From Chitinophagales bacterium (GTDB taxonomy: Bacteria > Bacteroidota > Bacteroidia > Chitinophagales > JADIYW01), in the NCBI GenBank assembly GCA_023957235.1, contig JAMLHI010000010.1:1-64000 (forward strand): DNA of 64,000 bases, given 5' to 3'. The notes below the pieces were generated by a model. That model was not told where the DNA came from. It worked only from the letters and a program-made list of their open reading frames with translations, and did not search any database. Every line of letters starts with the position of its first letter. The first letter of the stretch is position 1. Position numbers and translations under genes: made by a program. Below are positions 1-64,000 of this stretch, one piece after another.

Positions 1-82
1 TACTCTCTACTAAGTCTCTCAATATGTCAATGAACGTGTCCAATTACCCTCTACTCTTGTCGAGTTTGGGAGCGCAAAGATA
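1..82 (-). promoter_or_regulatory. Probable rRNA operon leader and promoter P2 (partial)
   Basis: Read on the minus strand, a TATCTTTG element (75-82) matches the Bacteroidota -7 consensus TAnnTTTG and is preceded by A/T-rich sequence. About 40 bases downstream is GTTCATTGA (27-35), followed by CATATTGAGAG. That string resembles the boxA antitermination motif that precedes 16S rRNA genes in this phylum. No protein gene starts here. I infer that a 16S-23S-5S operon starts just outside the window and reads leftwards. The rRNA itself is not visible. Confidence 0.6.
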
Positions 83-162
83 ATAAGCTTTCCGCTATTT
101 AAAAAGTTTTTTCGCCTTTTTTTAAAAGTTTTTTTAAACCCCTAAATCTTGCCGAAATACCC

Positions 163-227
163 TCAATGAACTGCGCCCCTTTTCAGAAGCGAGTGCAAAG
201 ATAGCACTTCTTTTTACTATTGCACAA
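163..227 (-). promoter_or_regulatory. Second tandem promoter P1 with boxA-like motif
   Basis: On the minus strand TTGTGC (222-227) lies about 20 bases upstream of TATCTTTG (196-203), which is the expected -33/-7 spacing in Bacteroidota. A second GTTCATTGA (163-171) follows. The same order of -7 element then GTTCATTGA is seen again at 27-82, so these look like two tandem promoters of one highly expressed stable-RNA operon. Confidence 0.6.
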
Positions 228-398
228 TCCCCATCGAAATTATTTCTCAAATATTATTCTTGATGAATTGTTATAGGCTGATTATTAGAAGGTTAGAAGC
301 AAATAAAATTTAAGTATTAATACTTAGATAACATCAATTGTATTCAATCTCTTATTAAGATAAAATAAGTAATACAGTAAATAATACTTCAATCAAGC

Positions 399-1568
399 TT
401 AATTGGGATAGCAAAACAATTTGTCTAAATCCTTAATTCTAGATTTGATAAACGAATCCATTAAGGCAAGTTCCTGATAAAAATCATTATCATCATAATA
501 ATCTGGGGAATTTTTAGGCCATAAGCGATTATTCTTATTGATGTAAGGCTGAATGATCCGGACATTTCTATCTATCATTTTATGAATCTCCGATTCACTA
601 ATCATCTGATTATTTCTATGCTCATGCCATCTATCCATCAGTCTTTGATTAAAATTCAAATAAGGATTATTCCATAATCTGACAAATAAAATTGACCGTT
701 TCATATTCAATGGTCTTTCATTTAGATTCATTTCGTTATCTCCATCTCTGCCAAATGAATGATCAAAATCCCACAAAGCAACCCTCATTGGTATAATGCT
801 ATCCACTTTATATAAGTAAAAATTTTTGACAATATTATCTCCAGCATTAGCAAGTAATAAAATAATAAACCAGTCGATAATATTCTCCATATCTATCCAT
901 TGATTGATTTCTTTACTAAAAACTTTTTCATCCGATTTCAAAAGGAACTCTCTAAATGACATTAAGAAATCTTTCTTGTCTATTACACTCAACTTAGGAT
1001 ACTTTTGCTGGAAGATATTTAAAGTATCTTGCAAGTGCATTTCATCTATATAAAATACGGGAGGCTCCTTAAAGACGAAAGCAGCTGCATCTTTTTTATT
1101 TACTCCTAAGACTTTGGCAGTTAACTTTTGCATCAAAATAAACAATCCCTTAGGCTGGGCATCTTCATAAATCTCAATATACATGCTTTGGGGTGCAATA
1201 TTATTTGAATTCATTTTACGAAAAAGGTCATATCCCAGCTTATGCCTATTGAAAGTTTTATCAACATAACTTGCATTCAATACCCAATCATCTTCTTTAG
1301 GTAATCCACCTAATGGTATTTTCTTCTTTAGATTTAAGTCAAAAGATTTTTTATTATATCGCAGCGAGTATCCACCTCTATACCTTATATCTCCTTCAAA
1401 TATTTGGGTTTGGGAATGATAGATATGAACCAATTTAGCTTTCGATCTTTTATGGATATCCATTTTATCCTCTGCATGAATAAAAAGAATAGGCAATGGT
1501 TTACTTTCTTTTTGACAAGAGAACAATATGAAGCTGAAAAACAATAAAAGATTTTTGATTGACATCAT
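399..1568 (-). CDS. CotH kinase family lipoprotein
   Basis: A 389-residue protein with a lipoprotein signal (hydrophobic residues 4-17, Cys18). It carries features of the CotH family, named after the Bacillus spore-coat protein kinase CotH: RYRGGYSLR (62-70), KSFDL, KEDDW (91-95), NIVKNFYLY (245-253) and the metal-binding-like WDFD (266-269). CotH-like proteins phosphorylate proteins or occur in secreted multidomain proteins, so a kinase role outside the inner membrane is possible but not shown. The ATG at 1568 gives a good signal peptide. The gene stands alone, about 30 bases downstream of the comM stop, and the two could be cotranscribed. The natural substrate cannot be read from the sequence. 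Confidence 0.8.
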   Translation of the reverse strand: MMSIKNLLLFFSFILFSCQKESKPLPILFIHAEDKMDIHKRSKAKLVHIYHSQTQIFEGDIRYRGGYSLRYNKKSFDLNLKKKIPLGGLPKEDDWVLNASYVDKTFNRHKLGYDLFRKMNSNNIAPQSMYIEIYEDAQPKGLFILMQKLTAKVLGVNKKDAAAFVFKEPPVFYIDEMHLQDTLNIFQQKYPKLSVIDKKDFLMSFREFLLKSDEKVFSKEINQWIDMENIIDWFIILLLANAGDNIVKNFYLYKVDSIIPMRVALWDFDHSFGRDGDNEMNLNERPLNMKRSILFVRLWNNPYLNFNQRLMDRWHEHRNNQMISESEIHKMIDRNVRIIQPYINKNNRLWPKNSPDYYDDNDFYQELALMDSFIKSRIKDLDKLFCYPN

Positions 1569-1600
1569 ACAGAAATATACGAAATATACTTATTATATTA

Positions 1601-3139
1601 TCACATAGCCCAATTATCTCTATCAAGACTTCTAAATTGAATAGCTTCCGACAAATGCTGCATTTCAATATTGTCCTTACCTTCCAAATCAGCAATTGTT
1701 CGAGACACCCTCAATATTCTTTCATAAGCACGTGCAGACAAGCCTAGTCTTTCCATCGCTTTGTTTAAAAGCAAATGGCAATTATCTGATAACTTACAAA
1801 TTTCACGAGTTAAAGGAGTATTCATTTGTGCATTGCAATGAATTTGCTGACTTTTTAATCTCTCTTGTTGCTTTTGTCGGGCAATTATCACTCGCTTTCT
1901 AACCTCTTTACTACTTTCTGATTTATTATTTGAAGACAACTCTTCCAATTTCACAGGTGTCACTTCAACATGTAAATCTATTCTATCTAACAATGGCCCT
2001 GAAACTCTATTCAAATATTTTTGTACAACTCCTGGCGCACAAACGCATTCTTTTTCGGGATGATTATAAAATCCACAAGGACAAGGATTCATCGAGGCTA
2101 TCAACATAAAGCTTGCTGGATAATCTACAGTGAACTTAGCTCTAGAAATTGTCACTCTTCTTTCTTCCATTGGCTGGCGCATCACTTCCAAAACTGCTCT
2201 TTTAAACTCAGGAAGTTCATCTAAGAACAATACACCATGATGCGCAAGAGAAATTTCTCCAGGCTGTGGATTTGTACCTCCACCTACTAACGCCACATCA
2301 CTTACAGTATGATGAGGTGAACGGAAAGGCCTTTCAAATACCAATCCAGTATTGTCAGAAAGTTTACCTGCCACTGAGTGAATTTTAGTTGTTTCTAATG
2401 CTTCATGGAGGGTAAGAGGAGGTAAGATTGAAGGAAGCCTTTTTGCCAACATTGTTTTTCCTGCTCCTGGAGGCCCAATTAAAATTACATTATGTCCACC
2501 AGCAGCCGCAATTTCCAATGCTCTTTTAATATTTTCTTGGCCTCTAACATCAGCAAAATCATGTTCTAAGTATTCTAGATTAGTAAAAAAATCATTTCTT
2601 GCATCTACTTTATAAGGTTCTAGAATTAAATCTTCCTTGAAAAAATCGATGACTTCTAAAAGATTATCCACTCCATACACTTCAATTCCTTTAACAATTG
2701 CTGCTTCTTTAGCATTTCTTTGAGGTAAAAAAATTCCTTTATACCCTTCCTTTCGTGCTTGTATTGCTATAGGTAATGCTCCCTTGATAGGATGCAAACC
2801 ACCATCCAAAGACAATTCTCCCATCAAAATAAAATCAGATAATTTTTCATACGGAATTTGTCCAGAAGCAGCTAAAATCCCAATAGCCATCGGCAAATCA
2901 TAAGCAGAGCCTTCTTTACGGATATCTGCTGGGGCCAGATTAATAACCGTTTTTAATCGTTTCATTTGGTATTTTGATTCTTTAACTGCTGATTCTATCC
3001 GTTGCAAACTTTCTTGAACAGCTTTATCAGGAAGGCCAACTATTGAATATCCTATCCCTTTATCCGTAATATTGACCTCTATTGTAATGGTAATGGCATC
3101 TACGCCATAAATTGCACTTGCATAAGTTTTGACTAACAT
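1601..3139 (-). CDS. comM: YifB/ComM family Mg-chelatase-like AAA+ ATPase
   Basis: A 512-residue protein of normal family length. The N-terminal part (about 1-170) is the Lon-protease-like ChlI domain without obvious protease activity. The AAA+ core has Walker A GPPGAGKT (222-229), Walker B LFLDELPEF (about 305), and a Cys-rich MNPCPCG segment (about 352) typical of the family, with the C-terminal Mg_chelatase_C domain after it. In Haemophilus and Vibrio, ComM is a hexameric helicase that promotes branch migration during natural transformation; orthologues are widespread even in species not known to be competent. The start ATG at 3139 begins MLVKTYASAIYG, the usual family start. No other competence genes are nearby. 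Confidence 0.93.
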   Translation of the reverse strand: MLVKTYASAIYGVDAITITIEVNITDKGIGYSIVGLPDKAVQESLQRIESAVKESKYQMKRLKTVINLAPADIRKEGSAYDLPMAIGILAASGQIPYEKLSDFILMGELSLDGGLHPIKGALPIAIQARKEGYKGIFLPQRNAKEAAIVKGIEVYGVDNLLEVIDFFKEDLILEPYKVDARNDFFTNLEYLEHDFADVRGQENIKRALEIAAAGGHNVILIGPPGAGKTMLAKRLPSILPPLTLHEALETTKIHSVAGKLSDNTGLVFERPFRSPHHTVSDVALVGGGTNPQPGEISLAHHGVLFLDELPEFKRAVLEVMRQPMEERRVTISRAKFTVDYPASFMLIASMNPCPCGFYNHPEKECVCAPGVVQKYLNRVSGPLLDRIDLHVEVTPVKLEELSSNNKSESSKEVRKRVIIARQKQQERLKSQQIHCNAQMNTPLTREICKLSDNCHLLLNKAMERLGLSARAYERILRVSRTIADLEGKDNIEMQHLSEAIQFRSLDRDNWAM

Positions 3140-3436
3140 AACCTTGACTTCTACGCTTTAAAAATGATGTACAGAACAAATTGTTTCATATTACTTAAGA
3201 GTAGTCAATTGTATAAATTCCATAAAAATGGTCTAAAATTTTAAATTAAAACTGACACCTTATCAATAAAGGCTATACTCGAATGAAAAGGATAAAAGAA
3301 TAATTATCTCAATAAAAATGATAACTCATGCGTAAATTCATCTCAAGATATTTACATTATTCTCTAAAATTTTGATATAAACAAACTCTAAAACATCTCT
3401 CTAATTACTCACATTTTACTTATGTTTGAATAAAAT
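3140..3436. other. Intergenic region between comM and the YccF gene
   Basis: A divergent 297-base AT-rich spacer. It holds the upstream regions of comM (minus) and the YccF-like gene (plus). A TATGTTTG (3421-3428) matching TAnnTTTG lies only 8 bases before the plus-strand ATG, which would make that mRNA nearly leaderless. The -33 side is weak, so this is only a candidate. I see no RNA gene or repeat. Confidence 0.4.
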
Positions 3437-3838
3437 ATGAACACAATGAGATTATTAGGAAATATCATTTGGTTGCTTTTGGGTGGTTTTGTCACTGCAA
3501 TAGAGTATTTTACTGCAAGTATTCCTCTATTTCTTTCTATTATAGGCATTCCTTTCGGTATTCAAATTGTAAAGATTGGCATATTGCAACTCTGGCCTTT
3601 TGGAGTAGAAATTGAGAAAAAAGAAGATATTACTTCAGGTTGTTTATATTCAATAGTCAATATTTTGTGGTTTATTTTTGCAGGTATTCCTATCTTTCTT
3701 TCTCATATATTCTTTGGAATCTTACTAGCTATCACGATTATAGGTATCCCTTTTTCAAAACAACATTTCAAATTAGCAGGATTAGCATTAAGTCCATTTG
3801 GGAAAGAACTCAGATACCCACAGTCAACTATATTATAA
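3437..3838 (+). CDS. YccF-domain inner membrane protein
   Basis: A 133-residue protein built of two similar halves, each with a hydrophobic helix pair and an IGIPF motif (FLSIIGIPFGIQ and ITIIGIPFSKQ) followed by an L-x-PFG motif (LWPFGVEI and LSPFGKEL). This duplicated pattern is diagnostic of YccF, a small integral inner membrane protein of unknown function. Three to four membrane segments are expected. It is transcribed away from comM and is followed by 155 bases before the next gene, so it is probably monocistronic. Confidence 0.85.
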   Translation: MNTMRLLGNIIWLLLGGFVTAIEYFTASIPLFLSIIGIPFGIQIVKIGILQLWPFGVEIEKKEDITSGCLYSIVNILWFIFAGIPIFLSHIFFGILLAITIIGIPFSKQHFKLAGLALSPFGKELRYPQSTIL

Positions 3839-3992
3839 ATTTATTGGGTTTTCATTTTAAGCTATGTCAGTAAAATCCACTGTTTTATTTTACCATTTTA
3901 TTTTTGGTATTCATATTGCAGTATTGGGGAATAAAGGGAAAAGTATATCTCATAAAATATGGATAGACTAAATTTCAGCATTAATCAGCAAT

Positions 3993-4733
3993 ATGAATTG
4001 GGCAGTTATTCTAATGATAGCAAGTATGGGATTGTTCAAATCCAGTAATATCGACTCTTTAAGGGAAAATTTTCCAAGAGTAGAAGAAGCTGCTACTCAT
4101 ACTGATAGATATCTCAAGAAGTTATGCTTGGAAAAAGGCTTAGAAATTCCATTGAAAAATATATTCATCCGAGTTTTCAAAGATGAAAAAATAATGGAGG
4201 TTTGGGGTAATAATCATGGAGAATGGAAACTAATCATTACTTATCCTATATGTATGATTCCAGGTCAATTAGGTCCAAAAATTCGACAAGGCGATCAACA
4301 AGTCCCTGAGGGATGGTACCAAATCAATTCTGTCAATCCAAAGAGTGAATTTCATTTATCTATGCAAATCAATTATCCCAATGCGGTAGATCTTGTAAGA
4401 AGCAAAAATGAAAAAGATCCTGGTGGAGATATTTTTATTCATGGCAATTGTGTATCAGTCGGCTGTATTCCGATAGAAGATTTTCCAATGGAAGAATTTT
4501 TCTGGTTAGCCATTCAAAGTATTTATGCATATCCGGAGCAAGCGATTCAAGTATTGATATTGCCATTTGATTTAAACAATGAAAAAAAATATTCTTCCAT
4601 GACAAGACAACACCCACAGTACGCTTCTTTTTGGGAAGAATTAAAAAGTATGCAAATCTATTTTGATGAATTTGGCGAATTACCGAATGTATGGATGAGT
4701 CCTGATGGTCATTATTATATACTGATAGAATAA
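3993..4733 (+). CDS. L,D-transpeptidase (YkuD/ErfK-type, YafK-like)
   Basis: A 246-residue protein with the YkuD catalytic motif HGNCVSVGC (His150, Cys158). The preceding region PEGWYQINSVNPKSEFHLSM matches YafK-like members, which carry a shorter domain than ErfK proteins. YafK/DpaA in E. coli acts as an amidase that releases Braun lipoprotein from peptidoglycan; other members make 3-3 cross-links. Which of these applies here is unknown. The N-terminus MNWAVILMIASMG is a short hydrophobic segment consistent with export. The next gene starts 23 bases downstream, so the two may form an operon. Confidence 0.85.
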   Translation: MNWAVILMIASMGLFKSSNIDSLRENFPRVEEAATHTDRYLKKLCLEKGLEIPLKNIFIRVFKDEKIMEVWGNNHGEWKLIITYPICMIPGQLGPKIRQGDQQVPEGWYQINSVNPKSEFHLSMQINYPNAVDLVRSKNEKDPGGDIFIHGNCVSVGCIPIEDFPMEEFFWLAIQSIYAYPEQAIQVLILPFDLNNEKKYSSMTRQHPQYASFWEELKSMQIYFDEFGELPNVWMSPDGHYYILIE

Positions 4734-4756
4734 AGGAAAACCTCTAACTTTATAGC

Positions 4757-5947
4757 ATGTTTTTAGATTTTTTCTTCCTACTGAAAAAGGAAGGGATTCC
4801 TGTATCCCTTCAAGAATACCTATCTCTTTTGGAGGCATTAAAAAAAGGGGTAGCCAATTATTCTGTAGAAGATTTTTATGCCTTATGCAAAACTATTCTC
4901 ATCAAACATGAACAATATTTAGATAGGTTTGACCTTTTATTTGGTCATTATTTCAAAGGTATTCAATTTATCTCTGAAGCCACACAGAAAGAAATTCCAG
5001 AAGAGTGGTTGAGGAAAGAATTAGACAGAATGTTTAGTGAGGAAGAAAAAAAAATGATTGAAGCTTATGGTGGACTGGATGAAATCATGAAGCGGCTTGA
5101 AGAGTTGCTTCAAGAACAGAAAGAACGTCATCAAGGAGGCAATACTTGGATAGGAACTGGAGGCACTTCCTCATTTGGTCATGGTGGATACAATCCCCAA
5201 GGAGTGAGAATTGGCGGTTCGGGTGGTCAAAAATCTGCTATTAAAATCTGGGAGAAGCGTCAATTCAGAGATTATTCAGATGATTTGGAGCTCAATATCC
5301 GAAATATCAAAATGGCATTACGGCGATTGCGCATCTTGACTCGTGATGGAATAGAGGACGAATTGGACTTGAATACAACAATAGACAAAACCTGTAAAAA
5401 TGCTGGCTATATAGATATTGCCATGCAATCTTCTAAAAAAAATCGAGTAAAAGTACTATTGTTTTTTGATGTTGGAGGCTCAATGGATCCACATATTGAG
5501 ATGTGTTCTCAATTATTTTCTGCTGCCAAATCTGAATTCAAACATTTGGAATTTTTCTATTTTCACAATTGCATTTATGAATCTGTGTGGAAAAACAATT
5601 TACTCAGATGGGATGAAAAAACGCCCACTCTCGATATTTTTCACAAATACAATAGCGATTACAAAGTAATCATAGTTGGAGATGCGACTATGTCTCCTTA
5701 CGAATTGACACAAACAGGAGGCAGTATAGAACACTATAACGACCAAAGTGGTATCCATTGGCTCAAAAAAATAAAAGAAAATTATCCTTACACCGTTTGG
5801 ATAAATCCTTCTGCCGAGGCATATTGGGATGGGACAAAAAGCATACAGTTAATTCAAGATATTTTCCCAAAACGCATGTTTCCAATGACAGTTGAAGGAC
5901 TATCTAATGCAATGAAAGAGTTAAAAGGAAAAAAGTTAAGGGTGTAA
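4757..5947 (+). CDS. CoxE-like VWA-domain protein (COG3825 type)
   Basis: A 396-residue cytoplasmic protein. The N-terminal helical part (1-125) matches the CoxE/YehP-type family; it is followed by a Gly-rich linker (127-158) and a C-terminal von Willebrand A domain whose metal-ion motif is DVGGSMD (238-244), the variant normal in this family, plus VGDATMSP in the second strand region. In the family, such proteins work with a MoxR AAA+ ATPase to load metals or remodel proteins, as CoxD-CoxE does for CO dehydrogenase. No MoxR gene lies nearby. It follows an L,D-transpeptidase gene by 23 bases. Function in this organism is not known. Confidence 0.82.
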   Translation: MFLDFFFLLKKEGIPVSLQEYLSLLEALKKGVANYSVEDFYALCKTILIKHEQYLDRFDLLFGHYFKGIQFISEATQKEIPEEWLRKELDRMFSEEEKKMIEAYGGLDEIMKRLEELLQEQKERHQGGNTWIGTGGTSSFGHGGYNPQGVRIGGSGGQKSAIKIWEKRQFRDYSDDLELNIRNIKMALRRLRILTRDGIEDELDLNTTIDKTCKNAGYIDIAMQSSKKNRVKVLLFFDVGGSMDPHIEMCSQLFSAAKSEFKHLEFFYFHNCIYESVWKNNLLRWDEKTPTLDIFHKYNSDYKVIIVGDATMSPYELTQTGGSIEHYNDQSGIHWLKKIKENYPYTVWINPSAEAYWDGTKSIQLIQDIFPKRMFPMTVEGLSNAMKELKGKKLRV

Positions 5948-6032
5948 ACACTATTCAACTCTGAATATTCTGCCAACAAATAGCCAAACAAAATCTCAAA
6001 CAAACTGATTTTCTATCTCGTAGAAGATTTAG

Positions 6033-9000
6033 CTATTGACAATTCAATACCCAGTTTCTAGCATTTACAAATGCTTCCAGCCATGGAGAGACCTCATCCG
6101 TTCTTCCTTCAGGGTAATATGCCCACTGCCATTGAAAAACTGACCTTTCAATATGAGGCATTGTCACCACATGGCGACCAGATTTATCTGACATCATAGC
6201 TGTATTATATGCAGAGCCATTAGGGTTGGCTGGATAAGTAGCATGACCAAACTTGCCAATAATATTGTATTTATCTTCAGCCAATGGAAGATGAAACTTC
6301 CCTTCACCATGAGATGACCAAACTCCCAAAGTACTACCTGTAAGAGAATGAAACATCACCGTATCATTATCTTGAATAGTAATAGATGTAAACAAAGTTT
6401 CATATTTTTGGCTATCATTGTGTAACATCTTTGGATGCTCCAAATGCTCAGGATAGATTAAATTTAATTCTGTAAATAATTGACATCCATTACAGATACC
6501 TATAGATAAAGTATCTGGTCGTGCAAAATATTTATCTAATGCCTTCTTAGCTTTATCGTTAAACTTAAACGCACCAGCCCAACCTTTTGCAGAGCCTAAA
6601 ACATCTGAATTTGAAAAACCTCCTACTGCACCTAAGAACTGAACACCTTCCAATGTCTCTCTGCCAGATATCAAATCAGTCATGTGCACATCTTTTACAT
6701 CAAAACCAGCTAAATATAATGCATAAGCCATCTCTCTTTCTGAGTTACTACCCTTTTCACGAATGATAGCTGCTTGTGGTCTTTTTGAAGAAATATTTGA
6801 CATCTTTCCATTAAAATGTGAGGGAAAATTCAATTGAAGTGCTTGGTTCTTATAGTTAGCATATCTTTCTTTCGCTTTATCATTAGCACATTGAAATTCA
6901 TCCATCAAATAAGATGTCTTCATCCACACATCTCTCCAATGCGCAATATCCAAACTCAATTTCTTTTGATTCACTTTGAGATTTAACAGACCACTAGTAT
7001 TAACATTTCCAATGCGATAGAACTGAATTCCAGTATCTTTTAATATACTTTCAACACTTTTATCCCCTTGAAACACAATACCTATATTCTCTGAGAAAAA
7101 CAATTTGATGATATCTTGTTCACCTATTGCACTCAAATCAATATCAGCTCCTAATTGTACATCAGCAAAACACAATTCCAATAAAGTAGTAATCAATCCT
7201 CCAGCACCAATATCATGTCCAGCATCAATCTTTCCATCAACAATTAAAGATTGTAATGTATTAAAAGTGCTAATAAAGCTAGCAGTATTTTTTACATCAG
7301 GAACTTGCGTTCCGATTTTATTTAATATCTGAGCAAAAGAAGAACCTCCCAATTTATAAGAATCATTAGAAAGATTGATATAATAGATAGCATTGGGTTT
7401 CTTTTTCAACAAAGGCTCTACTACTTTTCTAACATTACTACAATGACCTGCCGCAGAAATAATTACAGTACCAGGAGAAATCACTTCTCCATCTGGATAT
7501 TTCTGTTTCATGGATAAAGAATCTTTTCCAGTAGGTATATTGATTCCTAAATCTATTGCAAAATCAGAACAAGATTTAACGGCACGATACAATCTGGTAT
7601 CTTCGCCTTGATTGCGACATGGCCACATCCAGTTGGCAGAAAGTGAAACACTTTTTATCTGATTTTCCAATGGTGCCCACAAGATATTTGTCAATGACTC
7701 TGCTATAGCCACTCTGCTACCCACTGCTTCATCAATCAAGGCAATTCCAGGAGCATGACCTATTGAAGTGGCTACTCCATGCTGACCTTGAAAATCCAGA
7801 GCCATCACACCACAATTATTCAGAGGCAATTGTATAGCTCCGACTGTCTGTTGTTTTGCTACTCGACCACTCACGCACCTATCCACTTTATTTGTCAGCC
7901 AATCTTTACAAGCCACAGCTTCTAATTGAAGGACTTGCTCTAAATAATTTTCAAAATTATCTTCTTGATAACTTATTTCTTCATATTGGCTTTGTACGGT
8001 CACGTCATCCATGATGGTCTGAGGAGAGCTTCCAAACATATCTTCCAATCGAAAATCCATAGGTTTGTCACCAGTACTTTCTGAAGCAATTTGAAATACA
8101 TGATCATCTGTAATTTCCCCCACTACAAACATAGGAGCTCTTTCCCTTTCTGCAATTTTTTCTAATCTAGCAATCTGATTTTCAGGCATCACCAATCCCA
8201 TACGTTCTTGGGACTCATTGCCTATCAGCTCTTTAGCAGAAAGTGTTGGGTCTCCTACTGGTAACTTATCCAAGTTGATATGTCCACCAGTAGCTTCTAC
8301 TAGTTCAGACAGACAATTTAAATGCCCTCCAGCTCCATGGTCATGGATAGAAACAATCGAATTATCATCACTTTCAACCATGGCACGTACTGCATTAGCA
8401 ACGCGTTTTTGCATCTCAGGATTAGAACGTTGGATCGCATTTAATTCTATAGCACTTCCCATAGCTCCCGTATTAGCAGAAGAAACTGCTGCTCCTCCCA
8501 TACCAATACGATAATTATCACCACCCATTACAACTATTTTATCTCCTTTTTGGGGATGGCGTTTGATAGCTTGTGATGCTTTTCCATATCCTACACCACC
8601 AGCGAGCATAATGACTTTATCAAAACCCAAATTTTTTCCAGCTTCCTGATGTTCAAAAGTTAAAACAGAGCCAGTTATCAAGGGCTGACCAAATTTATTT
8701 CCAAAATCTGAAGCTCCATTAGAAGCCTTAATCAAAATATCTTTTGGATTTTGATACAACCACTTTCTTGCAGGAAAAGATTTCTCCCATGGTCTCCCTC
8801 CTTCCAATCTAGGGTATGAAGTCATATATACGGCTGTGCCTGCTAGAGGCAAAGAACCTTGTCCACCTGCTAGACGGTCGCGAATTTCACCTCCAGACCC
8901 CGTAGCAGCACCATTGAAAGGCTCAACTGTTGTAGGAAAATTATGTGTCTCAGCTTTAAGCGAAATGACAGACTCAAATGATTTGACTGTATAGTTAGAA

Positions 9001-9692
9001 GGAACTTCACCCTTTATCGGAGCAAACTGCTCGACCTCTGGACCTTTCACAAAAGCAACATTATCTTTATAAGCAGACACGATGCTATTGGGATGTAGCT
9101 GAGATGTTTTTTTAATCATTTTAAAGAGTGAGGCTTCTTGTTCTACTCCATCAATAATAAAAGTGCCATTAAAAATCTTGTGGCGACAATGCTCAGAATT
9201 GACTTGAGAAAAGCCGAAGACTTCAGAATCTGTCAATTTTCGATTCAATTTTTGAGATAAATTTTCAAGATATTGAACTTCCTCATCACTCAATGCCAAA
9301 CCTTCAGTCTTATTGTATAATGCGATATCCTCAATAGCTTGAATTGGTTCAGGCTGAATATCAATTTTAAAGATATCTTGATTCAAGTCCTGATATTTCT
9401 GATTCAACATCGGATCAAATACGATATCAGGATGGTTTCCAATATACTGAAACTCTTCAATTCTTTGAATTCCATCAATACCCATATTTTGAGTAATCTC
9501 TACAGCATTGGTACTCCAAGGTGTCACCATCGCTGCTCTTGGACCTAAATAGACTCCTGATAAAACATTTTTATCTATCAAAAGACTATTGCTAAAAGCC
9601 CAAATTAGTTTTTGAATATCATTGTTATTAAGTGCTTGTGAAGCTTGTACTGCAAATACATGTGAGGATTCAGACCCGAAGAAATAAATCAT
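6033..9692 (-). CDS. purL: Phosphoribosylformylglycinamidine synthase, single-chain
   Basis: A 1219-residue fused enzyme of de novo purine synthesis that converts FGAR, ATP and glutamine to FGAM. It has the N-terminal PurS-like region, two AIRS-type ATP-binding and folding halves (for example VSLKAETHNFPTTVEPFNGAATGSGGxxRD near residue 245 and SVSLSANWMWP near 675) and a C-terminal class I glutaminase with the nucleophile in GICNGCQ and the PHIERS histidine near residue 1190. This is the long form found in Proteobacteria and many Bacteroidota, not the split PurS/Q/L form. A minus-strand TACTTTTG (9720-9727) is a likely -7 element 28 bases before the ATG. No other pur genes are close. Confidence 0.97.
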   Translation of the reverse strand: MIYFFGSESSHVFAVQASQALNNNDIQKLIWAFSNSLLIDKNVLSGVYLGPRAAMVTPWSTNAVEITQNMGIDGIQRIEEFQYIGNHPDIVFDPMLNQKYQDLNQDIFKIDIQPEPIQAIEDIALYNKTEGLALSDEEVQYLENLSQKLNRKLTDSEVFGFSQVNSEHCRHKIFNGTFIIDGVEQEASLFKMIKKTSQLHPNSIVSAYKDNVAFVKGPEVEQFAPIKGEVPSNYTVKSFESVISLKAETHNFPTTVEPFNGAATGSGGEIRDRLAGGQGSLPLAGTAVYMTSYPRLEGGRPWEKSFPARKWLYQNPKDILIKASNGASDFGNKFGQPLITGSVLTFEHQEAGKNLGFDKVIMLAGGVGYGKASQAIKRHPQKGDKIVVMGGDNYRIGMGGAAVSSANTGAMGSAIELNAIQRSNPEMQKRVANAVRAMVESDDNSIVSIHDHGAGGHLNCLSELVEATGGHINLDKLPVGDPTLSAKELIGNESQERMGLVMPENQIARLEKIAERERAPMFVVGEITDDHVFQIASESTGDKPMDFRLEDMFGSSPQTIMDDVTVQSQYEEISYQEDNFENYLEQVLQLEAVACKDWLTNKVDRCVSGRVAKQQTVGAIQLPLNNCGVMALDFQGQHGVATSIGHAPGIALIDEAVGSRVAIAESLTNILWAPLENQIKSVSLSANWMWPCRNQGEDTRLYRAVKSCSDFAIDLGINIPTGKDSLSMKQKYPDGEVISPGTVIISAAGHCSNVRKVVEPLLKKKPNAIYYINLSNDSYKLGGSSFAQILNKIGTQVPDVKNTASFISTFNTLQSLIVDGKIDAGHDIGAGGLITTLLELCFADVQLGADIDLSAIGEQDIIKLFFSENIGIVFQGDKSVESILKDTGIQFYRIGNVNTSGLLNLKVNQKKLSLDIAHWRDVWMKTSYLMDEFQCANDKAKERYANYKNQALQLNFPSHFNGKMSNISSKRPQAAIIREKGSNSEREMAYALYLAGFDVKDVHMTDLISGRETLEGVQFLGAVGGFSNSDVLGSAKGWAGAFKFNDKAKKALDKYFARPDTLSIGICNGCQLFTELNLIYPEHLEHPKMLHNDSQKYETLFTSITIQDNDTVMFHSLTGSTLGVWSSHGEGKFHLPLAEDKYNIIGKFGHATYPANPNGSAYNTAMMSDKSGRHVVTMPHIERSVFQWQWAYYPEGRTDEVSPWLEAFVNARNWVLNCQ

Positions 9693-9719
9693 GATTACTG
9701 ATCAAAAATTATGTTATTA

Positions 9720-9727
9720 CAAAAGTA
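9720..9727 (-). promoter_or_regulatory. Candidate purL promoter -7 element
   Basis: On the minus strand this reads TACTTTTG, a full match to TAnnTTTG, 27 bases before the purL ATG. A clear -33 TTG element is not seen. No PurR-like palindrome is evident. Confidence 0.4.
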
Positions 9728-9856
9728 CTCAATTAAAAAGTAATCCTTTATGAAAAGATGTTATTTTGCCTTTATTAATTAAAAGCAAAAGCTATGAGCT
9801 TATCTTTGGCAACGTTGTTTTCAATCAAATTTTTGAAATGCTGCTTAAAATATAGA

Positions 9857-10783
9857 TTAGAACCACTTTTTAAACCGAAACAACAAAATTACGGTAGCTG
9901 CAAATAAGAAAGAAATCAGTAAAACAATCCAGAATCCCCATTCATTATTTCCAAAAGAATTGGGAACATTCATCCCATACAAACTCGCAACTAATGTAGG
10001 AATCATTAAAACAATTGATACCGATGTCAGCTGTTTCATCATAACGTTAAGGTTATTTGAAATCACAGAAGCATAAGCATCCATCATGCCACTTAAAATA
10101 TTGCTATAAATATTGGTAGTTTCAAGAGCTTGCCTTAGTTCAATTTCTACATCTTCAACTAATTCAGTATCATAAGTATCCCGATGTTCTTTAATATTCT
10201 TAATTTTATAAATCAGTATGTCATTACCTTTCAGTGATGTGATAAAATAAACCATACATTTTTCAATCTTCAACAAGGCCTGAAGTTCCTCGTTTTTGAT
10301 AGATTTTTCAAGCTGGTTCTCAGCTAATTTTATACGCAGATTGATTTGTTTCAAATATTTAAGAAACCATACACTTGATGAGAGCAAAAGCTTCAGAACT
10401 AAGTCAAAATGATTCCGAACGTTTGTACCCTTACGATTCACATAGTTAATGAAATCTGGAATCATCTCCGTTTGATAAAAACAAATCGAAACAAATATAT
10501 CCCCTTTAAAGATTAATCCTAGTGGCACTGTCGAAAAGGGTAAGCTATAATCTTCGCTTTTAAACGGCACTCTCATAATAATCAAAAACCAACCATTTTC
10601 AAATTCTATACGTGGACGCTCATCCACATCCTCAATATCATTAAAATAAGATTCTGGAACTTTTAAATCATTGATTAAATATTCTTTATCTGAAACCGTA
10701 GGGCATTCGATATTTACCCAACAGTTGGGTTCCCAATAATCGCAATTATAAAACCCGTTTGAACTTTTAATAAAAGATCTCAT
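9857..10783 (-). CDS. CorA family divalent cation transporter
   Basis: A 308-residue protein with the CorA arrangement: an acidic N-terminal cytoplasmic domain, a long helical region (about 130-245), and two C-terminal membrane helices (about 247-268 and 283-302). The end of the first helix carries the family YGMN motif, here YGMNVPN, and the C-terminus is positively charged (FRFKKWF). CorA proteins form pentameric channels for Mg2+ (or Co2+, Zn2+ in subfamilies). The VPN after GMN differs from the classical FEHMPE loop and is common in the divergent CorA group, so the exact ion is uncertain. The gene is flanked by two non-coding gaps and is probably transcribed alone. Confidence 0.88.
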   Translation of the reverse strand: MRSFIKSSNGFYNCDYWEPNCWVNIECPTVSDKEYLINDLKVPESYFNDIEDVDERPRIEFENGWFLIIMRVPFKSEDYSLPFSTVPLGLIFKGDIFVSICFYQTEMIPDFINYVNRKGTNVRNHFDLVLKLLLSSSVWFLKYLKQINLRIKLAENQLEKSIKNEELQALLKIEKCMVYFITSLKGNDILIYKIKNIKEHRDTYDTELVEDVEIELRQALETTNIYSNILSGMMDAYASVISNNLNVMMKQLTSVSIVLMIPTLVASLYGMNVPNSFGNNEWGFWIVLLISFLFAATVILLFRFKKWF

Positions 10784-11047
10784 AAAATTAAGCTTCCCTT
10801 CTGTTACAAATAGAGAAAAAAATGATTCATCCTCTATCCCTGTTAATAATTCAAATGATAATCGTCTATACTTATTAAAATTAATAATTGAACAAAAGTA
10901 AAGAAAGTTGACTGATTATCTGTTTTGAAATTCTGTAAGTTCATGCAATTTTAACAACAAATTGGTTGAGCCCAAAAAAGTATTTAGAAACTGAAGCATT
11001 CATTCATGAGCTAAGACTATTTTATTTGACTTTTCAGAATAATCAAA
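10784..11047. other. Intergenic spacer between proB and the CorA gene
   Basis: 264 bases of AT-rich DNA between two minus-strand genes. It should hold the end of the proB transcript and the promoter of the CorA gene. I find no perfect TAnnTTTG element, strong terminator, RNA gene or conserved ORF in it. Confidence 0.3.
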
Positions 11048-12076
11048 CTATATCAAAACTATATCATCTACATTGGCGACAACTGCATTTTGTTCTTTAG
11101 CCAGAACAAAATTTGAATCCATCTTAGCTAAAGCAATAGCAAAAATCCAGCCTTCCTGATCTACAATATCAAAAACCTCACCTTTTTTAAATTCCTTTTG
11201 AATATCAGAGACACCAACAGCCAATAAACTTTTTCTATTGAGCAGTGCTTTTTTGGCTCCTTCATCTACTTCCACTCTTCCATACACCTTTCGCCCACTT
11301 GCCAACCATTTTTGACGTGCATTGGCTGTTGCTTTTTTAGCAATACAGACTGTCCCATTTTCATTGTTCAAGGCACGGATAATGCCATTCTCACTCCTTG
11401 CTCCAAATATGATGGTCTGAATACCCAAGCTAGTCGCTAATCGTGCAAAAGTCAATTTTGAAATCATTCCTCCTAATCCGACCGAAGATTTATCCTTACG
11501 AGCATATCCCAATACGGCTGGAGTAAATTTTTCTATCTTTCTGACCAAGTTATTTTGAGGATCTAATACTCCAGACACTGAAGTGGCTATCAACAGACAA
11601 GCTGCCCCAAATCCTATGGCTAAGAGAGTGGCTAGTTCATCATTATCAGAAAATTTTAATTCTATATTACTCACCACATCATTTTCATTGGCAATGGGAA
11701 TCACTCCATGCTTCCATAATTCTTGATAAGTCTCTCTTAGCTGCAAAAATTGGTTTCTATTACTAAAATGTTGCCTCTCACATAGACTCTGAGCAATAGG
11801 AATATCATATTTCTCAAAAGCTTGAGCATATTTACCCACTAAAATCGGATTGCCAATAGCCGCTGCCGCTTTTCGTTCACCAATTTTGCCAGTATAATTC
11901 TTGATAAACTTTTTACCTGTACCTACCGCCCCAGAAGACACAATCACTACATCGTATTTTTGATGTATCGTTTTAATTTGAGATGCAATATGTTCTAAAA
12001 GAGATTCATCTACATCACCTTGTGCAGTAGTAATGGATGATGTCCCTATTTTGAAAACTAATACCGGTCTAGTCAT
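11048..12076 (-). CDS. proB: Glutamate 5-kinase
   Basis: A 342-residue protein that phosphorylates L-glutamate in the first step of proline synthesis. The amino acid kinase domain shows VFKIGTSSIT (7-16), VIVSSGAVGTGK (about 44-55), PIANENDVVS (about 126-135), FSDNDELATL (about 141-150) and VGLGGMISKL. The C-terminal 80 residues form a PUA domain, as in the long ProB type that is feedback regulated by proline. Start at ATG 12076 gives MTRPVLVFKIG. The usual partner gene proA (glutamate-semialdehyde dehydrogenase) is not adjacent. The next gene upstream on the same strand ends 74 bases away. Confidence 0.93.
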   Translation of the reverse strand: MTRPVLVFKIGTSSITTAQGDVDESLLEHIASQIKTIHQKYDVVIVSSGAVGTGKKFIKNYTGKIGERKAAAAIGNPILVGKYAQAFEKYDIPIAQSLCERQHFSNRNQFLQLRETYQELWKHGVIPIANENDVVSNIELKFSDNDELATLLAIGFGAACLLIATSVSGVLDPQNNLVRKIEKFTPAVLGYARKDKSSVGLGGMISKLTFARLATSLGIQTIIFGARSENGIIRALNNENGTVCIAKKATANARQKWLASGRKVYGRVEVDEGAKKALLNRKSLLAVGVSDIQKEFKKGEVFDIVDQEGWIFAIALAKMDSNFVLAKEQNAVVANVDDIVLI

Positions 12077-12150
12077 GATATGCGAAAATATGAAAATTGT
12101 ATTATCCTAAAAATAGGTTTGCTTGAATTCGTGCAAAATAGCAGAACTAT

Positions 12151-12726
12151 CTACTGCACAAGTCGTTTTATTAGCAAATTTTCTAATAATTCAACTAAAT
12201 GCTGAGGACGATAATTGCGCCAAGGAATATCTAAAAACCTTTCATTCATAAAAATAAAGTGATGTAATTCTGTTTTATACATTTCTTCTAGCACATGCTG
12301 TCTAAAGCCTATACTTATCACCCAACCTCCATCATCGGCTATACTTTCATGCCACTCTTTATAATATTCATTATCAGACCCATGAAAATTTAATACATTT
12401 TCACCTATTAGCACAAATTTTATTATCCCTTCGCTGAGCATTGAGTCTATCACATCACTTTTCAGATACATAATATCATTGTCAATACAATCATTCCATT
12501 CTCCAATAAACTCAATGATTGCAAATTTCTCATTATAGTCCACAAAAAGCACTTTCAAGTATAAAGTATTTGAGCCAAAATCACTCCAATGAGGGTGGAT
12601 ATAATAATTATATACTGTCTGAGTGTATTGTAGTTCATTGGGAAACTTACCATAAAAGGGCGAACGACTGTCTTCTTCGGCAATGTATTTTCCTCTCCAT
12701 TTCCAATAGGGCTCTATCTTATGCAT
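12151..12726 (-). CDS. Conserved hypothetical protein
   Basis: A 191-residue soluble protein with no signal peptide or membrane segment. It is rich in Trp, Tyr and acidic residues, with recognisable blocks PYWKWRGKYIAEEDSRSPF near the start, YNYYIHPHWSDFGSNTLY (about 41-58), FIGEWND, and LIGENVLNFHGSDNEYY. I recall similar proteins as single-copy hypotheticals in other Bacteroidota, but I know no function or named domain. It sits 15 bases downstream of the next gene's stop, so it is probably cotranscribed with the sugar-kinase-like gene upstream. Confidence 0.8.
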   Translation of the reverse strand: MHKIEPYWKWRGKYIAEEDSRSPFYGKFPNELQYTQTVYNYYIHPHWSDFGSNTLYLKVLFVDYNEKFAIIEFIGEWNDCIDNDIMYLKSDVIDSMLSEGIIKFVLIGENVLNFHGSDNEYYKEWHESIADDGGWVISIGFRQHVLEEMYKTELHHFIFMNERFLDIPWRNYRPQHLVELLENLLIKRLVQ

Positions 12727-12741
12727 TTTAATACTTCACTT

Positions 12742-13599
12742 TTATTTGTCCTTTTGCAAATAATAACGAACAATACTTTCAATAGGTTTTTGAATTATTT
12801 TGCCTACTTGAATATTTAAAGATAATGCCGTTCTTCTTAATTCATCTTCAAAATGTGTGGCAATAGATCCAATGAAATGAACTGGATATTTTTGATAATC
12901 TGGGAATATCGAGATATTAAAAATAAAAAAATCTTCAAAAGATTGTTTCAATATTCTTTGAACATAATCTAAACTTTTGAAATCAAAAATTTCTTTAGCA
13001 AAAGATGCTAAATACGAATTGGCATTGGGTCTTTGATAGACATTCTGTAAGACAATATCCCTGTCAATTCCCATTACAGTTTCAAAATGATATTGTAAAT
13101 CTGCAGGTAACTTTTGATATAAGAAATCTCTCACTAAATATTTTCCAATATGAGTACCACTGCCTTCATCTCCCAAAATATATCCTATTCCCAAACTTCC
13201 TTTGGGCAGAATAATGTCAATTCCATCATAATACACAGCATTGGAGCCTGTACCCAAAATACAAGAGAATCCTTTTTCGTCTCCACAGGTTGCAATTACG
13301 GCTGCTTTCATATCATGATCAACAATAATTTGAGCGTTAACAAATACTGATTGTAAAATATTATGAATAACCTTCTTGCGTTCATCAGAAGAGCATCCTG
13401 CACCAAAATAATAAATATGAGTAACTTTACTTTTCAAGTCTTCCTTAAGAAATGCATTCAAAATATGACTTTCAATAAAATCTATTTTCTGTACAATAGG
13501 ATTAAAACCTACTGTTGCTACCGTCTTGATTATCCCTTTATCTTTACTACAAAAAACCCAATCTGTCTTTGTAGAACCACTGTCTGCAATTAAAAACAT
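12742..13599 (-). CDS. BadF/BadG-type ATPase, N-acetylglucosamine-kinase-like
   Basis: A 285-residue ASKHA-fold kinase if started at ATG 13599 (MFLIADSGSTKTDW). An upstream in-frame ATG at 13674 would add 25 poorly conserved residues, and the phosphate-1 loop DSGSTKTDW is normally within ten residues of the start, so 13599 is preferred. Other motifs are FGAGCSS, the phosphate-2 region DHDMKAA, and ILGTGSN and GDEGSGTHIGK, as in eukaryotic-type N-acetylglucosamine kinases of the BadF/BadG/BcrA/BcrD family. A role in amino-sugar salvage, including peptidoglycan recycling, is likely but not proven. The minus-strand TATCTTTC just upstream resembles a -7 element. Confidence 0.82.
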   Translation of the reverse strand: MFLIADSGSTKTDWVFCSKDKGIIKTVATVGFNPIVQKIDFIESHILNAFLKEDLKSKVTHIYYFGAGCSSDERKKVIHNILQSVFVNAQIIVDHDMKAAVIATCGDEKGFSCILGTGSNAVYYDGIDIILPKGSLGIGYILGDEGSGTHIGKYLVRDFLYQKLPADLQYHFETVMGIDRDIVLQNVYQRPNANSYLASFAKEIFDFKSLDYVQRILKQSFEDFFIFNISIFPDYQKYPVHFIGSIATHFEDELRRTALSLNIQVGKIIQKPIESIVRYYLQKDK

Positions 13600-13749
13600 G
13601 ATATAAAATCTGCATGAAAGATACAATTTTTCAGCATAAGAATAATCATCAGTAAAAGAGAATCCACTAATCAAACCCTAAAGCAATAGGGAATTATTTA
13701 AAAAAAGATAGCTATATATTTAACTATCGGTCTTATTGGTCTTTATTTT
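13600..13749. other. Intergenic spacer
   Basis: AT-rich sequence upstream of the kinase gene. It includes an imperfect inverted repeat GATAG...CTATC (13708-13729). No gene is supported. Confidence 0.3.
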
Positions 13750-14039
13750 ATGCTATCTAAATTTGGGAACTTACCCATAAGAAATCGGACACTGAACTTA
13801 AATTAGATAATGGGTGATACTATCTCTATAAAGTCGAATCCATTTATGATAAAACCTTAAAGCATTCCTCGAAAATTAGTAGCAACATTTTGAGAAAGAT
13901 AACGAAAACAGAGGGCTTTGTATCTTACGAAAAGGAAACATCAAAAGGAAAAAGTGCTAAAGCCTATTTAAACAAAGATATATTATTTGCAACCTTCAAG
14001 TTATCAATGCAACTTGAATTCAGCGAGTTCTTCCTCTAG
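13750..14039 (+). pseudogene. Transposase remnant (N-terminal fragment)
   Basis: Conceptual translation with one stop (TAG after LNLN) and one frameshift gives a head reading MLSKFGNLPIRNRTLNLN, then IMGDT, then YYLYKVESIYDKTLKHSSKISS and RKITKTEGFVSYEKETSKGKSAKAYL. The block YYLY-VES-YD-LK-S-KIS-ILRKIT-EGF resembles the N-terminal part of IS4/IS1634-type transposases. There is no catalytic core, and the fragment ends at a TAG at 14037. No terminal inverted repeats are visible. I read it as an old, decayed insertion sequence. The assignment rests on recall of the family pattern, not on a search. Confidence 0.45.
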
Positions 14040-14160
14040 CTCTTCTTTGGTAAAGAAAGAATAAAAATAATTTTTAATTTGTTTCTATTTATTTATTGAT
14101 TCCTAATTTTCAATAATCATTGCATATTTCATATATTATCTTAGGAAAAACTAAGCTACT

Positions 14161-14415
14161 ATGAAATATAAAACAATACTATTGTATGCATATATTTTCA
14201 ATCCGAATACAACAAAAATATATCTTAGAACAGTAGTTTTCCTTGTTCTTCTTTTGATGATATGGAAAGCAAATGCTCAGTCTGGCATCAAAGAAATAGA
14301 GAAGAAATACAAGGTGAAAATTGACTCCATATTCCTAAAAGCTACTCCATACACGCAATATGAGAGGGACAGTGTCATCTATGACGAGGACAAACCAATA
14401 GACTGGTACAGGTGA
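14161..14415 (+). CDS. Small secreted hypothetical protein, possibly truncated
   Basis: An 84-residue ORF. Residues 22-40 are hydrophobic and end in a signal-peptidase-like ANAQS, so about 44 residues would be exported. The N-terminal region before the hydrophobic stretch is unusually long (about 21 residues); a start further in, with no ATG available, would be more typical. The mature part (IKEIEKKYKVKIDS) is not recognised. It lies between a transposase remnant and a broken lipoprotein gene, so it may itself be a truncated gene. Confidence 0.4.
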   Translation: MKYKTILLYAYIFNPNTTKIYLRTVVFLVLLLMIWKANAQSGIKEIEKKYKVKIDSIFLKATPYTQYERDSVIYDEDKPIDWYR

Positions 14416-14473
14416 ACGGAGAGATGGTATTTGCCACTTTGAACATTATTAGATAACTCAAAAATAAAATCTT

Positions 14474-15089
14474 ATGAAAAGGCTATTCGTGTATTTATCC
14501 CTATGTATTTTTGCATTGTCGTGTAAAAAAGATCCTGCTGATATCATTAAAGAAATTATACCGCCAACCGAAAAAGTTCCTAACAAATAGGTCAGGATTT
14601 TTAAAGTGGAGCAGACAGAGAGTCACAATTCCTTTCCCTTTGATATAGATAATCTGATGACGGTTAAGCATCAATATGATTCCGAACAATTAACACAGAT
14701 TAATATCAAAAGAAATGGGATAGCAGAATATACTAATTCCGTAATATATGAAGATGGAGCATTTTTAATTAACTTCAATGAAGATAATAAAGGCTTTGAT
14801 TTGTTAAGAAATGTTCTTTGAAAAAAATACTGCTTTGCATTTGTCTCAAAACAGAATAGAACAAGTGAAAAATACTATACAATTCAGAATGATAAGTATG
14901 GATGCATATAAAGTATATAAAAGTGTTCAGCATGAGTATAACTCGGATAGCTTACTAGAGAATCAAACTACTTTTATTTCCTTGTATAAATCAGAGCATC
15001 AAAAGTCAGAGCTGTCAATTGGGATATTAACAAAACACAAGAAACGATCCAACTCAATATGTAAATTTTCAAAAAATCCTTTTTCCTAG
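14474..15089 (+). pseudogene. Broken lipoprotein gene (in-frame stop plus frameshift)
   Basis: ATG 14474 starts a clear lipoprotein head MKRLFVYLSLCIFALSCKK that stops at TAG 14588 after 38 codons. The same frame then continues open through 14821, with KVEQTESHNSFPF, KHQYDSEQLTQINI and YTNSVIYEDGAFLINFNED, a pattern like the repeat-containing secreted lipoproteins common in Bacteroidota. The reading then moves to another frame (14811-15089). One nonsense change and one frameshift explain the three pieces. Alternatively the first 38 codons could still make a tiny lipoprotein. Confidence 0.5.
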
Positions 15090-15149
15090 TTGCTAGGATA
15101 AAAAGTATAGGGGAATAATTGAGCAAGAAATTTTAATTATATTGCATAC

Positions 15150-15938
15150 ATGAATCACCCGATATTAGCTGGAAAGAAAGGTATCATTTTTGGTGCATTA
15201 GATGAGCAATCGATAGCTTGGCAAGTAGCATTATCTGCCTATCAAGCAGGTGCTCAATTTACACTGACAAACGCACCTGTAGCTATTCGTATGGGCAATA
15301 TCAATGGTCTGGCTCAGACTTGTAAGACTATCGTTATAGCAGCAGATGTCACAAATACAGAAGATTTAGAAAAACTCCTCCAAGAAAGTAGTCAATTTCT
15401 TGGAGGAAAAATAGATTTTATTTTACATGCTGTAGGAATGTCCCCTAATATCAGAAAAAAAAGGGTCTATACAGATTTGGATTATTCGTACTACTTGAAA
15501 ACAATAGATATCTCTGCAATCTCTCTTCATAAATTACTACAAACAGCTTGGAAATTAGATGCTCTATCAGCTCAATCTTCTATTGTAGCACTCAGCTATA
15601 TCGCTGCTCAAAAAGCTATTCCTTTTTATAATGATATGGCTGAAGCAAAAGCTACTTTAGAATCTATCGTAAGAAGCTTTGGATATTACTATGGCAAAAA
15701 AAACGGTACAAGAATAAATTCTGTCAGCCAATCTCCCACTCCAACTTCTGCAGGCAATGGTATAGAAAATTTTAACCAACTCTATAAAAACGCAGAAGAA
15801 GTAGCTCCTTTAGGAAACGCTGATGCTAAATCATGTGCTGACTTTTGTATCACTTTATTTTCAGATTATACCCGAATGATTACCATGCAAAATATCTACC
15901 ACGACGGAGGATATTCCCAAATGGGTTCATTTATTTAA
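15150..15938 (+). CDS. fabI: Enoyl-[acyl-carrier-protein] reductase (NADH), FabI type
   Basis: A 262-residue short-chain dehydrogenase-like enzyme for the last reduction step of fatty acid elongation. It has the FabI-type start with GKKGIIFGALDEQSIAW (8-24), AVGMSPN (94-100), and the catalytic Tyr-Tyr-Lys set Tyr150, Tyr160 and Lys167 within SYIAAQKAIPFYNDMAEAK. The cofactor loop and C-terminal YHDGGYSQMG fit the family. Length is normal. It is the first intact gene after the decayed stretch and converges with the next gene, 7 bases away. It looks functional. Confidence 0.93.
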   Translation: MNHPILAGKKGIIFGALDEQSIAWQVALSAYQAGAQFTLTNAPVAIRMGNINGLAQTCKTIVIAADVTNTEDLEKLLQESSQFLGGKIDFILHAVGMSPNIRKKRVYTDLDYSYYLKTIDISAISLHKLLQTAWKLDALSAQSSIVALSYIAAQKAIPFYNDMAEAKATLESIVRSFGYYYGKKNGTRINSVSQSPTPTSAGNGIENFNQLYKNAEEVAPLGNADAKSCADFCITLFSDYTRMITMQNIYHDGGYSQMGSFI

Positions 15939-15945
15939 GCCCATT

Positions 15946-16728
15946 TTACTGAACAGCATAAGCTTTCCAAGTTAATGTCTGTCCATCCAATAGCCATAAA
16001 GCTCCGTTAGTCCATGAAAAACTTAAAGGCTCAAAATTGACTTTTGGCCAAACTACTTCCTGAGCAATTTGACCTTCATTATTAATTAATAGTATAGACT
16101 TGTTGAACTTATTGATGATAGCATAAGGAGTTTCTTTAATATCAGTATATAATAATTGGTCTTCGATAATATGATTATTCTCTACTTGCATAGAAATAGG
16201 GATATATCTAGAAATATCACCAGAAAAAGGTTCAACTTCTATGATATTCTTAGCTATAGGTTCAAAATAAACATACACTTCTCTCGCACTATTATATATA
16301 GGAAAAACAGATGTTCCAATTTCTTGAAAGTCACTCAAATCTATATCCAAATCATCACTAACAAAATCACCGTTATCACTCAATAAAAATGAGACGCAAG
16401 AGTTATTGGTTACATTGTAGGCTTCGAGGAAATCCAAGCTTGCATTATACCATATTCCTTTGAATTTAGCCTGAAAAGTGATTTCAGAAATATAATTACC
16501 AATAGCATCAAAAGATTCAATATGAGAAAACAAGGAGTCTGCCCCTGCAATATAATAGGTGAAACTATGAGGATTCCAAGCAATACTTCTATTGCTCAAT
16601 ACCGATTTATGATTAATATATATTTCTATTGCAGGTGTATTACTAAAAGAGATATTGGTTGCCTTTTGGGCAAAAGAAGAATATTGTAAACAAACTCCCA
16701 ATAGCGTAAGATAAAAAAATCTGTACAT
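15946..16728 (-). CDS. Secreted hypothetical protein
   Basis: A 260-residue protein with a signal peptide (MYRFFYLTLLGVCLQYSSFAQ, cleavage near residue 21). The remainder is rich in beta-type repeats with regularly spaced aromatic and Gly/Asp residues (for example AWNPHSFTYYIAGADSLFSHI and SFSWTNGALWLLDGQT), suggesting a beta-propeller-like or all-beta fold in the periplasm or on the surface. No catalytic motif or sorting domain is visible. It converges closely with fabI. No function is assigned. Confidence 0.75.
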   Translation of the reverse strand: MYRFFYLTLLGVCLQYSSFAQKATNISFSNTPAIEIYINHKSVLSNRSIAWNPHSFTYYIAGADSLFSHIESFDAIGNYISEITFQAKFKGIWYNASLDFLEAYNVTNNSCVSFLLSDNGDFVSDDLDIDLSDFQEIGTSVFPIYNSAREVYVYFEPIAKNIIEVEPFSGDISRYIPISMQVENNHIIEDQLLYTDIKETPYAIINKFNKSILLINNEGQIAQEVVWPKVNFEPLSFSWTNGALWLLDGQTLTWKAYAVQ

Positions 16729-16790
16729 TCATTTAATCTATTAAAATACCATTCTAAACATTGACAAACACTATACCAATCTAACAAGTT

Positions 16791-17864
16791 CTATTTGAAC
16801 TTGTCTAAAAAAACTTTTAAATCTTTAGAAAACTTTTCACCTTCTTCAGCCATTGGTTCATGAGCTGAATTGAGATATTCCATATAGAAGACTTTTTCCT
16901 TAGGAGTTCCAACATTAGCAATAAAATCATCAGCCAATGCAGTTCCTACAACATCATTAGGAATTTTGTGAGGAGGTAAAAGTCCATCTTGTTTGCCCCA
17001 CATTACGAAAGTTGGGATTTTTATTTTATGAATTTCAGATGTCAGATTTAAACTAGTATAGACAGACTCACCTTTATAAGTTATATTGTGCCCAACAAAA
17101 AACGGGTTATTCAAAAACGCATTAATTTCAAAAGCAGGTAAATATCCTTTTTCCACCTTGACATTCTTATTGAATCGACCACCATTCAGCTTTCCAAGAT
17201 AAGTAGCATGGTCCACAAAATTATCTGCAGTAATCTGTGTATTTGATTTATAGAACTCAATTGCTTTCTGCCAATAACTGACATCTTTATTGAGTGCGAT
17301 ACTAGCAGCAGCACCATTTAACACCCATTGTCTGGAGGCAGTCAATCCTCCTGGCACATTATAAGCACCACAGACAATGATATAACCTTTCAGCTTATCT
17401 TGATGTGCTACATTTTCTGTCAAGTAGTAAGCTGTCAGTCCACCACCCCAGCTATGACCTAAAAGAAATATACTTTTAGCTCCAACAATCTGTTTTGTAA
17501 ACTCAACAATGGCATCTAAATCTTTAGAAAACTGCTCTGTAGTAATTTGGCTTTTGGGAGGATTGCCCTGTGTTATCCCAGAACCTCTCTGATCCCAATA
17601 AATCACTTTAAAATCCTTCTCCATATTTTTGATTCCTGCAGAGAGGCGAAAAACCTGAGATGAACCACCAGGACCTCCATGTGTCATAATCAATGCAACA
17701 TCTGAACTTTCTTTTCCTGCAACTCTCACTGGCAATTCAATACCATCCACTTTGACATGATAATATTTATCCATCATCCCAGGAGCAAGTTGTTCCTTTT
17801 TGGAACATGCCAATATATGAGCACTCAATATTACAATAGTGGCTATTTTAAATATACTTTTCAT
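16791..17864 (-). CDS. Alpha/beta hydrolase lipoprotein
   Basis: A 357-residue lipoprotein (signal with lipobox ILAC, Cys20). The alpha/beta hydrolase domain has an HGGPGG oxyanion motif (62-67), YWDQRGSG (89-96), nucleophile elbow GHSWGG (Ser138), an acid in WGKQDG near residue 290 and a His in NSAHEP near 335. HGGPGG with DQRGSG is typical of proline-iminopeptidase-like S33 hydrolases. It probably faces the periplasm or cell surface; the substrate is unknown. The next gene downstream on the same strand starts further left after an 11-base gap, so the two probably share a transcript region. Confidence 0.85.
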   Translation of the reverse strand: MKSIFKIATIVILSAHILACSKKEQLAPGMMDKYYHVKVDGIELPVRVAGKESSDVALIMTHGGPGGSSQVFRLSAGIKNMEKDFKVIYWDQRGSGITQGNPPKSQITTEQFSKDLDAIVEFTKQIVGAKSIFLLGHSWGGGLTAYYLTENVAHQDKLKGYIIVCGAYNVPGGLTASRQWVLNGAAASIALNKDVSYWQKAIEFYKSNTQITADNFVDHATYLGKLNGGRFNKNVKVEKGYLPAFEINAFLNNPFFVGHNITYKGESVYTSLNLTSEIHKIKIPTFVMWGKQDGLLPPHKIPNDVVGTALADDFIANVGTPKEKVFYMEYLNSAHEPMAEEGEKFSKDLKVFLDKFK

Positions 17865-17875
17865 ATCTCTTCTGC

Positions 17876-18490
17876 TTATTTTCTGATGCTATAAATCACT
17901 CCCAATTGAACATAAGGATGTTTTACCCAATATGAATTATTGGGATATCTAAAAAATAGACCTGCTCCTGCATATACTCCTAAAGGAAGCCTTTCATTAT
18001 TCTTACTAAAATCTATACCGAAATTAATTGCTCCTTTAATCACCACATTAGCATATCCTTGAAATTTCTTCTTTGTAAAAGTGCCGTTATCATATTCATA
18101 TACTGGAGTATTATAAAATAGATGCATATACCCTCCTCCTGCATTGAAGTCCCAAAAAACACCAGATGGATAAGTCGCTCTATATGTCAAGTCTGTTCCA
18201 ATCATAGTCGCAGTATGATAATCTTTTCTCTTATAAAAGCCTAAAAATGGTTTCAGATAAAACTCTCTGTCACGCACTCTGCTCCCCTTAATTTTGGGTT
18301 TATTCATTAATCTGATTCCAAAATCTGCCATCATTCCAGGAGAAAAAGAAATAGGATCTCCCAAATCCATATCTGAAATTGCCGCTACTTGAATAGGCCA
18401 CTTTTTGTCTCCATCCTGAGCAAAAAGTTGCAGACAAGAACTATAAGTAATTATCAAAAACAAAATAAAATATCTCCCTTTAAACGCCAT
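17876..18490 (-). CDS. Outer membrane beta-barrel-like protein
   Basis: A 204-residue protein with a signal peptide ending near LFAQD. Alternating hydrophobic and aromatic strands (ADFGIRLMN, FYLKPFLGFY, DFNAGGGYMHLFY, LGVYAGAGLFFRY) and the ending YVQLGVIYSIRK fit a small outer membrane barrel. No known family is recognised. It lies 11 bases upstream of the hydrolase gene on the same strand, suggesting an operon of two cell-envelope proteins. Confidence 0.7.
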   Translation of the reverse strand: MAFKGRYFILFLIITYSSCLQLFAQDGDKKWPIQVAAISDMDLGDPISFSPGMMADFGIRLMNKPKIKGSRVRDREFYLKPFLGFYKRKDYHTATMIGTDLTYRATYPSGVFWDFNAGGGYMHLFYNTPVYEYDNGTFTKKKFQGYANVVIKGAINFGIDFSKNNERLPLGVYAGAGLFFRYPNNSYWVKHPYVQLGVIYSIRK

Positions 18491-18591
18491 ATTCAGAATT
18501 TTACAGTACTAAATTACCTCTTTGACTTCAAATATTTATTTGTCAACCGGTATATTCACAATATTAGTTACTAAAACTGTTCCAAAAAAAT

Positions 18592-18620
18592 AAGGGTACT
18601 ATTTTTATGATAGTACCCTT
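18592..18620 (-). terminator. Rho-independent terminator of the outer membrane protein gene
   Basis: Perfect 10-bp stem, AAGGGTACTA (18592-18601) with TAGTACCCTT (18611-18620). Read on the minus strand the stem is followed by a T run (complement of 18583-18591). It lies 25 bases after the stop of the 18645-19301 gene. Confidence 0.85.
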
Positions 18621-18644
18621 CAATATTTTTAAACAAATTATCTA

Positions 18645-19301
18645 TTAAAATTTCACGTTTAATGTTACATGAAGCGATTGGTTTTTAGTTGTCAACCCAT
18701 CAATTCCATAATCATTAATATTCGCCAAACCTGCATAATATCTTACTTCAAGCTCCATACCTTTTGCAGTAGGAAACTCTACTCCAGCACCAACAGAAAG
18801 ACCTGCATCAAATGGTTTTAACTTTTGATCTTTAAATGAATAAGACTCCTTTTCAATTTTTTCACTTCCTTTTTTCAATCTTGTTAAATTAAAAGCTCCA
18901 AAACCAAACTGAGGGCCAACATGCACAAATCCTCTTACTTTATCACTTCCATATTGTCCTCTTAATAATATTGGAACTTGCACATATCCTAACCAGCTTG
19001 AGAAAACAGCATCACCAGGATATTTAAATCTCTGCCCTTGTGACCCAAAGTTTAATTCAGGTCTGATTTCAAAATAAGCATTGACAGGCACTTCAAAAAT
19101 AAATCCAAAAGCTGGACCTACAAGATTCTTAGCATATTGAGATTGGATTTCTTCTCCTTTTGTTGACTCTCCTTTCAGTTTAGAAAATTGTGCACCCATT
19201 CTCACTCCAAACTGAAAATCGTCTTTTTCTGCTGCTTGTGAAACGCCTAATAGCATTGTAAAAACTAATGCCGAAGCCAGAATTTTTTTCATAGTATTCA
19301 A
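18645..19301 (-). CDS. Porin family outer membrane beta-barrel protein
   Basis: A 218-residue protein with a signal peptide (cleavage near SQAA, residue 24) and the strand pattern of the small PorT-like/OMP_b-brl_2 group: FGVRMGAQFSKLKGE near the start, FEIRPELNFGSQGQRF, GYVQVPILLRGQYG, GFVHVGPQFGFGAF and a C-terminal QSLHVTLNVKF that ends in phenylalanine. These blocks are typical of 8-stranded outer membrane barrels common in Bacteroidota. The specific role is unknown. It is transcribed alone, with its own terminator just downstream. Confidence 0.85.
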   Translation of the reverse strand: MNTMKKILASALVFTMLLGVSQAAEKDDFQFGVRMGAQFSKLKGESTKGEEIQSQYAKNLVGPAFGFIFEVPVNAYFEIRPELNFGSQGQRFKYPGDAVFSSWLGYVQVPILLRGQYGSDKVRGFVHVGPQFGFGAFNLTRLKKGSEKIEKESYSFKDQKLKPFDAGLSVGAGVEFPTAKGMELEVRYYAGLANINDYGIDGLTTKNQSLHVTLNVKF

Positions 19302-19407
19302 ATTATATTGTTATGTAATTTTCAATCAAACAAAAATCAATAAAAAAATTGAATTTTCATTATATTTTACAATTATTTTAGAAGTTATTATTTTACAATG
19401 TATTCAA

Positions 19408-22218
19408 TCAATTCATTTTATCTAATACTTTATATTTATTGAATTTATAAGAAAATTGAACTAAGAAATATCTACCTAAAACATTGACTTTACTATCTTC
19501 TACAAAAGTCTCAGTAATCGTTCTTGAAATACTATTGTTTTTTCCTAAAATATCAAAAACTTGAAGATTCAATTCTGCATTTTTATTTTTCAAAAACTTA
19601 TAGCCTAAAGCCATATTCCAAAGTGCATAGTTGGAATTATACGCTTTCCCCAATCCAGCATAATGCATATAACTGAAATCAGTAGAATAAACCCAGCCTT
19701 TCCAAGGAAGAAAATTCAAAGTTATATTGACTAATCCTGAGTAGAAATTATTATTTGTAGAAGTATTTTGGGAATATTTGACTATATTATAATTACTTGT
19801 ATATGACCCTCTAAAATCAATCTTTTCACTGATATTACTACCCAATACTAAGCCTGAATTAAAACTATAGCTATGATTAAAATAGAGATTCTCATTGACA
19901 AAATTGGGAGTTTTAAGAAAATTAAATCCTGAAAAAAGATTGAGATTGCTTTTTAAAAACAGAATAGGAGTTCCAAAATTGATAATACTATTTACACTCC
20001 AACTGCCATTGGCATTTATGGGTCTTGTCCATTGTCCTCCAGCTGGTAAAAAAATATTATCTGCTATTATAGTATCTTTTTTAGCTAGGAGAGTAGCATT
20101 GGTGATAAATTGATTATTCAAAGAACTAGAAATCATAGCAAATGCAGAATATCCTTTTAGTGGCTGAGCATATCTCCATCTTAGACCAATCGTATGTGTA
20201 TATTGCTGGTTCAAATCTTTGTTTCCACTTGACAATATCAATGGATTGGTATTATCAACAACATCTTGCAGTTGAGAAACATTTGGAGAACGGACAAAGG
20301 TTTTATAAAATAAATTCAGATTATTATTCCTAGAAAACTTATAGCCTATTTGTGCAGTCGGTAAGAAATTATTGTACTTCTTTTCAATTGCAATATTAAT
20401 AGGAAATGATTTATCACTGAGTAGAGAAGTGAATTGATAATTCATCCCCATATTAAAATTAATTTTTTCTGTTTTAAAACGATAACTTATTCCTGCTCTT
20501 TGATACCAGTTGATTGTCTTGAAAACATTACTTAAATTCGTATCTACAATAGCATATTCATTTGTCTGTTCATTATACAAGTAGGTATATTTATCTGAAA
20601 TCGAACTTAAATAGCCAGGACTATACTCAAGTTTCAGTTGGCTTTTTTCACTAATCGGTTCAGTGTAATTGAACTCAGTTTCCCATGCCATTGTTTTAGA
20701 TAGTCCATCAGTCGATTGATTTTGAATAATCACTGAATCTATATCTTCAGAAAAAATATTTTTTGCCCATAGATAGTTGTCATTCATTTTGTGGTTGATT
20801 TTAGATTCTAATCGAACACTAAAAGTTCTACCTTGGACAGCCAATTTATGCTTATATAAAATCGAATTTGAAATATTATATGCATTAGCATCCAAATTAT
20901 TTTCATTATTGCTTTGAGCTAAAAATTCTCCACTGACCAGCTGATTTAAAGCACTTGCCAACGAAGTAGTGCTATTTTTCTGAAAATTAAAATTAGGTCT
21001 ATAAGTAATAGATTTTTTATCATCAATATCATAATCCAACTTTGCATTGAATCTATGCTGAAAATTAAATGATTGCTGTTCGCCATTTTGAGAATATTTT
21101 TGGGCTTTATCTTCAGTTAGATATTGCCTATCTATCCATGAATTATTCTCGTTCTTGGTATGATTAAAAAAATAATTGGCAGATAATTTTACATTTTTAT
21201 TCCATTCTTCAATATAATTCACTCCAATTCCATTAGTAGAGTTGACACCACCATGACCATTAGTCAAAAAATCACCTAGATGATTATCTCTGCTACCGCC
21301 GCTTCCTTTTTTTACATTAGGTTTTTTTTGTGTGCTTAAAGCTACCCCAACAAGATCTTCATTATTGAAATTTTGAATATTGACATTGTTTGAAAGCCCT
21401 AATACAGATATTCTTCTTGAATTATTAAAATAGTTCCAATTGCCACCAGCTGAATATCTATGATGCCAACCATACCCCAAATAAGCTCTACCAAACATAC
21501 CATCTTTCACTTCTTCCTTAGTAATGATATTTACAACTTTCTCAGTATTACCATCATTGAACCCAGTAAACTGTGCTTGTTCACTTAGATTATCATATAT
21601 CTGAATTTTATCTACAATATTAGCAGGAAGATTTTTCATTGCCATCATAGCATCATCACCAAAGAACTCTTTACCATCTACTAATACTTTTTTCACTTGT
21701 TCACCTTGTGCCTGTAATTTTCCATCACGAATAAACACTCCTGGCATTTTAGTCACTAAATCTCCAATATCTGCATCAGCATTCACTTTAAAAGCATCAG
21801 CATTGAGCTGAACAGTATCATCTCTCAATACCATTCTAGGCAGGACTGCCACAATTTCAACAGCTTTCAGAACTTGAGCATCCTCTTGAAGGAAAAAATT
21901 AAAATTATTAATTTCCTTGTCATTTACAGAAAGCTCCCTTTTCAAAGTCTTATATCCCATAAAAGCCACTTCCATCCAATAATTTCCCATTGGGATATTA
22001 GAAAGTAAATAATGCCCATCCATATCTGCAACTGTCCCTATAATTTGGGTAGAATCTGTGCTATTCTTTAATATTACACTCGCGCCTGTCAGGGCTTCTT
22101 CACCAGACAAATCAGCTATTTTACCAGCAATAGAAACTCCTTGAGCCTTTAGGTTAAAAAAAAAGCTTATGATGATGAAAAACCCAATTAGAATACGGAT
22201 GCTATACAGTGAATGAAT
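19408..22218 (-). CDS. TonB-dependent-receptor-like outer membrane protein
   Basis: About 900 residues from TTG 22110. The order is a CarboxypepD-regulatory beta-sandwich (ALTGASVILKNSTDSTQI, about 7-75), a plug-like region (DADIGDLVTKMPGVFIRDGKLQAQGEQVKKVLVDGKEFFGDD, about 110-150), then a large outer-membrane-protein beta-barrel. This is the layout of the family often annotated as outer membrane receptor with carboxypeptidase-regulatory domain, without a TonB box seen. The frame is open back to a stop at 22231 and encodes a signal peptide (LIGFFIIISFFFNLKAQG) but contains no ATG, GTG or TTG there. I therefore extend the feature to ATT 22218 as the furthest plausible start; CTG 22209 is another choice. 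Confidence 0.8.
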   Translation of the reverse strand: MHSLYSIRILIGFFIIISFFFNLKAQGVSIAGKIADLSGEEALTGASVILKNSTDSTQIIGTVADMDGHYLLSNIPMGNYWMEVAFMGYKTLKRELSVNDKEINNFNFFLQEDAQVLKAVEIVAVLPRMVLRDDTVQLNADAFKVNADADIGDLVTKMPGVFIRDGKLQAQGEQVKKVLVDGKEFFGDDAMMAMKNLPANIVDKIQIYDNLSEQAQFTGFNDGNTEKVVNIITKEEVKDGMFGRAYLGYGWHHRYSAGGNWNYFNNSRRISVLGLSNNVNIQNFNNEDLVGVALSTQKKPNVKKGSGGSRDNHLGDFLTNGHGGVNSTNGIGVNYIEEWNKNVKLSANYFFNHTKNENNSWIDRQYLTEDKAQKYSQNGEQQSFNFQHRFNAKLDYDIDDKKSITYRPNFNFQKNSTTSLASALNQLVSGEFLAQSNNENNLDANAYNISNSILYKHKLAVQGRTFSVRLESKINHKMNDNYLWAKNIFSEDIDSVIIQNQSTDGLSKTMAWETEFNYTEPISEKSQLKLEYSPGYLSSISDKYTYLYNEQTNEYAIVDTNLSNVFKTINWYQRAGISYRFKTEKINFNMGMNYQFTSLLSDKSFPINIAIEKKYNNFLPTAQIGYKFSRNNNLNLFYKTFVRSPNVSQLQDVVDNTNPLILSSGNKDLNQQYTHTIGLRWRYAQPLKGYSAFAMISSSLNNQFITNATLLAKKDTIIADNIFLPAGGQWTRPINANGSWSVNSIINFGTPILFLKSNLNLFSGFNFLKTPNFVNENLYFNHSYSFNSGLVLGSNISEKIDFRGSYTSNYNIVKYSQNTSTNNNFYSGLVNITLNFLPWKGWVYSTDFSYMHYAGLGKAYNSNYALWNMALGYKFLKNKNAELNLQVFDILGKNNSISRTITETFVEDSKVNVLGRYFLVQFSYKFNKYKVLDKMN

Positions 22219-22279
22219 ATTTATATATTGTTATGAAAAAAATGATAGCTAAAATTCTATTTCAAGGTGAAAGAAAAAA

Positions 22280-22906
22280 CTATTCTTTAAGTGTTATTAT
22301 TATCTCTATCCGTCTAGCTTTTTGAAAATCTTCTTGATGGCTATCAATCCCCTTTCCAATAGAAATAATTTTTTGAGAAGCAATACCATGTGCTATTAGC
22401 CATTTTTTAAATTCGTCTGCCCTTTTCTGACTCAATTTTTGATTATACTCTTTTGTTCCCGTAGGGTCAGCATAACCCAGTACGCCAATATTATCAATGT
22501 TTTTATTTTTCAGAATTGATAATACTTGTTGAGTATCATTCAGATTAGAAGAAGAAACCGAATATTTATTGACAGGAAAAAATACTTCAATCTTCAATGA
22601 AGGCAAGTCAATTATTGGTTTCACCAATAGCAAATTAGTAATAGCATCTATATGGCTGTCAAAAACATCCATAGCACCATTCAACCCTCGAGCGTTAGCT
22701 GCTTCTTGTGGTTCTATTTCAGTACGAATCCCATTAAAATTACCATTTAAAGAAAAATCTTCACTATAAACCGTTTCCATTATTCCGTTCATCCCCTCAA
22801 ATTCTGGGCTACCGAAAGTGGACATCTTGCCATTATCACCAGCATAAACTCCTAGAGAATAAATAAAAAATAGATGGGTAAGAAAATTAAATTTCACCAA
22901 ACTCAT
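22280..22906 (-). CDS. OmpA-family protein
   Basis: A 208-residue exported protein (signal peptide cleavage near residue 22, VYAGD). The C-terminal half (about 100-208) is an OmpA-like peptidoglycan-binding domain: FFPVNKYSVSSSN, IGVLGYADPTGTKEYNQKLSQKRADEFKKWL and GKGIDSHQEDFQKARRIEI, which keep the conserved Asp/Asn and Arg positions. The N-terminal half has no barrel, so it may be periplasmic. It is 60 bases upstream of the TonB-receptor-like gene on the same strand, and the two may be cotranscribed. Confidence 0.85.
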   Translation of the reverse strand: MSLVKFNFLTHLFFIYSLGVYAGDNGKMSTFGSPEFEGMNGIMETVYSEDFSLNGNFNGIRTEIEPQEAANARGLNGAMDVFDSHIDAITNLLLVKPIIDLPSLKIEVFFPVNKYSVSSSNLNDTQQVLSILKNKNIDNIGVLGYADPTGTKEYNQKLSQKRADEFKKWLIAHGIASQKIISIGKGIDSHQEDFQKARRIEIIITLKE

Positions 22907-22970
22907 ATTACAATATATACATTTAAAAAAATAATAGCATAAAATCTATTCTTATTTTATTACAAAAAAA

Positions 22971-22996
22971 ATGCCTTGATATTTCTATCAAGGCAT
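22971..22996 (-). terminator. dnaK terminator
   Basis: Perfect 10-bp stem ATGCCTTGAT/ATCAAGGCAT with a 6-base loop. On the minus strand it is followed by a run of T (complement of 22963-22970). It lies 30 bases after the dnaK stop. Confidence 0.9.
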
Positions 22997-23025
22997 TTTA
23001 GTATAAATTTAAAGTAAAAAGAAGA

Positions 23026-24921
23026 TTACTTCACTTCTTCATACTCTACATCTTGTGGCTCATTGCTGTCACTATTAGTTGAATTTTGTTGACCTGCATC
23101 AGCACCATTTGTAGCATTAGGATCTACTCCTTGTGAGTACAAATCTTGAGAAGCAGCTTGCCATGCATTATTCAAAGCTTCCATTGCAGCATCTAATCCA
23201 GCAATATCTTGTGCACTATGCAACTCTTTCACCTTAGCTATCGCTGATTCCAAAGTTGATTTTTTGTCAGCTGGAATTTTATCGCCAAATTCTTTTAATT
23301 GTTTTTCAGACTGGAAAACCAAATTATCAGCAGTATTCAATTTTTCAACTTTATCGCGAGCTTCCTTGTCAGCAGATTCATTAGCTCTTGCTTCTGCTTT
23401 CATTTTCTCAATTTCATCTTGAGACAAGCCTGTGCTAGCAGTGATACGGATATTTTGTTCTTTACCAGTTCCTTTATCTTTTGCTGTAACACTTAAGATA
23501 CCATTAGAGTCTATATCAAAAATCACTTCTATTTGAGGCACTCCTCTCGGTGCAGCTGGGATATCAGACAAATGAAATCTTCCGATTGAACGATTGTCTT
23601 TTGCCATAGAACGTTCACCTTGCAAAATATTGATTTCCACAGAAGGCTGATTATCAGCAGCGGTAGAGAAAACTTCAGATTTTTTTGTAGGAATAGTCGT
23701 ATTAGATTCAATCAATTTTGTGAATACTCCACCATAAGTTTCTATTCCTAAAGAAAGCGGAGTAACATCTAATAACAATACATCTTTTACATCACCTGTC
23801 AATACTCCACCTTGAATAGCAGCACCTATAGCAACAACTTCATCTGGGTTAACACCTTTAGAAGGTTTTTTACCAAAGAATTTTTCAACAACTTCTTGGA
23901 TTTTAGGTACACGTGTAGAACCTCCTACTAAAATCACTTCATCAATGTCAGCATTAGTGTAACCAGCATCCTTCATAGCTTTACGACAAGGCTCTAATGT
24001 TCTTTCTACCAAATGGTCAATTAATTGTTCAAATTTTGCTTTTGACAATTTTCTAACTAAATGTTTAGGAACTCCATCTACAGCAGTGATATAAGGAAGG
24101 TTTATTTCAGTTTCAGAACTTGCAGACAATTCAATTTTAGCCTTTTCAGAAGCTTCTTTCAACCTTTGAAGAGCCATAGGATCTTTTCTTAAATCAATAC
24201 GTTCTTCATCTAGAAACTCAGTAGCCAACCAATTAATGATTACATCATCAAAATCATCACCACCCAAATGGACATCACCATTGGTAGATTTCACTTCAAA
24301 TACACCATCTCCTAATTCTAAGATAGAAACGTCAAAAGTACCTCCACCCAAGTCATAGACAACAATTTTCATGTCTTCATGCTTCTTATCCAAGCCATAA
24401 GCCAAAGCTGCAGCAGTAGGTTCGTTGATAATTCTTTTCACATCCAAACCTGCAATCAATCCTGCTTCTTTAGTAGCCTGACGTTCAGAGTCATTAAAAT
24501 ATGCAGGAACTGTAATGACAGCTTCTTTTACTTCTTGACCTAAATAATCTTCTGCCATTTTCTTTGCTTTTTGCAAAATAATTGCAGAAATTTCTTGTGG
24601 AGAATACAATCTATCATACAAGCGTACTCTTACAGTATCATTATCACCTTTCTCAATTTTGTAGGCGACATTTTCTTTTTTCACTTCAGAATATCTCTTA
24701 CCCATAAATCTTTTGATAGATTGTACGGTATTGGTTGGATTGGTGATTGCCTGACGTTTTGCAGGGTCTCCTACTTTTCTTTCTCCATTTTCCAAGAAAC
24801 CAATAATAGATGGAAGCGTTCTTCTTCCTTCTTCAGTAGGGATGACCACCGGGTCTTTTCCCTCAATAACAGCAACACATGAGTTTGTTGTTCCTAAGTC
24901 TATACCAATTATTTTTCCCAT
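23026..24921 (-). CDS. dnaK: Molecular chaperone DnaK (Hsp70)
   Basis: A 631-residue Hsp70 of normal length. The nucleotide-binding domain starts with [13 protein letters not shown] (5-17) and contains [23 protein letters not shown] and [12 protein letters not shown]. The substrate-binding domain follows ([13 protein letters not shown]), with a helical lid and the acidic end DVEYEEVK. It refolds and protects proteins with DnaJ and GrpE, whose genes are not in this window. A clear terminator follows, so the gene is monocistronic. Repeated TGTCA-type half-sites lie upstream and may take part in heat-shock control. Confidence 0.98.
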
Positions 24922-24979
24922 AGTTTTTAATTTTCAATTTTCCTTTCTTGTATCAATTGAAATGCCACTACGAAAATCA

Positions 24980-25046
24980 TGGCAAAATGACACTTCCAAC
25001 TGACAAGAAAGCGTGTTTTTATCAAAAAATTAAAAACAAACTGACA
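24980..25046 (-). promoter_or_regulatory. Candidate regulatory region upstream of dnaK
   Basis: On the plus strand TGACA occurs at 24988-24992, 25001-25005 and 25042-25046, and the first lies in the imperfect palindrome TGGCAAAATGACA (24980-24992). The region is between dnaK and the gene upstream. No CIRCE element is seen. The repeated half-sites may be operators or an alternative-sigma promoter; this is inference. Confidence 0.35.
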
Positions 25047-25058
25047 AATTATAAGTGT

Positions 25059-26657
25059 TTATCCTTGAAGAATCATATCTGCACCTTTCTCAGCAATCAT
25101 CACTGTAGGTGCATGAATATTACTACTTGTAATTGTAGGCATGATAGACGAATCAATCACTCTCAGATTTTTTATCCCATAAACTTTCAACTCTGGATCG
25201 ACCACTGCCATATCATCTATTCCCATTTTGCAGGAGCCAGCAGTATGATAAACAGTTTCTGCTTTTTCCAAAATAAACTTTCTGATTTGATTATCTGTCT
25301 GCACCTCCTCTCCTGGAACCTCTTCTTTTTCAAAATAAGGTTGGAATGCTGGTTGTGAAATAATCTTCCTAGCAATTTTCACCCCATTTACCAATGCATT
25401 TAATTCCATTTCATCATCGAAATAATTGGCTTCAATAAGTGGATAATCAAATGGATCTGACGAACGAAGTAAAACCCGACCTCTGCTTTTGGGTCGCATG
25501 TGGCATACATGAAGAACAAAACCAGATTGCATAGGCGTAAACATACCTTCTCCATGAGGCCTCATTCTCAGAGAAGCAAACTGCAATTGTAAATCTGGCA
25601 CTGCAATATCTGGAGAGGATTTTACATATCCTCCCGCATCTGTAGGAGTAAAAATATGATTGACATTTCGATAGAATTTCGACATAAACTTTATCATATA
25701 TGGCCAAGGCAACGTAGTCAAAGAAGTTCCAGATTTCGCTTTACATCTAATGATAATGTCTGGATGGTCTTGCAGATTTTCTCCAACACCTTTTAAATCT
25801 TTAACTAATGGAATATTCCATTTTTCCAATTCTTCTTTAGGTCCAATCCCAGATAATTTCAAAATTTGAGGAGAGCCAATAATTCCAGCACTTAAAATTA
25901 CTTCTTTGTTTGCTTCAATTTTAACAATATGGCGACGATTATTCTTCTCAAAATACTCAACTCCAGTAGCAATACCATTTTGAATTAAAATTCTTTTTAC
26001 ATGAGCATAGGTAATAATTGTCAAATTAGGTCTTTCTATAACTGGCTTCAAAAAAGAGGTCGCAGAATGACATCTTTTTCCTTCAGAAGTCTGATTAATT
26101 TGAAAAAAATCCACCCCTTCATACTTGGCGCCATTTATATCCTTATTCTTAGGAATTCCAGCTTGAACACAAGCATCGATAAATGCATAACTAAGTGGAA
26201 AATGAAAATTGGGATCTATCACATCCATTGTCCCTTGGGTACTATGAAACTCATCTTCTCCCCTATGCTGTAATTCAGATTTTTTAAAATAGGGCAATAC
26301 AGACTTAAAATCCCATCCTATATTCCCTAATTCTGCCCAATGGTCATAATCAGAAGAGTGCCCTCTGGTATATATCATTGCATTCATAGCACTAGATCCT
26401 CCTAATGTTTTCCCTCTAGGCCAATAAAACTTTCTTTCTCCAGTCTTAGCATTTCCTTCAGCATAATATTTCCAGTTATATTTAGAGCTATTCATCAAGA
26501 ATAACATATTTACTGGATTACAATTATGAATAAAGTGAGAGTCATCTGGTGGACCTGCTTCTATCAAACAAACGGTATGATTAGAGTTTTCAGAAAGCCT
26601 ATTAGCCAATACGCATCCTGCAGAGCCTCCACCAATAATTATATAATCAAAATTCAT
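25059..26657 (-). CDS. GMC family FAD-dependent oxidoreductase (choline dehydrogenase-like)
   Basis: A 532-residue flavoenzyme. It has the FAD-binding Rossmann motif GGGSAGCVLANRLSE (8-22), the GMC signature RGKTLGGSSAMNAMIYTRG (about 81-99), the second signature GIIGSPQILKLSGIGP (about 265-280), and the catalytic His region YHTAGSCKMG (about 472) and SNIHAPTVMIAEKGA near the end. It oxidises an alcohol, such as choline or another primary alcohol, to an aldehyde. The true substrate is unknown. No betaine-aldehyde dehydrogenase gene lies next to it, so a glycine betaine role is not supported. Upstream is a 76-base gap from the DUF2279 gene. Confidence 0.9.
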   Translation of the reverse strand: MNFDYIIIGGGSAGCVLANRLSENSNHTVCLIEAGPPDDSHFIHNCNPVNMLFLMNSSKYNWKYYAEGNAKTGERKFYWPRGKTLGGSSAMNAMIYTRGHSSDYDHWAELGNIGWDFKSVLPYFKKSELQHRGEDEFHSTQGTMDVIDPNFHFPLSYAFIDACVQAGIPKNKDINGAKYEGVDFFQINQTSEGKRCHSATSFLKPVIERPNLTIITYAHVKRILIQNGIATGVEYFEKNNRRHIVKIEANKEVILSAGIIGSPQILKLSGIGPKEELEKWNIPLVKDLKGVGENLQDHPDIIIRCKAKSGTSLTTLPWPYMIKFMSKFYRNVNHIFTPTDAGGYVKSSPDIAVPDLQLQFASLRMRPHGEGMFTPMQSGFVLHVCHMRPKSRGRVLLRSSDPFDYPLIEANYFDDEMELNALVNGVKIARKIISQPAFQPYFEKEEVPGEEVQTDNQIRKFILEKAETVYHTAGSCKMGIDDMAVVDPELKVYGIKNLRVIDSSIMPTITSSNIHAPTVMIAEKGADMILQG

Positions 26658-26733
26658 TTTTAGCCATTTTCATTTTCCAACAAATTAGAAAATATATTCT
26701 ATTTGAAGAAACACATAAGAAAAAACCATATCA

Positions 26734-27852
26734 CTAAAATTGATACCAATTCCATTTCACCTTGCCATCAGATCTAAATTCTAGTGCAGGAAAAGGAACT
26801 TTAATAATATTAATGAGTTCCAAAAATGTTTTTAATGCTGGCTTATTAGAAGGAATTTTGGTAAAATCTATATCCCATGAAATATAAAATTGCCTTACTC
26901 TAGGGATATCTACTCCAACATAATCTTTTGGAGTTAAAATTTCATCAGGGGGGCACTCTCCAACTTCTTTATCTTTATTTGCACACCATCTATTTTCAAA
27001 TCCACCATACATTCCTGTACCTCCATAACCAAGAGAGACACTCAACCATTTTGGGAATTTACTTTCAGGCTTTTTAATAAACGCACCTGGGCTGACATTG
27101 AGCCAGAAAGTCATAGCATTATAATCTTTCAAAATCAATTCGCCTATTGTTGTCCCATACAAATGATTGGTACGATCCTTTAACACCTCTGGATATTTTT
27201 CAGGTGTTGCAGAAATTTTTATATTCAACTTCTGGTCATGCCAAAAATATTGTTGCAACCCAAATATTAAAGAACCAGAAAAATTAGCAGCCATATCTCC
27301 CCATGAAAAGCCCCATTTCTTAGAAAATCCATCATGCACTTCAATGGACAATTGCCACATATTGCCTACCAGCATTCCAACCCATGGTGAATGTTTTGGT
27401 GGCACTCCTGCCCATCTATAAAGATTATGCCCCCATCTGGAAATAAAATATGCATTAAAAATATGAGCAGCCTTATCCATTTGAAGCCACTCTCCATTGT
27501 CGTTGAAAAGATGAAAACGCTCTCTGTCATACTTTGAATACCATGCAGAACTCCACCATGAATTCATACCTGCATAGATTGTACCTATACTTAAATTTAA
27601 AGTCAATAATCGAGAAAGATTAGGTTCTTTGGAGTTTTCAAAAAACTTATATGGTTGAATAAATTTTATTCTCTCTTTGGGTTCTTCTTGAAAGATTACA
27701 GCATCTTTTTCTGAGTAAATCCATTCATTCTTTATAATAGATGAATCTAAATCTTCAAATATTTCAATTGTATCATTTGTTGGTGCTACTTCTTGGGCAT
27801 ATAGCTCTATCCCACAAGTAAAAAACAAAATGATTGTATATACTACTTTCAT
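26734..27852 (-). CDS. DUF2279 family exported protein
   Basis: A 372-residue protein with a signal peptide (to about residue 19, ELYAQ). A central region reads MDKAAHIFNAYFISRWGHNLYRWAG and SWGDMAANFSGSLIFGLQQYFW; the conserved DKxxH and GDMAAN motifs mark DUF2279, related to YfiM-like envelope proteins. The first half has hydrophobic segments and the C-terminal half looks barrel-like. Its function is unknown. The ATG overlaps the stop of the upstream phosphohexomutase gene by 4 bases (ATGA), so the two are translationally coupled. Confidence 0.82.
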   Translation of the reverse strand: MKVVYTIILFFTCGIELYAQEVAPTNDTIEIFEDLDSSIIKNEWIYSEKDAVIFQEEPKERIKFIQPYKFFENSKEPNLSRLLTLNLSIGTIYAGMNSWWSSAWYSKYDRERFHLFNDNGEWLQMDKAAHIFNAYFISRWGHNLYRWAGVPPKHSPWVGMLVGNMWQLSIEVHDGFSKKWGFSWGDMAANFSGSLIFGLQQYFWHDQKLNIKISATPEKYPEVLKDRTNHLYGTTIGELILKDYNAMTFWLNVSPGAFIKKPESKFPKWLSVSLGYGGTGMYGGFENRWCANKDKEVGECPPDEILTPKDYVGVDIPRVRQFYISWDIDFTKIPSNKPALKTFLELINIIKVPFPALEFRSDGKVKWNWYQF

Positions 27853-29249
27853 TGTTGCATTAAAATCTCTTTAACGGTATCTAATATCTTAAATACTTCT
27901 TCTTGGGTATTACTTTCTGAGTACACTCTCAAAACCGGCTCTGTTCCAGATGCACGTATCATCACCCAACTATTTTGATCTAGATGATATTTCCATCCAT
28001 CAATATTCTCTACTTCAATGACTTTATATTCACCAAATGAATCAAATCCATCTGTTCTGCATTTTTGTACTATCCGTTGCTTTAATTCTTCAGTGATATG
28101 AAGATCATATCTTTCAAATGCAAAACTTCCGACAATATCATAAATCTCACGAATGAGTTCATCCATAGATTTACCAGTTATTGCCATAAACTCCATCAAT
28201 ATCAGTGCATTCCATACACCATCTCTTTCTGGAATATGTCCTTTTACTGCAATCCCTCCAGACTCTTCACCACCCACTAATACATCTTCTGCCACCATGA
28301 TATCACAGATATATTTAAAGCCTACTGGTGTCACCTGAAAATCCAAATTATATTCTTTGCATAGTTTCTTTATCCTATTAGACACTGTAAATGACACAAC
28401 GACTTTACCATTCATCCCTTTATATTTATAGAGATAATGAATCAATAGCAATAAAATATGATGAGAATCTACAAAATGTCCATTGCCATCATAAACGCCT
28501 ATACGGTCAGCATCACCATCGTTGGCAAAGCCAAACTGAATATCAGAAGACTGGGCAATCAAATTAGAAAATTCCAATAAATTTTTATGAAGAGGTTCAG
28601 GAGCTGTTCCTTTGAAACCTGGATTATCATCACAGTGCAACTTTACAATATCTGGCAATATCCGAGGGACAATTTTTTGCCCAGCTCCATACATTGCATC
28701 ATAGGCAAAAACCAATCCTGAATGATTAATTTTATCAATATCAAAATATTTCTGAACATGCTCATAATACATATCTTCCATATTGACTAGAACAATTTTC
28801 CCTTCTTCAATGAGCTCCTTGACATTCCAATTAGGCACATTTACCCTTTCTTCTATCAACAATTCTACTTCTGCAATATGCTTAGGAGAAGTAGGTCCAC
28901 CATAATTAGATTTCAATTTATATCCATTATATGCAGGTGGATTATGACTTGCCGTAATGACTATTCCTATTCCTGCCTGTAATTGATGACAAGCTAATGA
29001 TAACATAGGTGTTGATATCATTCCATCGGCCATATAGACCTTTATTCCCTGTTCTACTAAAACAAATGCGACAGTTTCAGTAAATAATTGACCACCAAAT
29101 CTAGCATCATGTCCAATCACTACAGACAAGGTTTGGTGATTATTTTTCAACCATTGTGCAGTAGCTTTTGCCACTCTAGCTACATTATCTGTAGTAAAAT
29201 CTTTACCAATAATTGCCCGCCAACCATCTGTTCCAAACTTAATCTGCAT
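27849..29249 (-). CDS. Phosphohexomutase (phosphoglucomutase/phosphomannomutase)
   Basis: A 466-residue alpha-D-phosphohexomutase. It has the active-site serine loop TASHNP (Ser101), the magnesium loop NDGDADRIG (about 242-250), the sugar-binding loop GGEESGG (about 337-343) and the phosphate-binding loop RASGTEP near residue 432. The family interconverts hexose 1- and 6-phosphates. GEESGG fits phosphoglucomutase or phosphomannomutase, not phosphoglucosamine mutase (which has S/GEQSGH). Within the family I cannot tell glucose from mannose specificity. It overlaps the DUF2279 gene downstream by 4 bases. Confidence 0.92.
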   Translation of the reverse strand: MQIKFGTDGWRAIIGKDFTTDNVARVAKATAQWLKNNHQTLSVVIGHDARFGGQLFTETVAFVLVEQGIKVYMADGMISTPMLSLACHQLQAGIGIVITASHNPPAYNGYKLKSNYGGPTSPKHIAEVELLIEERVNVPNWNVKELIEEGKIVLVNMEDMYYEHVQKYFDIDKINHSGLVFAYDAMYGAGQKIVPRILPDIVKLHCDDNPGFKGTAPEPLHKNLLEFSNLIAQSSDIQFGFANDGDADRIGVYDGNGHFVDSHHILLLLIHYLYKYKGMNGKVVVSFTVSNRIKKLCKEYNLDFQVTPVGFKYICDIMVAEDVLVGGEESGGIAVKGHIPERDGVWNALILMEFMAITGKSMDELIREIYDIVGSFAFERYDLHITEELKQRIVQKCRTDGFDSFGEYKVIEVENIDGWKYHLDQNSWVMIRASGTEPVLRVYSESNTQEEVFKILDTVKEILMQQ

Positions 29250-29346
29250 ATATTATATTTTTATAACTCTTCGATTTTTATTCAATAATACAAATCTGTG
29301 GATAAAAATTTAAAAAAATGAATTTAGCTTTAATCATTTTCGCTTT

Positions 29347-30009
29347 ATGGAAGAATCTCATCGTCATTATGGGTTAAGACGTAAGCTTGTAAACGTGTTA
29401 AAAACAAAAGGAATTAGTGACCCTGGAGTCCTTGAAGCAATAGGCAAAGTGCCCAGACATGCTTTTCTAGATAAAGCATTCATAGAAACCGCTTATGAAG
29501 ACCGAGCATTCCCGATAGGTGAAGGTCAGACTATTTCACATCCCTATACTGTCGCATATCAAACTCAACTTTTGGAGATTCGAAAAGGAGATAGAGTGCT
29601 GGAAATAGGTACTGGTTCCGGATATCAGGCAGCAGTCCTTGCAGAAATGGGTGCTCAAGTATATAGCATTGAACGCATCAAAAAATTATATGACCATACT
29701 AAACCAATATTAAAAAGTTTGAATTATAAAAAAATTATGTGTTTTTACGGTGATGGATTTTTAGGTCTTCCGGATTTAGCTCCTTTTGACAAAATCATCA
29801 TCACTGCTGCTGCACCTGAGATTCCAGAAGATATTTTAAGACAACTCAAAATTGGAGGAATCATCATTATACCTTATGGTGAAGGAGAAAAGCAACTGAT
29901 GCTCAAAATTACTAGAAAAGGTGACTTTCAATTTGAACAAGAAACCTTGGATACTTTCAGCTTTGTTCCAATGTTAAAAGGCACTAAAGAAAAAGCAATT
30001 AAAAAATAA
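29347..30009 (+). CDS. pcm: Protein-L-isoaspartate O-methyltransferase
   Basis: A 220-residue class I methyltransferase that repairs isoaspartyl residues in damaged proteins with S-adenosylmethionine. It has the SAM-binding motif LEIGTGSGYQAAVLAEMG (85-102), the upstream substrate block EGQTISHPYTVAYQTQLL (59-76), and IITAAAPEIPEDIL (about 151-164). Length is normal. It diverges from the phosphohexomutase gene (97 bases apart) and is followed by a lipoprotein gene on the same strand. Confidence 0.95.
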   Translation: MEESHRHYGLRRKLVNVLKTKGISDPGVLEAIGKVPRHAFLDKAFIETAYEDRAFPIGEGQTISHPYTVAYQTQLLEIRKGDRVLEIGTGSGYQAAVLAEMGAQVYSIERIKKLYDHTKPILKSLNYKKIMCFYGDGFLGLPDLAPFDKIIITAAAPEIPEDILRQLKIGGIIIIPYGEGEKQLMLKITRKGDFQFEQETLDTFSFVPMLKGTKEKAIKK

Positions 30010-30067
30010 GAGAGCTAATAATTTATAGTTTTTGATTACGTTTGTATCATTAAAGCTTATCTTACTT

Positions 30068-30652
30068 ATGAAATGGTTTAAATATTTTTTAGTTATCACA
30101 GTTTTGACATCTAGCCTTATCTCCTGTAGAAAAGGTCCAGAAGACCCTTTATTATCACTTACCACTCGTAAAAATAGAATTTCTAAAAACTGGAAAGCCT
30201 ATTCTTACAAAATAGACGGAGTTGAGCTAATTCAATCTTATCAATCACAGAATTATAATATTTCTGGATGTGGCAAGCAAGTCATCAATACTTCTGTTAA
30301 GAAAGATATTTTATTAAGATTAACCAAGAACGGCAGTTATAAAGACTCCTATTTGACTGTTACGATTGATTCATCTAGTATTTCAAGTACAGAAGAAAGT
30401 TGTAATTTATATAACTATATCAATACTGACACTGATCTCAAAACACATACAGGAATTTGGAATTTTGCTGGTGGTACAAACAATACTTCTAATAGAGAGC
30501 AATTGCTTATTTATCAAGAAGAAACCAAAGAAGGTGTGTTGTGGGATATCATCAGATTGGCAAGTGATGAACTGAAGCTCCAAAGAAAATATATATTACC
30601 AGGAGCATCTTCTTTCACAATTGAAGAAATCGCTCTATATCCTGAGAAATAA
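30068..30652 (+). CDS. Hypothetical lipoprotein
   Basis: A 194-residue lipoprotein (MKWFKYFLVITVLTSSLISC, lipobox LISC) with start at ATG 30068. An ATT at 30032 would only add an implausible extra N-terminus. The mature part (ISKNWKAYSYKIDGVEL, THTGIWNFAGG, LLIYQEETKEGVLWDIIRLASDEL) has the pattern of small secreted beta-rich Bacteroidota proteins that resemble lipocalin-like domains (W near the start, repeated strands). No function is known. A bidirectional terminator lies immediately downstream. Confidence 0.75.
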   Translation: MKWFKYFLVITVLTSSLISCRKGPEDPLLSLTTRKNRISKNWKAYSYKIDGVELIQSYQSQNYNISGCGKQVINTSVKKDILLRLTKNGSYKDSYLTVTIDSSSISSTEESCNLYNYINTDTDLKTHTGIWNFAGGTNNTSNREQLLIYQEETKEGVLWDIIRLASDELKLQRKYILPGASSFTIEEIALYPEK

Positions 30653-30678
30653 AAAAGGGGCAACAATGCCCCTTTTTT
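30651..30678. terminator. Bidirectional terminator
   Basis: AAAAAAGGGGC, 6-base loop AACAAT, then GCCCC followed by a T run. An A run precedes and a T run follows, so it works on both strands and separates the lipoprotein gene (plus) from lipA (minus). Confidence 0.92.
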
Positions 30679-30688
30679 TATTTATATT

Positions 30689-31555
30689 CTAAAACACATG
30701 CTTTTCTGCATGATAAGAAGACCTCACCAAAGGGCCGCTTTCTACATATTTAAAACCCTTTTGAATACCTATCTCTTTATATCTTTTGAACTCATCTGGA
30801 TGTACATATCTATCTACACCCAAGTGCATTTTAGTAGGTTGTAGATATTGTCCCAAAGTTAAGACATCTACTCCCACTCCCAATAAATCATCCATTGCTT
30901 CATAAACCTCATCTTCAGTCTCTCCACAACCCAGCATAATTCCAGTTTTGGTTCTTTTACCATACTCTTTAATCCTTCGCAATTCTTCAAGGCTTCTTTC
31001 ATACTTCGCCTGAATACGGACTTTTCTGTAAAGCCTTTTGACAGTTTCCATATTATGACTCACTACTTCCTGACCTGCAGAAATCATCAATTCTAAAGCG
31101 TCCCAATCTGATCTAACATCAGGTATTAAAGTTTCAATAGTTGTACTAGGACAGAGTTCTTTTATAGCTATAATAGTATTGTACCAAATTCTCGCTCCTT
31201 TATCAGGAAGTTCATCTCTGTTGACAGATGTAATAACTGCATGTTTTACTCCCATTTTTTGGATAGCCTTGGCCACACGGGTAGGCTCTTCTTCATCCAA
31301 TTCTTGAGGTCGCCCTGTCGCCACAGCACAAAATGAACAAGAACGAGTACAGACATTGCCCAAAATCATGAATGTAGCGGTTCCAGCACCCCAACATTCA
31401 CCCATATTAGGACAATTACCACTTTGACAAATTGTATGCAACTTGTGAGTATCTACGATAGATTTTACCTTTCTATATTCTTCTCCAATAGGAATTCTAA
31501 CTTTCAGCCACTCTGGCTTTCTATTGGCTAGTTTTCCTGAAACATCCACTTCCAT
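30689..31555 (-). CDS. lipA: Lipoyl synthase
   Basis: A 288-residue radical SAM enzyme that inserts two sulphurs into octanoyl groups on lipoyl domains. It has the auxiliary-cluster cysteines C43-x4-C48-x5-C54 and the radical SAM cluster C69-x3-C73-x2-C76 (CTRSCSFC), and ends with the family RSSYHAE motif that supplies an Arg/Ser ligand region. It is of normal length. It ends 37 bases from the convergent lipoprotein gene behind a shared terminator, and starts 5 bases from the stop of the next gene upstream, suggesting cotranscription. Confidence 0.97.
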
Positions 31556-31559
31556 TATC

Positions 31560-32342
31560 TTACTTTTTTTTACCTAAACTTATTCCTACATAAGCATTTA
31601 GAAACAAAAATTTATTTTTCTCACTCACCATAATAGGTACTTTACCTATATACGTATCCACACTCAAGCCTATATCCACCGCCTTAATCATATTGACATT
31701 ATTAGACCAATCAAACTCCATTCCTGTCTTAAAGTGCAAACCAGGTTTCAGTTTCAATTTCCACCCAACGCCAAATCCAGCAGCTCCAATAATATAATCA
31801 TAGTCTGTAAACTTATTATTGACTTGTGGATCATAGCCTACTACTTCATAGTATGTACACCTATCATCACCACAAACTCTCAAAAAATAGGGCTTTAAAA
31901 TTCCTAATGTAACACCTCCAGCATAATAATAATTAATCATCACTCCATTTTTTTTGGCTTTCTCAGCCAATAGAAACTTCTGGCCCATTGCAACATGTAA
32001 GGCAATTAAGGTGTTTTGCTTCCCATAATTAAATGGTTTGATGCCATTGTTATTAAACCAACCTGAATAAGGATCTTTATTTTGTTTGACTTGTTTAGGA
32101 TGTTTGTATAAACCTAAATCAAATTGATAAATTATCTTTTTAAAATAGTTTTTACTTTTAGAATATTCTCCTCCTATTTGCCATCCATCACTTCTTAATC
32201 TAAAATTACCTGCCCATGAACTAGTATAAATCAGCTCTTTAGAGACCCCATTCTTCCATTTAGATGAAGCAGGTTGTTCCTGAGCAATCAAAATTACTAT
32301 AGGCATTAAAAGTACTATGGTGAATAAGGTTCGAAATTTCAT
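31560..32342 (-). CDS. Outer membrane beta-barrel-like protein
   Basis: A 260-residue exported protein (signal peptide cleavage near residue 20, LIAQE). The pattern of alternating aromatic strands and loops ([69 protein letters not shown]) fits an outer membrane barrel with a C-terminal strand. A cysteine pair ([10 protein letters not shown]) may be a disulfide. I recall proteins of this type as conserved hypotheticals adjacent to lipA in some Bacteroidota, without known function. Confidence 0.68.
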
Positions 32343-32398
32343 CTCCTGCTTATTATCAATTTCAAGTCAGATTAAATCTTATTTCAATGAATAAACTT

Positions 32399-32722
32399 CT
32401 ATTTCATTTGTTCGGCAACTTCAAGGGCATTAATTGCAGTATGAGAAGCATCATAACAGACCTTACCCTTTTTAAAAACTATGATTTGTGGTGATTCATG
32501 GACTACTCCACTTTCTGTTGCTATCCAATTTGACAATGCCCTATGGTTTAATAAATCTAAATAATAAACTGGAGCATCAGATTGCCACTCTCTTTCCAAC
32601 CTATTTTTGACCATTGAGCTTATAGAGCAACGAGTACTATGTTTGAACACAGCAAAAGTCACATTTGAATCTAAGAGTTCTTTAAGTTGACTTTCCTGAT
32701 TGACTTCTATCCAATTTATCAT
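32399..32722 (-). CDS. ytxJ: Bacilliredoxin-like protein YtxJ
   Basis: A 107-residue thioredoxin-fold protein with one conserved cysteine in KHSTRCSISSMV (Cys32), YYLDLLNHRALSNWI (about 54-68) and HESPQIIVFKKGK (about 75-87). It matches YtxJ, the monothiol bacilliredoxin-like protein of bacillithiol-using bacteria. By family knowledge it would remove bacillithiol from protein thiols. It implies that the organism makes bacillithiol, but the synthesis genes are not in this window. A tiny lipoprotein gene lies just upstream on the same strand. Confidence 0.85.
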   Translation of the reverse strand: MINWIEVNQESQLKELLDSNVTFAVFKHSTRCSISSMVKNRLEREWQSDAPVYYLDLLNHRALSNWIATESGVVHESPQIIVFKKGKVCYDASHTAINALEVAEQMK

Positions 32723-32726
32723 AGCA

Positions 32727-32861
32727 TTATTTTAATGCCACCATTTCTTGTCCTTGATTAGCTTGGCTAAAAGTAGGGCATCCAACGTTTTTACGGCTAC
32801 AACTAATTGAAGCTAAAAATGTCATTGCTAAAACTGCAACAAATAATTTTCTTTTGAACAT
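32727..32861 (-). CDS. Small 44-residue lipoprotein
   Basis: ATG at 32861 gives MFKRKLFVAVLAMTFLASISC, a clear lipoprotein signal, then a short tail SRKNVGCPTFSQANQGQEM with one further cysteine. The coding length is only 45 codons. The ORF is close to ytxJ (it ends 4 bases before the ytxJ ATG at 32722). The VGCPTF motif looks conserved in small Bacteroidota lipoproteins, but I do not know its function. Confidence 0.6.
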   Translation of the reverse strand: MFKRKLFVAVLAMTFLASISCSRKNVGCPTFSQANQGQEMVALK

Positions 32862-32914
32862 AATTTCTCTTTTTTTTGAATAATAATGTAAAACTAATAA
32901 ATATCTTGTGTTCT

Positions 32915-34276
32915 ATGACAGTTAAAAATTATCATTTTATTGCAATAGGTGGAGCAGTGATGCATCAATTGGCTTTACACCTTCTCAATAGTGGGCATCA
33001 TATCACTGGATCTGATGATGCAATTTTTAATCCTGCATACAATAATTTGAGCCAACATGGTATTTTACCCAATAAAATGGGTTGGTTTCCAGAACGTATC
33101 CATTCTGATTTGGATGCTGTTATTTTAGGTATGCATGCCCAAAAGGACAACCCCGAATTACTAAAAGCACAACAGTTGGGTGTAAAAATTTATTCTTTTC
33201 CAGAATTTATTTATGAGCATTCTAAAGATAAAAAAAGAATAGTCATTGCAGGAAGTCATGGAAAAACAACTACAACTTCGATGATAATGCATGTCCTAAA
33301 ATCATTAGGAAAAGATTTTGATTACTTAGTAGGTGCTCAGATAGAAGGTTTTGATTATGTTGTCAAAACATCCAATGACGCACCATTTATTATTATTGAA
33401 GGAGATGAATATCTTACATCGCCCTTGGATTTAAGATCTAAATTTTTGCATTACCACCCACATATTGCGGTAGTTACAGGTATAGCGTGGGACCATATCA
33501 ATGTTTTCCCTACATTTTCAGAATATATAGAAACATTTCGCAAGTTTTTTCATTTGGTAAAAGATAAAATATTTTTCTACTATCAAGACGAAGAATTAAA
33601 GAAATTGGCTAGTGAGGAAGGTGTTCAAGATATATTTCCTTACTATCCACTAGATACTCAATTAAAAAACAACATGGTTTCTGTTGTATATCAAAATCAA
33701 GAATTTCCTATCCAAATATTTGGCGAGCATAATATGGCAAACATGAGCGCTGCTCTTCATGTATGTCAAGAACTGGGAGTTTCTTCAGAAGATTTTTTCA
33801 AACAAATCTATAGTTTTAAAGGAGCAGCAAAAAGGTTAGAATTACTTTATGACAATCCTAATTCAAACATCACTATTTATAAAGACTTTGCTCATGCCCC
33901 ATCAAAAGTCAGGGCAACAGTAGAAGCAATAAGATGTAGATATCCTGAAAGAAAGCTCATCTTAGCTTTAGAATTACATACTTATAGCAGTCTGCAAAAA
34001 GATTTTATTATCCAATACAAAAACTCATTGAACCTAGGGAATCTTGCATGTGTATATATTGACAATGAGGCTTTGAAATTAAAAAAGAAAGATGCTATCG
34101 AAGCAGACTGGCTAAAAGAACAATTTGGCAGAGAAGACTTATACATCCCTTCAAGTCCAGAAGACATTCAAGTTTGGATTCAAAATCAAATCCAAAATAA
34201 TACAGTTATACTATTGATGAGTTCTGGTCATTGGGGTGGACTTGAATTAAAAAATCTATATTCTTCAATAAATTAA
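32915..34276 (+). CDS. mpl: Mpl-like UDP-MurNAc:tripeptide ligase
   Basis: A 453-residue Mur ligase from ATG 32915 (a TTG at 32876 would add unlikely residues). The N-terminal domain reads HFIAIGGAVMHQLALHLLNSGHHITGSDD. Next come the ATP loop GSHGKTTTTSM, EGDEYLTSP, AWDHINVFPTF, and a C-terminal domain (FKGAAKRLELL, KDFAHAPSKVRATVEA). This matches the Bacteroidota Mpl-like peptidoglycan synthetase, which ligates recycled murein tripeptide to UDP-MurNAc. MurC is the close alternative, but the GVVKAI/HGK spacing and the DHINVFPT block favour Mpl. Peptidoglycan recycling is the likely role. It diverges from the lipoprotein-ytxJ genes. Confidence 0.85.
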   Translation: MTVKNYHFIAIGGAVMHQLALHLLNSGHHITGSDDAIFNPAYNNLSQHGILPNKMGWFPERIHSDLDAVILGMHAQKDNPELLKAQQLGVKIYSFPEFIYEHSKDKKRIVIAGSHGKTTTTSMIMHVLKSLGKDFDYLVGAQIEGFDYVVKTSNDAPFIIIEGDEYLTSPLDLRSKFLHYHPHIAVVTGIAWDHINVFPTFSEYIETFRKFFHLVKDKIFFYYQDEELKKLASEEGVQDIFPYYPLDTQLKNNMVSVVYQNQEFPIQIFGEHNMANMSAALHVCQELGVSSEDFFKQIYSFKGAAKRLELLYDNPNSNITIYKDFAHAPSKVRATVEAIRCRYPERKLILALELHTYSSLQKDFIIQYKNSLNLGNLACVYIDNEALKLKKKDAIEADWLKEQFGREDLYIPSSPEDIQVWIQNQIQNNTVILLMSSGHWGGLELKNLYSSIN

Positions 34277-34323
34277 TTTGTTTTAACTTTACTCTAGGAG
34301 ATTTTTTATTTTCTTTGTAGTTG

Positions 34324-35064
34324 ATGAGTAGAGTACTGGTCATAATACCCACTTATAATGAGATAGAAAATATTTCTCTTATTATTCAAGCCATTCATGA
34401 GCTTCCTCATCCGTTTGACATTTTGATTATTGATGACAATTCTCCTGATGGGACATCTCTGAAGGTGAAAGAAATTCAAAAAAGTGAGCCATACGTGTAC
34501 TTATTAGAGCGAAGTGGAAAGCTTGGATTGGGTACAGCTTACATCCTTGGATTCAGATGGGCAATAGAACAACAATACGATTATATTTTTGAAATGGATG
34601 CAGATTTTTCTCATGATCCTAATGCATTAATTCCATTACTTAATGCCTGCAAAGATGGAGCAGATATGTCAGTAGGGTCAAGATATATTCGTGGAGGAAA
34701 AGTTGTCAACTGGCCTAAGAATAGAATCTTAATGTCTTATTTTGCATCTATTTATGTCAGAATAATCACTTGGTTGCCAGTGGCAGATACTACAGGTGGA
34801 TTTGTGTGTTACAAGAGAGCCACTTTAGAAGGGATTAATTTGGATAGAATTTCATTTGTAGGATATGCTTTTCAGATTGAAATGAAATATGCAGTTTGGT
34901 CTAGTGGTTTTAAAATCAAAGAAGTACCTATTACATTTAAAGACAGGATATTAGGATTATCCAAAATGTCCACTAAGATATTTAAAGAAGCCTTTTGGGG
35001 AGTATTACAAATCAGGAAAAACACACTCTTCTCCCGAAACTATTATAAAACACTCAAAAAATAA
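34324..35064 (+). CDS. Glycosyltransferase family 2, polyprenol monophosphomannose synthase-like
   Basis: A 246-residue GT2 enzyme without membrane helices at the C-terminus. It has IIPTYNEIENI (8-18), IDDNSPDGT, KLGLGTAYILGF, MDADFSHDP (the DxD metal-binding motif), GSRYIRGGKVVNW, and RISFVGYAFQIEM. This set matches dolichol/polyprenol-phosphate mannosyltransferase-like proteins, which transfer a sugar from a nucleotide donor to polyprenyl phosphate. The donor may be GDP-mannose, but UDP-glucose is possible. The TTG at 34321 sits directly before the ATG; the ATG is preferred. It is 47 bases downstream of the mpl stop, in a possible operon. Confidence 0.88.
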   Translation: MSRVLVIIPTYNEIENISLIIQAIHELPHPFDILIIDDNSPDGTSLKVKEIQKSEPYVYLLERSGKLGLGTAYILGFRWAIEQQYDYIFEMDADFSHDPNALIPLLNACKDGADMSVGSRYIRGGKVVNWPKNRILMSYFASIYVRIITWLPVADTTGGFVCYKRATLEGINLDRISFVGYAFQIEMKYAVWSSGFKIKEVPITFKDRILGLSKMSTKIFKEAFWGVLQIRKNTLFSRNYYKTLKK

Positions 35065-35089
35065 GGCCATCTTTTTGAGATGACCTTAT
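35061..35089. terminator. Bidirectional terminator
   Basis: A 12-bp imperfect stem, ATAAGGCCATCT and AGATGACCTTAT, with a single C-A mismatch. The A-rich left side and T-rich right side serve the GT2 gene (plus) and the META gene (minus), which converge here. Confidence 0.75.
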
Positions 35090-35101
35090 TCCATTTATTT
35101 A

Positions 35102-35569
35102 TTACTTTTTTACTTTTATAAATTTCAAAACTGGAGCCATTCTAGCTTTTGTCAAAACCATTTCTGAACCGTTATACACAATATAGGTGTCCAATGTAGG
35201 CAATACTTCACTAACAATACCTTCTAGAGTCATATTAGGGCAAGCCATCATGGTGGACATTGCAGTTCCAAATTCAATTCTGTCACCTTCTCTTAACTTG
35301 TATGAACCATTCAAGATATTACAACCCGCATTCCCGTGAAATCTATTTTCTTTAGAATCAAATGTAAATATGGGCTTTTTCATTTGTTCACCATATTCTG
35401 CAATAGGTTTTCCCATTGCTTCCACTAATTGCCATTCAATATTTTCAAATTCATTTGTAGATACAGAACTTGATTTTTCAACTACATTTTCAGTAATTTT
35501 TCCAGGACCTTTGCATGATACAGCGATAAATATAGCCATCATCAAAAGGATTTGTTTGCAAATATTCAT
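35102..35569 (-). CDS. META domain lipoprotein (HslJ-like)
   Basis: A 155-residue lipoprotein if started at ATG 35569 (MNICKQILLMMAIFIAVSC, lipobox). An ATG at 35596 would add 9 residues before the signal and is less likely. The mature part is a META domain: IEWQLVEAMGKPI, FTFDSKENRFHGNAGCNILNGSY and MSTMMACPNMTLE, the conserved Gly-Cys-Asn and ACP motifs of the HslJ family. It is a periplasmic or outer membrane protein linked in E. coli to novobiocin resistance. The function here is not known. Confidence 0.88.
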   Translation of the reverse strand: MNICKQILLMMAIFIAVSCKGPGKITENVVEKSSSVSTNEFENIEWQLVEAMGKPIAEYGEQMKKPIFTFDSKENRFHGNAGCNILNGSYKLREGDRIEFGTAMSTMMACPNMTLEGIVSEVLPTLDTYIVYNGSEMVLTKARMAPVLKFIKVKK

Positions 35570-35607
35570 ATTACACATTTTGCAGCAATTGACCAAAATT
35601 TATGCCA

Positions 35608-36735
35608 TTATAAGTATTGGGCACTTTGTATTATTGTTACTAGAACATCATCTATCCATACTTCTGATGCTAGACCACTCACCCCAAAGCCAAATAAATT
35701 GCCCTTGAGCCCCTCAAATTTCAAGTTGTCTATCAATCTTCCATTGATAAATATATAATAAAAAGCACCTGATTTACGGATAACTATTTCATTATAAACA
35801 TCATTATAAATATTCACATCAGACTTAGCAACAACTACCCCATGAGAAACTTGACCAATAGATGTATATCCATCCTGATTAACAATAATAGCATACATAT
35901 CTTTCAAACTACTTCCTCCCCAATAAAAAGACATCATTCCTGAATTTCCTCCTGGGATAACCATATTGGTTTTGATTTCAAAATCAACACTATCAGGAAT
36001 ATTGACATTAAATGGAATAGTATAAGTACCTCTTTCATAGCTTTCCAGCTCTAAATGTCCATCTACCACCCATCTCCTTACAACTGAATTAGCACCTAAC
36101 GACCAATCTTTATACTTAACACTGTCTATTCTCAATTGCTGATCATCAACAATAGTATCATCTTGATGAAAATTTTCAAAATCATCATAAAATAAAGTAT
36201 CCAATACCTGATATGGCTTCAAATAACTCTCTGTAACTTGAGCCCAAGCAGGCTTATCAGCCGCAGGGTTAAATAATTCATCTAGATAGTACTCCCGTTT
36301 AAAATAGTTAAGTACTGCTCCATAAATCGTCTCTCCAGATGGTTTCATAATACTTGCAAAATTACCATTCATCAAAGTGTCTGGGTTATGCCCTCTATTC
36401 AGAATACAATGACAGAGCTCATGAAAAACTAATTGCTCTTTTGAAATATCAGAAGCCCGCCAATTGGGACTTGTGGTATCAATAAAAATTATCGGAGTAT
36501 GTCCATATCTCTTTCTGCATAGACCAGCTGCATGAATCTTTGCAGTAACGATATTGTACTTATAAGTGATAATGAGGTCATCTATCACCAGCCGATGCCC
36601 TCGTTTATTGGCCTCTACTAAAAAAGTAGAAACTAGTGGTTGAATATCATTGGGAACATCATATACTTTCACTCTTCTATCTTGGCAAGAAAGACAAAAA
36701 ATGCCTATTATTAGAAGACAGAAAAGGTGACGCAC
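35608..36735 (-). CDS. Zinc-metalloprotease-like lipoprotein with LamG-like domain
   Basis: A 375-residue lipoprotein (MRHLFCLLIIGIFCLSC). The N-terminal half has a metzincin-like zinc motif HELCHC and a following His (H105-E106-x2-H109, His116 in ILNRGH), with the TLMN and SIMKPSG blocks often seen in Bacteroidota putative zinc metallopeptidases. The C-terminal half (about 180-375) is an all-beta domain, FDDFENFHQDDTIVDDQQ then EIVIRKSGAFYYIFINGRLI, resembling a LamG/concanavalin-like fold. A surface metallopeptidase with a ligand-binding tail is the best reading. The next gene upstream ends 4 bases away. Confidence 0.72.
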   Translation of the reverse strand: MRHLFCLLIIGIFCLSCQDRRVKVYDVPNDIQPLVSTFLVEANKRGHRLVIDDLIITYKYNIVTAKIHAAGLCRKRYGHTPIIFIDTTSPNWRASDISKEQLVFHELCHCILNRGHNPDTLMNGNFASIMKPSGETIYGAVLNYFKREYYLDELFNPAADKPAWAQVTESYLKPYQVLDTLFYDDFENFHQDDTIVDDQQLRIDSVKYKDWSLGANSVVRRWVVDGHLELESYERGTYTIPFNVNIPDSVDFEIKTNMVIPGGNSGMMSFYWGGSSLKDMYAIIVNQDGYTSIGQVSHGVVVAKSDVNIYNDVYNEIVIRKSGAFYYIFINGRLIDNLKFEGLKGNLFGFGVSGLASEVWIDDVLVTIIQSAQYL

Positions 36736-36739
36736 AATA

Positions 36740-37402
36740 CTACAAATTCATACAAATATCCTGCCTTTCTATAAAAAAATGAGGATAATATTCTTTTAAT
36801 GCTTGTACATACATATCATGAGGCACATCATGACAAGTCCCATAGTCGTGAAGGTATTCCATGAATTCACTTCCATTTGGCGAATATTGCTGAAAAATAG
36901 AGTCATCAATTCCATTAAATTCCAATACTGCAACACCAGTTTTCTCGCACAACTCTTTATTAAATGCAGGAGTAGCTTTAACCCATTTATTATTGAGATA
37001 AACCTCACTGCATGCATGATAAGCCAAAACATCTGTTTTCAACAAATCATAATATTTTTCTACTCCGATATGATTTCTCACATTAAAAAAGTGAAATCTA
37101 CTTGGTATTCCAACAACTCTCAAAACTGCATTATACAAACAAGCTTTTTCTGTACAATAGCCCTGTCGAGATGATCTATTCAGAAGTGTACTAGCTTTCA
37201 ATTCATAATGATGTAGATTAATATTATATGGATTGTATCGAAAATCATCTCTTACAGCCAAATACAAAAGAATTGCTTGTTTTAAAGGATCCTTTTCATC
37301 TTTTACTATATTATGTGCATAATCAATCACATCAGGATGATTACTATCTACAAAATAAGTTGGAAGTAAATAAATTTCCAAACCTAAATTATCTTCTTTC
37401 AT
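36740..37402 (-). CDS. Transglutaminase-like domain protein
   Basis: A 220-residue cytoplasmic-type protein with no signal peptide. It holds the transglutaminase-like core with catalytic-position Cys83 in QGYCTEKACLYNAVLR, and His129 in YHACSEVYLNNKW; the expected third residue appears in WVKATPAFN, where Thr replaces the usual Asp. This variant with WVKATPAF is found in known prokaryotic families. It could cleave or cross-link peptides, or act in non-catalytic binding. It ends 4 bases before the zinc-metalloprotease-like gene on the same strand, so they are probably coexpressed. Confidence 0.8.
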   Translation of the reverse strand: MKEDNLGLEIYLLPTYFVDSNHPDVIDYAHNIVKDEKDPLKQAILLYLAVRDDFRYNPYNINLHHYELKASTLLNRSSRQGYCTEKACLYNAVLRVVGIPSRFHFFNVRNHIGVEKYYDLLKTDVLAYHACSEVYLNNKWVKATPAFNKELCEKTGVAVLEFNGIDDSIFQQYSPNGSEFMEYLHDYGTCHDVPHDMYVQALKEYYPHFFIERQDICMNL

Positions 37403-37511
37403 TTTTCAAAGATACTATATAAGAGCTAATGAAAAAGCAAAAAACAACTCCTAAAATAAGCTAAATCAACAAGTTTATATAAAATAAATTCGTTCAAAAA
37501 CGTTCATTCTG

Positions 37512-37519
37512 TATATTTG
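37512..37519 (+). promoter_or_regulatory. Candidate ftsX promoter -7 element
   Basis: TATATTTG matches TAnnTTTG exactly and lies 19 bases before the ftsX ATG. The A/T-rich region upstream (CGTTCAAAAACG, 37492-37503) may supply the -33 side. It would start the ftsX-ribF transcript. Confidence 0.5.
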
Positions 37520-37538
37520 AAGCAATAAGCAAAGGATT

Positions 37539-38417
37539 ATGTCAAAAGATGTAGAAAGGAAGATACCCAACAAAACCAAACCGACCTTTAGATATGCTAT
37601 TATTAGTGTCACTTTAATACTTTTTTTAGTGGGCTCCTTATTTACTTTATTTTTTGGTGTAAATAAAATTTTAGCTGAGATTAAGGAAAGCATAGAGATT
37701 GAAGTTGAACTCAATCAGGGAATTTCATCTAATGGGATTGATTCTGTCCGACAAGAATTAAATTCAAAATTTTTTATTAATACTATTCAGTTCTATAGTA
37801 AAGAAGAAGCTATCAAAAGTTTTGAAAAAGAATTAAACCAAAATATCATTGATATAGCAGGTTTCAATCCTCTTTATGACGCATATCTTATCACTTTAAA
37901 AAATGAATATTCTGTACAAGATTCTTTAAAAAACATCCAACAAGAACTTCAACAAATTTCAGGAGTAAAAAGTGTGAATTATTCCAATATTGTTATAGAT
38001 CTAGTCAATGCAAATATGAAAAAGGTAAGCACTATTGGACTGATTGCGATAGGTATTTTATTACTTATTGCATATTCTTTGATAGATAGTACTATACGAT
38101 TAATGATGTTTTCTCAAAGATTTATTATTCGGAGTATGCAACTTATCGGTGCAACAAAATCTTTTATCATTAAACCCTTTATTTTAAAAGGTTTATATGC
38201 AGGTATTATCAGTGGAATTTTAGCTGTGTTACTTATTTTTGGAGGAGTTTATTTGATACAAGAAAAATTTCATCTCTTCCAATTAGAAAATTCTGATTAT
38301 GTATATTTATCTATTGCTAGTATTATTTTAATAGCCATAGGAATAGCTATTTGTCTTTTGAGTACCATACTCTCTGTCAATAAGTATCTAAGAACAAAAC
38401 TAGACGAATTATATTAG
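37539..38417 (+). CDS. ftsX: Cell division permease FtsX
   Basis: A 292-residue integral inner membrane protein: a first helix (about 18-40), a periplasmic domain (about 45-155), and three further helices (about 165-185, 217-238, 256-280). The motif IRLMMFSQRFIIRSMQLIGATKSFI is the FtsX permease region. With FtsE it forms an ABC-like complex that activates periplasmic peptidoglycan amidases at division. ftsE is not adjacent, which is usual in Bacteroidota where ftsX leads the uppP-truB-ribF operon. Confidence 0.92.
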   Translation: MSKDVERKIPNKTKPTFRYAIISVTLILFLVGSLFTLFFGVNKILAEIKESIEIEVELNQGISSNGIDSVRQELNSKFFINTIQFYSKEEAIKSFEKELNQNIIDIAGFNPLYDAYLITLKNEYSVQDSLKNIQQELQQISGVKSVNYSNIVIDLVNANMKKVSTIGLIAIGILLLIAYSLIDSTIRLMMFSQRFIIRSMQLIGATKSFIIKPFILKGLYAGIISGILAVLLIFGGVYLIQEKFHLFQLENSDYVYLSIASIILIAIGIAICLLSTILSVNKYLRTKLDELY

Positions 38418-38438
38418 TTAACATGAAGCATTTTTAAC

Positions 38439-38446
38439 TAAATTTG
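38439..38446 (+). promoter_or_regulatory. Possible internal promoter -7 element
   Basis: TAAATTTG matches TAnnTTTG and lies 7 bases before the ATG of the DUF3098 gene. It is in the 36-base gap after ftsX, so part of the operon may be transcribed separately. Confidence 0.35.
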
Positions 38447-38453
38447 CATTATT

Positions 38454-38774
38454 ATGACAAACAAAACATCCAAACAAGCCAATATAAAACTACAATCTTC
38501 TTCTAAATTAGAGGATTTTATCAATAAAATTCCGAATACTGATGAAAGGATAATGCTCTATGATAAAACAAATTATATATTGATGGCATTAGGAGTAATA
38601 TTTATAGCCTTAGGATTGATTTTAATGGCTGGAGGAGGGCATCAAGATCCAGTAATTTTTGATACAAACGAGATCTATTCAACAAGAAGAATTACGATTG
38701 CCCCAATTCTTATCATCATTGGTTTTATTATTGAAGTATTTGCTGTATTAAAGAAGCCTTCAGAAGTTAAATAA
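38454..38774 (+). CDS. DUF3098 family membrane protein
   Basis: A 106-residue protein with a short cytoplasmic N-terminus and two transmembrane helices (about 45-64 and 83-102). The blocks [32 protein letters not shown] and [18 protein letters not shown] are those of DUF3098, a small protein found in Bacteroidota between ftsX and uppP. The function is unknown; gene order suggests a role around the division machinery or undecaprenyl lipid cycle. Confidence 0.9.
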
Positions 38775-38778
38775 TTTT

Positions 38779-39573
38779 ATGAATATTTTTCAGGCTATCC
38801 TACTAGCTATAATTGAAGGACTGACAGAATTTCTTCCAATTTCTTCAACTGGACATCTTATCATAGGTTCTTCTTTAATAGGAGTTGCTCCAAGTGATTT
38901 TTCAAAATTATTCATTGTCGCAATACAATTAGGAACAATCTTATCAGTCGTTGTACTATATTTCAAACGTTTTTTTCAAAGTATCGATTTTTACACTAAG
39001 TTATTTGTTGCATTTATTCCAAGTGCCATATTGGGAGTGTTGTTAAGTGATAAAATAGATAGTATGTTGGAAAGCCCAATGACTGTAGCCATCACATTAG
39101 TACTTGGTGGAATTATTTTACTATTTGTAGATAAATGGTTTCAAAAAGCAACGTATGAGGATTCAAAAGACATTGATTATCTAACTGCATTAAAAATTGG
39201 ATTTTTTCAATGCCTAGCTATGATACCAGGCATGTCCCGTTCAGGAGCAACAATTGTAGGAGGAATGTCGCAAAAGCTGAGTAGAAAAGCAGCGGCAGAA
39301 TTTTCATTTTTTTTAGCTGTTCCTACAATGTTTGGGGCAACCGCAAAAAAATTATATGATTTTTATAGTCATGGCCATTCTATAACTGCTGAAGAACTGA
39401 ATATCTTACTTATAGGTAATTTTGTAGGCTTTTTAGTTGCTATCATTGCTATCAAATCCTTTATAGGCTTTTTAAACCGACACGGGTTTAAAATATTTGG
39501 TATATATAGAATTGTTGTAGGAAGTCTTTTGATTGCATTATTGGCTCTAGATTACAATCTTCAAATCATTTAA
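38779..39573 (+). CDS. uppP: Undecaprenyl-diphosphatase
   Basis: A 264-residue multi-pass membrane enzyme of the BacA/UppP family that converts undecaprenyl diphosphate to the monophosphate carrier for cell wall synthesis. The catalytic motifs are present: [19 protein letters not shown] near the start and [13 protein letters not shown] (about 152-164). Length is normal and about eight helices are expected. It also gives intrinsic bacitracin tolerance in other bacteria. It starts 5 bases after the DUF3098 gene. Confidence 0.96.
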
Positions 39574-39580
39574 GCTCAAA

Positions 39581-40270
39581 ATGACTGATTACGCAGAAGG
39601 CAAGGTAATTTTAATAGACAAACCTTTGGATTGGACTTCATTTGATATTGTCAATAAGATCAAATACGCTTTAAAAAAGAAGTTTCCTAAAATTAAAGTT
39701 GGACATGCAGGAACACTTGACCCAAAAGCTACAGGACTATTAATTGTTTGCACAGGTAAATTCACAAAAAAAATTACTGAAATTCAAGATCAATATAAAA
39801 TATATTCTGGCAGTTTTTTTCTAGGAGCAACCACTGAATGTTATGATACAGAAAAACCTGTTAACCAAACTTTTGACATCTCACATATCACTGAGCAGGA
39901 TATTTATGAAAACGTTCAATATTTTTTAGGAAAAATAGAACAGACACCTCCAGCACATTCAGCAATCAAAATCCAAGGGAAAAACGCATACGAGTTTGCT
40001 AGAAAAGGAGAAGATATTATAATGAAATCTAGAGAAGTATTTATTTACAGTTTTGATATTACCAAGATAGAATTGCCTTATATCTTCTTCAAAATCAAAT
40101 GTAGCAAAGGAACTTATATCAGAAGTATAGCTCATGAATTTGGTAAAAAGTTGAATAATGGAGCTTATCTTAGTTCTTTAAGAAGAGAAATGATAGGTGA
40201 GTATTCATTGGAAGATTCATGGGAAATTCAAAATTTCATTCAACATGTTCAATCAGAAAGCATTGTGTAA
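39581..40270 (+). CDS. truB: tRNA pseudouridine(55) synthase
   Basis: A 229-residue TruB. It makes pseudouridine at U55 in the T-loop of tRNAs. Motif I (DKPLDWTSFD) and the catalytic-Asp motif GHAGTLDPKATGLL are present, with the later KCSKGTYIRSIAHEFG. It is shorter than E. coli TruB because it lacks the C-terminal PUA extension, as is common in Bacteroidota. It starts 8 bases after uppP and overlaps ribF by one base (TAATG). Confidence 0.95.
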   Translation: MTDYAEGKVILIDKPLDWTSFDIVNKIKYALKKKFPKIKVGHAGTLDPKATGLLIVCTGKFTKKITEIQDQYKIYSGSFFLGATTECYDTEKPVNQTFDISHITEQDIYENVQYFLGKIEQTPPAHSAIKIQGKNAYEFARKGEDIIMKSREVFIYSFDITKIELPYIFFKIKCSKGTYIRSIAHEFGKKLNNGAYLSSLRREMIGEYSLEDSWEIQNFIQHVQSESIV

Positions 40271-41199
40271 TGAACATATATAAAGACTTAGAGCAACTTC
40301 CAAATTTCAAAAATACAGTACTCACTATCGGTACTTATGATGGCGTGCATATAGGTCATCAAGCTATTATTCATAGGATGAATGATCTAGCAAAAAATAT
40401 CAAGGGAGAAAGTGTGGTACTTACATTTGACCCACATCCTAGATTAGTATTGCAGAAAGAAAATAAAGACTTAAAGTTAATTTCCACAATAGAAGAAAAA
40501 ACTGAGTTGTTGGAACAATTTGGATTAGACAATTTAGTCATCATACCATTTTCAACAACTTTTGCTTCTATGGAAGCTGAGGATTACGTCAGAAATTTTT
40601 TAGTTAAGTTATTTCATCCAAGTATTATAGTCATTGGTTATGACCATAAATTTGGAAAAGAAAGAAAAGGCGATATTAAACTACTGAAAGATTTGAGTGC
40701 TAAATTTAACTATACGGTAGAAGAAATATCTGTACAAACAATAGATGAGATATCTGTCAGTTCTACAAAAGTAAGAAATGCACTTTCTAAAGGGAATATA
40801 GAAGATGCTAATACATGGTTAGCACATCCTTTTACCATTTATGGAGAAGTTATTCATGGCGATAAAATTGGGAGGACGATTGGATTTCCTACTGCAAATA
40901 TTCAGATTAATGACCCTTATAAATTAATTCCTGCAACTGGAGTATATGCCGTATGGGTTGAGTTAAATGGTGAAAAATTTAAAGGAGCCCTCAGTATCAG
41001 TAAGAGACCGACAGTAAGAGAAGATGGAGACTTAAGAGTTGAAGTATATATTATTGACTTTGATCGTGATATTTATGGAGAAAACTTAAAACTTATTTTT
41101 CAAAATTTTATCCGTAGTGACATCAGATTTGACAATATCCAAGATATGGTAAAACAAATTCACAAAGACATAGATAAGATTAAAAATCTATTAAAGTAA
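40270..41199 (+). CDS. ribF: Bifunctional riboflavin kinase/FAD synthetase
   Basis: A 309-residue two-domain enzyme. The N-terminal half (about 15-180) is the FMN adenylyltransferase with TIGTYDGVHIGHQAII and SSTKVRNAL, and the C-terminal half (about 185-309) is the riboflavin kinase with GDKIGRTIGFPTANI. It makes FMN and FAD from riboflavin. An ATG at 40219 lies inside truB; the ATG at 40270 in the overlapping TAATG gives the usual start. It closes the operon. Confidence 0.96.
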   Translation: MNIYKDLEQLPNFKNTVLTIGTYDGVHIGHQAIIHRMNDLAKNIKGESVVLTFDPHPRLVLQKENKDLKLISTIEEKTELLEQFGLDNLVIIPFSTTFASMEAEDYVRNFLVKLFHPSIIVIGYDHKFGKERKGDIKLLKDLSAKFNYTVEEISVQTIDEISVSSTKVRNALSKGNIEDANTWLAHPFTIYGEVIHGDKIGRTIGFPTANIQINDPYKLIPATGVYAVWVELNGEKFKGALSISKRPTVREDGDLRVEVYIIDFDRDIYGENLKLIFQNFIRSDIRFDNIQDMVKQIHKDIDKIKNLLK

Positions 41200-41288
41200 C
41201 TATCTGACTTATTCTCTGTAAAGTTCAATAGTAAAAAATTAGCCGTCTGATACTGAAAGAAAATGTATTGGGGAATTCCTATAATTAG

Positions 41289-42248
41289 CTACCAAACTGG
41301 GCAACGATACATACTTGTTTTCACTCTCTTTTTAGCACCTAGCATAAACACAAAAGAAGCTTGCAATCTAAAAAATTGATCTCTATCTTCTTGATCTCCT
41401 CTGATTTCTCCGCCTTTAGTGATTACTTCTAATCTTGGATCTGCCAAACCTAATTCAGGTGCTCTATTATGTAATCTAATAATCTTTGATGCTGTTTCAG
41501 CATCATAATAATTATAAAAAACCATGGGGTCTATGAAATTGGTACTCACATCATCCAAATAATCAGTAAATGTCTGATGATATACTACCTCAAACGTCAT
41601 TGCTAAAGAAGGCCCAGCATTAAACTTTAAACCAGCAACTCCAAGAACCTGTGGCTGAATCAATTTATATTTCTCACCATATCCAGGCAAGCCTTGACCT
41701 TCAGTTCCTAAAGACTGTAATTTGACCTTCTCACCACTAATAGGATCTTTTGTTTTAGGATTAAACCAAAATCCTCCTCCTCCTATTCCAACAAAGGGAG
41801 CAAACTTAAATTTATCTGTACTTCCTAATTCATATTTATATAAATTCAACTCAATAATACCTCCAGCAGAAAGAACTGGACTGGTAAATTGTAGATTTCT
41901 ATATCTTCTAGGATAGCCCCTATCAACAAACCATTCAGCAGGAGAATAAGCATCATTCCCAAATATTTGTGTGTATGCAAACTCTGCTCTAAATGATAAA
42001 AACTGATTAAGATTGTATTTATAAAAAGCTCCAATTGCTGGTCTTGTAGCTTGAATATCTAAGTCATATATAAATCCTTTTCCAATATTTCTAGAACCTC
42101 CTAAGTCTCCTAAAAATGAAGACACACCCACTGAAAAGCCAATGGAATGCGATGATTGATAATCCTGAGCGTTCAATACAAAAGTATTGATAAGGAGAAT
42201 GATTAAAAAATATATCTTCTTTATATCGAATATTCTATTCATGAACAA
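41289..42248 (-). CDS. Outer membrane protein, DUF6089/PorG-like
   Basis: A 319-residue exported protein (signal peptide cleavage near VLNAQD). The N-terminal region IGFSVGVSSFLGDLGG, the strand YKYNLNQFLSFRAEFAYTQIFGND, and the KRYRNLQFTSPVLSAGGIIELNLYKYE block match the DUF6089 family, which includes the PorG component of the type IX secretion system. The C-terminus ends in YRCPVW, as several of these do. I infer a PorG-like role; other DUF6089 proteins are of unknown function. It is alone on the minus strand. Confidence 0.68.
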   Translation of the reverse strand: MFMNRIFDIKKIYFLIILLINTFVLNAQDYQSSHSIGFSVGVSSFLGDLGGSRNIGKGFIYDLDIQATRPAIGAFYKYNLNQFLSFRAEFAYTQIFGNDAYSPAEWFVDRGYPRRYRNLQFTSPVLSAGGIIELNLYKYELGSTDKFKFAPFVGIGGGGFWFNPKTKDPISGEKVKLQSLGTEGQGLPGYGEKYKLIQPQVLGVAGLKFNAGPSLAMTFEVVYHQTFTDYLDDVSTNFIDPMVFYNYYDAETASKIIRLHNRAPELGLADPRLEVITKGGEIRGDQEDRDQFFRLQASFVFMLGAKKRVKTSMYRCPVW

Positions 42249-42447
42249 ATTTTAATCTTAACATTTTTTTATTATTAGTTTTTTTTATGGATGTATTCAA
42301 TCCTTTATATGCAACTTTTATAAGATGAAATTGAAAAATAGAAATAATTCATAACATCACAAATTTTTTTTCTCTTTTTATTAAATAAAATTCAATTATT
42401 GTTCATTTGTCAATCTTAAATAATTATTAATAGTAACAAAGTTTAAG
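42249..42447. other. AT-rich spacer
   Basis: 199 bases, strongly AT-rich with poly-T tracts, between two minus-strand genes. It presumably holds the promoter of the DUF6089-like gene. No strong terminator, RNA or repeat is recognised. Confidence 0.3.
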
Positions 42448-43077
42448 TTAATTTATTGTTTTGCAAATAATACATTTTTCTAAATCATGCCCTCTTGCAG
42501 GACAAAACTCTCGCCCATAGTAAATGATTTGAAGATGTAATTTATTCCAAACATCCTTTCTAAATAATCTTTTCAAATCCTTCTCTGTTTGCTCCACATT
42601 TTTACCATTGCTTAATTTCCATCTAGTTGCCAACCTATGAATATGAGTATCTACAGGGAATGCTGGAACTCCAAATGCTTGGCTCATAACAACAGATGCA
42701 GTTTTATGTCCAACTCCTGGCAATTCTTCTAATAATTGAAAATCTTGAGGCACTTTACCATTGTGTTTATCAATAAGTATTTTGGATAATTGAGAAATTG
42801 CAAGTGATTTTCTAGGTGACAATCCACAAGGTCTGATGATATCTCTTATGATATCTACAGATAACTGAGCCATATCATAAGGATTATCTGCAAGTTCAAA
42901 TAATAAGGGTGTTATCTTATTGACCCTCTCATCAGGACATTGAGCAGAAAGCAAGACTGCTATTAAGAGAGTGTAAGCGTCTTTATGTTGAAGAGGAATA
43001 GGAGTTTCTGGATATAGATGATTGAGTGTATTCTGAATAAACTCCAACTTCTCTTTTTTTAATAATCTTTTCTGCAT
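42448..43077 (-). CDS. nth: Endonuclease III
   Basis: A 209-residue DNA glycosylase/AP lyase that removes oxidised pyrimidines. It has the helix-hairpin-helix with catalytic Lys125 (LPGVGHKTASVV) and Asp143 (PVDTHIHRL). The iron-sulphur loop is altered: only Cys192, Cys202 and Cys205 are present (FCPARGHDLEKCIIC) in place of the canonical four in C-x6-C-x2-C-x5-C. This form with PARGHDLEKC resembles some Bacteroidota Nth proteins. It diverges from rnhA with a 28-base gap. Confidence 0.9.
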   Translation of the reverse strand: MQKRLLKKEKLEFIQNTLNHLYPETPIPLQHKDAYTLLIAVLLSAQCPDERVNKITPLLFELADNPYDMAQLSVDIIRDIIRPCGLSPRKSLAISQLSKILIDKHNGKVPQDFQLLEELPGVGHKTASVVMSQAFGVPAFPVDTHIHRLATRWKLSNGKNVEQTEKDLKRLFRKDVWNKLHLQIIYYGREFCPARGHDLEKCIICKTIN

Positions 43078-43105
43078 TCAAACAAAATACTTATTTTTCA
43101 GCAAA

Positions 43106-43573
43106 ATGACACAAATTGTAGAAATATATACGGATGGTGCTTCTAGAGGAAATCCTGGTCCAGGAGGGCTGGGGGTTATATTGAGAGCCAATTCAAAGGA
43201 GAAAAGAATCTCAATGGGATTCAGAAAAACAACTAATAACAGAATGGAACTCAGAGCTGTAATCGTTGGGTTAGAGGCTTTGAAGAAGGATGGTTTGAAT
43301 GTTATCATTTATTCTGATTCTAAATATGTCACAGATAGTATTAATAAAGGATGGTTGTTTAATTGGATAAAGAAAGAAAACTTTTCTAACAAAAAAAATG
43401 AGGACTTATGGAGACAATTTTTATTATCCTATTCCAAACATCATGTTAGATTTATTTGGATAAAAGGGCATGCTGATAATTATTACAATAACTTATGTGA
43501 TGAATTAGCAACGGTAGCAGCTGATCATGGCCCCTATTATATTGATAAAGGATTTATTGACAATAAAGAATAA
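43106..43573 (+). CDS. rnhA: Ribonuclease HI
   Basis: A 155-residue type 1 RNase H that cleaves RNA in RNA-DNA hybrids. All active-site residues are present: Asp10 (IYTDGASRGNPGPGG), Glu48 (NRMELRAV), Asp70 (IYSDSKYV), and Asp131 region (CDELATVAA), and the basic protrusion KGWLFNWIKKENFSNKKNEDLW. The start ATG at 43106 gives the standard MTQIVEIYTDG. The 3' end overlaps the convergent lipoprotein gene by 20 bases. Confidence 0.96.
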   Translation: MTQIVEIYTDGASRGNPGPGGLGVILRANSKEKRISMGFRKTTNNRMELRAVIVGLEALKKDGLNVIIYSDSKYVTDSINKGWLFNWIKKENFSNKKNEDLWRQFLLSYSKHHVRFIWIKGHADNYYNNLCDELATVAADHGPYYIDKGFIDNKE

Positions 43574-44027
43574 TAGATTCAGTAGAAATCTTATTACTAA
43601 AGTTACCCGATCTGTCTCTCACCTGAAAATCAAAAGATAGTGTATCTTGACTTCTTTCAGGAAATAAAGGATTACAATAAATCTTTGCAAGCAGGTTAAT
43701 TTCTATCCTTCCAGAAACATCATCTACAGTGCCTTTCTTAGGAATATTAGGAATAGAATAACTAAGTGAATCAATCAACAAAAATCTTTTATCTGTAATA
43801 AATAGATTAGGAATAGTATCAGAAGAATTGAGTTTGCCTAAATCTCCATCCCCGTCTTTATAGGAAAGAACAACAACTAAAGAGTCTCCAGGTCTCAATA
43901 ATGCACTTGGTTTTCTTATTTCAATTAATTGCACTTCTGGAATTTCAGAATATTTTGGAGCATGAATACATGATATCCCAATCAGGACAGCAATAATATA
44001 TATAGTCAACAGTTTAAAGTTCATCAT
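43554..44027 (-). CDS. Hypothetical lipoprotein
   Basis: A 157-residue lipoprotein (lipobox GISC near residue 20). The mature part has IRKPSALLRPGDSLVVVLSYKDGDGDLG, the GDGDLG calcium-binding-like motif, and DTLSFDFQVRDRSGNFSNKI, in an all-beta pattern shared by many small Bacteroidota secreted proteins of unknown role. Its last 20 bases overlap the end of rnhA on the other strand. Confidence 0.75.
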   Translation of the reverse strand: MMNFKLLTIYIIAVLIGISCIHAPKYSEIPEVQLIEIRKPSALLRPGDSLVVVLSYKDGDGDLGKLNSSDTIPNLFITDKRFLLIDSLSYSIPNIPKKGTVDDVSGRIEINLLAKIYCNPLFPERSQDTLSFDFQVRDRSGNFSNKISTESIILYCQ

Positions 44028-44070
44028 TCATTCATTAACTTTAGCATCAGATATTTTCACTCAATAGTCC

Positions 44071-45057
44071 ATGCTTGATTATAAAAAGATTAGCTCAAAG
44101 ATATTTAATTTTTCTCCTTCTGAGTTTGATAATTTAGCAATGGAGATATTTGACTACCAATATCAACACAATGCAATTTACAGAAAATATGTAGATTATT
44201 TGGGTCGCAAACATCTAGTCAAAGATATTTATACCATCCCATACTTGCCGGTTGAGTTTTTCAAATTGAATACAATTATTTCAGATGAATTTAAGCCTTT
44301 AAATTATTTTGAAAGTAGTGGTACGACAGGCACAATTCCTAGCAGACATTATTTTGAAAACTTAGATTTATATACACAAAGCTATCTGTCAGCATTTACC
44401 AACCAATATGGGCAAGCCTCTGAGTGGGTGATTTTAGGACTACTGCCTTCCTATTTAGAAAGAGAACATGCTTCATTGGTGAATATGGTGAATGGATTGA
44501 TGAAACAATCAGGACATATTGAAAACGGGTTTTATCTCTATAATTATGAAGCACTAAAATCTACTTTAGACAAAGTTTCTGAAAGCAACAAAAACATTAT
44601 TCTTTTTGGTGTCACCTTTGCTCTATTGGATTTTGCTCATCAATATTCAGGAGAATATCCCAACCTGACTATTATAGAAACAGGAGGCATGAAGGGAAGA
44701 GGGAAAGAAATTACCCGAGAAGAACTTCACTATATTTTACATAGTAGATTAAAACCCCATCAAATACATTCAGAATATGGAATGTCAGAAATGTTTTCTC
44801 AAGCCTATTCTACTGACAATGGAATCTTTCATTGTTCTACAACTATGAAATCTTTGAAAAGAAACCCCTATGACCCTTTGGAAATCAACAATACTCCTGG
44901 ACGAGGGAATATAAATATCATTGATTTAGCCAACCTGCATTCTTGTTCCTTTATTGGAACAATGGATTTAGGTGAATTTTATAAAGATGGAAGTTTTAAG
45001 GTTTTGGGAAGAACAGATTATAGCGATACACGAGGTTGCAATCTGATGTTTTCATAA
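44071..45057 (+). CDS. LuxE-type acyl-protein synthetase-like protein
   Basis: A 328-residue enzyme of the LuxE/PaaK acyl-adenylate family. It has YFESSGTTGTIPSRHYF (ATP/AMP loop, about 87-103), the TIIETGGMKGRGKEITREEL block and SEYGMSEMFSQAYS, then the C-terminal GRTDYSDTRGCNLM. LuxE activates a fatty acid and passes it to LuxC. No luxC-like reductase gene lies beside it, so luminescence is not suggested. LuxE-like proteins in non-luminous bacteria often sit in polysaccharide or secondary metabolite clusters. It stands alone between a lipoprotein gene and tyrS. Confidence 0.82.
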   Translation: MLDYKKISSKIFNFSPSEFDNLAMEIFDYQYQHNAIYRKYVDYLGRKHLVKDIYTIPYLPVEFFKLNTIISDEFKPLNYFESSGTTGTIPSRHYFENLDLYTQSYLSAFTNQYGQASEWVILGLLPSYLEREHASLVNMVNGLMKQSGHIENGFYLYNYEALKSTLDKVSESNKNIILFGVTFALLDFAHQYSGEYPNLTIIETGGMKGRGKEITREELHYILHSRLKPHQIHSEYGMSEMFSQAYSTDNGIFHCSTTMKSLKRNPYDPLEINNTPGRGNINIIDLANLHSCSFIGTMDLGEFYKDGSFKVLGRTDYSDTRGCNLMFS

Positions 45058-45126
45058 TCGATTTTTTCATACAATTCAACTTCCAACCCTGATACAAAAA
45101 CTAAAGGCAAATGGATGCTTTTAAAC

Positions 45127-46407
45127 TTATTCAATCATTATTAAATGATAATCCTTTTTACCTTTTCTCACTATCAGAAATTTACCCTTAATAATATCTT
45201 GACTAGAGATTACAGATTGCTCATTGACTTTATCTTGATTAATGGCAATTGCATTGGAAGCTAATGCTCTTTTGACTTCACCTTTAGAAGAATATACATT
45301 TGTAAGAACACTTAATAAATCTATCACAGAAATATTTTCAGCAAAATGAATTCTATCCAATTTATAAGTAGGCACTCCATCAAAAATTTCTAATAAGGTT
45401 CTTTCTTCCAATTGATTTAAAGAATCATGAGTGGTTTTGCCAAACAAAACTTCAGAAGCTTGAACCGCATTTTCATAATCTACTTGAGAATGAACTCTCA
45501 CTGTCAGGTCTTGAGCCAATGCCTTTTGCAAGATTCTCAAGTGAGGAGCCTCTTCATGTTGCACAATCAAAGCATTGGTCTCTTCTTGAGAGAAAAAGCA
45601 AAATACTTTAATCCAATTTTTTGCATCTTCATCTGAAGAGTTTAACCAAAACTGATAAAATTTATACGGAGACGTTCTTTCAGCATCCAACCAAATGTTT
45701 CCTTGCTCTGTTTTACCAAACTTACCGCCATCAGCTTTCTTAACCAAAGGAGATGTCAAAGCATAAGCTTCTCCTCCAAGCATTTTTCTAATTAATTCAG
45801 TACCAGTAGTAATATTTCCCCATTGATCACTTCCTCCCATTTGTACTTTTATACCTTTAGTTTTGTATAAATGCACGAAATCATATCCTTGAATCAATTG
45901 ATAGGAAAATTCGGTAAAAGATATTCCAATATCACCAGAAAATCTCTGTTTGACAGAATCTTTTGCCATCATATAATTAACAGTAATATATTTCCCTACA
46001 TCACGAATAAATCTTAAAAAAGAAAACTCCTTAAACCAATCATAATTATTGACAACTTCTGCCGGGTTATTTTTTGCATTAAAATCTAAAAAATGACTTA
46101 ATTGTTCAGTTATCCCCTTCAGATTCAATTGCAACTCTTCATCATTCAATAGATTTCTTTCTTTCGACTTCCCTGTTGGATCTCCTACCATACCAGTAGC
46201 ACCACCTACTAAAGCAAAAGGAGTGTGCCCATGCCTTTGAAGATGCATTAAAATAATAATAGGCACAAGACTTCCGATATGAAGGCTATCAGCAGTAGGA
46301 TCAAAACCTATATATGCTTTCACTTTCTCTTTGGCAAACAATTCTTTAGTTCCAGGAGTCATATCCTGAACCAAGCCTCTCCATTCTAATTCTTCAACCA
46401 AATTCAC
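45127..46407 (-). CDS. tyrS: Tyrosyl-tRNA synthetase
   Basis: A 426-residue class I synthetase that charges tRNA-Tyr. The HIGH-like motif is HIGS (YIGFDPTADSLHIGSLVP, about 31-48), and the KMSKS-like motif is KFGKT near 232. The recognition block GSDQWGNITTG is present, and the C-terminus carries an S4-like RNA-binding domain. Length is normal. On the minus strand TACTTTTG (46428-46435) is a full -7 match about 20 bases before the ATG. Confidence 0.97.
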   Translation of the reverse strand: MNLVEELEWRGLVQDMTPGTKELFAKEKVKAYIGFDPTADSLHIGSLVPIIILMHLQRHGHTPFALVGGATGMVGDPTGKSKERNLLNDEELQLNLKGITEQLSHFLDFNAKNNPAEVVNNYDWFKEFSFLRFIRDVGKYITVNYMMAKDSVKQRFSGDIGISFTEFSYQLIQGYDFVHLYKTKGIKVQMGGSDQWGNITTGTELIRKMLGGEAYALTSPLVKKADGGKFGKTEQGNIWLDAERTSPYKFYQFWLNSSDEDAKNWIKVFCFFSQEETNALIVQHEEAPHLRILQKALAQDLTVRVHSQVDYENAVQASEVLFGKTTHDSLNQLEERTLLEIFDGVPTYKLDRIHFAENISVIDLLSVLTNVYSSKGEVKRALASNAIAINQDKVNEQSVISSQDIIKGKFLIVRKGKKDYHLIMIE

Positions 46408-46427
46408 TTCCTCAAAATTTAATTCTG

Positions 46428-46435
46428 CAAAAGTA
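46428..46435 (-). promoter_or_regulatory. Candidate tyrS promoter -7 element
   Basis: Reads TACTTTTG on the minus strand, a full match to TAnnTTTG, about 20 bases before the tyrS ATG. A T-box is not evident. Confidence 0.5.
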
Positions 46436-46586
46436 TAATCTCTTATGAAGAATACCGTTATTTTATCATTGAATAATTTTAATTAAGATTTTTTACTTAA
46501 CATCACTTATTGGAAAAACAATTAACTTTACCCTTATCAGTAGAAATAAAAATCTACTTTTATCAATTTATAAACTTAGTAATATA

Positions 46587-47675
46587 TTGAACATGAGCAT
46601 ATTTGGTCGGATAATAATTTTTATTTTTACTATAAGCTTGTTTTCTATAGCCTTTGCGCAACCTGCTAAATACAGTAACGCATTTATGGATATTGGAATA
46701 GGAGCTCAAAATCTTGGAAAAGGCAATGCAGTGGTGTCAGGAGTTTCTGATTTAACTGCTGGATATTGGAATCCTGCTGGTTTGGTAAATATTAAAGAGA
46801 CTGCACAAGTAGGTTTTATGCACTCTGAATATTTTGCTGGGATTGCCAAATATGACTGGCTGGGAGCGGCTTACTCGCTAGATAGTGGAAAACACGCTAT
46901 CTCCATCAATATGATTAGATTTGCTGTCGATGATATTCCCTATACACTTGACCTCATAGGACCAGATGGGTCTATAAACTATGATAATATTCGTTCATTT
47001 TCAGTAGGAGATTATGGATTCATGGCTTCTTATGCTAGAAAAATCAAACCCAATCTCTCTGTTGGTGGTACTGCAAAAATAGTTTACCATAAAGCTGGAG
47101 ACTTTGCAAAAGCTTTTGGATTTGGCATAGATATAGGAGCCCAATATCAAATCAAAGATTTTAAATTGGGTATCAATATTAGAGATATTTCTACCACATT
47201 TAATGCATGGAGTTTCTCATTTACTGAAGAAGAAAAAGAAAAACTATTAGGAGCTGAAAATGCCATACCAGATAATTCACTAGAAGTAACATTACCTAAA
47301 ATATTATTAGGTGCTGGTTATTACAAGCGCTTTAATAAATTTGAACTTAATACTGAATTGGCTATTGATATCACTACAGATGGGAAGAGAAACGTATTAA
47401 TTCCAGGAAAACCATTGAGTTTTGATCCTCATTTAGGGTTGGAAGTTGGATTTGCTGATATTGTATATGTCAGAGGGGGAATCAGTAATATTCAAAAAGA
47501 GCTTTCTGACAATAAAGATAAAAAAATCACTATTCAACCGAATATTGGTGCAGGATTAAGATTTAAAACTATCGCAGTAGATTATGCTTTCACAGATGTT
47601 GGAAGCAAAAAGACATCCACTTTTTCACATGTCATCTCTGCTAGAATAGGATTTAACAAAAAGAACAGACCGTAA
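46587..47675 (+). CDS. porV: PorV-like type IX secretion outer membrane protein
   Basis: A 362-residue outer membrane beta-barrel of the PorV/PorQ (FadL-like) family. Signal peptide cleaves near residue 25 (IAFAQ). The N-terminal region NAFMDIGIGAQNLGKGNAVVSGVSDLTAGYWNPAGLVNI is the family signature. PorV shuttles secreted proteins from the SprA translocon to the PorU sortase at the cell surface. It overlaps porU by one base (TAATG), an arrangement that supports PorV over PorQ. Confidence 0.9.
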   Translation: MNMSIFGRIIIFIFTISLFSIAFAQPAKYSNAFMDIGIGAQNLGKGNAVVSGVSDLTAGYWNPAGLVNIKETAQVGFMHSEYFAGIAKYDWLGAAYSLDSGKHAISINMIRFAVDDIPYTLDLIGPDGSINYDNIRSFSVGDYGFMASYARKIKPNLSVGGTAKIVYHKAGDFAKAFGFGIDIGAQYQIKDFKLGINIRDISTTFNAWSFSFTEEEKEKLLGAENAIPDNSLEVTLPKILLGAGYYKRFNKFELNTELAIDITTDGKRNVLIPGKPLSFDPHLGLEVGFADIVYVRGGISNIQKELSDNKDKKITIQPNIGAGLRFKTIAVDYAFTDVGSKKTSTFSHVISARIGFNKKNRP

Positions 47676-50600
47676 TGAATAAATATTTATTTTTGATTTT
47701 AGGAATGCTGGCAATAGCCTTTAGAGCAAATGCTGACACTTATGGGAATGAGTGGATAACACCTAATACAACCTTTTATAAATTCAAGATAGTCAACCAA
47801 GGTTTATATAGAATTCTAAAAAGTGACTTGGTTCAATCAGGAATATCAGCAAATGATATTATTGGAGGAAATGCAATCGTATTCAGAAACGGAGAACAAA
47901 TTCCTTTGTATGTTTCAACCAATGAAACCTTTTCAGATACGGATTTTATTGAGTTTTTTGGTGTAGGAAATGATGGGGAATTAGATAAGCAACTTTATAT
48001 CAGCCCAGATTTTCACCCAAATCCTTACCATAGTCTATTCACAGATACTTCTACCTATTTTTTAGCATTTGAGAATATAACAGGCAAAAAAAGAATAAAT
48101 AATCAAATCAATGATTTGTCGGGTGCTTTACCTCCAAAAGAAGAGTATTATTACCATTTGTTGAAAGCTAAAAACATTGGCAATGTATTTAGAGTAGGGG
48201 AAAATCCTAATCAATTATTAAACTATGTATATAATTCAGAATTTGATATAGGAGAAGGATTTTCAAGTGCAAATTTCCCTTCAACAGGAAGGTCTGTCCG
48301 TGGAATGTTAACATCAAAAAAATACACTAATGACCCCAATTTAAAAGCAAAATTAAGAGGAAAAGTATTATATTCAAACAACTCCACTTCGCATAAGATT
48401 CGAATAGCTGTTCTAGATAACACTATAGATACCCTTAAAAATAATAGAGCAGGAATAGAAACATTTGAATACGAAGTTCCTCAGGAATATTACTCATCTG
48501 AAGCAATAATTAATTTTTTTCCATTAATTGAAAACAGCAGATGTGGAGTATATTGGGTTGACTTCAGCTACCCAAGGCAATATAATTTTAACAATGCTAG
48601 TACATTGGAATTTTCAGTTCATAAACGAATTGAGGCTTATATAGAAATTGCTTCTTATAATAATAGGGGAACAGATGCTATTGTTTATGATTTTAAAAAT
48701 AATGATCGTTATATTGCAAAAAGAGACGGGAATATCACTAAAATATTTTTCCCTGAAACAGTAGAAATGAAAGACAGTTTATTTATTACTAGCCAAGATA
48801 CTAGTGATATAAAATATATTAAGAATTTATCTCCTGCTTCTTTCTCTATTATTAAAGATGCTGATTATATTATTATTACTACCAAAGGACTATCTACTCA
48901 ATCTAACGGAGTCAATTATGTAGAAGAATATTCAAAATATAGATCTAGTCCAGCTGGTGGTTCACATCATGTAGCCACTTATTATATTGATGAATTAGAA
49001 AATACTTTTTCATGGGGAATGAAAGGCAATCCTCTAGCAATTAGACATGCTATTAACTATTTAGTTGATAATTCTAATATCCAACCAGAGAATTTATTTA
49101 TCATTGGGAAAGGTCTTGATTATTCTGTAAGTAGAAATACTGCTATCGAAATGATTCAGTCTTATGGCAACCCGTGTTCTGATAATTTATTAGCTGCTCG
49201 CTCATCCTCAATTCCTTATCCACAAGTAGGAGTGGGAAGGCTTTCAGCAAGATCAATTGATGATATTAAAGTATATTTAGACAAGGTAAAAGATTATGAA
49301 ATATCCCAAAAAACAACGAGTATTGAAGATCAGACTTTAGAAAAAAAAGAATGGATGAAATCCATCTTACATTTAGGAGGAGGTAACTTTTTGGATGAAC
49401 AAAAGACGTTTGCTAGATATTTGGAAAGCTATAGAAAAATTATTGAAGGGCCAAATTTTGGTGGCAATGTCCATAGCGTTTATAAAAACTCTACAGACCC
49501 AGTTCAAGTTGCTCAATCTGCAACCATTGACTCTATGCTTTTCCATGGGACATCTCTAGTTACTTTTTTTGGGCACTCCTCCACTTCGACTGTTGATTTT
49601 GATATCGAGCCAGAAAATTTCAAAAATCCAAAAGGGAAATATCCTTTTATGTTTACCAATGGTTGTTTTGTTGGAAATATCTTTGAAAACTATAATTCAT
49701 ATAGTGAAAGATTTGTGTTGACGCCAGATAGATGCGCAATCGGATATCTTGCTCCTATGACTTATGCAGTTGCTTATTCTCTCAATCAATATGCCAATAA
49801 TTTTTACAATAGGTTGGGGGTAGTTAATTATGCCAGTCCTATAGGGACAATATTAAAAAATACAGCTACTGACGTACTAAGTAGTTCTTTACAAACAGAT
49901 ATTTTTCTAGGGCAACAGATGATTTATCACGGAGATCCTGCCATACGATTAAATTCTTTTGAAAAACCTGATTATATCATTAATGAAAAATCAATCTCCT
50001 TTGTTCCAGAAGTAGTAAATGCTAGTGTGGATACCTTTAAAATCATTGTCAATCATAAGAATATAGGTAAATCTATTGATACAACATACAAAGTATTAAT
50101 AGAAAGAGGGTTGCCTAATGGAGAAATTGAAACATACGAAATAACGGCTAAAACTCCTAGTTACTCTGACTCTGTTATTTTTTCTATTCCAACAAATAAT
50201 ATTAATGGTCTGGGACAAAATTCTTTTTATATTAAAGTGGATTCAGATGATCAAATTGATGAATTGTCTGAACAAAATAATGAAGTAAGACTTAGCAGAT
50301 ATTTTACAATAGATGATGTAATACCTATATTTCCTAGTGAGTTCAGTATAGTTAATCATTCTAATTTACAACTTAAATATTCAACAGCAAATCCTCTCTT
50401 GGAAACAAGAAAATATATTGTTCAAATAGATACAACAGAATTATTTAATAGCCCTCTTTTAGTCACCGACAGAGTAACTAAAGCAGGAGGAGTAATTGAA
50501 TGGAGCCCAAATAACTCCTTACTGAATAATACAGTATATTATTGGAGGGGTACACTAGACACGCTTTATGGAAATCAATTAAGTTGGAATAAAAGTTCAT

Positions 50601-52651
50601 TCTTATATAACACCAATCTTTCTGAAGGATGGAATCAATCTCATTATTTCCAATTCTTACCTGATATCTATAATACGATGAAATTAAACCCAGATAGAAA
50701 GTTCAGTTTTATTGATAATATAAGAAATATAAAAGTTATAAATGGAGTTGACGCTGTCGGATATAATGATAGAGTACTATTTGCTGATAATAGCTTAATA
50801 GCTAGAAATGCCTTTGCCAGAAATGGATTTTTATTTTATGTATTAGATACAAAAAATGGATTCCCAATGAAAACATACCAGATAGGGAATACTGGCTATG
50901 GTGAATATGGAAATACTATCATTACATTATTGACTGATGTCAAGATTATAGAGTTCAATACAGGAAATCAGAAAGATAGATTTTCATGCTATTATTTCCT
51001 AAAAAACACCATACCTGACCAAGCTATTGTCTGTGGTTATAGCTTCCAAAATGCTCATTATACTCAATGGGCTGGAGATGATTCAGTTGCCTTTAATGGT
51101 GAAACTTTATTTGATGCTTTTGAATCCATTGGAGTATCAGATATTAGAAATGTTCAAGAATTGCAACCTTTTGTGTTTTTTACTCAAAAAGGAAATCCTC
51201 TATTTAATACTCAACAAATCATAGCAGACAAATCTGAAAAAATTGAAGTTGAATTTACCTATTCTGGTACTTGGAACAATGGCTCTTTATCATCTCCATT
51301 AATAGGTCCTGCTCTTAAATGGAATTCAGTTGACTACAATTGGGAATCTTTAGAAACTCCAATCACTGATGATGTATCTTTCCAACTATATGGCTATTCA
51401 AAAGAAGGAGTAAAAGATAAACTCTTTGACAACATGGTGAAAAATACAGATATTTCATCTATCAGTTCAGACTTCTACCCTTATCTACAATTGGAAATGA
51501 ATGCTAAGGATAATGATAATTCTACTGCACCGCAATTAGATTACTGGAGAATTATTTATGATGAAATACCTGAAGGAGCTATCAACCCTCAAAAACATTT
51601 AGTCAAGACTAATGATTCAATTTTATATGGAGCTACATATAAAGCTGAGATTGCCTTTGAAAACATTACTAATATTGACATGGACAGTGTTCTTGTTAAA
51701 TTCACTGTAAAGAAAGGAAACAATCAAATTGAAACTTATTATAAACGCTTTGCTCCTCTTCCAGGCTATAAATTTATTGTTATTGATTTCAGTTATACTT
51801 TTGACAAGCCTGAGCATCAAGGGACCAATACAATCGTCTTTGAAGCCAATCCAGATAACGATCAAAAAGAGAAATATCATTTCAATAACTTCGCTGCTTT
51901 TACTATCTATATAGATAAAGACATTCTCAATCCTATTATGGATGTTACATTTGATGGCAGACATATTACTAATGGAGAAATTGTATCTCCAAAACCTGAA
52001 ATTCTGATTTCGATTAAAGATGAGAATAAATATTTAGCATTGAACGACACTAGTTTATTTAAGTTATTTATAAAAACACCAAACTCTCCTACTTTCACTT
52101 CTTTAGATCCAACGATGTCTGATTTTAGCTTTATTCCGGCTGATGAAGGCAATCTGAATGTCAATAATCAAGCAAAATTATTTTACAGACCCACTTTTCT
52201 CGAAGATGGTTTATATGAACTAAGAGTGCAAGGTGCCGATAAAAGTCTCAATGATGCAGGCACAAATGAATATCGCATTCAGTTCTTGATTGATACTCGA
52301 CCTGCTATTTCTAATTTCCTCAATTATCCTAATCCTTTTTCGACCTCCACTCAATTCATTTTCACCTTGACTGGGTCAGAAATTCCATCTGAGCTAAAAA
52401 TTCAAATCATGACAGTTTCAGGAAAAGTCGTTAGAGAAATTACTGGAGAAGAACTTGGAAACATTCATATCGGTGTAAATAGAACAGATTACAAATGGGA
52501 TGGTACAGATATGTTTGGAGGAAAACTCGCCAATGGATTATATCTCTATAGAGTAACCGCTAAAATCAATGGTAAATCCATGGAATTGCTTCAAAATTCA
52601 ATTGATAAATACTTTAAAAAAGGATTTGGAAAGATGTATATCGTTAGATAA
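47675..52651 (+). CDS. porU: PorU type IX secretion sortase (Peptidase_C25)
   Basis: A 1658-residue secreted protein. The signal peptide ends near residue 21 (RANA). The C25 (gingipain-like) catalytic region includes His634 (FFGHSS) and Cys664 (TNGCFVGN). Long beta-rich domains follow, and a C-terminal type A sorting-like domain starts at NYPNPF (residue 1550) and includes GVNRTDYKWDGTD and ANGLYLYRV. PorU removes C-terminal sorting signals and attaches proteins to lipopolysaccharide with PorV, PorQ and PorZ. The protein is longer than the roughly 1150-residue Porphyromonas gingivalis PorU, because of inserted beta domains between about 760 and 1550. A terminator follows. Confidence 0.92.
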   Translation: MNKYLFLILGMLAIAFRANADTYGNEWITPNTTFYKFKIVNQGLYRILKSDLVQSGISANDIIGGNAIVFRNGEQIPLYVSTNETFSDTDFIEFFGVGNDGELDKQLYISPDFHPNPYHSLFTDTSTYFLAFENITGKKRINNQINDLSGALPPKEEYYYHLLKAKNIGNVFRVGENPNQLLNYVYNSEFDIGEGFSSANFPSTGRSVRGMLTSKKYTNDPNLKAKLRGKVLYSNNSTSHKIRIAVLDNTIDTLKNNRAGIETFEYEVPQEYYSSEAIINFFPLIENSRCGVYWVDFSYPRQYNFNNASTLEFSVHKRIEAYIEIASYNNRGTDAIVYDFKNNDRYIAKRDGNITKIFFPETVEMKDSLFITSQDTSDIKYIKNLSPASFSIIKDADYIIITTKGLSTQSNGVNYVEEYSKYRSSPAGGSHHVATYYIDELENTFSWGMKGNPLAIRHAINYLVDNSNIQPENLFIIGKGLDYSVSRNTAIEMIQSYGNPCSDNLLAARSSSIPYPQVGVGRLSARSIDDIKVYLDKVKDYEISQKTTSIEDQTLEKKEWMKSILHLGGGNFLDEQKTFARYLESYRKIIEGPNFGGNVHSVYKNSTDPVQVAQSATIDSMLFHGTSLVTFFGHSSTSTVDFDIEPENFKNPKGKYPFMFTNGCFVGNIFENYNSYSERFVLTPDRCAIGYLAPMTYAVAYSLNQYANNFYNRLGVVNYASPIGTILKNTATDVLSSSLQTDIFLGQQMIYHGDPAIRLNSFEKPDYIINEKSISFVPEVVNASVDTFKIIVNHKNIGKSIDTTYKVLIERGLPNGEIETYEITAKTPSYSDSVIFSIPTNNINGLGQNSFYIKVDSDDQIDELSEQNNEVRLSRYFTIDDVIPIFPSEFSIVNHSNLQLKYSTANPLLETRKYIVQIDTTELFNSPLLVTDRVTKAGGVIEWSPNNSLLNNTVYYWRGTLDTLYGNQLSWNKSSFLYNTNLSEGWNQSHYFQFLPDIYNTMKLNPDRKFSFIDNIRNIKVINGVDAVGYNDRVLFADNSLIARNAFARNGFLFYVLDTKNGFPMKTYQIGNTGYGEYGNTIITLLTDVKIIEFNTGNQKDRFSCYYFLKNTIPDQAIVCGYSFQNAHYTQWAGDDSVAFNGETLFDAFESIGVSDIRNVQELQPFVFFTQKGNPLFNTQQIIADKSEKIEVEFTYSGTWNNGSLSSPLIGPALKWNSVDYNWESLETPITDDVSFQLYGYSKEGVKDKLFDNMVKNTDISSISSDFYPYLQLEMNAKDNDNSTAPQLDYWRIIYDEIPEGAINPQKHLVKTNDSILYGATYKAEIAFENITNIDMDSVLVKFTVKKGNNQIETYYKRFAPLPGYKFIVIDFSYTFDKPEHQGTNTIVFEANPDNDQKEKYHFNNFAAFTIYIDKDILNPIMDVTFDGRHITNGEIVSPKPEILISIKDENKYLALNDTSLFKLFIKTPNSPTFTSLDPTMSDFSFIPADEGNLNVNNQAKLFYRPTFLEDGLYELRVQGADKSLNDAGTNEYRIQFLIDTRPAISNFLNYPNPFSTSTQFIFTLTGSEIPSELKIQIMTVSGKVVREITGEELGNIHIGVNRTDYKWDGTDMFGGKLANGLYLYRVTAKINGKSMELLQNSIDKYFKKGFGKMYIVR

Positions 52652-52672
52652 TCTCTCCTTCCTCTATAAATT

Positions 52673-52703
52673 AAAAGGCTATCAAAAATTGATAGCCTTT
52701 TTT
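52673..52703 (+). terminator. porU terminator
   Basis: An 11-bp stem, AAAAGGCTATC and GATAGCCTTTT, with a 7-base loop, then T residues. It lies 21 bases after the porU stop and 8 bases before the RNase P gene's 3' end, and may serve both converging transcripts. Confidence 0.9.
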
Positions 52704-52710
52704 AATAAAA

Positions 52711-53056
52711 TAGTAAACCTATAAGCCGGGTTCTGTCTTGTACAGCGTACAAGTATTGTCATTTATCTAGGCTGATTCTCACAAATCAACTCTATCGAAC
52801 TACCCTCCATGTGTCCAAAAGATAGCTCGGGCAAAGCTAATTCACATGGTATATTTGTTCTTTCAACACCTGAGGTTTTCCATCAATATATATTACTATA
52901 TACCGTCCCCGAAGGGTTTTCACAAGAGCATTCTCTGTAGCACTTTCCGTATAATGCATGTTTCCATACAAAATCCCACCAGTTAGGTGGCAGGTTGCCC
53001 TTTGTTGCCCGGACTTTCCTCTTGCCGAAATCAGCAAGCGACAATACAGTTTACTA
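52711..53056 (-). ncRNA. rnpB: RNase P RNA (class A)
   Basis: On the minus strand the conserved P4 5' part is GAGGAAAGTCCGGGC (near 53020) and the 3' part is near the ACCCGGCTTATAGG end (about 52715-52734). The ends pair: TAGTAAAC at the 5' end (53056-53049) and GTTTACTA at the 3' end (52718-52711) form P1, which fixes the boundaries within a few bases. Length is about 346 nt. This is the catalytic RNA that cleaves the 5' leader of pre-tRNAs, a normal class A fold for Bacteroidota. Confidence 0.95.
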
Positions 53057-53111
53057 ATGCAAATGTATAAGATTTTTCCAGAAGAATATTTTTTCTGATT
53101 ATCTTTCTAAA

Positions 53112-53759
53112 GTGAAAAAAAGTCTTCGTTGGCGTATCGCTCAATATCTTGAGATAAAATGGTGGGAAAATTATCTCTCAAATCAAAATCCCTCTTCCTA
53201 TTTGGAATGGAAAATAAAATACTGGAAACAACTTATATCTGAATTAACGGCATTACAAATCCCTGAAAATGCCAAAATACTTGATGCTGGTTGCGGACCG
53301 GCAGGGATTTTTATAGCTTTAGAACAATATGATGTAAACGCTATAGATCCATTATTGGAAAAATATAAAAGTTTGCCCCATTATCAACCAGAAAGATATA
53401 AAAATGTAAATTTCCAAGCCCAAACAATAGAAGGCATGGATAAACATCCATCCTATGATGTTGTCTTCTGTCTCAATGCTATTAATCACGTTTCTGATAT
53501 TGAATTAGCCTATGATAAACTCTGCCATACAGTAAAAGAAAATGGTTATTTAGTTGTGTCTATTGATGCTCACAATTCCAATTTTTTAAAAAAAATCTTC
53601 AAAACTATTCCTGGTGATGTCTTACATCCTCATCAATACAATCTTCAAGAGTATGAAAACTTTCTCATTTCTAGAGGATTTAAAATGCATCAATCATTAT
53701 TAAAAGAAAGTGGCAACATATTTAATTACTACGTCCAAGTCGCTCAAAAAATAAATTAA
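53112..53759 (+). CDS. Class I SAM-dependent methyltransferase
   Basis: A 215-residue methyltransferase from GTG 53112. Motif I is LDAGCGPAGIFIAL (about 57-70), then DPLLEKY, and the motif after the central strand is YDVVFCLNAINHVSDIELAYDKL. A C-terminal SISRGF-type strand follows. This is the small-molecule methyltransferase fold; the substrate cannot be read. The gene precedes the secernin-like gene by 58 bases on the same strand. Confidence 0.82.
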   Translation: MKKSLRWRIAQYLEIKWWENYLSNQNPSSYLEWKIKYWKQLISELTALQIPENAKILDAGCGPAGIFIALEQYDVNAIDPLLEKYKSLPHYQPERYKNVNFQAQTIEGMDKHPSYDVVFCLNAINHVSDIELAYDKLCHTVKENGYLVVSIDAHNSNFLKKIFKTIPGDVLHPHQYNLQEYENFLISRGFKMHQSLLKESGNIFNYYVQVAQKIN

Positions 53760-53817
53760 TCATTTTATATCAAGCTATTCTCTCTCATTATTCCTATAAA
53801 AATTGTAAATTGAAAGG

Positions 53818-55098
53818 ATGTGCGATACTTTTGTCTGCCCACCATCACTTTCGAAATCAGGAAATTGGATTTTTGGAAAAAACTCTGATAGGGAACCTAA
53901 TGAAGTTCAACTCATCTGTCACCATCCTCCAAGGCTCAATACAAGCGGAAGACAGCGTTGCACTTATATTGAAGTAGATCATTCAAAAGAATGTTTTGCG
54001 ACTATTCTTTCTCAACCTTCACAAATGTGGGGAGCTGAAATGGGCATGAATGAGAAAGGTGTTGCCATTGGCAATGAAGCCGTATTTACTAAAATTCCAT
54101 TCACAAAAGATAATACTGGCTTAACTGGAATGGACATGTTGCGATTAGCGTTGGAGCGTTCTTCTTCTGCTAAAGAAAGTTTGGAAACGATCATCACTCT
54201 CAATGAAAAATATGGACAAAATGCCAATGGAGGTTTTCAAGAGAGATTTTTCTATCATAATAGCTTTTTAATCGTTGATAGCAATGAAGCATACGTATTG
54301 GAAACAGCAGGAAAATACTGGGCAATGGAAAAAGTAAAAAAATTCAGAGCTATATCCAATGGTTTATCTATCGGTTCAGAGTATGATGATATTCATCCTG
54401 AAGCCATCCATTTTGCTCATCAAAAGGGGTGGTCGAAAATCAATAAACCAATCCATTTTGCAGAGGCATTTTCTTCATTCTGGATGCCCAAGCTTGCAAA
54501 ATGTACTATGAGACGAGAACTTTTAGAACAACATAGTAAAGATAAATTTGAGATAGAGGATGCTTTTGAAATCTTAAGAAGCCATCAAATCCAAGATCAT
54601 TTTTTACCCCAAAACAGTAATACAGGTAGTGTTTGCATGCATGCAAATGGTCCATTCTGTCCACATCAGACAACTGCAAGTATGGTTGCCGAAATCAGAA
54701 CCAAGCAACCAAGTACTCTTTGGTTAACAGGGAGTTCTTCCCCTTGTCTTAGTATTTTTAAACCTTTTTATTTCCAATCTAAGCTATTTCTTGAAGACAA
54801 AAAACATTGGTTAGACTGGGAAAAATTTCATCGAAAAGCCATTTATGATTATCAAAATGCTCATTTTAAAATTGAAACTTTAAGAAAAGAAAAAGAAAAT
54901 GGCTGGATCATAGCAGATAGTTTTATTATGTCTCACCAAGAATATGAAAAACTACCTCTGTTAAGTAAAAATGCCTTGGAAGAAAGTGAAGAGATTTTAT
55001 TGAAACTCCTTCAACAAGACTTTTCTAACCATTCCTCTTTCCTATATCGTTCTTTCTGGAATAAGCACAATACCCATCTTCATCAATTATACTCATGA
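53818..55098 (+). CDS. Secernin-like N-terminal nucleophile hydrolase (C69 group)
   Basis: A 426-residue protein starting MCDTF; Cys2 would become the N-terminal nucleophile after removal of Met1. It contains GKNSDREPNEVQ, SQPSQMWGAEMGMNEKGVAIGNEAVFTK, TGMDMLRLALERSS, LVDS-type NSFLIVDSNEAYVLETAG, and GSVCMHANGP, matching secernins, a C69/U34 Ntn branch related to dipeptidase A. No signal peptide is present, so it acts in the cytoplasm. It may hydrolyse dipeptides or amides; the real substrate is not known. Its stop overlaps the next ATG by 4 bases (ATGA). Confidence 0.87.
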   Translation: MCDTFVCPPSLSKSGNWIFGKNSDREPNEVQLICHHPPRLNTSGRQRCTYIEVDHSKECFATILSQPSQMWGAEMGMNEKGVAIGNEAVFTKIPFTKDNTGLTGMDMLRLALERSSSAKESLETIITLNEKYGQNANGGFQERFFYHNSFLIVDSNEAYVLETAGKYWAMEKVKKFRAISNGLSIGSEYDDIHPEAIHFAHQKGWSKINKPIHFAEAFSSFWMPKLAKCTMRRELLEQHSKDKFEIEDAFEILRSHQIQDHFLPQNSNTGSVCMHANGPFCPHQTTASMVAEIRTKQPSTLWLTGSSSPCLSIFKPFYFQSKLFLEDKKHWLDWEKFHRKAIYDYQNAHFKIETLRKEKENGWIIADSFIMSHQEYEKLPLLSKNALEESEEILLKLLQQDFSNHSSFLYRSFWNKHNTHLHQLYS

Positions 55099-56444
55099 AT
55101 AAAATAGAAACTGAAGTTATTATAGTAGGTGCTGGATATGCCGGAATAGCAGCTGCCACAAAGTTATTTGAGTCCAATAAAAACTTTATTCTTTTAGAAG
55201 CCAGAGATCGTATTGGAGGAAGAGTTAACACTCAAAAAGCTGAAAATTCAGGAGAAACAATCGATGTGGGAGCACAATGGATAGGGCCAACACAATACCT
55301 GATTTGGGAATGGGTAAAAAAATATCAGGTAGAAACTTTTGATTGTTATGATGAAGGGATAAATATATATCATTATAAAGGAAAAATAAAAACCTACAAA
55401 GGAACAATTCCCAAAATGAATCCAATAGCCTTACTAGATTTAGGGATTGCCATGGAGCGCCTTAAAAAAATGAGTAAAAAAATCAACTTAAATGCACCTT
55501 GGTCTATTGCAAATGCAGAAAAATGGGATGGAATAACGATGGATTCTTGGATAAGAAACAACATGCTAACAAAAGCAGCTCGTTCAGCAATGCATATTGG
55601 TTTAGAAACTGTCTTTGCCTGTCAAGCTTCAGAAATATCTTTATTACATTTCCTTTTTTATTGTCACTCAGGAGATGATTTAGACGCCTTGCTTGGTGTC
55701 ACAAATGGTGCTCAGCAAACCTTGTTTATGAAAGGTTCTCAAAATTTACTATCAATTGTTGCAAAGCCATTTCAAGATAAAATAATATTCTCTCAAGTAG
55801 TGAACTCAATTTCACAAAATGGAGAAAAGGTGATTGTTAAAACAGATAATCTAGAAGTCCATGCTAAAAAAGTAATTATTGCCCTAGCACCTGCATTATG
55901 CCAAAAAATAAAATTTTCTCCTACTTTACCCCAAAGGAAAAGCCAACTCTTTCAGAGAATGCCAATGGGTGCCGCCATGAAATGTTTTGTTATTTATGAA
56001 CGACCTTTTTGGAGGAACAAAGGATATTCAGGGCAAATCGTCAGTGATAAACCACCACTGCATGTCAGTTTTGATTGTTCTAAACCAGATGGCAGAGGTA
56101 TCCTCCTATTTTTTGTCGAAGGAAAAAATGCTAGAGATTTTATTGAAAGACCATTAGAAGAAAGAAAAGAGAAAGTATTATCTACCCTTCAGTTATATTT
56201 TGGCAATGAAGCTTTAAAACACCTAGATTATATAGATAAATGTTGGACAGAAGAAGAATATAGCGGAGGCTGCTATGCAGGAAATTTCACACCTGGATCA
56301 TGGATACAATTTGGTGAAATACTTCGCTCTCCAATAGGAAATATTCATTGGGCAGGAACCGAAACAGCAATCAAATGGTGTGGATACATGGATGGTGCAA
56401 TAGCATCAGGATATCGAGCCGCTGAAGAAGTGCTAAAAAGCTAA
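55095..56444 (+). CDS. FAD-dependent amine oxidase (monoamine-oxidase-like)
   Basis: A 449-residue flavoprotein. The FAD-binding start VIIVGAGYAGIAAATKL and ARDRIGGRVNTQ are followed by GAQWIGPTQY, the AMP-binding C-terminal region with SGGCYAGNFTPGSW, and IHWAGTETAIKWCGYMDGAIASGYRAAEEVL, which is the MAO/flavin amine oxidase signature. No Cys for covalent FAD linkage in the usual SGGC position can be excluded (SGGC is present near residue 392). It oxidises a primary amine to an aldehyde. It is translationally coupled to the secernin-like gene (ATGA overlap). Confidence 0.88.
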   Translation: MNKIETEVIIVGAGYAGIAAATKLFESNKNFILLEARDRIGGRVNTQKAENSGETIDVGAQWIGPTQYLIWEWVKKYQVETFDCYDEGINIYHYKGKIKTYKGTIPKMNPIALLDLGIAMERLKKMSKKINLNAPWSIANAEKWDGITMDSWIRNNMLTKAARSAMHIGLETVFACQASEISLLHFLFYCHSGDDLDALLGVTNGAQQTLFMKGSQNLLSIVAKPFQDKIIFSQVVNSISQNGEKVIVKTDNLEVHAKKVIIALAPALCQKIKFSPTLPQRKSQLFQRMPMGAAMKCFVIYERPFWRNKGYSGQIVSDKPPLHVSFDCSKPDGRGILLFFVEGKNARDFIERPLEERKEKVLSTLQLYFGNEALKHLDYIDKCWTEEEYSGGCYAGNFTPGSWIQFGEILRSPIGNIHWAGTETAIKWCGYMDGAIASGYRAAEEVLKS

Positions 56445-56481
56445 TAAATCTTATAATACAATAATGAGAAAGTGGATTTTA

Positions 56482-56510
56482 TTGGTTCACATAATTATTT
56501 ATTATCTTTG
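56482..56510 (+). promoter_or_regulatory. ahcY promoter
   Basis: TTGG (56482-56485) and TATCTTTG (56503-56510) stand at the Bacteroidota -33/-7 spacing, and the ahcY ATG follows 19 bases later. It is the best promoter match on the plus strand in this window. Confidence 0.7.
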
Positions 56511-56528
56511 TAGGCTAAAAAATTAAAA

Positions 56529-57851
56529 ATGTCACAAAAACCAGCAATTGAATTAGCGTTGCCTTATAAAGTGAAAGATATCTCACTTGCAGAGTGGGGA
56601 CGTAAAGAAATAGAATTGGCGGAAGCTGAAATGCCAGGACTAATGGCTTTAAGAGAAGAATTTGGCAATTCTAAGCCATTAAAAGGTGCAAGAATTGCAG
56701 GTTGCCTACACATGACTATTCAAACAGCAGTTTTAATAGAAACCTTGACTGCATTGGGAGCTGAAGTCAAATGGTCTTCTTGTAATATATTCTCTACTCA
56801 AGATCATGCAGCAGCAGCAATTGCAGCAGCAGGTATCCCTGTCTATGCATGGAAGGGAATGAACGAAGAAGAATTCAATTGGTGTATTGAGCAGACTTTA
56901 TTTTTCGGTGCTGAAGACAGACCTTTAAATATGATATTAGATGACGGAGGAGATTTAACCAATATGGTTCTAGATATCTATCCAGAACTTGTTCAACACG
57001 TCAAAGGTCTTTCTGAAGAAACCACTACAGGTGTTCACAGATTGTATGAAAGAGTTCAAAATGGCACTCTTCCTATCCCAGCTATTAATATCAATGACTC
57101 TGTAACAAAATCAAAGTTTGACAACAAATATGGTTGCAGAGAAAGTTGTGTAGATGCAATCCGTCGTGCAACAGATATCATGCTAGCTGGAAAAGTGGCA
57201 GTAGTAGCTGGTTATGGTGATGTAGGAAAAGGTTCTGCTGAATCATTAAGAGGTGCAGGAGCTAGAGTAATTGTTACAGAAATCGACCCCATCTGTGCCT
57301 TACAAGCAGCAATGGAAGGTTTTGAAGTAAAGAAAATGATTGACGCTGCAAAAGAAGCTGATATCATTGTTACTACTACAGGATGTAGGGATATTGTTAC
57401 AGAAAAAGTTTTCAGAGTATTAAAAGACAAAACAATTGTTAGCAATATTGGACATTTTGATATTGAAATAGATATGGCATGGCTAAATAGAAACTATGGT
57501 CATACTAAAGTGGAAATCAAACCTCAAGTGGATAAATATACTATTGATGGAAAAGATGTAATTGTATTGGCAGAAGGTCGTTTAATGAACTTAGGCTGTG
57601 CTACAGGTCATCCGTCATTTGTAATGAGTAACTCTTTTACAAATCAGGTATTAGCCCAGTTAGAAATTTGGACTAACACAGACAAATATGAAAACAATGT
57701 CTATGTTCTTCCTAAGTTTTTAGATGAAAAAGTGGCTAGACTTCACTTGAAAAAAATTGGTGTCGAATTAGATACTTTGACTGACACTCAATCTCAATAT
57801 CTCAATATTCCAGCTGAAGGACCATACAAACCAGATTATTACAGATATTAA
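56529..57851 (+). CDS. ahcY: Adenosylhomocysteinase
   Basis: A 440-residue enzyme that splits S-adenosylhomocysteine to adenosine and homocysteine, removing the product of methyltransferase reactions. The start [25 protein letters not shown], the [13 protein letters not shown] block, the NAD-binding [20 protein letters not shown] and GHFDIEIDM are diagnostic. The C-terminal PDYYRY is the family ending with the Lys/Tyr that completes the neighbour's NAD site. Length is normal. A hairpin terminator lies just after the stop. Confidence 0.98.
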
Positions 57852-57870
57852 TCTGTCATTTAAATTCTTT

Positions 57871-57903
57871 ATAAAGGCTATTCAAATCTTGAGTAGCCTT
57901 TAT
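57871..57903 (+). terminator. ahcY terminator
   Basis: A 10-bp perfect stem, ATAAAGGCTA (57871-57880) and TAGCCTTTAT (57894-57903), then TATTTTTAT. It lies 20 bases after the ahcY stop. It overlaps the in-frame TTG at 57889 of the next ORF, which argues against that start. Confidence 0.85.
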
Positions 57904-57915
57904 TATTTTTATACT

Positions 57916-58587
57916 GTGAAAATATATTTCTATCTCTTTTTTGTATTACTCATTCCTATACAATGTTTAGGACAGGAAGCTATCCAATGGGTCAATCAGT
58001 CATTATCATCTTCCGTATCCATTTCCTTCCCTGGAGTTCCACAGAAAAATGACACTTTAAACCAAACACTTTATCATTATACTGATGGAGATGATGTAAT
58101 GATGGCATCAGCTACTTATATTCCCGATTCTCTCTATAATAATATAGATGTGAATTTAGACACATTATTAAATCATTTTATCCAAAGCACTATTCAAGGA
58201 GCGACAACCCTCATTTTCTCTAATACATTATTTAAAAATCAAAAATCAATCTTTTATAAGGTAAGAATAGATGATGACCTCAATCCCATCAGGGGCTTAG
58301 TCGTCGATAGCTATAATTTTATAATAAAAGATACGATATATAGTATATCATATCTGAGATACAACGCAAAAGAGTTGTATAATTACAACCAACAAAGAAA
58401 GTATTTCGATATGGTGGAGATAAACAATGCTTCCTCTATACCTAATGACTCAACTATTTTAAAAGGCTCAACATCTTCTGTAAAAGAAAACTCAAGTACT
58501 TCTACAAGCTATATCAAATACATTGTATTATTAATTTTTGCTTTTTCCTTAAGTGCCTTATTTTTCTATTTTAAAAACAAAAAATAG
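57916..58587 (+). CDS. Hypothetical exported membrane-anchored protein
   Basis: A 223-residue protein from GTG 57916 (in frame Met-like start VKIYFYLFFVLLIPIQCLGQ). The TTG at 57889 lies in the ahcY terminator and is rejected. The signal peptide may cleave near QCLGQ. The soluble part (SISFPGVPQKN, YTDGDDVMMASATYIPDSLY, YYNFIIKDTIYSISYLRY) is beta-rich, and a C-terminal helix (about 198-217, IVLLIFAFSLSALFFYF) with a basic tail anchors it in the membrane. No family is recognised. Confidence 0.7.
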   Translation: MKIYFYLFFVLLIPIQCLGQEAIQWVNQSLSSSVSISFPGVPQKNDTLNQTLYHYTDGDDVMMASATYIPDSLYNNIDVNLDTLLNHFIQSTIQGATTLIFSNTLFKNQKSIFYKVRIDDDLNPIRGLVVDSYNFIIKDTIYSISYLRYNAKELYNYNQQRKYFDMVEINNASSIPNDSTILKGSTSSVKENSSTSTSYIKYIVLLIFAFSLSALFFYFKNKK

Positions 58588-58595
58588 CAGCCTTA

Positions 58596-59144
58596 TCATT
58601 TAGTGGTCTTTTCTTTTTCATACACAATGCAATCCATTATGACTTTCGCCATAAATCTTTCTTGCAAATCTTTTGGCAAAAGACCGAATTCATCAGATGA
58701 CAATCCAAGGTCTTTATATTTAGCAAGCGAACAATCACAAATATTATTGATGGTATTCTTATTTTTTGAAACTTTTCTTTTCAGATTTTTATAACATTGC
58801 TCTTTAAATATTGCATCTTCCCTTTCTGCTTTTTTCATACCTAATTCTATACAATCAAAGACCAGCTTCTCGTATTCAGCTCCTTTGGCAATAGCTGCTA
58901 TTGCATTAACATCATTAAGGTCTGAACCAGTTTCAAGAAGTAATTTTAAAAATCCTTCATAAGTACATTTGCAATATTCTAGTTGATTAATATTTAGGCT
59001 CTTATCCAACTTTGATTCCATACAGCCTTCCATAATAGCTCGTCTAAGTATCTCTTCTGAGCTCAACGTATCACCTTCATTACTTGTCTGGGCATAACCT
59101 AAAGTAGTGACAGTTAATAAAATAAAAAATAAAAAATACTTCAT
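58596..59144 (-). CDS. Exported hypothetical protein
   Basis: A 182-residue protein with a signal peptide (MKYFLFFILLTVTTLGYAQ). The rest is helical and has paired cysteines: MEGCMESK, YCKCTYEGF, VFDCIELG, EQCYKNL, ICDCSLAKY, MDCIVYE. The regular Cys-x-Cys pattern suggests several disulfides or a metal-binding helix-bundle, as in some small periplasmic Bacteroidota proteins. Function unknown. It ends 8 bases from the convergent upstream gene, and is 1 base from lgt on the same strand. Confidence 0.72.
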   Translation of the reverse strand: MKYFLFFILLTVTTLGYAQTSNEGDTLSSEEILRRAIMEGCMESKLDKSLNINQLEYCKCTYEGFLKLLLETGSDLNDVNAIAAIAKGAEYEKLVFDCIELGMKKAEREDAIFKEQCYKNLKRKVSKNKNTINNICDCSLAKYKDLGLSSDEFGLLPKDLQERFMAKVIMDCIVYEKEKTTK

Positions 59145-59145
59145 A

Positions 59146-59952
59146 CTAAGCTAATTTTCTTTTTAAAGAATAATAAAGCAATCCAAATCCCATGAGAACA
59201 AACGGTACACTCAACAATTGACCACTATTTAATCCCAAAGCGACTTTCTCACTATAATCTGATTTCCAAAATTCCCATAATATTCTAAAAGACAACATCA
59301 AAATAAAAAAGATAGCGGCCATTAATCCTTCTCTGACCTTACCTTGTTTGGAAATATATAAATAGGATAAAATCCCAAATACTAAGGCATAACTAGCAGA
59401 TTCAAAAAGCATTATTGGAATTCTAGGAAAATCCTCTCCGTTCTGAACAAATACAACACCCCATGAACCATCGGTTGGCAATCCAACAATCTCTGAGTTG
59501 AAAAAATTACCCAATCGGATAAATGTCGCAGCCAATGCTACTACCCAACAAATTCTATCGAGCAACCATAAATAAGAATAGCCTTTATGCTTTTTCATGA
59601 ATAAATAAAGCGCAGGTAATATGGTAAAGATAGCACCATGACTAGCTAATCCACCTTCCCAAATTTTAAAAATCTCTAATGGATGCTCAATAAAATAATA
59701 ATGAAAATCATAAAAAAGACAATGTCCAAGTCTAGCACCAATGATAGTGGCTAAAAACATATACATCACTAAATCATCTAAATCTTCAATTTTTTTATTC
59801 TCCTTTTTTGCGATATACACAAAAAGATAATATCCAATAAAAAATGACAAGCCAAACAATAAGCTATACCATCTCACACTGAGAAACCCCAAAAAGTTGG
59901 AAACAATCTCTGGTGATGTATTCCAATAAAATATAAAATTTAACAAGTTCAT
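59146..59952 (-). CDS. lgt: Prolipoprotein diacylglyceryl transferase
   Basis: A 268-residue multi-pass inner membrane enzyme that attaches diacylglycerol to lipobox cysteines. ATG 59952 (MNLLNFIFYWN) is preferred over ATG 59970, which adds six residues. The family motifs are GARLGHCLFYD, the EGGLASHGA region and RLGNFFNSEIVG with the conserved Arg. The PRHP(T/S)QLYE motif is altered to PRIPIMLFE, so the usual histidine is isoleucine. Seven helices are expected. It is cotranscribed with the downstream Cys-rich protein gene (1-base gap). Confidence 0.93.
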   Translation of the reverse strand: MNLLNFIFYWNTSPEIVSNFLGFLSVRWYSLLFGLSFFIGYYLFVYIAKKENKKIEDLDDLVMYMFLATIIGARLGHCLFYDFHYYFIEHPLEIFKIWEGGLASHGAIFTILPALYLFMKKHKGYSYLWLLDRICWVVALAATFIRLGNFFNSEIVGLPTDGSWGVVFVQNGEDFPRIPIMLFESASYALVFGILSYLYISKQGKVREGLMAAIFFILMLSFRILWEFWKSDYSEKVALGLNSGQLLSVPFVLMGFGLLYYSLKRKLA

Positions 59953-59967
59953 CTTTAAAATATAAAT

Positions 59968-59975
59968 CAAATGTA
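59968..59975 (-). promoter_or_regulatory. Candidate lgt promoter -7 element
   Basis: Reads TACATTTG on the minus strand, a full match to TAnnTTTG, 16 bases before the preferred lgt ATG. It supports the shorter start (59952), since the longer ATG (59970) would overlap the -7 element. Confidence 0.5.
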
Positions 59976-60190
59976 TGAAAAACCGCGTAACAAGAGGAAT
60001 GTCTTCTGATAATAATTTAGCTAGGAACTCGTACGCTCTATCACTTACTAAAAGATATCAACCATTCAAATTATAACAACTCTCATCATTTTACCTAAAT
60101 ATATCCATGGCAATCATTTTTTATTCAAGCATCAAAATGATTAAGAATATTTAATATTACATTTTTAAACTTTTAACTACTTTTGTACAA

Positions 60191-60253
60191 ATGAATCAGA
60201 AATTATCTAACTACCCTAATACTTGGGGGCTTAATTTTGAATGTAGGCCTTGA
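60191..60253 (+). CDS. Putative arginine leader peptide (20 residues)
   Basis: A short ORF beginning at ATG only 5 bases after the -7 element, so the transcript would be nearly leaderless. It begins MNQKLSN and ends FECRP, with one arginine codon (AGG) two codons before the stop. The stop codon is in the loop of hairpin 1. It could be a genuine translated leader or simply a chance ORF. A single Arg codon is less than the runs seen in classical amino acid leaders. Confidence 0.35.
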   Translation: MNQKLSNYPNTWGLNFECRP

Positions 60254-60273
60254 GGCCGGCTCATTTTTTCCGG

Positions 60274-60296
60274 AGGTGTACATCACCTTATTTTTT
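60274..60296 (+). terminator. Candidate intrinsic terminator in the arg leader
   Basis: A 5-bp stem AGGTG/CACCT with loop TACAT, then TTATTTTTT. The stem is short, but with a G-U extension (60273/60289) it fits an attenuator that is only partly active. It lies 59 bases before the first arg gene. Confidence 0.5.
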
Positions 60297-60354
60297 CTAT
60301 CCTTTTATTTTTTGGTTGAACCCTTTTTATTAAAAGTATTATTTCTAATTGATA

Positions 60355-61068
60355 GTGAAAATTAATAATGACGATAAATTTATTGTTCAAGTAGCCACAC
60401 TGGCTCATACAATGTATGCAGAAGAGATTTGCAACGCAATGGAAGATTCTGCAAAAAAGAGAGGCACAGGAATAGCAAAACGCAAACCTGAATATGTTTC
60501 TCAAAAAATGTTAGAAGGCAAAGCTATTATTGCCCTTTCTAAAAAAGGAGAATGGGCAGGATTTTGCTATATTGAAGTTTGGGAAGGTAAAAATTATGTC
60601 GCCAACTCAGGGCTTATAGTGTCTGAAAAATTTAGAAATGCAGGATTGGCAAAAAAAATCAAACAGAAAGCATTTGAATTGACACGTAAAAAATATCCTG
60701 ATGCCAAATTGTTTGGAATTACTACCAGCCTTGCTGTCATGAAAATCAACTCCGAATTGGGTTACAAACCTGTTACTTTCTCCGAATTAACACAAGATGA
60801 TGCTTTCTGGAGTGGCTGCCAGAGTTGTGTAAATTACGATATTCTTATGCGTACTAATAGAAAAATCTGTCTATGCACTGGAATGTTATATGATCCTAAA
60901 GTCGAAAAGAAGAAACAGTTTGTTGAAGGATTGAAGAAACAAAACACCAATAAAAAAATCCCCAATAAGCTCTCAGTACCCAAAACTCAAAAGAGTACTA
61001 TAGCTAAAGGATTGAAAAAAACTACAAAAAATAAAATAAATAATTCTAATACAGAAACTAATGACTGA
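60355..61068 (+). CDS. GNAT acetyltransferase of the arginine cluster (N-acylglutamate synthase candidate)
   Basis: A 237-residue GNAT protein from GTG 60355; a TTG at 60349 is the other in-frame choice. The core has IIALSKKGEWAGFCYIEVWEG, NAGLAKKIKQKAFELTRKKYP (the acyl-CoA-binding loop variant) and GYKPVTFSELTQDDAFWSGCQSCVNYDIL. This type is found first in Bacteroidota arg clusters and is thought to replace ArgA, making N-acetylglutamate (or N-succinylglutamate). The last 55 residues are a Lys/Asn-rich tail of low complexity not typical of GNATs. The stop overlaps the argG ATG by 8 bases. Confidence 0.8.
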   Translation: MKINNDDKFIVQVATLAHTMYAEEICNAMEDSAKKRGTGIAKRKPEYVSQKMLEGKAIIALSKKGEWAGFCYIEVWEGKNYVANSGLIVSEKFRNAGLAKKIKQKAFELTRKKYPDAKLFGITTSLAVMKINSELGYKPVTFSELTQDDAFWSGCQSCVNYDILMRTNRKICLCTGMLYDPKVEKKKQFVEGLKKQNTNKKIPNKLSVPKTQKSTIAKGLKKTTKNKINNSNTETND

Positions 61069-62272
61069 AAACAAAAAAGTAGTTCTCGCTTATAGTGGAG
61101 GATTAGACACTTCGTTTTGTGTAAAATACCTCAGTGAAGACAAAGGACTTGAGGTATATGCTATCACTGTTAATACCGGAGGATTCAGCAATCAACAAAT
61201 AGCTGACATACAAACTAGAGCATTATCTCTAGGTGTGAAAGAATATATTGCAAAGGATATTACTAGAGAATATTACGACAAATGTTTGAAATATCTCATT
61301 TTCGGAAATGTTCTCAAAAACAACACCTACCCATTATCTGTCAGTGCAGAAAGGGTTTTTCAGGCTATAGCTGTTGCAGAATATGCTAAATCTATCGGAG
61401 CTGCTTATATTGCTCATGGAAGTACTGGTGCTGGTAACGACCAAGTTCGTTTTGATATGATTTTTAATATTTTGATGCCAGAGGCTGAAATCATTACACC
61501 TATCAGAGATTTGAGATTGAGCAGAGAAGCTGAAATCGAATACTTAAAAGATAAAGGTGTCGAAATTGATGCTGAAAAAGCAAAATATTCTATCAATCAA
61601 GGTATCTGGGGAACCTCAGTTGGAGGAAAAGAAACATTGACTTCTGACCAGACTTTGCCTGAATCTGCATATCCAACTCAACTGACAAAAGAAGGTTCAG
61701 AAGATATTACTATCTCTTTCGAAAAAGGTGAGCCTGTAGCATTGAACGGCAAAAAATACGACCATCCGACTCAAGTAGTTCAGGAACTGGAGCGTATTGC
61801 TGCACCGTATGCTATCGGTAGAGATATCCACGTGGGCGATACTATTATCGGTATCAAAGGTCGTGTAGGATTTGAAGCTGCTGCTCCATTGGTGATTATC
61901 AAAGCGCACCATTTATTGGAAAAACACGTTTTGACCAAACAACAATTGACTTGGAAAGATATGCTCTCCAATCCTTATGGCAATTTCTTACATGAGGGGT
62001 TGTTTTTTGAACCTGCAATGAGAGATTTTGAAGCTTTTTTCAGTTCCACCCAATCTCATGTCACAGGTGATGTGATCATCAGATTACAACCATATAGATT
62101 TATCACTGTAGGAATTAAATCTCCTTATGATTTGATGCAAAGCAAATTTGGGTCTTATGGAGAGATGAACAATGCATGGTCAGGTGATGATGTGAAAGGA
62201 TTTGCCAAAATTTTTTCTAACCAGATTATGATTTATACTAAAGTCAAAGAAGCTATTGAACACAACAAATAG
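61061..62272 (+). CDS. argG: Argininosuccinate synthase
   Basis: A 403-residue enzyme that joins citrulline and aspartate with ATP. It has the N-type P-loop AYSGGLDTS (10-18), TVNTGGFSNQQI, HGSTGAGNDQVRFD, and the family-specific SINQGIWGTSVGGKETL. Length is normal. It is translationally coupled with the preceding GNAT gene, and argC follows 23 bases later, consistent with one arginine operon. Confidence 0.97.
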   Translation: MTENKKVVLAYSGGLDTSFCVKYLSEDKGLEVYAITVNTGGFSNQQIADIQTRALSLGVKEYIAKDITREYYDKCLKYLIFGNVLKNNTYPLSVSAERVFQAIAVAEYAKSIGAAYIAHGSTGAGNDQVRFDMIFNILMPEAEIITPIRDLRLSREAEIEYLKDKGVEIDAEKAKYSINQGIWGTSVGGKETLTSDQTLPESAYPTQLTKEGSEDITISFEKGEPVALNGKKYDHPTQVVQELERIAAPYAIGRDIHVGDTIIGIKGRVGFEAAAPLVIIKAHHLLEKHVLTKQQLTWKDMLSNPYGNFLHEGLFFEPAMRDFEAFFSSTQSHVTGDVIIRLQPYRFITVGIKSPYDLMQSKFGSYGEMNNAWSGDDVKGFAKIFSNQIMIYTKVKEAIEHNK

Positions 62273-62295
62273 CACTTTACAAAATATAATAATTA

Positions 62296-63264
62296 ATGAA
62301 AAAAAAAGTAGGAATAATAGGAGCTGCTGGCTATACTGGAGGAGAATTAGTGAGAATCTTACTCTTTCATCCATTAGTAGAGTTAACTTTTGCATATAGT
62401 CGCTCACAAGCCGGCAAATCTATTGACACTGTCCATTCTGATTTGATTGGTGATACTGATTTAAAATTTACTGATATCATTTCAAAAGATATTGATATTC
62501 TATTTTTGGCTTTACCCCATGGCCAAGCTAAAATATTTTTAGAAGAGCATTCTTTTGCACCTGAAACAGTGATTATCGACCTAAGTAATGATTTCAGACT
62601 ACAAAAGGATGCTGGAGATTTTATTTATGGCCTTCCTGAATTTCAAAGAGAGAAAATCAAAAAAGCAAAAAGAATTGCCAATCCAGGTTGCTTTGCAACT
62701 GGAATACAATTAGGACTATTGCCTCTAGCAAATGCTTCATTATTACAATCAGATATACATATCAGTTCAATAACAGGTTCGACTGGTGCTGGAGTAAGTT
62801 TATCACCCACCACCCACTTCACTTGGAGGAATAACAATATTTCGACCTATAAAATGTTTGATCACCAACATCTTGGAGAAATAGGAGAAACATTATTGAG
62901 TTTGCAAAAAGATTTTAAACATCATATCCACATGATACCCTACAGAGGAGATTTCCCCCGCGGTATTTTCACTACAATTTATACTTCTTTTGAGGGTACA
63001 ACAGAAGATGCTCAAGAGTTGTATAGCACATTTTATGCAGCTCATCCTTTCACCTATGTGACTAATATAAATCCTGATTTAAAACAAGTCGTAAATACGA
63101 ATAAATGTATCTTATTCCCATTTGTAAAAAATGGACAAATAGCAATTATTTCTATAGAAGACAATTTATTAAAAGGTGCATCAGGACAAGCAGTTCAAAA
63201 TATGAATCTCATGATGGGCTGGGAAGAAACAAGTGGATTAAAACTTAAAGCAAGTGCATTTTAG
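62296..63264 (+). CDS. argC: N-acetyl-gamma-glutamyl-phosphate reductase
   Basis: A 322-residue NADPH-dependent enzyme of ornithine synthesis. The Rossmann start GIIGAAGYTGGELVRIL (6-22), the catalytic Cys132 in NPGCFATGIQLGLLPL, and the HMIPYRGDFPRGIFTTIY block with the catalytic His are present. The short form length (about 320) is normal for Bacteroidota. It reduces the acylglutamyl phosphate made by ArgB, whose gene is not in this window. Confidence 0.96.
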   Translation: MKKKVGIIGAAGYTGGELVRILLFHPLVELTFAYSRSQAGKSIDTVHSDLIGDTDLKFTDIISKDIDILFLALPHGQAKIFLEEHSFAPETVIIDLSNDFRLQKDAGDFIYGLPEFQREKIKKAKRIANPGCFATGIQLGLLPLANASLLQSDIHISSITGSTGAGVSLSPTTHFTWRNNNISTYKMFDHQHLGEIGETLLSLQKDFKHHIHMIPYRGDFPRGIFTTIYTSFEGTTEDAQELYSTFYAAHPFTYVTNINPDLKQVVNTNKCILFPFVKNGQIAIISIEDNLLKGASGQAVQNMNLMMGWEETSGLKLKASAF

Positions 63265-63296
63265 CCTTGAATTTTCAAAATAAGAAAAAACTAAAA

Positions 63297-64000
63297 ATGA
63301 ATTTATTTGATGTATATCCTTTATTTGATTTGACACTAGTAAAAGGTAATGGTTCAGAAGTTTTCAATGAAAAAGGAGATAAATATTTAGATTTTTATGG
63401 TGGTCATGCGGTGATATCAATTGGTCATAACCATCCTCATTGGGTAGAAAGACTACAATATCAAATGAATGAAGGGATTTCTTTTTTTTCCAATTCGGTC
63501 AAATTACCTATACAAAATGAATTGGCTGAAAAACTAGGAAAAACATCTGGTTATGACGATTATTCTTTGTTCTTGGTCAATTCAGGAGCTGAAGCCAATG
63601 AAAATGCCATTAAAATAGCTTCTTTTCATACAGGTAGAAAAACGATTATCTCTTTTTCAGGAGCTTTTCATGGTCGTACATCAGCAGCGGTTGCTGCCAC
63701 CGACAATAAAAAAATCAAAGCCTTAGTGAATCCTGATGATCACGTCATCTTTCTTCCTCTAAATGACAAGAAAGCACTAGATAAAACTTTTGCTGAAAAT
63801 GAAGTGGCATGCGTAATCATAGAGCCTATTCAAGGTGTCAACGGCATTTATGAAGCCACTCCTGAATTCTTACAACAGATTTCTCAAAGATGTAAAGAAT
63901 ATGGAGCCTTATTTATTGCTGATGAAGTACAATGTGGATATGGTCGATCAGGTAAGTTTTTCGCTCACCAATGGGCAGGAGTGTTGCCTGATATGATTAC
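63297..64000 (+). CDS. argD: Acetylornithine (or succinylornithine) aminotransferase, partial
   Basis: The first 234 codons of a PLP class III aminotransferase. The start MNLFDVYPLFDLTLVKGNGSEVFNEKGDKYLDFYGGHAVISIGH, then NSGAEANENAIK, AFHGRTSAA and IIEPIQGVNGIY and the PLP-site Asp in DEVQCGYGR are the family pattern. The catalytic Lys lies beyond the right edge. Its place directly after argC (32-base gap) supports the ornithine step. Whether the substrate is acetyl- or succinylornithine cannot be told from this part. Confidence 0.93.
   Translation, partial: MNLFDVYPLFDLTLVKGNGSEVFNEKGDKYLDFYGGHAVISIGHNHPHWVERLQYQMNEGISFFSNSVKLPIQNELAEKLGKTSGYDDYSLFLVNSGAEANENAIKIASFHTGRKTIISFSGAFHGRTSAAVAATDNKKIKALVNPDDHVIFLPLNDKKALDKTFAENEVACVIIEPIQGVNGIYEATPEFLQQISQRCKEYGALFIADEVQCGYGRSGKFFAHQWAGVLPDMI

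Follow-up and report, generated by a model that had tools for sequence, protein, structure and literature searches.

The classical attenuators of the trp, his and leu operons place a short leader ORF, with a hairpin and a terminator downstream, before the biosynthetic operon for the same amino acid, and the locus described here is laid out in a similar way. Moreover, the runs of the control codon that mark these attenuators are present in the wider family of arginine leaders to which the locus appears to be related. Upstream ORFs that read arginine have been described in Salmonella, where the Arg codons of orf34 (speFL) before speF report arginine supply and alter downstream RNA structure (PMC6386406), and in Staphylococcus aureus, where rare AGG and AGA codons in the small upstream ORF rbfL sense arginine restriction (PMC13009471). 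Within the phylum Bacteroidota, the main text of a study of Flavobacterium psychrophilum reports leader-peptide attenuation upstream of amino-acid operons and names no arginine leader (PMC9723704). The literature that we searched, which consisted of the main texts of openly accessible articles, did not describe an arginine leader from Bacteroidota, and Rfam release 15 gave no match at the locus or in 20 relatives at either gathering or loose thresholds.

The window is a stretch of 64,000 nucleotides from a Chitinophagales bacterium (assembly GCA_023957235.1, contig JAMLHI010000010.1, positions 1 to 64,000 of the forward strand), and its genome is denoted G000 below. Four plus-strand genes stand at its end in the order GNAT-argG-argC-argD, as stated in the original prediction, which had been made by reading the letters: a GNAT acetyltransferase gene with a GTG start (60355-61068; Pfam PF00583 at its borderline), argG (61061-62272; TIGR00032, 293 bits, cut-off 268), argC (62296-63264; TIGR01850, 303 bits, cut-off 234), and an argD-like class III aminotransferase gene that is incomplete at the window end (63267-63998; PF00202, with TIGR00707 as the best NCBIfam match). 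The GNAT protein is, by inference, a probable N-acylglutamate synthase of arginine synthesis, because its position next to argG resembles that of BT3761 beside argG (BT3760) in B. thetaiotaomicron; BT3761 is probably the N-succinylglutamate synthase that catalyzes the first pathway step in Bacteroidota (PMC7311316). On the minus strand, the divergent neighbor of the leader (59146-59970) encodes a protein that resembles, by eye, prolipoprotein diacylglyceryl transferase, and an RNase P RNA of bacterial class A lies at 52706-53057 (RF00010, 180 bits).

Several parts of the original prediction hold up in the region preceding these genes. The −7 promoter element TACTTTTG (60178-60185, plus strand; Bacteroidota consensus TAnnTTTG) is followed after five bases by the ATG at 60191 of a leader ORF with 20 sense codons, MNQKLSNYPNTWGLNFECRP (60191-60253, plus strand), and the start codon is therefore expected to lie at, or adjacent to, the 5' end of the RNA. 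Its sole Arg codon is one AGG near the end of the ORF (60245-60247), a codon that accounts for about 10% of Arg codons, or 3.2 per 1000, in 50 ORFs of the genome; taken alone, the leader ORF displays no enrichment in Arg. The stop codon, TGA (60251-60253), falls in the loop of hairpin 1 (60246-60257), in which GGCC (60246-60249) and GGCC (60254-60257) enclose TTGA, and folding suggests that this hairpin can be extended by pairing GAATG (60239-60243) with CATTT (60262-60266). Nascent-RNA folds give a candidate antiterminator in which CATTTTT (60262-60268) pairs with GGAGGTG (60272-60278). The terminator-like hairpin GAGGTG-TACAT-CACCTT with its T run (60273-60296; stem 60273-60289, followed by ATTTTTTC, which holds T6) stands about 60 bases 5' of the GTG start of the GNAT gene. 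A consensus scan of the 430-base stretch returned two terminator-like sites where 0.2 are expected from shuffles, and the site at 60273-60296 is a putative intrinsic terminator between the leader stop and the first gene on the strength of its consensus match only. The whole leader folds no better than its own shuffles (z −0.53).

The switch that had been proposed between two mutually exclusive hairpins fares differently. The second of these, formed by CCGG (60256-60259) and CCGG (60270-60273), does share bases 60256-60257 with hairpin 1, but the closest relative lacks it, CCGG having become CCCAG there. In addition, the CCGG/CCGG pairing has no overlap with the AGGTG arm of the terminator (60274-60278) and therefore could not switch termination. 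We rejected it as the switch, and this hairpin (60256-60273) is probably not functional.

Of 396 genomes from the order, 222 had a match to the GNAT protein, as had 170 of 392 from the phylum, and 213 distinct upstream regions were collected; the family labels Flavobacteriaceae, Saprospiraceae, and Chitinophagaceae are inferred from family codes. For 212 of these regions we counted each amino acid over the ten codons preceding every stop and kept the largest count per region. Arg-rich ORF tails recur directly 5' of the GNAT gene, ending before the stop codon in RRRP, RRPRI, PRRR, or VRR. Examples are the leaders MLTQLTNIVRRDRRRVRRTK, MLTVSPRIRLLRRRI, MKNCQTYTNINAISRRFRRPFRV, and MQILCAHRINFTPLRRIPRRR, the tail SLTRRNRRVRRRP, and the further tails RPFSRRRRP, FRPRRPRR, and RPIPFWVRR. 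The mean maximum for Arg is 3.29, compared to 1.81 in dinucleotide shuffles and 2.04 on the reverse strand, and at least four Arg codons are seen among the last ten in 37.7% of the 212 regions, which are related and so do not represent independent events, compared to 2.4% in shuffles and 7.1% on the reverse strand. Arg alone among the amino acids is strongly enriched at the ends of these upstream ORFs, and the leader peptides vary in sequence and length between families. Moreover, 30 of 151 Arg leaders, but only 1 of 1510 shuffles, have a −7 box followed by an in-frame start at a distance of 3-8 bases, and so do 20 of the 37 leaders with at least five Arg codons; among the 151, the gap is most often exactly four bases. 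These spacings place the leader start at, or next to, the first base of the RNA in a substantial part of the family. Even so, few mRNAs of the Bacteroidota are leaderless: the share is 5.5% in F. psychrophilum (PMC9723704), and 5' UTRs under 10 bases make up 3.7% in B. thetaiotaomicron (PMC7366714).

These comparisons point to a phylum-wide and apparently uncatalogued family of Arg leader peptides, the existence of which we regard as highly certain; we are moderately certain of its function in the window's genus. The leader in the window occupies the orthologous position directly 5' of the GNAT gene and has a −7 box at the family spacing, but its last ten codons do not include several Arg codons. 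Because it has one AGG only, we file it as a reduced orthologue, on the basis of its position and its R-P-stop hairpin, rather than as a full member by codon count. Orthologous leaders in other families have runs of Arg codons in this position, and an attenuation leader for arginine is therefore supported more strongly than the original prediction had thought, although not by the hairpin switch proposed there. The view there that classical starvation sensing is not strongly supported stands for the window's genus but not for the wider family, with its several Arg codons. On balance, the element probably acts as a ribosome-dependent attenuator for the GNAT-argG-argC-argD operon and belongs to this family.

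In a DNA search against 40 relatives, the leader itself was recovered only from two congeners, G001 (the closest relative) and G002; a match in G006 proved to be a chance match at another place and was discarded. Both congeners have 20-codon leaders, MNQELFTHPIIWGLNFECRP in G001 and METLFCSHLFLQVSYNECRP, with a GTG start, in G002, and the aligned −7 boxes TATTTTTG and TAACTTCG lie five and four bases, respectively, before the leader starts. The leaders of all three species end in ECRP and a stop codon, with one AGG as the Arg codon in each. Other members of the window's family differ in this respect: the leader of G005 is MRRLRPISTPIATRRRCR, and that of G003 ends in RKYRNRPLA before its stop, with AGGCCTTTGGCCT and a T stretch, and has a second, terminator-like stem, AGGCATTTGCCT, with a T-rich tail. 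A sister genus retains RRRCR before the stop, and in genus g3 the promoter is close to the GNAT gene and the leader is absent. In the GNAT tree the family is grouped, with the Arg-rich genus g4 as sister to g3, which has no leader, and the ECRP genus (g1) apart. This tree is consistent with leader reduction and loss, and the likely history is an Arg-rich ancestor followed by reduction in g1 and loss in g3; on this comparison, the ECRP end of the window's leader is a reduced RRRP. Of the original prediction, the ORF end and hairpin 1 are kept in the two congeners, and the second hairpin is lost in G001.

Reduction might have gone so far that the element is a relic, meaning an ancestral arginine attenuator which, having no control codons, does not respond to arginine and whose promoter, ORF, and terminator are a fixed brake or a neutral leftover. 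One Arg codon is left, g3 has no leader at all, and the N-terminal leader codons diverge freely between G000 and G001, all of which fit such a relic. Against this, the 17 bases around the stop codon (TGTAGGCCTTGAGGCCG, a single occurrence per genome) are identical in the three species, with strongly diverged flanking bases in G002; the promoter spacing and the 20-codon length of the ORF are preserved in G002; and the terminator stem AGGTG/CACCT is retained in G001 despite a different loop. We therefore consider a relic unlikely.

If the element is an attenuator, as we prefer, a ribosome would start at the 5' end of the RNA, reach the Arg-Pro-stop segment about 20 codons on, and cover hairpin 1. 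When charged tRNA-Arg is short, the ribosome would stall at AGG and leave CATTTTT free to pair with GGAGGTG; this pairing would occupy the arm of the terminator, and transcription would continue. With the ribosome at the stop codon, or with hairpin 1 holding CATTT, the AGGTG/CACCT terminator would form instead. In the four-segment scheme, pairing 1:2 would correspond to GAATG..GGCC with GGCC..CATTT, 2:3 to CATTTTT:GGAGGTG, and 3:4 to the terminator, CATTT being also the partner of GAATG in the prolonged hairpin 1. With the bases covered by the ribosome masked, we folded the nascent RNA as far as the terminator loop; under this treatment the trp control behaves as expected. The paired fraction of the 5' arm of the terminator has a mean of 0.71 with AGG in the A site (0.97 in G001 and 0.45 in G002) and of 0.31 with the stop codon in the A site (0.62 in G001 and 0.09 in G002), and the counterpart of the antiterminator pairing in G001 is TCATTTTT:AGAGGTGA. 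Equilibrium folds of the full leader are uninformative even for the trp control, the terminator winning at every ribosome position. The candidate antiterminator is rich in G-U pairs, and the CATTTTT:GGAGGTG pairing is a proposal rather than a result because 12-15% of the spacer shuffles give an equally good result in each species and because the effect of ribosome position in G003 is not above that of its spacer shuffles. With a single AGG in the window's genus, starvation sensing is likely to be weak there, and we expect the arginine response to be shallow. An Arg codon next to the stop codon of Salmonella orf34 does not sense arginine, whereas a tandem pair does (PMC6386406), and the rare AGG of S. 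aureus rbfL can report arginine (PMC13009471). By analogy, it is quite possible that the arginine response of the window's genus is weak or lost.

In the family, the Arg codons that close the ORF lie within a hairpin or beside one, and hairpins of the same design as that of the window are seen elsewhere. In the branch with RRRP tails, the 5' arm consists of the Arg-Pro codons and the 3' arm of the bases that follow the stop codon, which itself forms the loop, as in CGCCCG-TAA-GGGTG (Flavobacteriaceae-type) and GTCGCCC-TAG-GGGCG, and AGGCC-TTGA-GGCC in the window has this layout and the same R-P-stop end. The stop codon lies in a hairpin loop in 73 of 142 leaders, compared to 39 to 62 at shifted positions; as this excess is only modest, we did not retain the feature as a general family trait. 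Leader tails form more stable pairings with the sequence that follows them than with the corresponding sequence of other loci (−5.6 vs −4.7 kcal/mol). Flavobacteriaceae-type leaders (e.g. L124, L126, and L143) have a second hairpin further downstream, which lacks a T run and whose apex, AGGTGAGTCC, is nearly invariant. Its stem exhibits compensatory changes, with CG, AT, TA, and TG at one pair, and 70 of 70 cells are paired, against no more than 67 after exchange of 3' arms between species, a comparison that leans slightly towards structure since the better of two registers was picked for the true pairs and the swaps were not refitted. Five loci of this type (L120, L121, L132, L137, and L141) have two elements in series. 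The distal one is an Arg-rich ORF some 200 bases upstream (e.g. MITSRRNKLCTTIVPSLRLRNRRR), and the proximal one is a CGCCC hairpin that carries a separate short frame.

Clear T-run terminators are present in only 29 of 143 family leaders, compared to 9% in shuffles, perhaps implying that transcription termination is not the output everywhere. Control might instead be exerted on translation or mRNA stability, with the ribosome on the leader reshaping the RNA 5' of the GNAT gene or shielding it from decay or Rho. This explanation draws on the lack of a clear T-run terminator in most of the family, on the hairpin with the conserved apex and no T run, and on the precedents of Salmonella orf34 and S. 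aureus rbfL, which act on Rho, decay, or translation (PMC6386406, PMC13009471). The window, however, has a terminator-like stem with T6 at its short distance from the GNAT gene, and the start region of that gene is AT-rich and unstructured, making this form of control rather unlikely here.

Alternatively, the nascent peptide might be the sensor, such that a high or low level of free arginine, or of a pathway intermediate, makes ECRP stall the ribosome at Pro-stop, much as TnaC stalls in response to tryptophan. Termination is slow when Pro precedes the stop codon, the C-terminal ECRP is conserved in three species, and other branches have fixed tails such as RRPRI and WVRR. We nevertheless regard a peptide sensor as improbable: the conservation of GAATGTAGGCCT is also explained by the hairpin, what recurs in the family is the number of Arg codons rather than one motif, and known arrest peptides need residues further upstream, where this peptide is not conserved. 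It seems to us quite improbable that the genus has converted a sensor of arginine starvation into a peptide sensor acting at termination, in which ECRP would pause the ribosome at Pro-stop depending on the level of free arginine or of an intermediate and ribosome release would be read by the stop-codon hairpin. The ligand-binding RNA for arginine or a related metabolite that the original prediction had also allowed would suit a location before a biosynthetic operon but is very improbable, given that Rfam matches are absent at the window and in the 20 related loci up to E 1, that folding is no better than in shuffles, and that length and sequence vary outside the conserved part, which is the peptide tail and its hairpin.

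Returning to the attenuator reading, leaders of related kinds are encoded elsewhere in the window's genome. The trpE leader MIQNSTFQAWWWHLSI follows a TATATTTG box and precedes an antiterminator and a strong terminator (L239, G000:C10, bases 1310-1440), and the GGCGAGC right after its stop codon can pair with GCTCGCC of that terminator; with WWW in its peptide, this leader is, by its layout, a textbook attenuator. The genome also has another GNAT gene, a solitary paralogue with 42% identity, at about 325600-326050 of G000:C12 (L240, L246), and the frame 5' of it ends in FCISFLLRRG before the stop, with FYRRNELV in G001 and FFRQGQR in G002. Arginine leaders thus seem to be present at two loci of the genus, and the trp leader together with the RR frame before the second GNAT gene argues that leader-peptide control is very probably used in the window's organism. 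Upstream of hisG (L238, G000:C10), a short ORF, MFTAFIHIQFFYHSS, with two separated His codons follows a TATCTTTG box and is possibly another reduced leader.

Taken as a whole, the family probably signals arginine shortage to the cell, with a sensor that would have only one Arg codon left in the genus of the window. Leader-peptide control that has neither an Rfam family nor an arginine description in the literature searched appears to govern the committed first step of arginine synthesis in Bacteroidota, and the placement of the starts suggests that translation of leader peptides often begins at the extreme 5' end of the RNA in this phylum. Moreover, the series from seven Arg codons to one and to complete loss forms a comparative set in which the minimum for codon-based sensing is measurable.

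The locus departs from the described systems in several respects. Compared to the classical attenuators, the amino acid sensed is arginine, the start codon lies at the expected 5' end of the RNA, and one arm of the hairpin that encloses the stop codon is made of the Arg-Pro codons; the window's leader also has a single AGG in place of tandem control codons, and its 2:3 pairing is only a candidate for that of the four-segment scheme. Salmonella orf34 controls an ornithine decarboxylase through tandem Arg codons in the middle of the ORF and uses Rho, RNase G, and translation. S. aureus rbfL blocks the ribosome binding site of a regulator gene and involves neither a terminator nor a biosynthetic operon, whereas the element described here would act through a putative terminator placed before an operon for arginine synthesis.
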